IMG/VR virus record: IMGVR_UViG_3300028573_000004
Span: 1 to 43,423 of that record
Source of the DNA: a virus
Direction: 5' to 3' (one strand)
DNA: 43,423 nucleotides
Part shown: positions 1 through 43,423 of the stretch, one piece after another
Layout: each line of letters starts with the position of its first letter
Position numbering within the stretch: position 1 is the first letter of the stretch
Notes under the pieces: model-generated
The model's input: only the letters and a program-made list of their open reading frames with translations
What the model was told of the DNA's origin: nothing
Databases searched by the model: none
Made by a program: the position numbers and the translations under genes

Positions 1-127
1 ACCGCCGAATAGGCGGCTTATTAAAACAAGGAGATTAAAATGCTAGACGTAATAGACTACAACCCAAGCCACCCATTCCGCACACAGATACGAGATGACG
101 TATTAGGCCAAGTCAAATTAGTATATT
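1..127. repeat. terminal direct repeat, left copy
   Basis: These 127 bases are identical to the last 127 bases of the window (43297-43423). An overlap of this exact size is typical of a circular contig closed at an assembly k-mer of 127, so it is most likely an artefact of writing a circular or circularly permuted genome linearly rather than a biological terminal repeat. The unique genome length is then 43,296 bp. Confidence 0.95.
2..16 (+). promoter_or_regulatory. short GC-rich hairpin before gene 40-285
   Basis: A CCGCC/GGCGG stem with a five-base loop lies just upstream of the AAGGAG ribosome binding site of the next gene and is present again at the right end (43298-43312). It falls in the mRNA between the gene at 42844-43278 and the gene at 40, so it could be an attenuator or mRNA-stabilising hairpin. 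There is no proper T-run, so it is not a convincing terminator. Confidence 0.35.
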
Positions 128-285
128 TACCGGGAACACCCAATATTGACGAGCTACCGGACTATATGGCTACGGCCACATTGGACGGAGATATACTATC
201 AACTACAGCTATTTCGAATACATCGTTCGAGAGGGCGATAGAGCTTTTACGCAACATGTCAAAAAAACAAGGAGAAATAAAATGA
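40..285 (+). CDS. hypothetical protein, 81 aa
   Basis: Not recognised. It starts at an ATG with a good AAGGAG site seven bases upstream, and its end overlaps the next gene by the ATGA arrangement, showing translational coupling. The protein is small, soluble, and mixed in charge with a lysine-rich C-terminus. It is an early gene of the rightward operon that begins at the strong promoter at 42767 and crosses the window junction. The start is repeated, truncated, at the right end of the window because of the circular overlap. Confidence 0.75.
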   Translation: MLDVIDYNPSHPFRTQIRDDVLGQVKLVYLPGTPNIDELPDYMATATLDGDILSTTAISNTSFERAIELLRNMSKKQGEIK

Positions 286-464
286 AATCATTACAAGACA
301 ATACATTTGCAGCAGCTTGCTATGAAATGAACTCTATTGACGAACTGCAACAAGCATTAGCCCGAGAAGCGGATGCGGTGGATATGCGGGAATGGGGCTT
401 AACTGAAGAAGAGTATTTTGCTCAGATTCAATTAGCATTAGCATACAAATCACAAATAAATTAA
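282..464 (+). CDS. hypothetical acidic protein, 60 aa
   Basis: Not recognised. The ATG overlaps the stop of the upstream gene (ATGA) and is preceded by AAGGAG inside that gene. The product is acidic, with a Glu/Asp-rich middle and a predicted mostly helical composition. Its position and coupling suggest it is made together with its neighbours early in infection. Confidence 0.65.
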   Translation: MKSLQDNTFAAACYEMNSIDELQQALAREADAVDMREWGLTEEEYFAQIQLALAYKSQIN

Positions 465-475
465 GGAACAATTAA

Positions 476-655
476 ATGAACTTACACATTACATTTTCAA
501 TGAATGCAATATTAACAGTAATAATTCTTATCAGCTTAATAGCATTAAGTATTTCAAACGCAATAGATTCATTCAAGAAAGGGGAAAAAAATTATATTTG
601 GCATGGATTAATAAGCGTTTCTCTGTTTATTTATACAATCGCACTTTTCAAATAA
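476..655 (+). CDS. small membrane protein, 59 aa
   Basis: A short ORF starting at an ATG with an AAGGAA site. Residues about 8-28 and 42-58 are strongly hydrophobic and would make two membrane segments joined by a basic loop containing KKGEKN, so both ends would lie on the same side of the inner membrane. No family is recognised. It lies in the small-gene early operon; a role in host-membrane modification or superinfection exclusion is possible but not shown. Confidence 0.55.
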   Translation: MNLHITFSMNAILTVIILISLIALSISNAIDSFKKGEKNYIWHGLISVSLFIYTIALFK

Positions 656-707
656 TTACAAATACTGTTCCTTGCGTTAGCGGGGATTAACAAAATAGGA
701 GATTAAA

Positions 708-1052
708 ATGTTTACACGCGAGAACACATACGGGCTAGATCAAGCCACAGTAGATTTAATGAACAAAGAATATGCAGAGGCGCGGACGCATATTTACAAT
801 AAGTACATTCACAGCAACGAGAAAATAGCGGAGGGAACGGAACCAGTCTTGCAACACTGCGCACGTTGTCGCGAAGAATGGCACGCATACGAATTGGTAG
901 ACTACAAAATCCGCAGGAATGAAAGCCGTGAATTAAGGGTTCTAAAAGTTTGCCGACTTTGTTTCCCCGCGATTATGAACAAACTACGCGAAATGGCTAC
1001 ACATCTATTTGATGACTTTTTAAACGTGAGCGATTTAAAGGAGAACAGATAA
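708..1052 (+). CDS. zinc-ribbon-like hypothetical protein, 114 aa
   Basis: The start has an AGGAG site. Two CxxC pairs, CARC at about residues 51-54 and CRLC at about 82-85, are spaced as in a zinc ribbon, so a zinc-binding fold is likely. The N-terminal third and the C-terminal tail look helical. No named family is recognised. The final codon overlaps the next gene's ATG (TAATG), so it belongs to the same early operon. Confidence 0.7.
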   Translation: MFTRENTYGLDQATVDLMNKEYAEARTHIYNKYIHSNEKIAEGTEPVLQHCARCREEWHAYELVDYKIRRNESRELRVLKVCRLCFPAIMNKLREMATHLFDDFLNVSDLKENR

Positions 1053-1231
1053 TGCAAGGACTAAAAAAATTATTAGAATGGCTGAATCTGGTGGAATCCG
1101 AACTGCATCAAGCCAATATTGAGTGCGACGCGGAAAAACTAACAGATCGAAAAGTTGGCTTTATGATCGGTGAGCTTCAAGCGGTTGGGAAAATAAAACA
1201 CAAAGTTATGCAAATGATCGGAGAGCGATAG
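1052..1231 (+). CDS. hypothetical helical protein, 59 aa
   Basis: The ATG overlaps the upstream stop and has AAAGGAG ahead of it. The protein reads as two amphipathic helices rich in Leu, Lys and Glu with one Cys. No known family is apparent. Tight packing between 708-1052 and the HTH gene at 1234 supports it as a real gene. Confidence 0.6.
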   Translation: MQGLKKLLEWLNLVESELHQANIECDAEKLTDRKVGFMIGELQAVGKIKHKVMQMIGER

Positions 1232-1233
1232 AA

Positions 1234-1503
1234 ATGAGCTATTGTAATATCCAGACAGCAATTGAAATGCTAGACGCGCGGTTAGGCCATCGCTATACCG
1301 CCTCGCATGTTCGCTATTTATGTCAGAACGGTGGATTGTCTGCAATCAAGACAAATGAGAAATGCTGGATGGTTTCACGTGAATCGTTGGAGAGTTTTAA
1401 TCCAGAGAAGAGGGGCCTTAAAAAGGGGCAGAAAATCAGGAGATGTAAAAAAGGCTTAGAATGCTATACATCAAGAGATGGAAAGCCAAGAAATAGGTGT
1501 TAA
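1234..1503 (+). CDS. excisionase/MerR-like HTH DNA-binding protein, 89 aa
   Basis: Residues about 20-55 (TASHVRYLCQNGGLSA, then KTNEKCWMVSRESLESF) match the winged-helix pattern of excisionase-type or MerR-type HTH proteins: a recognition helix, a short wing, then the W/Y-x-x-S/P-x-x-L segment. The C-terminus is short, basic and rich in Lys, Arg and Cys. It is the last gene of the early rightward operon, so it is probably a transcription regulator or an excisionase-type DNA-bending protein. No integrase partner is visible in this genome. Its stop codon abuts the convergent tRNA. Confidence 0.7.
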   Translation: MSYCNIQTAIEMLDARLGHRYTASHVRYLCQNGGLSAIKTNEKCWMVSRESLESFNPEKRGLKKGQKIRRCKKGLECYTSRDGKPRNRC

Positions 1504-1578
1504 TGGACGCGGAGGTGGGATTCAAACCCACGGCCTCGTGGTTATGAGCCACGCGATCTATCGCTGATCTACCCCGCA
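1504..1578 (-). tRNA. tRNA with CAT anticodon (Met or lysidine-type Ile)
   Basis: The reverse strand folds as a full 75-nt cloverleaf. It has acceptor TGCGGGG/CTCCGCG with a U1-G72 wobble, D stem GATC/GATC, anticodon stem CGTGG/CCACG with loop CTCATAA, T arm GTGGG-TTTGAAT-CCCAC, discriminator T and encoded CCA. The anticodon stem lacks the three G-C pairs of initiator tRNA, so it should be an elongator tRNA: Met, or Ile2 if modified by TilS. It lies downstream of the leftward replication operon and directly abuts the convergent HTH gene. Confidence 0.9.
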
Positions 1579-1710
1579 GCAACAAAAAGCTTTATCCGCC
1601 CCTCAGGCGCAGTGCAAAGGGCGGTAACGCCGACCGGGAACCCCCAATCCATTTTTACTTCACATGTTAATTTATTTTATATGAAAAGCCCGAATATACT
1701 AACAAAATAT
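1579..1710. other. intergenic stretch with GC-rich hairpins
   Basis: No gene is seen. On the - strand, CCGCCC pairs with GGGCGG across a loop of about 16 bases (near 1596-1624), and a smaller GGCG/CGCC hairpin competes with it. The structure lies between the last leftward gene and the tRNA, so it may be a processing or stability element for the tRNA transcript. It lacks an adjacent T-run, so it is not called a terminator. Confidence 0.3.
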
Positions 1711-1953
1711 CTAATCGTTTTCAATCAAAATAATAGAACAGCTACGCGCGGGCATCTCGTGCCCTTGTGATTTCATCTTGTCGAGCATGAACTTAGCCCC
1801 GCGCATAAGTGCCTCTATATGTACAATATTTGGCTCGTCAAATGGCACACTGATTAATGCAGACACGGGGCTTTTATGATAAGAGATGATCTCGTAATTC
1901 GCGCAATGCAACTGAGCGTTTTTATGTCCGTCACCTGATCTTATTTTAATCAT
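1711..1953 (-). CDS. hypothetical protein, 80 aa
   Basis: Not recognised. The start is ATG preceded by AAGGA on the reverse strand. The product is a small mixed alpha/beta-looking protein with a basic N-terminus. It is the last protein gene of the leftward replication operon, one base after the DUF1064 gene, so it is probably co-translated with it. Confidence 0.6.
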   Translation of the reverse strand: MIKIRSGDGHKNAQLHCANYEIISYHKSPVSALISVPFDEPNIVHIEALMRGAKFMLDKMKSQGHEMPARSCSIILIEND

Positions 1954-2319
1954 TTATACTTCCTTAAAAATGGTTTTAACGTCTGACATCTCATTTTTTT
2001 TAGTTAAAATTAGCAAAAACATCTTCTTTTTTATTAAATATACATCAGTTCTTTTTCCTTTTACATCTTCAATCACATATACTTTTTTGTCTAAATCGTA
2101 ATATCTGAAATCGGCTCGATAGCAAATAGGGCGATGTTTTTTCCTGTCATAATCAATAAAACCCTCGTGTATTAAAAATTCAGGTTGCAGTTGGATTCCC
2201 TGGATTTTCCCGGCACGTTCTAAGATTTTCAGCTCATCATACCGCGCCGCTTCTTTCTTAGAATCAAAACGTATATCATCCCGATACGTGGGTATATTAC
2301 CCCATTTGCTACGCGTCAT
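1954..2319 (-). CDS. DUF1064 / PD-(D/E)XK-like phage nuclease family protein, 121 aa
   Basis: The N-terminus SKWGNIPT followed by DSKKEAARYDEL and the core ADFRYYD...VIEDVKGK match the phage DUF1064 family. This family is generally thought to have a restriction-endonuclease-like fold and to be a recombination or junction nuclease. The Asp of ADF, the Glu-Asp of VIEDVKG and the following Lys are candidate catalytic residues (about 69-93). The start has an AAGGGG site. Its place in the replication block fits a DNA-processing role. Family membership is by motif; nuclease activity is inferred. Confidence 0.7.
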   Translation of the reverse strand: MTRSKWGNIPTYRDDIRFDSKKEAARYDELKILERAGKIQGIQLQPEFLIHEGFIDYDRKKHRPICYRADFRYYDLDKKVYVIEDVKGKRTDVYLIKKKMFLLILTKKNEMSDVKTIFKEV

Positions 2320-2641
2320 ATTGACCCCTTCTGCTTTTTATTTTCGCATCATACAAATTAAACCGATACCAAGCCGCTTTTACAATTGCTTCATGGCTAA
2401 ACCCCACTAAACTGCAATAGAACGCCAAACACGCGCTATCGTGACTAAACCACGCGCGGGCTTGGCGTCTGCCAACATTGTCTATCATCGTGACTTTCTT
2501 GCCGCAGCGATAGCGGATAAGCGCGGGCTTACAGCCATCTTCCACAGCTTGCAGGATGATGGCTGTAATTAACTCGCATTGCGGCGTCGTTTTATGCTGC
2601 GCTAGATCACTATGCAGCTGTATTCGGCGATTCTGCCACAT
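2309..2641 (-). CDS. hypothetical phage protein, 110 aa
   Basis: Starts at an ATG inside the end of the upstream gene and overlaps the DUF1064 gene by 11 bases, typical of packed phage operons. The C-terminal half contains a WF-x-x-D segment, then a Cys/Phe/Tyr-rich helix near CSLVGFSHEAIVKAAWYRF. This resembles small replication-region phage proteins of unknown function that carry a similar helix. No enzymatic motif is visible. The ribosome site (AGAAG) is weak, so translational coupling probably matters. Confidence 0.6.
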   Translation of the reverse strand: MWQNRRIQLHSDLAQHKTTPQCELITAIILQAVEDGCKPALIRYRCGKKVTMIDNVGRRQARAWFSHDSACLAFYCSLVGFSHEAIVKAAWYRFNLYDAKIKSRRGQYDA

Positions 2642-2864
2642 CTTCTACCGGTTCCCATAAAATGAACGGATCGCCCACATCGGGCTTCACAATTTTAAAA
2701 TCTCGTCCCATTGATCGACACATAGCGTCAATCATGTTCATGAGCGTTGTAGTGCGATGCCGTAAAAATTCCAGCTCCTCTTCTATCGCTTTGGGCATAT
2801 CTGTCATTGCTGCTACCCGCCTCAATTGTGATTTTGTCAGACCATTTGTCTTTTTATTTGTCAT
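2610..2864 (-). CDS. hypothetical protein, 84 aa
   Basis: The preferred ATG is at 2864 because AGAGG sits at a proper distance; an upstream in-frame TTG is less likely. The N-terminus is basic (TNKKTNG...SQLRRV), followed by an acidic helix with EEELEFLRHR and a Pro/Asp-rich tail. Not recognised. The basic-then-helical layout could suit nucleic-acid or protein binding. It overlaps the downstream gene by 32 bases within the leftward operon. Confidence 0.6.
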   Translation of the reverse strand: MTNKKTNGLTKSQLRRVAAMTDMPKAIEEELEFLRHRTTTLMNMIDAMCRSMGRDFKIVKPDVGDPFILWEPVEDVAESPNTAA

Positions 2865-2883
2865 TTTCAACCTCTTTGGTTAA

Positions 2884-3036
2884 TTAATATTCATCGTGAC
2901 GGCGTCCTGGATAGGCCAAGGCCATACAGAACTGTTCATCCACAACAAACCTGTTTCGCATTAGCTCTCGCGTCTGCTGTTCAATCCTGAAACTTTCGTC
3001 TTGCTCAGCAGCTTTGTCTGTACAATTTTCTTGCAT
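2884..3036 (-). CDS. small hypothetical protein, 50 aa
   Basis: A short ORF with a very strong AGGAGG site directly upstream of its ATG on the reverse strand. The product is acidic to neutral, rich in Glu, Gln and Arg, with two Cys. No family is recognised. A promoter-like sequence at 3063-3091 points into it, so it may head its own transcript in addition to read-through from the initiator gene. Confidence 0.55.
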   Translation of the reverse strand: MQENCTDKAAEQDESFRIEQQTRELMRNRFVVDEQFCMALAYPGRRHDEY

Positions 3037-3062
3037 ATTTTCCTCCTAAGGTCCATTTTGCT

Positions 3063-3091
3063 ATAATGCGATATAAGGCGTTTTACGGCAA
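3063..3091 (-). promoter_or_regulatory. candidate sigma70-type leftward promoter
   Basis: On the reverse strand TTGCCG (-35), 17 bases, then CATTAT (-10) lie about 30 bases upstream of the strong ribosome site of the gene at 2884-3036. The same stretch also holds an extended -10-like TGCTATAAT in the opposite direction, which makes the call uncertain. Confidence 0.4.
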
Positions 3092-3157
3092 GATAATTTA
3101 TTATCGCTACCCTAGCCTAAGTCATGGTTAGATCGTGCCGTTTATGCCGCTTTCATC

Positions 3158-3688
3158 TCATTTTTGGATGGTTTTAAACACCAATTTAGCCACGTCCTCT
3201 ATTTCTACGTTATCGGTGAGGTATTTTGCGCGCTGCTCATGTCCACGCTTCAGCATGGTGAGATGACCTCTGACGGCACGCATGGACGTAGAATCCGGGT
3301 AAGCCTTGGCATAAGCGCACATGTAGTGCCATGCGCATAAATGCTGGTTGAACTGCATTTTCGAGTAATGCGGGTCAAAGCACGTCTTTTGGCAAAGACT
3401 CTTCGACAGCTCGCTTTCACCCTCGGAGTAATACTGGCACGGCTCCATCCTCTTCTCGACCTGGTCAGCCGGGCTGGAACTGCGCAATGCAATGCAGGCG
3501 GTTTCCAGTTCGGCACAGGTGGGGAATGACTTGGATGACTTGGCCACGGCATATACTGCACGCTTCACGACATCCAGCTTGAACGCAGTCATGGTGTCTA
3601 AGTACATCTTCGACTTGGTTTCAGTCATCTTCGTGCCGAAGACATCACAGAGCCAGTCCAGCTCATCACGGTAATATCCAAAACTCAT
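3158..3688 (-). CDS. putative replication protein (helicase-loader-like), 176 aa
   Basis: The ATG at 3688 is chosen because it overlaps the stop of the initiator gene (ATGA), the usual coupling of initiator and loader genes. The N-terminus (FGYYRDELDWLCDVFGTKM) resembles the start of small phage replication proteins that pair with lambda O-like initiators. The middle holds a Cys/His cluster (C...C...C.K.C...H, about residues 85-120) that could bind zinc. No P-loop is seen, so it is not a DnaC-type ATPase. The role as a lambda P-like helicase loader is inferred from position only. Confidence 0.5.
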   Translation of the reverse strand: MSFGYYRDELDWLCDVFGTKMTETKSKMYLDTMTAFKLDVVKRAVYAVAKSSKSFPTCAELETACIALRSSSPADQVEKRMEPCQYYSEGESELSKSLCQKTCFDPHYSKMQFNQHLCAWHYMCAYAKAYPDSTSMRAVRGHLTMLKRGHEQRAKYLTDNVEIEDVAKLVFKTIQK

Positions 3689-4530
3689 ATAAACCCCCGC
3701 TCCCGTAGTTTCTGGTTGTACCGCTCTTCGTCCTCGGCGCTCACTATCACGGCACGGCAAGCGGTTGGGCGCTCATCCAGCCACCGCTTGCCGTTCAGAT
3801 AAGAAGCGGGCAACGGGATATGCTCCGGGTTATCTGGCCACTGCCTTGTTTCCAGGTCTGCCTTGATTGTTTCCCAGAGCGAATCAAGCTTGCCTTTCTT
3901 CCATGCCAGCCAGCCTCTCTCTCTTGCCTGGCGTCTTGGATAGATTTTATAAAATTCACAAAACAAACGTTCGTCGTCAGACGAACAATGAGATTTAGAC
4001 GAACGAGGTTTTTTTTCTTTTTTATTTATATTTTCTTTTTTAGTTATACATACCTGATTACCTGTTACCAGAGATGGGTCAAAGGTCGTGTCAAGGTTGT
4101 GCGAAGGTTGTGTCAAGGTATGGCCTAAGTCATTGATTTTAATTGTATTTTGATGGTCAATAGTTGTGTCAAGGTTGTGCGAAGGTTGTGTCAAGCTCTT
4201 TTGATCGAGGTTCCCCCTACCCCCACTTAAAGTTGCTTTTGGCAACCTAAATACATATGTTCTTAACTCTTCTATTAGCCCTATCTTCTTCAATCTTCTT
4301 AACCCAGTTCTTATTTCGTTCCTTCTTGGGAAGTTGCCTTTTCTCCCTGATATCGTTGGAACACTTAACAGGCTGTAAAAAAAAGGCTCACTTAATTTTG
4401 TCCCCGGGGATAGTCCCGCTATACCCGTTTCATACACCATTGCTTCCCTAATGGCGTGGTACATAACTCTGACCATTAAAGGCTCATCATAAAGAAGGGC
4501 TGCTTCGGTTTTGTTTATTTGATAAGCCAT
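3685..4530 (-). CDS. lambda O-like replication initiator, 281 aa, with origin inside the gene
   Basis: The ATG has an AAGGGGG site. Residues 1-95 look like a winged-helix DNA-binding region (FFYSLLSVP, NEIRTGLRRLKKIGLIEEL). A low-complexity linker holds a duplicated LTQPSHNLDTT peptide, and the C-terminal 90 residues match the end of phage replication proteins (FYKIYPRR...ARERGWLAWKK...YLNGKRWLDE). The DNA for the linker carries iterons and an AT-rich tract, as lambda O carries ori-lambda, so the protein probably binds its own gene to start replication. It is the first large gene after Cro, with the loader-like gene coupled downstream. Confidence 0.8.
   Translation of the reverse strand: MAYQINKTEAALLYDEPLMVRVMYHAIREAMVYETGIAGLSPGTKLSEPFFYSLLSVPTISGRKGNFPRRNEIRTGLRRLKKIGLIEELRTYVFRLPKATLSGGRGNLDQKSLTQPSHNLDTTIDHQNTIKINDLGHTLTQPSHNLDTTFDPSLVTGNQVCITKKENINKKEKKPRSSKSHCSSDDERLFCEFYKIYPRRQARERGWLAWKKGKLDSLWETIKADLETRQWPDNPEHIPLPASYLNGKRWLDERPTACRAVIVSAEDEERYNQKLRERGFI
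4008..4194. other. candidate replication origin with iterons (ori)
   Basis: Two clusters of three contiguous 11-bp units lie 45 bp apart inside the initiator gene: 4084-4116 and 4162-4194. The units read GGTTGTGTCAA, with the middle unit of each cluster GGTTGTGCGAA and small changes at the outer units. On the downstream side, about 4008-4055, is a run of almost pure A/T suited to unwinding. Iterons plus an AT-rich tract inside an O-like gene is the lambda origin plan. Function is inferred. Confidence 0.75.
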
Positions 4531-4541
4531 AAATAGCCCCC

Positions 4542-4757
4542 TTACTTCTTATACATGTGGGGCGCTATCTCTTCTCGTCTTATCATACCGTTCGTTGCTT
4601 GCTCTAATAGTGGGGCATATTTTTCTCGAATGGGGCGCGTGCCATTAGCCATGGAGCTAATCATGCTTTTACATAAGCCAAGCTCCTCAGCCAGACGCTT
4701 CTTTTCTGCTGCGCGTTCTTTTTTTGTTAATCGGGATAAATATTCATTTAGTTTCAT
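4542..4757 (-). CDS. Cro-like HTH repressor, 71 aa
   Basis: Starts at the ATG 4757, just after a strong -10 element. An upstream ATG at 4784 would overlap the promoter and is rejected. The segment KKRLAEELGLCKSMISSMANGTRPI (about residues 17-42) is a helix-turn-helix of the Cro/YdaS type, and the short basic C-terminus fits Cro dimers. It is divergent from the CI-like gene and upstream of the replication genes, the position of lambda cro. It would repress the CI promoter and later its own. Confidence 0.8.
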   Translation of the reverse strand: MKLNEYLSRLTKKERAAEKKRLAEELGLCKSMISSMANGTRPIREKYAPLLEQATNGMIRREEIAPHMYKK

Positions 4758-4765
4758 AACCTTTG

Positions 4766-4794
4766 ATAATACAATTCGTAGCATCTGAAATCAA
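4766..4794 (-). promoter_or_regulatory. leftward early promoter (PR-equivalent)
   Basis: On the reverse strand TTGATT, 17 bases, TATTAT. The predicted start lies within a few bases of the Cro ATG at 4757, so the leader is very short. This promoter should drive cro and the replication operon down to 1711. Confidence 0.75.
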
Positions 4795-4804
4795 TCAATA
4801 TTGA
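4795..4804. promoter_or_regulatory. candidate operator palindrome
   Basis: TCAATATTGA is a perfect 10-bp palindrome exactly between the two divergent promoters, where CI/Cro operators are expected. It touches the -35 box of the leftward promoter. No second exact copy was noticed nearby, so the operator assignment is inferred. Confidence 0.5.
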
Positions 4805-4808
4805 GGGT

Positions 4809-4836
4809 TTGTACAGTTGGATACTTGTGGTATTAT
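4809..4836 (+). promoter_or_regulatory. rightward repressor promoter (PRM-equivalent)
   Basis: TTGTAC, 16 bases, TATTAT. The expected transcription start coincides with the A of the repressor ATG at 4843, and no ribosome binding site is visible, so the CI-like mRNA is predicted to be leaderless, as lambda cI is when made from PRM. Confidence 0.7.
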
Positions 4837-4842
4837 TAATTT

Positions 4843-5520
4843 ATGAAAACTACAGAGCAATTTAATAAAATAGAAATTGGCCGACGTGTGGCGGCTTGTC
4901 TTGAAAAGCTATTTATGACTCAACGTGAATTAGCCGCCAAGGTGGGCGTTACAACGGGCTGCATTAGTCATTGTGTGTCTGGGCGTAGATTACCCAGCGC
5001 ATTCATGCTCAATAAAATAGCAAAAGCGCTTGAAGTGTCCCCTGGTTGGCTCACGTATGGCGAATTGACTACAAAATTAGACGAAATTCCTGGCAAAATA
5101 AATGTTATTATTGTCCCTTGTTTGACAGCTAAACAGATTGACAGCTGGATAGCCAATCCCGTGATACAAGGAGACCATAAAGCAATGTATTTTCCAGATT
5201 ATAATGATCTAAGTAAAAGCGCGTTTTCGTTTGAAATAACAGGTAGTATGATGGCGGATGAAAGGACACCGGAGAAAGGACTTATAGCCGGAGATATAGC
5301 CATTATTGACCCGGTAAGTGATACACCTTTAAAATCAGGTGATTTTGTGATGGCTAAATTTGGGGCTGAAGATTTTCGGCTTCGCCAATATCAACAAGAC
5401 GGGCAAGTTACTTTTCTGACAGGAATTGATTCAAGGCTGCCTACTATTCCTTTAACCGAAGACATTGAGCTGATAGGGGCAATTGTTTACACAATTCCTA
5501 AACCGCAACTAAGAAAATAA
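4843..5520 (+). CDS. CI-like repressor, HTH plus S24/LexA-like domain, 225 aa
   Basis: Residues about 12-68 form an XRE-type helix-turn-helix (MTQRELAAKVGVTTGCISHC). Residues about 110-220 match the peptidase S24/LexA-like dimerisation domain, with the Ser nucleophile at 135 in EITGSMM and the GLIAGDIAIID strand. At the position of the catalytic Lys, FRLRQY carries Arg (about 171). Self-cleavage may therefore be lost, as in phage repressors that are inactivated by antirepressors. It should hold the phage dormant by blocking the leftward and rightward early promoters. The gene has no ribosome site and is read from a leaderless start; it ends at a strong terminator. Confidence 0.85.
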   Translation: MKTTEQFNKIEIGRRVAACLEKLFMTQRELAAKVGVTTGCISHCVSGRRLPSAFMLNKIAKALEVSPGWLTYGELTTKLDEIPGKINVIIVPCLTAKQIDSWIANPVIQGDHKAMYFPDYNDLSKSAFSFEITGSMMADERTPEKGLIAGDIAIIDPVSDTPLKSGDFVMAKFGAEDFRLRQYQQDGQVTFLTGIDSRLPTIPLTEDIELIGAIVYTIPKPQLRK

Positions 5521-5521
5521 G

Positions 5522-5547
5522 AAAAAGGGGGCTTAGCCCCCTTTTTT
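5522..5547 (+). terminator. intrinsic terminator after the repressor gene
   Basis: A perfect hairpin of A4-5 G5 C, loop TTA, G C5, followed by six T. The mirrored A-run makes it able to stop transcription from both sides. It isolates the immunity region from the long rightward arm. Confidence 0.9.
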
Positions 5548-5778
5548 AATACCACTAATACCATCATTTTCCCCACTAACCCCACTATTTTTATCTTGAC
5601 TATCGCCCATTTTATATATTCATCAAGCGCCGATTCTCTTCGAGTTACCATATTTCCATGCTCCTAGGCCTGCCCCCCCATACAGCCCTGATTCAATAAC
5701 AATGATGATTATTTTGACCATTTATTACTCATATTTTTTTATTTTTAATAAATATTTAAAAAAATAATACTTGGTGTA
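5548..5778. other. non-coding region upstream of the csrA promoter
   Basis: About 230 bases without a supported gene. The right half is very AT-rich. Reverse-strand reading gives only ORFs of 25-32 codons without a good ribosome site, so none is annotated. It probably holds control sites for the rightward arm. Confidence 0.5.
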
Positions 5779-5806
5779 TTGCTTTTTAGAATACAGCGCG
5801 TATAAT
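5779..5806 (+). promoter_or_regulatory. promoter of the csrA-led rightward operon
   Basis: TTGCTT, 16 bases, then a perfect TATAAT, about 50 bases before the csrA ATG, with a clear AAGGAGG ribosome site in the leader. It is the first good promoter for the long rightward arm. Confidence 0.7.
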
Positions 5807-5855
5807 ATGATTATGTGAAGATTAATCATAAATAAAATACAAGGAGGAAGCAAGC

Positions 5856-6041
5856 ATGTTAGTTTTAACGAGAAGAGTTACTGAAACAATCATCATTGGC
5901 GACAATGAAATACAGGTTTCAATTCTAGGCATTAATGGTAATCAGGTGCGACTTGGTATAAGCGCCCCTGCCGAAACATCGGTTCATCGTGAAGAGATTT
6001 ATCTTAAAATCCAAGACGAGAAAAAGAAGGAGGCCGCCTAA
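5856..6041 (+). CDS. csrA: CsrA/RsmA-type RNA-binding global regulator, 61 aa
   Basis: The 61-residue length equals that of enterobacterial CsrA. The landmarks are present: MLVLTRR at the start with Leu4, a [11 protein letters not shown]/V core, and VHREEIY with Arg45 matching the RNA-binding Arg44 of E. coli CsrA. CsrA dimers bind GGA in hairpin loops near ribosome sites and control translation and mRNA stability of carbon and virulence genes. A phage copy could reset host metabolism or tune phage mRNAs. It leads the rightward operon with an AAGGAGG site and is joined to the next gene by one shared base (TAATG). Confidence 0.93.
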
Positions 6042-6928
6042 TGAGCGATATCGTCTGGAAAAGGGCCGAGCGTAAGCGCGTCAAACTACGCATCTCATTA
6101 TGTGGCCCCAGTGGCTCAGGGAAGACCTATAGCGCCCTAAAGATAGCTAAAGGTCTAGGCGGTAAGGTTGCGCTCCTTGACGCCGAAAGCGGGCGAGGCA
6201 GCCTCTATTCGTCTGATTTTGATTACACCGTGGCTGAATTAAGCGCCCCTTATTCCCCCGCCCGTTATATCGAATACATTAAGTCAGCAGAACAGGGTGG
6301 CTTTGATGTATTGATCATTGATTCCTTATCCCATGCTTGGGCTGCTGAAGGCGGCGTCTTAGATATGGTGGATAAAAAATCTGCTGCGTCCAGAGGCAAT
6401 AGCTTTACTGCCTGGCGGGATGTTACCCCTGAACAAAACAGGCTTGTAGAAGCCATTATCTCCTCCAAAATGCACATAATTATTACTTTGCGCAGCAAGG
6501 TAGAGTATGTGGTAGAAACAGATCAAACCGGACGCACACGCCCCCGTAAGATAGGGCTTGCCCCTGTGCAGAGGGAGGGCTTGGAATTTGAGTTCACCGT
6601 AGGTTTTGACCTGTCCACCAATGGCAATATCGCCAGTACTTCTAAAGACAATACTAAGCTGTTTCGTAATCAGGACTTTGTTATTGACGAGTCTACAGGC
6701 CAAAAGCTGATTGAATGGGTGATGAGCGGCAAAGAGGTTGAGGAAGTCCCCGTGGTTGAAAGACCGTTGGTCACACATCTTACACAGCTAATCAAAGACG
6801 CCGGTATCACCGAATTAAACCGTGAAAAAGTATTGGCAAAGTATAATGCCGCTTCCTGGGAGCAATTAACCGACGAACAACTAACTACCTGTATCGGTAA
6901 CCTTAATAAAAAGTTGGAGGCCAAATAA
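6041..6928 (+). CDS. RecA-like P-loop ATPase (AAA_24, Sak4-like recombinase), 295 aa
   Basis: Walker A GPSGSGKT at residues 22-29 and Walker B VLIIDS near 90-95 fit the AAA_24/Sak4 group of single-domain RecA-like phage ATPases, which act with single-strand binding proteins in annealing or strand exchange. The C-terminal 70 residues are a separate helical tail. An OB-fold-like protein is encoded shortly downstream at 7395, the usual partner arrangement. The ATG overlaps the csrA stop codon and the end overlaps a tiny membrane gene. The recombinase role is inferred from family and context. Confidence 0.75.
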   Translation: MSDIVWKRAERKRVKLRISLCGPSGSGKTYSALKIAKGLGGKVALLDAESGRGSLYSSDFDYTVAELSAPYSPARYIEYIKSAEQGGFDVLIIDSLSHAWAAEGGVLDMVDKKSAASRGNSFTAWRDVTPEQNRLVEAIISSKMHIIITLRSKVEYVVETDQTGRTRPRKIGLAPVQREGLEFEFTVGFDLSTNGNIASTSKDNTKLFRNQDFVIDESTGQKLIEWVMSGKEVEEVPVVERPLVTHLTQLIKDAGITELNREKVLAKYNAASWEQLTDEQLTTCIGNLNKKLEAK

Positions 6929-7038
6929 TGGACGCTATATTGGTGTTGGTTTCCCTCACGCTGATGGGGGCCTTAATTTTTAAACTATGCGGAGATCACA
7001 ATGCTAATCAATTCAGAAATAGAAAAAGAGCTGAATGA
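6928..7038 (+). CDS. very small single-pass membrane protein, 36 aa
   Basis: The ATG overlaps the ATPase stop (TAATG), and GGAGG lies inside the end of that gene. Residues 2-20 are hydrophobic and then the protein turns basic and polar, which suits a single membrane helix. It also overlaps the start of the next gene. Too short to assign; it could be a by-product of coupling. Confidence 0.4.
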   Translation: MDAILVLVSLTLMGALIFKLCGDHNANQFRNRKRAE

Positions 7039-7186
7039 AATAGAAAATATTGCTAATGAAATATTTATTAATAATGAGCTTATGCTTTTTCTTTTTAAAG
7101 AAAAGATAGAGGAGCTAAGATTATCCAATCACCTAATGAGGCAAATGAAAGAGGCTAGCGAAGCCGTTGCCCAAATGATGCAATGA
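7001..7186 (+). CDS. hypothetical coiled-coil protein, 61 aa
   Basis: Starts at an ATG with GGAG. Almost entirely helical, rich in Glu, Asn, Leu and Ile with heptad-like spacing, and ending Met/Gln-rich. No named family is recognised. It lies between the recombinase and the OB-fold-like gene, so it may belong to the recombination set. Confidence 0.55.
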   Translation: MLINSEIEKELNEIENIANEIFINNELMLFLFKEKIEELRLSNHLMRQMKEASEAVAQMMQ

Positions 7187-7210
7187 ATATAACACTTAAA
7201 GGAGAATTTT

Positions 7211-7405
7211 ATGGAAAAAGTTTTTAATTTTTTAAATAGGATTACAGCAAAGTTAATCCCGGAAGAAACGGTGCTTATCAATCTTTTATATGAGCGTAAT
7301 CAGAGAATTATGCAGGTAGCGCGACTACAAAAAGAAATAAGAACCATCACACGGCAGATTGACAGTTATCAAGGCGAATACGAGGAAAGCAGGCATGTTA
7401 GCTAA
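7211..7405 (+). CDS. hypothetical coiled-coil protein, 64 aa
   Basis: The ATG is preceded by AAAGGAG. Residues 20-55 form a charged helix (RNQRIMQVARLQKEIRTI) likely to be coiled coil. The last 11 bases overlap the following gene, whose ribosome site is within this one. No family is recognised. Confidence 0.55.
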   Translation: MEKVFNFLNRITAKLIPEETVLINLLYERNQRIMQVARLQKEIRTITRQIDSYQGEYEESRHVS

Positions 7406-7772
7406 TTTAATGGGCGGGAAATTTCATTTCACTATTGTGGGGTGTGAAGGCAAGACATCTTCAACGGGAAACCCCATGAAAGAGGTTTTGCTACAACTGG
7501 ACTATCCGGGAAAGGTTGTGCAGGTTCGGGACTGGGTTCCCAAGTGGAAACAAAAGTTATTGTGGGCAAGCCTCGGTTATCCTGAAGCTGCGGATGAAGA
7601 AGACTGTCAACAGTATGTAGGTAAAAGCGGTGTAGCGGACTTTGAAACGCACGATTATGTTTCAAAGGCGGGTAATCCTGGAAAGTCATTGCGTGTTAAG
7701 CGGTATATTGAACAGCCTAAGCCGCAGGACTATATGACGTTTCCAGAAGATAATGAAAATGATTTTTTTTAA
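7395..7772 (+). CDS. OB-fold-like single-strand-binding protein candidate, 125 aa
   Basis: The ATG at 7395 (LANLMGGKFHF) is chosen over an upstream in-frame start because GAGG precedes it and it overlaps the previous gene as usual here. The protein is beta-rich. It starts with GGKFHFTIVGCEGKTSSTGN, has an inner WVPKWKQKLLW segment, and ends in a short acidic tail finishing DFF, the form of C-terminal tip used by single-strand-binding proteins to recruit partners. It resembles DUF669-like phage proteins found next to Sak4 recombinases. The SSB role is inferred. Confidence 0.6.
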   Translation: MLANLMGGKFHFTIVGCEGKTSSTGNPMKEVLLQLDYPGKVVQVRDWVPKWKQKLLWASLGYPEAADEEDCQQYVGKSGVADFETHDYVSKAGNPGKSLRVKRYIEQPKPQDYMTFPEDNENDFF

Positions 7773-7790
7773 AAAAAGGAGAGTAATAAA

Positions 7791-8207
7791 ATGAATGATT
7801 TAAACGTAAAAATATTTGAAATGCCAATTAATGCGCCCAAGGATTTGATAGATAATATCACTTCTAGGGGGGATGGATTTTGTATGAGTGGCTTTCAGAA
7901 ATTTATTATTAGTCTGTTTCAGCATAAAGAAGAATTAACTGTTAATGATATCGTGATTGCTTATTTTAATATCTATAACGAAGTGAAGAAAAGGGCATGC
8001 ACACAGCACGCATTAAGGGGGTTAATTAACCGAAAAATCGTTATCTCGCATACGAAAGGAATTTATTTGAAATGTATTAAGCCAATCGAAACGGCTGCCA
8101 CCGTTAATGAAGATAAAGTTAGTGAGCTTCAAAAGCAAATTAAAGTACCAAGACAATATTGGGCTAAATCTAAGGAGAGAGTGGGGTTGACACTGAAAAC
8201 ACAATAA
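7791..8207 (+). CDS. hypothetical protein with winged-helix-like region, 138 aa
   Basis: A strong AAAGGAG site. Residues about 35-100 (TVNDIVIAYFNIYNEV...ALRGLINRKIVI...KGIYL) have the helix-helix-recognition-helix-wing order of winged-helix DNA-binding proteins. The C-terminal part is lysine-rich. No named family is recognised. It could be a phage regulator or replication accessory factor. Confidence 0.6.
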   Translation: MNDLNVKIFEMPINAPKDLIDNITSRGDGFCMSGFQKFIISLFQHKEELTVNDIVIAYFNIYNEVKKRACTQHALRGLINRKIVISHTKGIYLKCIKPIETAATVNEDKVSELQKQIKVPRQYWAKSKERVGLTLKTQ

Positions 8208-8222
8208 GCGGAGAATACGACA

Positions 8223-8375
8223 ATGAAACTATTCTTAGTTGATATCGGAAACAAATACATGCTGGTTCAAGAAATAGAGGGGATTGACGTCCCTATTGTG
8301 GATTACGTCCACGGTGAGCTTGCAGTTTTTGACAAACAATTTATTGATGAACAGAGAAGGAAAATTAAATCATGA
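8223..8375 (+). CDS. small hypothetical protein, 50 aa
   Basis: An ATG with a GGAG site, coding to a TGA that overlaps the next ATG (ATGA). The sequence alternates beta-like hydrophobic segments (FLVDIGNKYMLVQEI) with an acidic, lysine-rich tail. Not recognised. Coupling to the RID-repeat gene suggests joint expression. Confidence 0.55.
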   Translation: MKLFLVDIGNKYMLVQEIEGIDVPIVDYVHGELAVFDKQFIDEQRRKIKS

Positions 8376-9520
8376 GTACAGATTTTAAGATAGGCGATAA
8401 AGTAATTCATCCATATCATGGGGAGGGAGTAATTAAGATTGAGAGTAGGATGCCGCGTTCTTGGATGGTTCAATTCGGCATGGATATAAAAAATGTTATA
8501 GGTTGCAGAGAAGAAGATTTAACAAAACCTTTTAAATTATTTTCCCTAGGCGACAAAGTATATAACTGGGTTCATGGAATAGGTGAAGTCTGTCATGTAT
8601 GTTCCCTGCCCATGGATTATCGTGATTATCCGAACCATGTGAAATATTATATTAGATTCCCATGCCCGGCCCCAGATTTTTATGATTATCTTCTATTGCC
8701 GCATTGTGATTTGGTGAAATATTCGGATTTATGGAGGCTCCCTCAATCACCAATAATTACCGATACTAAATTCAGTGATAAATTTAACAAATATGATGTG
8801 GTGTCGCATCGAACGCTTGGGAGAGGAATTATTATGGGGCCTATGGGATGCGGTTGGTGCGGCGTTATTTTTCAAGGGCAATCAAATGCCCGATTTATTC
8901 CTGCAAATGAAGGGGATTTAATAAAGGACGATACATTTAAGCTATATTTATCTGGTGACAAAGTATGTCATGAGACCCACGGTATCGGTCGAATAATTAC
9001 AGTCCATACACTTTCTAGTCCATGGCCGTATAAAATAAAATATTTAGCTCAGTTTATGATTGGCGATATGATGGTTGACCATGAACATTTAACACGGGCC
9101 GATAATATACCGTTCGTCGACAACCCTGAGAAAATAAAACTCATAGAAAATAACACTCTTGATTTGAAACCAGGTGACAAGATCATCCACGATGAATTGG
9201 GAATGGGTAAAATAGCATATATCTATTTTCAGAGAGAGCCATTGGGCTTTAACAGAAGGATCATAGCTGAGTTTAAAGACACTAAAGAGTCAATCTATGA
9301 AACATGTTTCAAGAAAGTAGAAGAGCTTGAATTAAAAGTGGGCGATAAATTTAAGATGGAATGTGAGGTTACAATAGCTATTGAAGTTGATGACGATGAT
9401 GATATTACAGCGCATATCACTCTATCTGGTGTAGATCAAACAGAAAGTGGAAGTGAAAAATTCTACTTGGACACGGAACAGCTAAAAGCTGCCATATTAA
9501 AATCTCGGGAGAAGAAATAA
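8372..9520 (+). CDS. protein with five tandem CarD/TRCF RID-like repeats, 382 aa
   Basis: Five copies of a GDKV-x-H-x-x-H/L-G-x-G-x-I motif start at about residues 8, 60, 141, 195 and 268, for example GDKVIHPYHGEGVI and GDKVCHETHGIGRI. Each is followed by beta strands. This is the signature of the RNA-polymerase-interacting Tudor-like domain of CarD, CdnL and Mfd (TRCF), which bind the beta subunit. Cellular proteins have one copy; five in one phage protein is unusual. The C-terminus holds an acidic DDDDD stretch. It may act as a multivalent RNA polymerase binder. Two smaller genes downstream have related beta-barrel segments. Confidence 0.7.
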   Translation: MSTDFKIGDKVIHPYHGEGVIKIESRMPRSWMVQFGMDIKNVIGCREEDLTKPFKLFSLGDKVYNWVHGIGEVCHVCSLPMDYRDYPNHVKYYIRFPCPAPDFYDYLLLPHCDLVKYSDLWRLPQSPIITDTKFSDKFNKYDVVSHRTLGRGIIMGPMGCGWCGVIFQGQSNARFIPANEGDLIKDDTFKLYLSGDKVCHETHGIGRIITVHTLSSPWPYKIKYLAQFMIGDMMVDHEHLTRADNIPFVDNPEKIKLIENNTLDLKPGDKIIHDELGMGKIAYIYFQREPLGFNRRIIAEFKDTKESIYETCFKKVEELELKVGDKFKMECEVTIAIEVDDDDDITAHITLSGVDQTESGSEKFYLDTEQLKAAILKSREKK

Positions 9521-10065
9521 TGGAACACAAATTCAAGGTTGGGGATAGAGTTAAACATAAACACGTGGCTATCAATAGGCCGGGAACTATATTATTTCTA
9601 CTTAACAGCTATTCAGGTCTTTATTCGGGCACTTACTATATTGTTCAAGCGGATAGAGAAAGTGAGCATAGTATTTGGCATGAAGAATATCTTTCACGAT
9701 ATGAAGATGAACCAGAAAAGCCGCAGCCTAAATATAAGGTTGGGGATGTTGTTTTGGCTAAAAAAATTGTCAAGACACTTCCTGACTCTGACGGACATTA
9801 TCGGTTGAATTCTTTAAGTACTGATGAAGATGGTTACCATTTAGATGGAAGGTATACCGAAGAAAAAGACCTCCGCCCCCTCCGCGATGAGCCTATTAAG
9901 CCAGAAGAAGTAAAAAAAGGGGTTCCAGTATGGGTTAAAGGAGTTATTGACGCCCCGATGCTACGCGGGAGCGGTGTTGCATCTATTACATTAAACAAAA
10001 ATTTTCTCTTTGGATTGGAACACTTTTCCTTAGACGATATCAAACTCCGCCATGAGGACGAATAG
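9520..10065 (+). CDS. beta-barrel repeat protein related to the upstream RID-like protein, 181 aa
   Basis: The ATG overlaps the stop of the five-repeat gene. Two segments open with F/YKVGD (FKVGDRVKHKH near residue 5 and YKVGDVVLAKK near 72) and continue as beta strands, like KOW/SH3-type or degenerate RID barrels. The second half is acidic and lysine-rich, without motifs. It probably arose by duplication from the upstream gene or shares its binding target. Function unknown. Confidence 0.6.
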   Translation: MEHKFKVGDRVKHKHVAINRPGTILFLLNSYSGLYSGTYYIVQADRESEHSIWHEEYLSRYEDEPEKPQPKYKVGDVVLAKKIVKTLPDSDGHYRLNSLSTDEDGYHLDGRYTEEKDLRPLRDEPIKPEEVKKGVPVWVKGVIDAPMLRGSGVASITLNKNFLFGLEHFSLDDIKLRHEDE

Positions 10066-10245
10066 ATGAAACAAATAGGCGAACGAGTAGATTTCACATT
10101 CAGGGGCAGAGTGGTTGGTGTTAATGACTGCCGCGAACATGGCGGGCCACTTTATTACAAGTTGATGAACCAATTTGGGCAAATGTTTGATGTTAGCCAG
10201 GAGTATCTTGAGTTGGCCAGCAAAGAAAAAGAAGGAGATTTATGA
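10066..10245 (+). CDS. small single-barrel protein, 59 aa
   Basis: The start codon directly follows the upstream stop codon. It opens IGERVDFTFRGRVVGVND, a single SH3/KOW-like strand pattern, so this may be a one-domain member of the neighbouring barrel family. The strong AAGGAG near its 3' end serves the next gene, whose ATG overlaps this stop. Confidence 0.55.
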   Translation: MKQIGERVDFTFRGRVVGVNDCREHGGPLYYKLMNQFGQMFDVSQEYLELASKEKEGDL

Positions 10246-10586
10246 TGAGCATTGAATGGTTAATTTATTTGGCGGATATTAGTAATACGTGCAGCTGGGT
10301 GGTTTTTATGAGCGGCGCAGCTTTATTTGTGGGTACTGTTGCATGGATTTGTGAAACAGCCACAGAGGCAATAACAAAAGTAAATGGAACATTTACTTTG
10401 CTATCAATAATATTTAGTGTGCTGTTAATGCTTAGCTCAATATTTATTCCTAGTAAAGAAGCTATTTACCTAATCGCTGGCGCACATATGGCGAAACAAT
10501 CCAACATACCTGCAAAGGTAATGATGATTGTTAATGAGAAGCTGGACGAATTAGTTGTTAAGGATAAGAAAGATGAATCTGATTGA
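10242..10586 (+). CDS. integral membrane protein, 114 aa, widespread phage type
   Basis: A good AAGGAGATTT site. Two long hydrophobic segments, about residues 17-40 and 48-70, are followed by a polar helical tail with AKQSNIPAKVMMIVNEKLDELV. This tail resembles that of a common small phage membrane protein that has two membrane helices and ends in K-LDELL-type helices. Role unknown; exclusion or lysis control are possible. It overlaps the Tad2-like gene. Confidence 0.65.
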   Translation: MMSIEWLIYLADISNTCSWVVFMSGAALFVGTVAWICETATEAITKVNGTFTLLSIIFSVLLMLSSIFIPSKEAIYLIAGAHMAKQSNIPAKVMMIVNEKLDELVVKDKKDESD

Positions 10587-10776
10587 AGCGGCTAAGAGTG
10601 GCAAGCCTTTCAAAAGAAGATGGATGGTAAGTTATGTCACTAATGTTGCTAATGAATATGATGCTGAAGGCGATTTATATTTTCCAGCAATGATAGCAGG
10701 CACTGGAATTTATAAGAATTCTTTTCCGCTTTTAGCTGAAGACATTCTCGCAGACGACTGGGAGGTAAAAGAATGA
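10573..10776 (+). CDS. Tad2-like (DUF2829) protein, candidate Thoeris anti-defence, 67 aa
   Basis: The ATG at 10573 opens NLIEAAKSGKPFKRRWM, and the end reads EDILADDWEVKE. These two landmarks, E-A-x-x-G-K-x-x-R-R-x-x-W at the start and E-D-x-L-A-x-D-W at the end, define DUF2829-type small phage proteins. This group includes Tad2, which sequesters the cyclic ADP-ribose signal of Thoeris immunity. The middle is shorter than in some Tad2 proteins. Other DUF2829 relatives have unknown roles, so ligand binding is inferred. It is followed within 700 bases by the NAD-related pair. Confidence 0.65.
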   Translation: MNLIEAAKSGKPFKRRWMVSYVTNVANEYDAEGDLYFPAMIAGTGIYKNSFPLLAEDILADDWEVKE

Positions 10777-11030
10777 GTATGGGATTTTGGATTTTCCTTA
10801 TTTTTCTTGACGGTTATCTTTTGGCAGATATCATTGGTACCTACAAATTTTCTATGCCATGGTATTTATGGATATTGGTTACTACTATGGCTATTGTCGC
10901 GGGAATTAGTATGGCTATTCTGGGAAAATTAGCAGAAGCTGGGCTTTTATTAAAAAATCTACAGAAATTAGGCCATTTTAAAAATATTAGGTCAATAGGC
11001 TGCAACCATTTTGTTGACATCAACAAATAG
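10773..11030 (+). CDS. small membrane protein, 85 aa
   Basis: Begins in an ATGA overlap with the Tad2-like gene; GGAGG lies just upstream. Hydrophobic segments at about residues 4-22 and 30-52 make two membrane helices, and the rest is basic. No family is recognised. Its last codon touches the large palindrome at 11028. Confidence 0.6.
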   Translation: MSMGFWIFLIFLDGYLLADIIGTYKFSMPWYLWILVTTMAIVAGISMAILGKLAEAGLLLKNLQKLGHFKNIRSIGCNHFVDINK

Positions 11031-11128
11031 ACCATTTTCCTGACGTCAGGAAAATGGTCTATCATAACTTGACCATATTGCCGACGCTGGCAATATGGTT
11101 CTACCATAGCGAGGATATGCTCTATATG
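11028..11128. repeat. tandem array of three stem-loops
   Basis: A perfect 34-bp palindrome covers 11028-11061. It is followed by an 11-bp stem ACCATATTGCC with a six-base loop (about 11072-11099), then a third stem-loop with ACCATA/TATGGT ends and GAG/CTC inside (about 11101-11128). All share an ACCAT...ATGGT frame, and a TGACCATAT/ATATGGTCA pair encloses the last two. The array fills the gap before the NAD-related genes. No T-run follows, so it looks like an operator cluster or mRNA structure rather than a terminator. Confidence 0.8.
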
Positions 11129-11148
11129 GTCAAAAATAAGGATAAATT

Positions 11149-11448
11149 ATGCAAATAGAACTTACTCTTTTGTTAGCACCTATAAAGATTAATAATTTTT
11201 TATCCAGGCTCGATTTGGGGTTTGGAGATCAAAAGCACTATGTCATTGAGCTGCCAATGTTATTTGAAACTGATACACCTATAAACGATGATTATTTTGA
11301 TAATATGATTCTACAGGCAGATAGTCTAAACTTAGACCTCGATGGTCATGAGCTACTAGGAATATTCTTCTGCAATAAACTTTACGCACACCCAAAAGTA
11401 AAGCAGCTTTCCAATGGGAAAAATGTTATGTTTATACATCAACAATAA
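11149..11448 (+). CDS. hypothetical protein, 99 aa
   Basis: An AAGGAT site precedes the ATG. The protein is an alpha/beta-looking small protein, acidic in the centre (NDDYFDNM), with no motif recognised. It is the first gene after the stem-loop array and lies 11 bases before the Prs-like gene, so it may be part of the same nucleotide-metabolism unit. Confidence 0.55.
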   Translation: MQIELTLLLAPIKINNFLSRLDLGFGDQKHYVIELPMLFETDTPINDDYFDNMILQADSLNLDLDGHELLGIFFCNKLYAHPKVKQLSNGKNVMFIHQQ

Positions 11449-11459
11449 ATAGGAATTAT

Positions 11460-12275
11460 ATGAACACAATTACACTAAAAGATAATCAATCCGATCATTT
11501 CCAGTTAATCACCTACCCGGATGGTCAGCATAATATTATTCTAGATATGACTAAGCTGAACAAAAAAGAGCTCGTGACGATTAACTGTAGGATTAAAAAC
11601 TTTGCTGAACTTGAAGTGCTGCTTTGCTTAGGAGCGGCGCTTCATAAGAATGATTTCCATTATGAGATATTTTTCGCTTATTTATTTGGCATACGCGATG
11701 ACCGGGGATTTTGCGAGGGGCAGCCAAATTATTTTAGGGATGTCGTTGCGAAAATATTGATTACCACTAAAGCACTTGACATAAGTGTACTCTGGCCTTT
11801 TTCTCCCTTAAGCATAAGGGCTTATGGGCGCATGATTAGCCATCAAACTTCAACAAAAAACCTTTGGAGCAAGTTTTCAGACCTTGCCGAAAACAAGATC
11901 ATTATCGCCGGAGATAAGTCGGCTCGGGAATTTATGGATGCTTTTGATGACTATCCCTATTTCGAAAAGAAAAGAATAAATGGCATCATTGATATCGATA
12001 TGGATGATAAAACAATAGATGAAATAGAAAAGCAGGCGGCCTTAGGCAAAGAAATTCTTATAGTAGATGATCTCTGTGACGGTGGCGCCACCTTTATCGA
12101 AGAAGCTAAGGGCCTTAAAAGTATTATTCCTGATGCCAAGCTTTCCTTATTTGTTTGCCATGGCCTATTCACCAAAGGAATAGATGTCCTGCTTGAGCAT
12201 TTTGAGCATATCTATTGCACGAACTCGTATCAGGATATTAACCACCAACGCGTAACCCAGTTCGAGGTGATCTAA
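11460..12275 (+). CDS. PRPP synthetase-like protein (Prs/Adps type), 271 aa
   Basis: Residues 199-212 (ILIVDDLCDGGATF) are the PRPP/phosphoribosyl-binding loop of ribose-phosphate pyrophosphokinases. FGIRDDR near 76-82 sits where Prs has its ATP-binding region. The protein is shorter than cellular Prs (about 315 aa). It overlaps the NAMPT-like gene at TAATG, so the two are made together. Either it makes PRPP for NAMPT, or it is an ADP-ribose pyrophosphokinase (Adps) of the phage NAD+ reconstitution pathway NARP1. Sequence reading alone cannot decide between these substrates. Confidence 0.8.
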   Translation: MNTITLKDNQSDHFQLITYPDGQHNIILDMTKLNKKELVTINCRIKNFAELEVLLCLGAALHKNDFHYEIFFAYLFGIRDDRGFCEGQPNYFRDVVAKILITTKALDISVLWPFSPLSIRAYGRMISHQTSTKNLWSKFSDLAENKIIIAGDKSAREFMDAFDDYPYFEKKRINGIIDIDMDDKTIDEIEKQAALGKEILIVDDLCDGGATFIEEAKGLKSIIPDAKLSLFVCHGLFTKGIDVLLEHFEHIYCTNSYQDINHQRVTQFEVI

Positions 12276-13705
12276 TGTATATTAATACCATATTCATGAA
12301 AGACTTCTATAAAGTAAACCACTTTGAGCAATACCCTCCTGGAACCAACCTGGTGTTTAGTAACTTCACTCCGAGGAAGTCCAGAATACCCGGGATTAAG
12401 CATTCCGTGTTTTTTGGATTAAAATATTTTATAGAAGAATATCTGAAGAACAAACTTATGGGGCTATTTCATTGCATCGATCTAATCGATGACTATGAGA
12501 ATTTAATGCTTCAAACAATAGGAAATAATAATGACTATGATAATGTATTAAAATTATCTCGCCTGAAATACTTACCATTAGCCATTTATGCGCTTCCAGA
12601 GGGAACCATAGTTCCTGAAGGCGTGCCTGCATTGGTAATGTATAATACTCATCCTGACTTCTTCTGGCTAACCAACGCGCTAGAAACCATCCTGTCTTGC
12701 ACACTATGGGGCCCTTGCACGTCTGCTACTCTAGCTAATGCTTATCGAGAAATACTCGACCGCTATGCGGATGAAACCTCAGATTGCCCTGGGGTTGTCG
12801 ACTTCCAGGCGCATGACTTTAGCTTCCGAGGCATGTATGGACTAGAAGCGGCTATGATGTCAGGAGCTGCGCATTTAGAGTATTTTAGAGGCACAGATAC
12901 CATCCCCGCTATTATGTTTCGACAAAACTATTATGACGATTCACTGACTTGCGGGACGTCTGTGCCCGCCACAGAGCATTCTGTTATGTCGGCTGGCGGT
13001 ATGGAGGATGAATATGAAACCTACCGCCGCTTAATTGAAGATATCTATCCGTCAGGAACGGTTTCAATTGTCAGCGACACATGGGATTTATGGTATGTCA
13101 TCGATGAACTACTGCAAACATTGAAAAATAAAATTATGGCCCGTGATGGCAAGGTAGTCATTCGGCCAGACAGTGGGGACCCTGTAAAGATTATTTGTGG
13201 AAATGAAAGGCATCAAATGCGGTGCAATCATGGCACATATGTAGGTGGCTCTGAATCAAAGGGCCTCATAGAAAGCCTCTGGGACATCTTTGGCGGCACG
13301 ATAAACAGTAAGGGCTATAAAGAGCTAGACCCGCATATAGGAGCTATATACGGCGATTCTATCACGCTAGAACGCTGCGAAGAGATATGCAGACGACTTA
13401 AAGCAAAGGGCTTTGCCAGCACAAACATAATCTTCGGGATAGGCTCTTACACCTATCAGTACCAGACCCGCGATAGTTTAGGCTGGGCAATGAAAGCCAC
13501 CTATGTAGAGATTAACGGTGTTGGCCGTGCGATTACCAAGAACCCTAAGACTGATGACGGCACCAAGAAGAGTCACGCGGGCTTACTTAAGGTTATCAAG
13601 AATGCAGAAGGTAAGCTTGAGGTGCAGCAGAACGTTACCTGGGAACAGTTTCATGAGCCCGACAATGAGCTGAAGCTGGTTTTTAAAGACTATAAATTTA
13701 GGTGA
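12275..13705 (+). CDS. NAMPT-like nicotinamide phosphoribosyltransferase (NadV or Namat type), 476 aa
   Basis: Full-length match to the NAMPT family: FMKDFYKVNHFEQYPPGT at the start, DFSFRGM at 181-187, PATEHSVM with His at about 235, and IRPDSGDP at 296-303. These correspond to the phosphoribosyl and nicotinamide sites. NAMPT makes NMN from nicotinamide and PRPP; related phage enzymes (Namat) instead join nicotinamide to ADPR-pyrophosphate, giving NAD+ directly. No NMN adenylyltransferase is seen in this genome, so either host NadD/NadR finishes the job or the pair is NARP1-like. A GAGGTGATC site supports strong translation. Confidence 0.9.
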   Translation: MYINTIFMKDFYKVNHFEQYPPGTNLVFSNFTPRKSRIPGIKHSVFFGLKYFIEEYLKNKLMGLFHCIDLIDDYENLMLQTIGNNNDYDNVLKLSRLKYLPLAIYALPEGTIVPEGVPALVMYNTHPDFFWLTNALETILSCTLWGPCTSATLANAYREILDRYADETSDCPGVVDFQAHDFSFRGMYGLEAAMMSGAAHLEYFRGTDTIPAIMFRQNYYDDSLTCGTSVPATEHSVMSAGGMEDEYETYRRLIEDIYPSGTVSIVSDTWDLWYVIDELLQTLKNKIMARDGKVVIRPDSGDPVKIICGNERHQMRCNHGTYVGGSESKGLIESLWDIFGGTINSKGYKELDPHIGAIYGDSITLERCEEICRRLKAKGFASTNIIFGIGSYTYQYQTRDSLGWAMKATYVEINGVGRAITKNPKTDDGTKKSHAGLLKVIKNAEGKLEVQQNVTWEQFHEPDNELKLVFKDYKFR

Positions 13706-13708
13706 TAT

Positions 13709-13867
13709 ATGGAAATTAAAACAATAGATGACTTGCTGTCGGTGCAGCATAAAAAGCTGGAAGTTTCACCCGGTGAAGTCGGCCTAGGCATGATGTTTTC
13801 TAGGCTGCTAATTAAGCGGTTTATCGAAGAGATTAATATTTTAAAACAAAACATGGAATTAAAATAA
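13709..13867 (+). CDS. small protein, N-terminal paralogue of 14021-14365, 52 aa
   Basis: It opens MEIKTIDDL, the same nine residues as the gene 310 bases downstream, and the DNA is also nearly identical there. The remainder is a helical, Lys/Glu-rich segment. It looks like a shortened duplicate of the longer gene. The stop overlaps the next ATG (TAATG). No function is recognised. Confidence 0.5.
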   Translation: MEIKTIDDLLSVQHKKLEVSPGEVGLGMMFSRLLIKRFIEEINILKQNMELK

Positions 13868-19572: not shown

Positions 19573-19890
19573 CTACCCGTCAATAACTCCTTCATCGTAT
19601 TGCGCTTGAGCCATCGGCTGCGCAGGAACAAATAAATCCATCAATATCGGTCGGATAGAAATCAGCAGTGCTATTACAGCGGTGATGAATCCCAGTGTGC
19701 CTGATACCCCTTTAATACTGCCGAATAAACGCTGTTTATTGGCGGATAGGTCAGACACCTTCGCTGAGATATCGTTTACTGAAATCATCACTGTATCCAG
19801 CTTTGTAGAAACTGTGATGACTTCGCGCTCAATAGTGCGCATTCGCTCATCCTGATGGCGATATTCTTCTCGGGTAATTGGCTCGTGCAT
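19573..19890 (-). CDS. XhlA-like coiled-coil/membrane protein, possible holin-associated, 105 aa
   Basis: The ATG at 19890 with GGAG upstream is chosen; a longer reading frame overlaps the previous gene. It begins HEPITREEYRHQDERM, then has a coiled coil (residues about 15-55, with VSTKLDTVMISVNDI), one membrane segment near 68-88, and a short polar end. This is the layout of XhlA/hemolysin-type proteins found beside phage lysis genes. It is the last gene of the late operon, a usual place for lysis functions. No endolysin is seen next to it. Confidence 0.55.
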   Translation of the reverse strand: MHEPITREEYRHQDERMRTIEREVITVSTKLDTVMISVNDISAKVSDLSANKQRLFGSIKGVSGTLGFITAVIALLISIRPILMDLFVPAQPMAQAQYDEGVIDG

Positions 19891-19894
19891 AATG

Positions 19895-20065
19895 TTACTC
19901 CGCTTTGGCAGGCTCTTCAGGTGCCGGAGCCTCTTGGAAGATGCGAACATTCTTTTGAACATCGGCAATCAATTGTGAAATGACATTGTGTGGATGACGA
20001 TGAATAGCTTCCCCGACAATGGTTAATAATGTATCTAATAAAAGTTTTTCGATTACTACGTGCAT
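19895..20065 (-). CDS. small hypothetical protein, 56 aa
   Basis: An AAGGAG site and ATG at 20065. Mostly helical, with an amphipathic N-terminal half (VIEKLLLDTLLTIVGEAI) and a Pro/Ala/Glu-rich tail. It sits four bases before the XhlA-like gene in the late operon. It could belong to the lysis set, but there is no clear membrane segment. Confidence 0.55.
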   Translation of the reverse strand: MHVVIEKLLLDTLLTIVGEAIHRHPHNVISQLIADVQKNVRIFQEAPAPEEPAKAE

Positions 20066-20075
20066 AATTTACTCC

Positions 20076-20330
20076 TTACCGTTTAAATGAAGTTTGATAT
20101 TCTGACCATACGACTTCGCCACCGACTAAAGCCCCTTCGTCATTGTATTGACGGTTTACAACGTCATAAAGCCAATATAATTTTTGATCGGGTGAATGCC
20201 GCCATTCCACTTTATTACCTGCTGTGAAATTGTTATAAATAGCGGGTGCTAATCCCTCATCAGGAATTAATGGCGGGCCATCATCCGAAAATAATGTTGC
20301 AATGCTGCCGTAAACTATCTTTGTTGTCAT
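20076..20330 (-). CDS. small late protein, 84 aa
   Basis: The ATG at 20330 (TTKIVYGSIATLF) is selected because GGAG sits 7-8 bases upstream, over the stop of the fibre gene; an upstream extension into that gene is unlikely. The middle has PPLIPDEGLAPAIYNNFTAG, then a Trp/Tyr-rich part. It is probably a tail-fibre-associated or virion accessory protein by position. Family not recognised. Confidence 0.55.
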   Translation of the reverse strand: MTTKIVYGSIATLFSDDGPPLIPDEGLAPAIYNNFTAGNKVEWRHSPDQKLYWLYDVVNRQYNDEGALVGGEVVWSEYQTSFKR

Positions 20331-20340
20331 AATTACTCTC

Positions 20341-22962
20341 CTATGCTGCTTTAATGAAATCCCATGAATAAGTGGACGTATCGGCACCATTACTGGACGT
20401 GATGGTAAATGACGCCCCATTACTGATGGATGTCCTGACAATCCCTTGCGTACCGCCTGCGGCGGTACAATTTAGATGGATAATATCGCCCGTCGCAACT
20501 GCGCTAGTAGTCACGGTTGCCGTACCGCCCACCAATGTGACGCCTGTCCCTGCGCAAGCGTTTGACCCTTGTTTTATCTTTAGGGTTTTACCTGCCGTAT
20601 TTATTATAGCATCCCCTGAGTTTAGGGTGGCATTACCCGTTGTCGTTATAGAACTGCCAAAAGTGACAGTCCCATCACCGTTCAACAAAATGTCCGCGCT
20701 AGAAGGAAGACCGGTACCATCGCCTCGACCAATTGATATTTTACTGCCACTCCCAAAACCTGAGATATAGCAAGCATTTGGTGGTACAGCTCCGGTGGTT
20801 GTATTCTTATTAACACCTAAGAAAACTACGTCCGTTCCGGTCTTTTGGATTTGTACCCCGAATAAATTGGAGGCGGACGGTGAACCGATAGAATTAAACC
20901 CCCCCATTGATCCAGCTTGTGATGAGCTTCCAGTGGTATTATTTACGGTAAATCCGGCATTAACTGTTAAAGAGCCTGCTAAAGCCATAGTGGATGTCGT
21001 CCCTGTCCCACCAGTTATGACTACTGTATCGATGCTATTAACTACATCATAAATATGATATTTAGCGTCGAGGGTTCTTAACCCTGTCGCCCAAATATCA
21101 GTAGCCCCGGTTTTGTAATGAGTCTGCGCATATCCATTGGCTTGATCTCCCCGGACAAGATTTAAGCCGCCTTCATTCATTGAGCCTGTCGTTGTCGATG
21201 TAATTGTCTCAAAAACAGCCCCTGTTCCTGAAATATTAAGGCCGCCGAATTGTGGGATAGAAGTGGTTGCTATGGATTGTGGTAAAGTTAGTGTAACAGC
21301 CCCTGTTTGGGCGCTACCTGATGTGCTGTTTGCTAATACCTGATTCGCGGTTCCAGTAATGCTTGCCACCGTATTACTGGTAGTAGCCAGTGTCCCAGAC
21401 GTTGGGAAGGTGACCGATGTTGTGTTGGTTAAAGTCCCTGTAAATGCAAAAGCGCCGCTATAAGTAACATTGCCACCAATTGTAATGGTTTTACCCGTAT
21501 TTGCGACACCTGTGCCACCGTTATCACCGGGGAGTATTCCAGTAAACACACTCGACCCAGCCGCCAAATCTAATGACCCGAATTCAGCATATACGCCGTT
21601 TGTCATTCTAAGTGGCTGCCCAGCCGTACCAATCGCTCCATATAATTGACCGCTAGAGGTAGTTAAAGTCACAGCTCCCGCTACACTTGGGAAAAAAACA
21701 TCCCCCGCAGAGCTTAGCTGAAATATATTGCTACCTGAGCCATTCTGGATCATGTAATAGTTGCTGCCTGCAATAGGGCCAGCTAAGTATTCAGTTGAGC
21801 CATTAATCTGATATGTTACTGATGATGCTGATAAAACATCAGCTCTGTTTAATACTAAACTGACATTACCACTACCGCCTGTAGTTGTGCTTCTTATTGA
21901 GCCACTTTGATTGCCTGTGCCAGAAATAGCTAACCCTGTGGCTGTGGCCGCAGTAGTTGCGCTGGTTGCATTACCGGACAATGATGCTGTAATAGTACCA
22001 GCTGAAAAATTTCCAGAAGGATCTCTTGTCACAATTGCGCTGGCTGTGTTTGCACTGGTTGCGGTCGTGGCGGAATTAGATACTTTACCAGACGTAGATA
22101 TTGTTAATAATTTAGTATCAGCAATTGACCCGGCCAGCATGGTATTTGTGACTTTTGAGCTGCCTATTGCGGTGACACCGCTGCTATTTATAGTCACATC
22201 TCCTGAAGTTGGCTGCGAAACCCAAGCGCTACCAGAACCAATTAATAAGTTTCCTGCTGTTGCCGTCGTGCTTCCTAATGAAACACCGTTGATCTTGGAA
22301 ACTGTTGGATTAGGGTAACTGCTACTTAAATCCCCACCAGCTGCCCCACCAGGCGCAACACCGGAAATAGTTGTATTTGTTACTGCTGTTATTAGACCTT
22401 TACCATTAACAGTAAATACAGGGACTTGGCTTGAACTACCAAAGCTACCAATATTTGAATTTACAGTGGCTAGGGTAGTGGCATTACCAACGCTTGTGAC
22501 ATCACCCGTCAAATTAGCATTAGTAGTAACAGTGGCCGCATTACCGCTAATCGAAATGCTATATGTCCCACTGGCCGCAATAATATTTTGGTCTATATTC
22601 GTAGCTAACAACGTGTTAGTAGCAAATCCGGGAAGATTGTATGTGGTTCCAGTAAACCCTAAATAAATAGTATTGGTCGTCGCTTGATAGGCTTGCCAAT
22701 TGGTAAGACTGCCATTCCTGATCGCTTGCAGTTGAATTAATGAATCTTCTGAGCCTAATGTGCTATCAGCAGAACTTATTAATATCCCGCCATAGTTTAC
22801 ATAGTCAGAACTATCTGCATTCAACTTAATTGCTGCATAGCCGGATGAGATGGATTGCACTGTTCCGTCTGTAGAATTATATAGCGCTGTACCGCTGACA
22901 TTTCCTATGTCAGGCAAATCCGCGGATTCCGCCACAGGTATTTGCAGAACTGGTTTTTTCAT
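20341..22962 (-). CDS. large tail fibre protein, 873 aa
   Basis: Low-complexity Ser/Thr/Gly/Asn-rich sequence with many short beta-helix-like repeats, for example NLTGDVTSVGNATTLATVNS and GDLSSSYPNPTVSKINGV, both well known in phage tail fibres. The N-terminus begins PVLQIPVAESADLPDIGNVSGTAL. No enzyme domain or chaperone is visible. As a trimeric fibre it would reach the host surface. It is the most distal of the fibre genes, and its length and repeat content suggest fast divergence. Confidence 0.8.
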   Translation of the reverse strand: MKKPVLQIPVAESADLPDIGNVSGTALYNSTDGTVQSISSGYAAIKLNADSSDYVNYGGILISSADSTLGSEDSLIQLQAIRNGSLTNWQAYQATTNTIYLGFTGTTYNLPGFATNTLLATNIDQNIIAASGTYSISISGNAATVTTNANLTGDVTSVGNATTLATVNSNIGSFGSSSQVPVFTVNGKGLITAVTNTTISGVAPGGAAGGDLSSSYPNPTVSKINGVSLGSTTATAGNLLIGSGSAWVSQPTSGDVTINSSGVTAIGSSKVTNTMLAGSIADTKLLTISTSGKVSNSATTATSANTASAIVTRDPSGNFSAGTITASLSGNATSATTAATATGLAISGTGNQSGSIRSTTTGGSGNVSLVLNRADVLSASSVTYQINGSTEYLAGPIAGSNYYMIQNGSGSNIFQLSSAGDVFFPSVAGAVTLTTSSGQLYGAIGTAGQPLRMTNGVYAEFGSLDLAAGSSVFTGILPGDNGGTGVANTGKTITIGGNVTYSGAFAFTGTLTNTTSVTFPTSGTLATTSNTVASITGTANQVLANSTSGSAQTGAVTLTLPQSIATTSIPQFGGLNISGTGAVFETITSTTTGSMNEGGLNLVRGDQANGYAQTHYKTGATDIWATGLRTLDAKYHIYDVVNSIDTVVITGGTGTTSTMALAGSLTVNAGFTVNNTTGSSSQAGSMGGFNSIGSPSASNLFGVQIQKTGTDVVFLGVNKNTTTGAVPPNACYISGFGSGSKISIGRGDGTGLPSSADILLNGDGTVTFGSSITTTGNATLNSGDAIINTAGKTLKIKQGSNACAGTGVTLVGGTATVTTSAVATGDIIHLNCTAAGGTQGIVRTSISNGASFTITSSNGADTSTYSWDFIKAA

Positions 22963-22973
22963 CTCATTATTCC

Positions 22974-25058
22974 TTATGGTATTTCAAAAGTAACTGTGAC
23001 ATAAAAAGTATTTGAAACATTAAGTGCGCTGGCATTGATATTTAACTCAACAGAAATATTCTTTGAAGACGCAACTGAATCGGCATTTCTAAAGGTGTTT
23101 GTAACGGATGGCGTAAGCGTGGCAAAAGAAGTACCTCCCACAAAAGAGGCCTTCCCGGTTGATGTAAAGTTATTAAAAAATGTTGGAATTGATAGATACA
23201 TGACAGCACTAATCGCTGTAGGAACTGCTGTGAAAGAACAGGTTACAGTGGCATATTCTCCGCTCTTAAGCTTCGAAACAATATAAGATGATCTTATACT
23301 CGAAAATGTTCCTATATTTGCAAGACCAGAAAAAGAAGGTGTATAAGGCCCGGTTTTTGCAGATAGCGGCACCCAGTCACTCCCATCAAAAAAATCAAAG
23401 ACAGTGGTGTCAGTATTAAAAATTATTAACCCCTGCGCAGGCGATGTTATTGCATCCCTTTGTGTTTCTGTCATAGAAGGTGCAGGACGAGAGCCGTATT
23501 CAGTAGTAATAATATCAAAGATAGATGAAGCATCGCCGCTGACAACAGTGGTGGCTGTTTTTTCTGGCTGGATAGTTAACCGCCTGAATAATTCGACTTG
23601 TTTATATCGCGAATCTAGCGAAAAATAATCATTTTGGATATTTGAAGCACCACCTTCATACATTGCAAAAATACGCGAATATTTAGAGTTAGAGCCGGTA
23701 CTATCCCAATAAGCTGATCTTTCAGTGAAGTATGTGAATCCCAGATTACTTGCGTCAAATGCTTTTAATTGTGTTAGGTCTATAAGTGCTGGAACTGTTG
23801 GGGAAAGAACACTATAAGACTTAGTTTCTATAGTTGAGTTACCATCAATATCGCTTTCTGTGGCTGGATATGGGTGAGTGCCATCCTGAATAACTAAATT
23901 CCCATTATTATAAGCATCTTGAAGCGTGACTGTTGCATCACCCGCTGCATTTAAAGTATTGCCCGTTAACGATAAATTTGTACCCAATGTAATTTGCTGG
24001 ATAACTCCAGTGCCAGAATCATATCTACCCAATAATTTTGCAGTGGCAATGTCCTGAACATTGGCAAAAGGAAGCTGACCATCGACATTCGTAGAGTTTA
24101 AATCAACAGGATTGGCGGTGATTTGCTGGCCAGACAAGGTTAGATAATCTTCGCCAACAACCGTAACGCCGCCATAGGAAAAGCCACCTACGGAATTGAC
24201 AATGAAATTAGCGCCGACAACAATAATGTCATCCGCGTTGTCGTCATTTTGAACCCATAGTTCTAGTTCATCATCAAAGGTTAAATCTTCTATTGCACAT
24301 TGAATAGGGTTTGCCAGGGGTGCTGGAGTGACTCCACCGAAAAAGACGGTTTGAGCGGACTTAGCAATGACGGAGCCGTTTCTGGCAATGAAGAAAGTAG
24401 CACTATTGCTTGAGCCATCGAATGTCGCTGTGAGTGTCGCGCTGACTGTAACCGCACGAGTAACAGCTTCATTATAAGTTAATGTACCAGTGGATTGAGT
24501 AAAGCCTAAAAGCGTTCCAGAGGAATAGGTTGCATTTACTTTTACCGGAGTTGCAGCAACACTGATTGTTGTGGGCGAAGCATTCCCTTGGAAATACATC
24601 TCACCAATAATAGTGTCTTCTTCCAAGGCAACGATATCGCTCAAATAAGCCACTTGCTCAATCGCATGAGAAGAAGGGTCGCCCGTATTTACATTTATGC
24701 GGTCGGTATCTGTATTCCACGCCATTTGACCATTTTCTAATGGGTCTACAGCAGCAAATTGTGCGGTCGACATGGCAGGCATTGGACGAGAGGCGGTATC
24801 AGTAGAATTTATTTCAAAGGGTACCCCAGTTACCAAATCAATTGTGCCAGAATTGCCTGTTTCATAAACGGTTTGCAAGCTCAGATCAACAACCTGACCC
24901 GGCTGTATCTCGATATTTTCTTGAACAAAGTCCAATAGCTGTTCATTAGAAGTTATAATATTTGTATTGGGCGCTCCAGGCCGATATCCGGCCATAAAAT
25001 CACCTGATTCTGCTGAAACTACTGTATCAAATTGACTAAACTTAACGCCGTCTGCCAT
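22974..25058 (-). CDS. tail fibre/appendage protein, 694 aa
   Basis: ATG with GGAG. The N-terminus GVKFSQFDTVVSAESGDFMAGYR is typical of fibre attachment segments. Two copies of an SRP-x-P-x-M-T/S-x-x-Q segment, each running to FNTDT or WNTDT (about residues 90-115 and 525-550), are the common joint seen in fibre proteins. It ends in a beta-rich domain. It is probably the fibre that connects to, or stands beside, the 873-aa fibre. Confidence 0.75.
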   Translation of the reverse strand: MADGVKFSQFDTVVSAESGDFMAGYRPGAPNTNIITSNEQLLDFVQENIEIQPGQVVDLSLQTVYETGNSGTIDLVTGVPFEINSTDTASRPMPAMSTAQFAAVDPLENGQMAWNTDTDRINVNTGDPSSHAIEQVAYLSDIVALEEDTIIGEMYFQGNASPTTISVAATPVKVNATYSSGTLLGFTQSTGTLTYNEAVTRAVTVSATLTATFDGSSNSATFFIARNGSVIAKSAQTVFFGGVTPAPLANPIQCAIEDLTFDDELELWVQNDDNADDIIVVGANFIVNSVGGFSYGGVTVVGEDYLTLSGQQITANPVDLNSTNVDGQLPFANVQDIATAKLLGRYDSGTGVIQQITLGTNLSLTGNTLNAAGDATVTLQDAYNNGNLVIQDGTHPYPATESDIDGNSTIETKSYSVLSPTVPALIDLTQLKAFDASNLGFTYFTERSAYWDSTGSNSKYSRIFAMYEGGASNIQNDYFSLDSRYKQVELFRRLTIQPEKTATTVVSGDASSIFDIITTEYGSRPAPSMTETQRDAITSPAQGLIIFNTDTTVFDFFDGSDWVPLSAKTGPYTPSFSGLANIGTFSSIRSSYIVSKLKSGEYATVTCSFTAVPTAISAVMYLSIPTFFNNFTSTGKASFVGGTSFATLTPSVTNTFRNADSVASSKNISVELNINASALNVSNTFYVTVTFEIP

Positions 25059-25070
25059 ACGTATACTCCA

Positions 25071-25250
25071 CTATTCTGTAATTAAATTATTGTTGCCATC
25101 TTCTGTAAGCATTAGCTGACCGTCTTCAGTAATGATGAATTTCTCTGAAGGTGGCGGCAGTAATTGTCCCGATTCATATCCCCGCACAAAAACGCTTTTG
25201 ATTAGCGGGTTTTCTTTTAACCCAAAATCAAACCCATTATTGAATGGCAT
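25071..25250 (-). CDS. small late protein, 59 aa
   Basis: The ATG lies 13 bases inside the end of the upstream gene, with GGAG before it. It ends with an imperfect internal repeat (ITEDGQLMLTEDGNNNLITE). A short strand-rich protein of the type often encoded between fibre genes; perhaps a fibre linker. No family is recognised. Confidence 0.55.
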   Translation of the reverse strand: MPFNNGFDFGLKENPLIKSVFVRGYESGQLLPPPSEKFIITEDGQLMLTEDGNNNLITE

Positions 25251-25587
25251 AAAAGGTCACTCCAAATTCAGCGGAGGTATCGTTCGTAATAAAATGTAAT
25301 ACATCGCCTCCCTGCACCTCCCGTGCCGCGGGGTTCCCCTCTGAAGTGGTCGCCGACACACTCCCGCTTGGCGCTTCCGCATCATCGTTTAATGCAACCC
25401 AAACCAAGGAGCCTGGCTCAAAAATAAAGATGGCCAGTAACTTTTTATAATCGGGGAAAGGGCTTGAAGGCACAGTCAGTGTTTGTTCGGTGTCCTGAGC
25501 TAATAGGCCAGAGAATCTATTTTCCGAAAAAGGTATGCCATAAGTTACATAGCCGTTAATGTCTCTCACCATAATCATTGGTTTCAT
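25237..25587 (-). CDS. hypothetical virion-associated protein, 116 aa
   Basis: Beta-rich, with MIMVRDINGYVTYGIPFSENR at the start and a Pro/Ser-rich middle. It resembles small phage proteins carried between tail spike and fibre genes. No catalytic motif. Placed directly after the 795-aa tail protein. Confidence 0.6.
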   Translation of the reverse strand: MKPMIMVRDINGYVTYGIPFSENRFSGLLAQDTEQTLTVPSSPFPDYKKLLAIFIFEPGSLVWVALNDDAEAPSGSVSATTSEGNPAAREVQGGDVLHFITNDTSAEFGVTFYAIQ

Positions 25588-25596
25588 GTCGTTTCC

Positions 25597-27984
25597 TTAA
25601 TACTTGATTACAAAATTTAAATAAGCGTTTTTCACATCGTTCTGTGATGTTCCGGTATATTTCAATATATCTGGAGTTACTTCTTCCACGGCATTATCGT
25701 CAACGGTAATTTGTGGTGCTATGCCAGGAATAGGATCAACGTCACGGTTATAAGATAGGCCATAGTCAAACTGATAAGAGCCGATACCAAAAGGTAAAAC
25801 GCCAGGCGTATTTGAATAACGCAATTCGTAGTTTTCATCCAATGTCGAATCAGTTGTCCACCCCTTGATCATCTTTCCTCGGAAATCAGGAACCCCAAAA
25901 TAGACATCATTAATGTAATAAGCCGTGACATAGGCCATATCGCTCGCACTATAAGAGGTAAGGTAAGGAACCTCTATTCCTATACCGCCTGGCACTGATG
26001 GTTCACCTGCACCAGTTACGGTATACCAGACATAATATAATTGGCCGTTGGCATGAAAGGTAAAATAGGTTCCCTGGGTCACTTCTGAGCCACTGGCAAT
26101 TTGAATTGAATCGCACTGAAATCCATTTAATGCAGCCGCAACTAAATAAGAAATTTGATATGGATTTGATGTGGATAAAATATTAACAGGTATGTAGGTC
26201 GCCGTTCCTGCGGATGGCTGTGAGCCAGCTCCATCGACCTTGAACCAAACAACAAATCTTGTTGTTGGTGTATGAAGATTAAAATAGGTGCCAGCAGCAA
26301 TTGTGTTGGTATCATCAATACCAATTGCTATAATTTGACGAACCACTTGATTACCTATATGCGCACCAGAAACAGGATAGGGAATTAAGCTTATAAGGAC
26401 TCCAGAATCACCTGGGCCATTTTCCGGCACATTCCCGATTTCTAAACACTTGACCCATATATAGGAATTGTCTGGATTGGGAGAGCCAAAATTAGTTGCA
26501 AAGAGGGGATAACTGGTATTGCTGCCTGTCATGTTTGAATAAAATATAAAAGGCGTACCGAAATTACTAATACCTGTTTGAGCGCCATATTTATTAGTAC
26601 GTAAAGTAATTCCAGTAAAGGGCGCATTGGCATATGCCGTCACATAATTTGCCCCTGTTCCGAATTTTGGTAAATTATAGGGATCAATTGCGCCATTCGT
26701 GCGTACTAATTTATTTCTTAATCTGCGATATGGAATCCCATAGGGGGAATAAGCATCAGATCGATAAGTGGCACCATCGGTTGATAATTCAGTCCATGCG
26801 GGTAATTCATCAATACTAGCGAACACTTTACCCACTTGAGAATCATCATATTGCATACCCTGACCGTTTGGCCCTAAGATGCAGGGAAGACCAATGCTAT
26901 ACCCATCAGGATTTGGATTGGCGTTATGAAGCGTCCTTCCAATCATGTCTCGATTGGTTTGTGGCGGGAATTCGGTTAAAAGAACATCTCCTTTTACAAG
27001 CATAAAGTCGGTGAATTCTCCGCCAAATGAAATATTCGTTGGGAATCTTAATTGTATATCAACCACACTATTATTATCGGTTCCGATTTGTGTACCTGTA
27101 TTTGCGCCAAACACAAAAGGAATTTGAAATAATGTTTGAGCCCCCGTAATCGTAAAAGTGGTGATCAAAGTAGCTGTTTGAGGGGAAGGAGAACCGCCTG
27201 TGCCGTAGTTTTTACCAATAAAAATTTGCACATCAAAATTAGCACTGGAGTACGTAATGCCGTTGAATGCAAAAGTATAGTAATCCGTGTCCGAGGAAAA
27301 TTTATTTACGTCCGGGAATTCGACAAGAAGAGTCTTAACTGTATCTGAAATGTCAGCACCTAAGCACTGAATGCGCATGGTATGGGCCGGAGAACTGGTA
27401 GGGCTGCTTACATATCCCGGAATAGGAATAACCTGGACATAGTCTGTTGCAGTACTGTCATTATCTCTTAGAAACTGCCAGCCGCCGTAAGCCACAATGG
27501 TGCCACCCTGCCTGATTTTCCCCGCAGGAATATTATTAATAGGATCATAGGGGATATTTTCATAGAGTAAAAATTGACCATTAGGTACATAATTAAAAGT
27601 ATTATCCGCTTGAGTGTCCGCCCCGGGGCCAGCAAAATTAGGCCACGCCTCACGGGTGAATTGCTCTACATCGTCCTCGCTTTTACAGACAACATAGTAC
27701 AGCTCAACATTCCCGTCCTCATCATAAGGATAGTAATACGGAATAATATTATTACCTGCTTCATCTTCAGGGGTTCCTACCGCACTCAAAGGCAGCGGAT
27801 TAGGAAGCTCAGTATAAGTATAATTCGGCGCAGAACCGCTAATGGTATAGATAGGCTTATGGTCAGCTCGATTGACATCTGAGAAGAATTCCAGCGTACC
27901 ATTCGATAATGGCAGACCAGTGTCTTTGTCCACATAATACTGTTCAAGGGCGGGCGCGATAATGTATTTAGGGTCTAAGCTCAT
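25597..27984 (-). CDS. tail spike/fibre protein, 795 aa
   Basis: The first 110 residues (YIIAPALEQYYVDKDTGLPL...FFSDVNR...IPYYYPYDEDGNVELYYV...FTREAWPNF) are a conserved virion-attachment domain seen on many podovirus tail proteins. The remainder is beta-rich, with carbohydrate-binding-like segments. The ATG overlaps the stop of the ejection protein gene (ATGA). It probably binds the host surface at the base of the tail. Confidence 0.75.
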   Translation of the reverse strand: MSLDPKYIIAPALEQYYVDKDTGLPLSNGTLEFFSDVNRADHKPIYTISGSAPNYTYTELPNPLPLSAVGTPEDEAGNNIIPYYYPYDEDGNVELYYVVCKSEDDVEQFTREAWPNFAGPGADTQADNTFNYVPNGQFLLYENIPYDPINNIPAGKIRQGGTIVAYGGWQFLRDNDSTATDYVQVIPIPGYVSSPTSSPAHTMRIQCLGADISDTVKTLLVEFPDVNKFSSDTDYYTFAFNGITYSSANFDVQIFIGKNYGTGGSPSPQTATLITTFTITGAQTLFQIPFVFGANTGTQIGTDNNSVVDIQLRFPTNISFGGEFTDFMLVKGDVLLTEFPPQTNRDMIGRTLHNANPNPDGYSIGLPCILGPNGQGMQYDDSQVGKVFASIDELPAWTELSTDGATYRSDAYSPYGIPYRRLRNKLVRTNGAIDPYNLPKFGTGANYVTAYANAPFTGITLRTNKYGAQTGISNFGTPFIFYSNMTGSNTSYPLFATNFGSPNPDNSYIWVKCLEIGNVPENGPGDSGVLISLIPYPVSGAHIGNQVVRQIIAIGIDDTNTIAAGTYFNLHTPTTRFVVWFKVDGAGSQPSAGTATYIPVNILSTSNPYQISYLVAAALNGFQCDSIQIASGSEVTQGTYFTFHANGQLYYVWYTVTGAGEPSVPGGIGIEVPYLTSYSASDMAYVTAYYINDVYFGVPDFRGKMIKGWTTDSTLDENYELRYSNTPGVLPFGIGSYQFDYGLSYNRDVDPIPGIAPQITVDDNAVEEVTPDILKYTGTSQNDVKNAYLNFVIKY

Positions 27985-29906
27985 TGGGATTGTCCTTGCT
28001 GCATGAGTACTTGGGTTAAGGCGTTTAATAGATTTGTTTTGGCACCGGGTGGCGGAGATTTTTTACCACTAACAATTCTTGATCTTAGCTCAGGAGAAGT
28101 AAGTTTTTTTGCGGAAATATTGGCAATCGCAGGGAGGGTTCCAAGCGTAGCAATGCCGCCAAAATGTCCTGCCAGGGCAGCGGCCATTAATTCTAAATTC
28201 CTCTGCCCAGTTTTTGGATTAAACATACGGTCTAAAGCATCAGAGTTCATCCGAACTAAATTTGAATAGTCATCCAATTGCTCACGTTCAGCTTTATTGT
28301 TAAACAAAGATTTTTTCTGATTTTGACCAAGCTTATTATCGTTCCATAGGTTTCTTAAGGCGCGTGGGTCAATCGATCGATTATCTTCGGAACCTTTAAG
28401 AGCGCGAGAAAGATAAGCCGCCTTAACAAGATCTTGATCATTCTTAGGGAGTTTCTCCATGAGCTTGTCAATCTGCTCGGCCTTGTCAGTGGTTGAACCA
28501 GTTTTTATAAAGCTGGAAATGAGATCATCGACACTTTTATCGCCATTGGTGAACTTATAAATATCCTTATCCAAAAATCCTGAGAAGTTTTCTTTATAAT
28601 TATTTTCTGCGGCGAGGAATTTATCCTTTAGCTCTGGGTCACCACTCGCGGCAATTTCTTGCTTAATATCTGACTTTAATGATCGGTTTAAATCCTTAAA
28701 TATGGATGCCATATTTCTGTTTTCAGGCAATGGAGAAGCGCCATATTCTTTTGCTTTATGACCCAGTAACCCTGCTAAAATATTAGACTCTTTAAGAGTT
28801 GGATATTGTTTTTCAATAAAAGGCTTTCCGCTTTGATCCAATATGGAACTTTCAACTTCTTTGCCAGTAGATTCATAATTTGCTAATCTATTCAAAAGAG
28901 CCTTTGAGTCTGGCTCAAATTTCAGAAAACTTTGATCTTGTATAATATTGCTATATTTTTTTGCCGCTTCTGTAAATGAAGGTAGTTTTAGTTTAAGACC
29001 TATTTGGTCGGCAGCATCTTCAACGCCTTTATATAATAAATTTTTCTGCTTGCGCTGTTCTTCAGCAGCTTTTGTCAAAGCATCCCCTATCTTCTCATTA
29101 AGCTCATCAGGGTGAGTCCCCTGGAGATATTTATTTAATATGTTATTTCCCTTGTCGGTTATTTTCTGAGCAGCTTCAGTTTGCTGCTTCTCAACACCAG
29201 AAAAAGGAATTTTACTTAAAACGTTTTCATAAATTCGCTTCAATGAGGGTGAGCCAACCACATCACCAAGCGGCGTATTAGTTCCTTCAGCAGCCCTAGC
29301 ATTAGCCGCAACATCTTTGCCAGAAGATGACATTAAAGAGGATAATATTTTATCTTCAAGGGAACTAAGCGCCGTAGGAACTCCGGTAATGGCCCCAGCA
29401 AAAGCCCCGCTCTCTAATGCGCCCTTTGTCCTATTTTCTGGATTCTCAGCAGCACCATATAGAGCGCTTCCCGATATTTGCTTTAATAAATTAGAAGCAC
29501 CTGTATCCCCAGAAAATCCTTGCGCTAACTTCCCAAGATAAGGAATAGATTCAGAAGCAATTCGGGCGCTATCCAATGCCTCTCCACCCCCCATAAACCC
29601 GGCTATATCTCCAAGAAATTTACCGCTCTGATAGCCAATATTTTGTGGGTTCCCCGTTTGAGCCATAGGCGCTTGCAAAGATTTAGGCAAAACCATATTT
29701 GCCAATGAACGCGGTAAGTTATTAACCGCATCCCCTGCGCCCAGAACGGACTGTAAAAAAGTATTAGCGGATTCTTTGCCATAATTTCCCAAATGGGACA
29801 AAAGTTCAGATTTTTTCCCATTAGGTTTGTTTTCGGCAAGATGATCTAGCAAGTCAACGGGTTGACCTGAATTGCTTTCGAGATGGTCTAATAAATCAAC
29901 AGGCAT
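27981..29906 (-). CDS. DNA ejection protein, gp16-like, 641 aa
   Basis: Length and place match P22 gp16 (about 609 aa), one of three proteins ejected into the cell with the DNA. The N-terminus carries a repeated PVDLLDHL motif (residues 2-9 and 16-23, with a third, weaker SELLSHL near 33-39). It continues with Gly/Ala-rich amphipathic segments able to enter membranes, then long charged helices to a Gly/Ala-rich region near 570-600. No muramidase motif was recognised. Joined to the upstream gene by TAATG. Confidence 0.65.
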   Translation of the reverse strand: MPVDLLDHLESNSGQPVDLLDHLAENKPNGKKSELLSHLGNYGKESANTFLQSVLGAGDAVNNLPRSLANMVLPKSLQAPMAQTGNPQNIGYQSGKFLGDIAGFMGGGEALDSARIASESIPYLGKLAQGFSGDTGASNLLKQISGSALYGAAENPENRTKGALESGAFAGAITGVPTALSSLEDKILSSLMSSSGKDVAANARAAEGTNTPLGDVVGSPSLKRIYENVLSKIPFSGVEKQQTEAAQKITDKGNNILNKYLQGTHPDELNEKIGDALTKAAEEQRKQKNLLYKGVEDAADQIGLKLKLPSFTEAAKKYSNIIQDQSFLKFEPDSKALLNRLANYESTGKEVESSILDQSGKPFIEKQYPTLKESNILAGLLGHKAKEYGASPLPENRNMASIFKDLNRSLKSDIKQEIAASGDPELKDKFLAAENNYKENFSGFLDKDIYKFTNGDKSVDDLISSFIKTGSTTDKAEQIDKLMEKLPKNDQDLVKAAYLSRALKGSEDNRSIDPRALRNLWNDNKLGQNQKKSLFNNKAEREQLDDYSNLVRMNSDALDRMFNPKTGQRNLELMAAALAGHFGGIATLGTLPAIANISAKKLTSPELRSRIVSGKKSPPPGAKTNLLNALTQVLMQQGQSQ

Positions 29907-31147
29907 TAGCTTATCCCCAACCGTTTCTTGAGCTGATCGACAGAAATACCTTTACGCTTAGCGGTATATTCCAAGTTTTCTGGGGTAAGAAGCTTTGGGT
30001 CGATCTGAAGTGAAGAAGCTTGACCGCCACTTAATTGATTAGAAATGGCTTGAGTGACGCCTGGATTCATTGGCGACTGATTACCTTGACCAGGTAACTG
30101 ACCTACTTGTAACCCATAAGAATTGGCCTTACCTGCGGCCTCGTTCAGCCATTGGTCAACATACTTATTGGCCTGCGTATAGACCTCTGGCCTGACTAAT
30201 GACTGGAATGTTTTAATATTACCCATTGACGCGTTGGTAATTTCACGGATGGCTTCAATACCCACCTGACCATTAAGGGCCTTCACTCGCGCAGCAGCTA
30301 ATTCAGGCATTAAGGCTTGTGCGGCTAAGAATTGTGCTTGGGAGTCTGGGTTTTCATTGGTCAATGCCTCACCGATCTGCTTAGGGGAGTAGCCATTGAA
30401 TCTATTTGAATAGGGGGCCATAGCACCTGTTAAGCGTTGCTCAAGGGCGTTAATCTCTTGCAATGCAGAACCGCGCTGGTGAATCCGGGTGATATCCGTT
30501 TGTGTAGCGGGGTATACAGGGGTGGGTAAATTACCTGGGTCAAAGCCGCGCTCTTTAGCTAAATCAGCAATAGTCTTACCGGAAATGAATTGACTTTGTG
30601 CATCCACCGGGTCAATCCCCATACCTCCGGCCTGGGCTAATAGACTTTTCTTTTGATCAACAGGAAGAGAATTCCAGCTTAATGTATCTGTTTTTGCGCC
30701 ATAATAATCCGACATGGTATTGCGCTGATTGGTTTGCGCAGAAATGGCGTCCTTTAAGGACTTAACCATGTCATTATATGTCTGCAACTGAGGCGCTTGC
30801 GAACTGCTGGCCGGAGGGTTCTTTATCAGCCAATCAAGCGCACCAATCTGACCCGCAGGCCCAGGCTGCCCTAACAAAGGATTATCCAAACTCTGTTGTT
30901 GAGTGGCGGCTTGCCCTTGCAAATATTGTGATTGAGCATTTTTATAATTTAAATCTGCCTGCGCATCTTGGGGCGCATACTGAAGCGCAATCTTAGACAA
31001 AGCGTTCTGTAAAGCTGCTTTCTGGCTTTCTTGTTGCAGATGCTGCGGCATAGAGCCAAGCTTAATGCCTTGGGCAATAGCTGGCATTAAATTTCCCCAC
31101 ATGGAGTAATCATCTATTTGCCAAGCGCTAGGACTTATTTGTTGCAT
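29906..31147 (-). CDS. DNA ejection protein, gp20-like, 413 aa
   Basis: Gln/Ala-rich helical protein (AALQNALSKIALQYAPQDAQADLNYKNAQSQYL) without enzyme motifs, followed by a Pro/Gly-rich and again helical C-terminus ending in Lys/Arg. Size and order correspond to P22 gp20 (471 aa). Such proteins line a conduit through the envelope after ejection. The assignment is by composition and synteny. Confidence 0.6.
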   Translation of the reverse strand: MQQISPSAWQIDDYSMWGNLMPAIAQGIKLGSMPQHLQQESQKAALQNALSKIALQYAPQDAQADLNYKNAQSQYLQGQAATQQQSLDNPLLGQPGPAGQIGALDWLIKNPPASSSQAPQLQTYNDMVKSLKDAISAQTNQRNTMSDYYGAKTDTLSWNSLPVDQKKSLLAQAGGMGIDPVDAQSQFISGKTIADLAKERGFDPGNLPTPVYPATQTDITRIHQRGSALQEINALEQRLTGAMAPYSNRFNGYSPKQIGEALTNENPDSQAQFLAAQALMPELAAARVKALNGQVGIEAIREITNASMGNIKTFQSLVRPEVYTQANKYVDQWLNEAAGKANSYGLQVGQLPGQGNQSPMNPGVTQAISNQLSGGQASSLQIDPKLLTPENLEYTAKRKGISVDQLKKRLGIS

Positions 31148-31156
31148 ATATCACTC

Positions 31157-31753
31157 CTATAGCATTAAAGCCGCAGTGGCTATTTCTGGAGAATACTTAA
31201 GGGCAGCTGTTCCCAGCGCCGTACCACCGGATATCAGGGCATCCCAAAAAGATGACTCGGATTGATTCTTATTTGCCTGACCTGCATAAGCTAAGCCTGC
31301 CTGGCTATTCAGATTCTGACCCAGTGCCTGCGCCAAAGAATCGGATGCGTTATAGCCCATCTTATTCAGGCCCTCTTCGCCACTTAATCCCATGCCATAT
31401 AGCTTCTCGACATGATTGACATAGTCCCAGTAATCCTGATTGCTTACGCCATAGGCTGCGTTTGCAGCCTCACTTTGATTGGCAGGCGTACCCACATACC
31501 CGCCCGCAGCGGCGGCATTCATGGCCGCATTCTGGGACTGGTTATAATCGTATTGATAGCCAGGCGACTGCTGATAACTGCCGCCCAGCAACTGCATAAT
31601 GGAAGCGGGATTCGTCAGTAAGGTGTTATATTGACCCTGCAATGTCCCTAATGCGTCTTGCCCTGCATTGATATACGGGTCGTAATACGGGGTAATGGTG
31701 TCCGGTACTTGCTGTAAATACGGCATGGCCGCATTGGCTGGATTAGTTGCCAT
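31157..31753 (-). CDS. DNA ejection protein, gp7-like, 198 aa
   Basis: The repetitive Tyr/Gln/Asn/Ala-rich sequence (YLQQVPDTITPYYDPYINAG, QSPGYQYDYNQSQNAAM) is widespread in the smallest ejection protein of P22-like and other podoviruses. The C-terminus has a Gly/Ala-rich, weakly hydrophobic segment. It stands before the two larger ejection genes, as gene 7 does in P22. Confidence 0.65.
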   Translation of the reverse strand: MATNPANAAMPYLQQVPDTITPYYDPYINAGQDALGTLQGQYNTLLTNPASIMQLLGGSYQQSPGYQYDYNQSQNAAMNAAAAGGYVGTPANQSEAANAAYGVSNQDYWDYVNHVEKLYGMGLSGEEGLNKMGYNASDSLAQALGQNLNSQAGLAYAGQANKNQSESSFWDALISGGTALGTAALKYSPEIATAALML

Positions 31754-31762
31754 AGTAGGCTC

Positions 31763-32041
31763 CTAGGATGTTGTAAAGGTTGTAACAACCCCGTTCTGCT
31801 TGCCTTTCCACTGACTCGTATCAGAGTCATACCAGATAGTCCCATCGGGTCGGGCATTCTCATTACTATTGGCGGCAATCGCGTTAATGTCTGCCGTGGT
31901 TCTGCTGGGAATCACAAACCCGTCATCCGACAGGTTTTCCTGTAATTGCTGGTTTAAAACGTCATGATAAAACTGTTGGTCAGCGGTATAATGACCTTCA
32001 TCATTGGCTACCTGGCCACCCATAAATGTTGGTATCTTCAT
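31763..32041 (-). CDS. small virion protein, 92 aa
   Basis: The ATG at 32041 (KIPTFMGGQVANDE) overlaps the stop of the gp10-like gene. The sequence has a helical first half (YTADQQFYHDVLNQQLQENL) and a second half PDGTIWYDSDTSQWKGKQNG, a short beta motif found at ends of virion proteins. Position suggests a tail plug or accessory protein. Its family is not certain. Confidence 0.6.
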   Translation of the reverse strand: MKIPTFMGGQVANDEGHYTADQQFYHDVLNQQLQENLSDDGFVIPSRTTADINAIAANSNENARPDGTIWYDSDTSQWKGKQNGVVTTFTTS

Positions 32042-33534
32042 TGGTAAATACTCACTATCCCGTTTGAACACTTCCAGGGGCCGCGCCCGTAAAACCGAAA
32101 CTGCGCTACATAGTCATTCGCCGCGCCCTGGTTCCAGAAATCAAATCGATTCAACCGAAAACCCGCCACGTTATATTCACGGCTTGCATCACTGCCAAAA
32201 CTCACCCCGCCATCACGGGAATTACGCAAAGCTAGGCGCGGCTTATACTCATTACTGCGCTGCTGATAGCTGTAGTCCGTGCCTTGCTCCATAGTGAACG
32301 TCAGGCGGTTAACAATGAATCGAGAAGAGTCTGGCATGCGCACATTGCTGCATATCCTGACTCGTGGTATCTCCTTAATCCTCCCGTCCCCATAGTCATA
32401 ATCCGTGTAATAAGGGCTTAATTCGTATAAATTTCCGTCATTCAAGCTGACGAAGAAGTAAGTATCGTTATAAAAAGCCGCCCTTCTCGCCGGGTGATAG
32501 TTCATTTCCTGGTCACTGACATCAAAGAATTTCTTCGTAGTGAAGTCATAAATCAGGCTCATGTTGTCTTTAGCGCCGTAAAACGTAAGCTGATACAGCA
32601 AGTGACCTGCTAACTTCACAAAGAATCCACAAGATTTCTGTGGCTCTACCAATTTGGCTAATTTGTAGTTAATTCCATCGGTGGAGATGGTTTCTGCCGA
32701 TACACCTGTACAAGCAATGATCACAGGGCCGGACTTCTCATTAATCCCCAACCACACGCACAAGGTGTCCGAACAGGCAATCGTGGCCGCGCTCAGCACG
32801 CCATAGTCAATGTTGCTGGATGTACTCTTCTGGTAGGGCAATAAAGCCCCGCCGACATCCACCCATGGCTCTGTCACGGTTCTGCCCATGACTAATAGCA
32901 GGTTACCTTTACCAGGCGCTCTTACGGCTGCCACAGCACGGTCTGGCTTTGTTTGAATGGCTAATGCCACCGCATTACCATCCGCCCCCCAAAAGTAATT
33001 CAGGCCATTACCGACTGCCGACAGATATACCCGATTAGTGGTGCTGTCCGGCACAATAAAGCGACCGTCTTGCTGCGCCACATAAGCTGGAACAATCCCC
33101 GCAGGGAGATTGGCTTGTGTAAACGCCCCTGTTCGGTAGTTATAAATCCAGAGCTGGTGCTGGTCACAGATCGCAATCTCACCTACGTTATTCTCATCAA
33201 TGAACACATCGCCGTAATACGTCTGTATTTCACCAATAAATCGGCTGAAGTAAAAAGGCACACCATTGGTGTCAAACGTCACGGTGACTGCATAAACGGT
33301 GTTGTAAACCACCATTAGTAAGAAACCGCCAGGGATGCTGGTAAATACACCCCTTCCATTATCTAAGGCATTTTGTACAACACGCTTAAAGCCGCCATAC
33401 TCCACAAACCATTCGTCACTTAGAATCATGTTATAAGTGCGACATGCCAGAATCTTAGGGTCTCGCCCATAAGTAGAAGAACCCGCAATATCCAGATTCA
33501 AGTCTTTAGTTAAACCCGATTTAGTCTTCTTCAT
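32038..33534 (-). CDS. gp10-like packaged-DNA stabilisation/tail hub protein, 498 aa
   Basis: Close in length to P22 gp10 (472 aa) and beta-rich throughout, with landmarks such as ARTYNMILSDEW-type start, FVPDST-like segments, WVDVGGALLPYQKSTSSNIDYG and a final AGFRLNRFDFWNQG region. This family forms the hexameric tail hub that stops DNA leaking and to which spikes attach. The ATG overlaps the stop of the gp4-like gene. Confidence 0.8.
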   Translation of the reverse strand: MKKTKSGLTKDLNLDIAGSSTYGRDPKILACRTYNMILSDEWFVEYGGFKRVVQNALDNGRGVFTSIPGGFLLMVVYNTVYAVTVTFDTNGVPFYFSRFIGEIQTYYGDVFIDENNVGEIAICDQHQLWIYNYRTGAFTQANLPAGIVPAYVAQQDGRFIVPDSTTNRVYLSAVGNGLNYFWGADGNAVALAIQTKPDRAVAAVRAPGKGNLLLVMGRTVTEPWVDVGGALLPYQKSTSSNIDYGVLSAATIACSDTLCVWLGINEKSGPVIIACTGVSAETISTDGINYKLAKLVEPQKSCGFFVKLAGHLLYQLTFYGAKDNMSLIYDFTTKKFFDVSDQEMNYHPARRAAFYNDTYFFVSLNDGNLYELSPYYTDYDYGDGRIKEIPRVRICSNVRMPDSSRFIVNRLTFTMEQGTDYSYQQRSNEYKPRLALRNSRDGGVSFGSDASREYNVAGFRLNRFDFWNQGAANDYVAQFRFYGRGPWKCSNGIVSIYQ

Positions 33535-34235
33535 TGAGGACGCCAGCCCCTGCCTATATTCACATCACCCCAGTTAAAACCTGTCTCCACTTGTAGGGAA
33601 GACAGCTTCTGCATGGTGTAATCGGTTGGGCTTATATCAATGATTACTTGCTCAAATTCGTTCAACTTCTGTACATTACGTAGAGGGAAGTCGATGTTAT
33701 ATTCTTGGCACATGTACTCAGCCAGGGCGTATCGGAGATACTCCAGGTAATACATGGCATATACGTCTAATAAGTCTTCACCTAAAGCCACTGACTCTAA
33801 GCTGAACTTGCCCCATAGCTCACAGGGGTAATTGGCATTTGGCACAAAATACATGTACAAATCAGCGCCATCTTTTGTGCGCTCAACATGCCAGTAATAC
33901 ATCAAGGATTGCACGTTATTCACACGCGCAGACCCAAAGTAATCAATCCGAGTCTGTGGTTTCATTTGGTAACGCACATCACCGATGTGGAAAGTCAAAG
34001 ATTCCGCTTCAACCAGATTAGGTATTTCGTACTTTTCCTGTCCCTCAACCGCGTCAAACTCATATTTATTGAAATAAGGAATAAGTCGTTGATTCGCTGT
34101 CTTGGTAGACAACAACGCATTTAATAGGAATAAACCTTCGCTCAGCTGAGAACCGCTGACTGTCTGTAAATCCCTGGACACGATGCCTGATAGATACCAG
34201 GCACGTGTGATTAACTGCGTTGTTGTATAGGACAC
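33531..34235 (-). CDS. gp4-like tail accessory/head-completion protein, GTG start, 234 aa
   Basis: Starts at GTG right after the upstream TAA, with GAGG nine bases ahead. The N-terminal helices (TTTQLITRAWYLSGIVSRDL...EGLFLLNALL), the central beta part (YWHVERTKDGADLYMYFVP) and the C-terminal helical YLEYLRYALAEYMCQEY are the typical gp4-like order. This protein builds the dodecameric ring below the portal. In P22 gp4 also has muramidase activity; no evidence of that here. Confidence 0.75.
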   Translation of the reverse strand: MSYTTTQLITRAWYLSGIVSRDLQTVSGSQLSEGLFLLNALLSTKTANQRLIPYFNKYEFDAVEGQEKYEIPNLVEAESLTFHIGDVRYQMKPQTRIDYFGSARVNNVQSLMYYWHVERTKDGADLYMYFVPNANYPCELWGKFSLESVALGEDLLDVYAMYYLEYLRYALAEYMCQEYNIDFPLRNVQKLNEFEQVIIDISPTDYTMQKLSSLQVETGFNWGDVNIGRGWRPQ

Positions 34236-34976
34236 TTAGATATAATCCTCGAAACCTGCTACGGTCAGTGTCAAGGTGTCACTGGCTGTAACAATGTAAT
34301 CAAGTGATGGCGCACCAGTGGCTAACTGTGGCAAAAACTTAATCATGGATTGCTTCAATGGCACAGTATTCACCTGTCCCTTGAACTCAATAGGGCAGCT
34401 CAAGGCAGCCGCTGAAGAGCCTGTAGGACGCACACTGGCGGTATTAGCAGCCAATGCAGGGGTATACAGTGCATTCAGGTATACAGGGGTCGCTTGAGGC
34501 GGCATACCCCCAGACAATGCGGCAGCAAGAAAGCTCGTAGATGAACCCCCAGCCAATACCGAAATAGGCACATCCCATTGATAGAACTTCAGCTTGGAAT
34601 TACCGCTGATATACACAGCCAAGAATTGTGCAGAGCCATTGGTCTTCATCCAACCAATACGCTTTAACAAGCCATAACCCGCAGGCATGACAGGGGTGGC
34701 GCTGGTGGAAACAAGACCTTTCACAGGATTAAATCCCTGAGGGTCAGCAATCAAAAAGACACGATACCAAGTGCTATTGGCTAAGCTGCCAGTATCCAGA
34801 CCATTTACACCATTCACGGAAGCGTCAATGGTGATGGTGGCGGCCACGTTAATATCCTGGGTGTTATCAGGATCACGGCACGCACCTGTGCCAATGGTCA
34901 ATGTAGTATTACCAGTACGTGTAATGGCCAAATTGTCTACATATAAATTCGGTTGAAAAACCACTTGTTCAAACAT
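34236..34976 (-). CDS. structural protein of unknown role, 246 aa
   Basis: Beta-rich, with FQPNLYVDNLAITRTGNTTLTIGTG at the start and a Ser/Ala/Pro-rich middle. It resembles phage virion proteins that carry a carbohydrate-binding-like or decoration fold. It lies between coat and gp4, where P22 has no gene, so it may be a capsid decoration protein or head fibre. No enzyme motif. Confidence 0.6.
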   Translation of the reverse strand: MFEQVVFQPNLYVDNLAITRTGNTTLTIGTGACRDPDNTQDINVAATITIDASVNGVNGLDTGSLANSTWYRVFLIADPQGFNPVKGLVSTSATPVMPAGYGLLKRIGWMKTNGSAQFLAVYISGNSKLKFYQWDVPISVLAGGSSTSFLAAALSGGMPPQATPVYLNALYTPALAANTASVRPTGSSAAALSCPIEFKGQVNTVPLKQSMIKFLPQLATGAPSLDYIVTASDTLTLTVAGFEDYI

Positions 34977-34990
34977 TTATTCGGCTCCTA

Positions 34991-36295
34991 TTATTGGGTT
35001 AACGGAAATGCAATACGCATGGAATACTCAGGGACTAAGAACGAACCCCAAATACCGTCATTGATGAAGCCCTGCTGGTTTTGACCAAAAATCGTTCCGT
35101 ATGTCAGACGAATGGAAATACCCATTTCTTCATCATATTTGTTAGAAGTTTCGAAAGGCGACTGGTCAGGAAGAGCAGGCATTCCTATGAATAAGGCATC
35201 ACCTGCAATCACTAAGCCCGCAGCATGGTCAGGCAAGAACTTAACCTGCATACCCGCAGCCAAAGCATGGCTTAGGTTCTGGTTAGCGTTACCTGCTTGC
35301 CAGCATAGAGCGGGATAGATATTCACAGTCACGTTACCGCCGCTAGAAGCTGCATCCGCAGTAGCACGGAATTGCACAGGCTGACGGGAGGTGGCATGAC
35401 CAATCCAGGTTAAGAACCGAATATTGGACTGACCAGATACGGAATCTTGGAACTGAGCCATATCACCATACTTAATCGCATCGGCATCCGTACCCGCACC
35501 GGAGAAGGTCAACTGAGTGACATTCGCACCTGTGGGGTCGTTTGTGCTGACCAGGGTTAGCGTGGTGTTATCGTTACCAATGGTTCCGGCATACTGAATT
35601 GGCAGTAAGTTGGAAACATAGTATTCAGATTTGTTGAAGTTACCGACTTCCCAGGAATTCGCCATCTCGTTGTTTCGAGTCATGGTGAACTGTTGCAGAC
35701 CGCTGTTCACGATTTGAGGCGCAATAGTGTCAGGAAGGTAAACTTTCAATGGGCCTTTTGGCGCGCCAAAGTTACGGAAGTTAGCGTTAATTTGGGCTAA
35801 TTGACCGAAGCTATTAATAGCGGTTGTGCCGTTACCATAGAAGCGGAAAGGGCCGCTACGGCTATTCTTTAAGCCATAGGTATTAGATACAGGGTCATTG
35901 TCTACAACGCCGCTAATCGAGTTTAAAGCCACATTCTGTTCTACAACAGATGCAAACTCTTCTACTGCCGACTTACCAAACTTTTCCATATAGTCATGCA
36001 CGTTAAACACGAATTGTTGTGTGCTGAACGCATAAGACACGGTCATTGCTTGGTTGACAGTAAGGGTCTCAACCAACTGGGTAGATGGCTGCCACTGCGC
36101 GACAAGGGTATTAGTGGTGACATAGCGTGGTGGCTTGTCAAAGGTGACGCTAGAGCCTAAGTTTGCCTCAAGCTTTTCAAAGTCTTTAAATTTGGTGTTT
36201 GCAGTGCTTACAAAGCAGCCGTAGTTGCTCAGATAAGCCAGATTGCTCATCTGATAGGTTTGCACCTGCTGAAGGGTGTTATTCGGTAAAGCCAT
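34991..36295 (-). CDS. major capsid protein, P22 coat-like, 434 aa
   Basis: The length equals P22 gp5 (430 aa), and the N-terminus PNNTLQQVQTYQMSNLAYLSN and core GSSVTFDKPPRY...LTVNQ...FVFNVHDY match P22-type coat proteins of the HK97 fold. The segment ADAIKYGDMAQFQ to RFLTWIGHATSRQ lies where the extra domain sits in P22. A strong GGAGAGAT ribosome site and a preceding scaffold gene confirm it. Confidence 0.85.
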   Translation of the reverse strand: MALPNNTLQQVQTYQMSNLAYLSNYGCFVSTANTKFKDFEKLEANLGSSVTFDKPPRYVTTNTLVAQWQPSTQLVETLTVNQAMTVSYAFSTQQFVFNVHDYMEKFGKSAVEEFASVVEQNVALNSISGVVDNDPVSNTYGLKNSRSGPFRFYGNGTTAINSFGQLAQINANFRNFGAPKGPLKVYLPDTIAPQIVNSGLQQFTMTRNNEMANSWEVGNFNKSEYYVSNLLPIQYAGTIGNDNTTLTLVSTNDPTGANVTQLTFSGAGTDADAIKYGDMAQFQDSVSGQSNIRFLTWIGHATSRQPVQFRATADAASSGGNVTVNIYPALCWQAGNANQNLSHALAAGMQVKFLPDHAAGLVIAGDALFIGMPALPDQSPFETSNKYDEEMGISIRLTYGTIFGQNQQGFINDGIWGSFLVPEYSMRIAFPLTQ

Positions 36296-36341
36296 TTATC
36301 TCTCCAATTCATGATTTTCTGAACGGAGAGAGGCGTTTTAA

Positions 36342-37058
36342 CTATCCGCGATACATTCGCTTTAAGTCTTTATAGGATAATTCGCCGCTATCCGTTCCAG
36401 TCGGGGATGGTTGGAGTTGGGATAACGGGGCATTTGCTTGTTTAGCGGCTTTTGCTTGCTGATTCGTCTTTAACGACTCGGCTAATCGCATCAATTCCCG
36501 TCTAGCCAGGTTAGATTGACGCCCGTTTTGCTGGGCAGTAAAGTCTAATTGCGCTAGCTGCATTAAATTACCAATCTTGTGCGGGTTATTGCCCAGGTCA
36601 TACATGACGTCGGCGGTATTATCGACAGTGCTGGCTAATCCAATGATGTGGGGAATATCGGCGAGAGGCAATTGCTTATAAACATCATCAAAATCAGCAT
36701 AGTTAGCCTTACCTGCATTAAGTTTTGTCTCATAAGTGTTCAAGACATCTAATGCACGGCTTTCATTCGCCTTTTGTTCGTAAACCTGTCGCTCACTTGA
36801 CATGATTTCCGATACAACCTTGCGAATTTCGTCAGGGTTATTGCTAGCAGTAGGCATACCGCCCATGGAACTAGCAGGTGCAGGCTGTTCATACTTAGCC
36901 CTTTCCTTAGCTACCCTAGCCTTAATGATCTCATCAAGACGTGACTGCGGCATTTGCACCATCTTTTCAGTGGTGGCCGAAACTTCCGCTGCCGGCGCGC
37001 TACTAACTGACTCTACTGCTGGTGTACTTTGACTTTCTACAAATGTACCTTCTTCCAT
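36342..37058 (-). CDS. scaffolding protein, 238 aa
   Basis: The ATG at 37058 with AGAGG is preferred over a TTG two codons upstream. Acidic N-terminus, long helical middle rich in Gln, Ala and Glu, and a basic C-terminus ending SYKDLKRMYRG, which would bind coat subunits as in P22 gp8 (303 aa). It sits directly before the coat gene and downstream of a promoter, as expected for scaffold. Confidence 0.75.
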   Translation of the reverse strand: MEEGTFVESQSTPAVESVSSAPAAEVSATTEKMVQMPQSRLDEIIKARVAKERAKYEQPAPASSMGGMPTASNNPDEIRKVVSEIMSSERQVYEQKANESRALDVLNTYETKLNAGKANYADFDDVYKQLPLADIPHIIGLASTVDNTADVMYDLGNNPHKIGNLMQLAQLDFTAQQNGRQSNLARRELMRLAESLKTNQQAKAAKQANAPLSQLQPSPTGTDSGELSYKDLKRMYRG

Positions 37059-37188
37059 ACTCAACCTCTTTGACTATTTGCGCCGTCACGCTGATGCCCT
37101 GAGTTACGCACAGGTTTTCGGTTATTCACGCCTCATAACTGAGTTAATACATTGCCCTATTTAAGATATAGGTATCTATAATTAATAA

Positions 37189-37216
37189 ATTATATGACAA
37201 TAATTGGCTAATGCAA
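37189..37216 (-). promoter_or_regulatory. late promoter before scaffold/coat genes
   Basis: On the reverse strand TTGCAT, 16 bases, TATAAT. The 14 bases at 37211-37224, including the -35 box, are identical to those at the second late-type promoter at 42720-42733. About 130 bases of AT-rich, hairpin-containing leader separate it from the scaffold gene. Confidence 0.6.
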
Positions 37217-37227
37217 TGTAATTTTCA

Positions 37228-37644
37228 TTATTTATTATCATTACTTGTTTCTCCCATCTGTTTGCTCGCAATTCTGGCGCGATGATACGTCATGCTTTCC
37301 TCTAAATTTTTTACTATATTTTTAGTATTAACCACCATTCTTTCACGAATAAAGAATAAATATTTTGAAATGATAGAATATTCATCATCTCTTGGTGTTA
37401 TCCAGGGGGGAATATCTACCCGCTCAGGGTATAAAACTCGTCCCAAAGGGTTAAAATCGTCGCTATTGTCATAAGTCGCCATTAAAGTACCATCCGAATC
37501 CATTTCAATGCGATCTGGTGACTCCCTACGTAGGCATCTAGCAAATAGCGGGTGAGTCAACAATTCCTCGGTAGTGATAAATTCAAAATGAATGTCTCTT
37601 AAATATATATTGCGGTGCCAGCCTCTAAATTCGTTTACTTTCAT
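37228..37644 (-). CDS. hypothetical protein, 138 aa
   Basis: GGAAG-type site and ATG. Charged, soluble, with HRNIYLRDIHFEFITTEELL and a Pro/Trp-rich centre (DIPPWITPRDDEYS). No motif is recognised. It lies between portal and scaffold, in a cluster of four small genes linked by ATGA overlaps. Confidence 0.6.
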   Translation of the reverse strand: MKVNEFRGWHRNIYLRDIHFEFITTEELLTHPLFARCLRRESPDRIEMDSDGTLMATYDNSDDFNPLGRVLYPERVDIPPWITPRDDEYSIISKYLFFIRERMVVNTKNIVKNLEESMTYHRARIASKQMGETSNDNK

Positions 37645-37703
37645 TTAGTCTTCCTTCTTCGGCTTAGCAGCTGCCTTATTCGCTGATTTCTTTTTGATTT
37701 CAT
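37641..37703 (-). CDS. tiny basic peptide, 20 aa
   Basis: An ORF that overlaps both neighbours by ATGA and encodes a very basic peptide (about half Lys or Arg). Such exact coupling at both ends suggests real translation. It is short enough that chance is possible. If made, it could bind nucleic acid in the head or assist assembly. Confidence 0.35.
   Translation of the reverse strand: MKSKRNQRIRQLLSRRRKTK

Positions 37704-43423: not shown

Follow-up and report, generated by a model that had tools for sequence, protein, structure and literature searches.

A divergent, probably functional NARP1 cassette with an unusual Adps in a phage with a P22-like portal

Does a pair of overlapping phage genes, one resembling PRPP synthetase (Prs) and the other NAMPT, supply PRPP and NMN, or does it rebuild NAD+ from ADP-ribose (ADPR) and nicotinamide (NAM) as a NARP1 operon? 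The pair is located in the IMG/VR record IMGVR_UViG_3300028573_000004, a linear and possibly incomplete record of 43,423 nt that is analysed here at its full length (the window). The first gene (11460–12275, + strand) encodes an Adps-like protein of 271 aa with a PRPP-synthetase fold, a short catalytic loop and no histidine at a key position. The second (12275–13705, + strand) encodes a 476 aa protein, a putative nicotinamide ADP-ribose transferase (Namat). The original prediction had recognised the overlapping genes and the PRPP loop from the sequence. Both open reading frames are real, the adps stop and the namat start sharing one base (TAATG), and the PRPP-type loop ILIVDDLCDGGATF was found at residues 199–212 of the first protein (12054–12095, + strand). 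An AGGA is present a few bases 5' of the adps ATG, and promoter and terminator scans of the window gave signals not clearly above chance. The window contains a single Prs-like gene. Pairs homologous to these two genes exist in many phages, which argues against a chance association.

The absence of an NMN adenylyltransferase, also predicted, was borne out: PF01467 (CTP_transf_like, the NMN adenylyltransferase fold) had no match in the 43 kb, possibly incomplete record, while positive controls worked. The NARP2 (NAMPT-NMNAT) arrangement, in which an NMN adenylyltransferase is encoded beside NAMPT, was thus not found in this record. The window also showed no match to NUDIX, for which positive controls worked, to the macro domain, or to the RyR domain, whose positive control was equally silent. 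PADLOC returned weak PRTase matches only.

The 476 aa protein matched NCBIfam PRK09198 at 530 bits, above the cutoff of 405, and PHROG 448 at 591 bits, profiles named after nicotinamide/nicotinate phosphoribosyltransferase. The closest solved structures were PDB 9w5x and 9w5w, whose sequence is that of the Namat of the Bacillus phage SPbetaL1; the window protein is 54% identical to this crystallised enzyme. The selectivity of Namat for ADPR-PP depends on a clamp, made of an arginine in the clamp loop and of the helix motif GSX-Phi-X-Phi-X-Phi-TRD (PMC12774641). By alignment, R37 (codon 12383–12385, + strand) corresponds to the adenine-stacking R40 of the SPbetaL1 clamp loop. The helix motif reads GSYTYQYQTRD at residues 390–400 (13442–13474, + strand), with aromatic residues Y392 and Y396 at motif positions 3 and 7. 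The Nampt-like catalytic core is present, with the catalytic histidine in PATEHSVMS (codon 12977–12979, + strand; H245 in SPbetaL1) and R297 (R306 in SPbetaL1). Nineteen of the 21 NAD+/NAM-contact and catalytic positions were identical in the two proteins, and both exceptions, the aromatic swap F392Y and A362S, also occur in ICP1.

Phages of the NARP2 or NadV type (phi-Grn1, CcrMagneto, Slopekvirus) have the NAMPT-fold enzyme in common with the window. In contrast, the six Nampt controls (phi-Grn1, a Slopekvirus, CcrMagneto, Rhizobium, Rhodococcus and Cupriavidus) lacked the clamp, and read GG[GA]L where Namat has GS[FY]; the flanks fetched for them contained no neighbouring Adps. An Adps-like ORF was nearby at nearly all clamp-bearing loci having enough flank. 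In a quick tree, computed without bootstrap, the Namat and Nampt groups were split with an SH-aLRT of 100, and the window fell within the Namat group. This placement, proposed in the original prediction as a check, agrees with the clamp residues and the motif; every sequence test applied identifies the NAMPT-like protein as a Namat and not a NadV.

Several variants were seen in the Namat clade and around it. Twelve Namat-like loci (L035–L039, L044, L050, L055, L060, L064, L067 and L070) carry several extra residues within the clamp helix, e.g., GSFSMQCLETTNERDETVLNPYTRDT; they still have an Adps gene near, and their specificity may differ. The chain of PDB 9ke8, named nicotinamide phosphoribosyltransferase, lies inside the Namat clade and reads GAQTYQRNTRD, devoid of the aromatic clamp residues. 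On a Persicobacter plasmid (L095), unannotated genes for Adps and for a Namat whose clamp is intact adjoin each other. At L012 and L030 the Adps is in two ORFs, next to an otherwise readable Namat.

The first protein scored 107 bits against PHROG 619 (ribose-phosphate pyrophosphokinase), had no match in a Pfam search, and with other Prs models fell well short of the cut-offs. An Adps profile built without the window recovered it at E = 1.3e-24 but gave E. coli Prs a higher score, and is thus by itself no means of separating Adps from Prs. In a tree, the protein grouped with phage Adps and apart from the four Prs with an SH-aLRT of 100, the deep branches being long, and its gene adjoins namat. 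This gene thus falls with Adps and not with true Prs. The placement with biosynthetic NadV/Prs that the original prediction had named as refuting NARP1 was found for neither protein. The AlphaFold model (pLDDT 90.6) showed the PRPP-synthetase fold over its whole length (Z about 21), with low confidence (60–66) around residues 111–130. The protein shares this fold and the invariant D, K, R and DD residues with PRPP synthetases (Prs/PRPS), whereas it is shorter, belongs to a separate clade and lacks the ATP/Mg histidine. The Prs-like protein is, by its predicted descent, a divergent member of Adps.

Among known systems, the NARP1 of SPbetaL1 (PDB 9w5w/9w5x for Namat) has the same gene order and one-base overlap as the window, and its Adps and Namat together make NAD+ from ADPR and NAM (PMC12774641). 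The clamp and catalytic residues of its Namat are conserved in the window. In contrast, the window Adps is only about 17% identical to that of SPbetaL1 in the family alignment, lacks the PHSD histidine, reads GD in place of PD, and is shortened in its catalytic loop. The NARP1-type pairs of Bromden, ICP1, FelixO1-like phages and Kayvirus likewise consist of an Adps-like gene near one for a clamp-bearing Namat, but their Adps all keep the histidine and the phages are about 70–150 kb, compared to the 43 kb window record.

The missing histidine, which had escaped the original prediction, is replaced by F114 (TTT codon, 11799–11801, + strand), which corresponds to H102 of SPbetaL1 Adps, H131 of E. 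coli Prs and H130 of human PRS1. The histidine was kept in 146 of the 148 aligned Adps/Prs sequences, a set which includes E. coli Prs; phenylalanine was found only in the window (WPFSP) and in a second phage contig, L002 (WPFIP). Its value as a mark of Adps, which the window does not carry, derives from near-invariance in the present survey and not from a published criterion. The E. coli residue, H131, is a ligand of Mg2+ and makes contact with the phosphates of ATP (PMC9232217, PMC6332680). The H130A mutant of human PRS1 forms no AMP and still makes ADP (PMC4363470), so that activity of the window Adps cannot be assumed. Two further motifs, PDxGA and KxRDxxTG, have also changed. In the shortened catalytic loop, K170-K171-R172 (11967–11975, + strand) retain the lysine and the arginine, and the usual DxxTG is lost. 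The Adps-invariant residues D81, D152, K170, R172, D203 and D204 are retained, as is T211.

A shortened catalytic loop and a change of PD to GD or AD characterise a clade of six records (the window, L002, L003, L113, L115 and L116). The last three were added by a search with a 62-member alignment, and their recovery confines the histidine loss to the window and L002. A sequencing error was rejected as the cause of the phenylalanine, the two WPF stretches being on separate contigs whose Adps are 61% identical; a misalignment was also rejected, as the alignment of L113 (SPHSD) and L115 (YPHSP) is gap-free in this region. The portal protein is P22-like and related to the window's in each of the six records and in L106. 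In L106, positions 7995–8354 encode a 119 aa N-terminal fragment of Adps and there is no Namat, indicating that the operon can be lost. A direct query with Adps gave no match in viral contigs, and a three-member Adps alignment found the known loci and the L106 fragment only. In bacterial genomes the same alignment, in a search reaching close matches only, found no close relative of the clade. The only additional contig from two degenerate DNA patterns was L107, whose Adps is of the standard, His-bearing type.

Is the altered gene maintained? The window and L002 proteins are 61% identical for Adps and 80% for Namat. This relation of Adps to Namat divergence (0.61 versus 0.80) is ordinary and sits among the higher values for comparable pairs (median 0.50). 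Codon dS was saturated between the two adps genes, and counts by codon position were used in place of dN/dS: the differences numbered 94, 54 and 152 at positions 1, 2 and 3, mostly third. In matched trees, the Adps and Namat lengths of the window/L002 stem were 0.53 and 0.23, a ratio not above that of L113 (0.85 and 0.26). Both genes are under purifying selection, and Adps is not accelerated relative to Namat. With the adps gene intact, decay is not evident. The changes are regional: the PRPP-loop and C-terminal segments were at the high end of conservation among comparison pairs, whereas the segment after the histidine position and the catalytic loop differed more than in any of the 38 comparison pairs. 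Such a pattern is better explained by an altered active site in a gene that is kept, the activity of its product being putative, than by general decay.

We consider it likely that the pair is a divergent NARP1 operon converting ADPR and NAM to NAD+. The original prediction had left NARP1 and PRPP/NMN supply side by side; the clamp, motif and tree of the second gene favour NARP1 over NMN supply, but the first gene is atypical in its His to Phe replacement. In the proposed mechanism, Adps would transfer pyrophosphate from ATP onto ADPR to give ADPR-PP, and Namat would combine ADPR-PP with NAM to form NAD+, in two steps overall. The phage would thereby restore the NAD+ cleaved by host NADase defences, a counter-defence role that we infer from tested relatives. 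The substrates of both window enzymes are putative. The Adps is within NARP1 by descent, but its ATP/Mg site is altered, which makes the first reaction a presumed one; the His-less enzyme may still be active, perhaps with an altered Mg-ATP site. Namat alone can form NMN from PRPP in vitro (PMC12774641), and so is not strictly dependent on Adps. This use of PRPP, the His to Phe change, the altered PDxGA and KxRDxxTG, the divergent catalytic loop and the loss in L106 count against the NARP1 reading.

Most of these observations bring up the main alternative, rather unlikely in our opinion, of an Adps-like protein with no pyrophosphate transfer. It would be a binding or regulatory relic, or have a new chemistry (ATP to ADP), and Namat would act mainly as a NAMPT on host PRPP, the host converting NMN to NAD+. 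The altered ATP/Mg site, PDxGA and catalytic loop are in line with it, as is the fold, which the window Adps shares with human PAP39 and PAP41, non-catalytic Prs paralogues. The PRPP activity of Namat in vitro points the same way (PMC12774641). The human H130A mutant, which makes ADP without forming AMP, provides a precedent (PMC4363470). Against this stand an intact gene under purifying selection, whose divergence along the window/L002 lineage shows no acceleration over Namat, and the high conservation of the segments at the PRPP loop and the C-terminus. None of the invariant residues (D, K, R, DD and T) has been lost. The ADPR-PP clamp of Namat is likewise retained, a weak argument as few residues are involved. 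A doubtful version, still less probable, is that in the window and L002 the His-less Adps changed its chemistry: it would bind ATP and ADPR without the usual pyrophosphate transfer, giving another phosphorylated ADPR product or serving as an ADPR-binding partner beside a clamp-bearing Namat.

An ordinary biosynthetic Prs and NadV pair, supplying PRPP and NMN, is suggested by the profile names, ribose-phosphate pyrophosphokinase and nicotinamide/nicotinate phosphoribosyltransferase. It is very improbable: clamp residues, motif and trees put the proteins with Namat and Adps and not with Nampt and Prs, and the proposed Prs would lack the histidine that PRPP synthetases keep. A decaying, functionless operon, for which the Adps fragment without Namat in L106, a record with a related portal, could be a precedent, is hardly credible given two intact genes, an overlap as in SPbetaL1 and L002, and third-position-biased differences from L002.

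The neighbourhood of the operon contains other genes of interest. A YspA-type SLOG protein is encoded in both phages (window 16381–16746; L002 8831–9190). Viral SLOG proteins have been proposed to act on ADPR derivatives (PMC9503650), so this one may be connected with NAD+ counter-defence. An HD_4-domain phosphohydrolase (14944–15654) follows a short distance downstream of the operon. A TROVE/Ro60-like protein (17880–19223, within 17222–19306) is flanked by tRNA genes for Asn, Pro, Glu and Thr. The protein encoded at 20341–22962, a likely tailspike, has a C-terminal K1 capsule lyase domain, which hints at a capsulated Gram-negative host.

If a phage with a P22-type portal indeed carries a divergent NARP1 cassette that probably works, the system would be of a known kind, its unusual part being Adps, the enzyme of NARP1 that is understood least. 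As of January 2026 the structure of Adps was still unresolved (PMC12774641). A natural lineage devoid of the key ATP/Mg histidine, in which the gene is intact and the Namat clamp is kept, offers a direct test of the Adps mechanism. Through NARP1 a phage can regain NAD+ from what bacterial NADase defences leave of it, and the present records show NARP1-type operons in small P22-portal phages.
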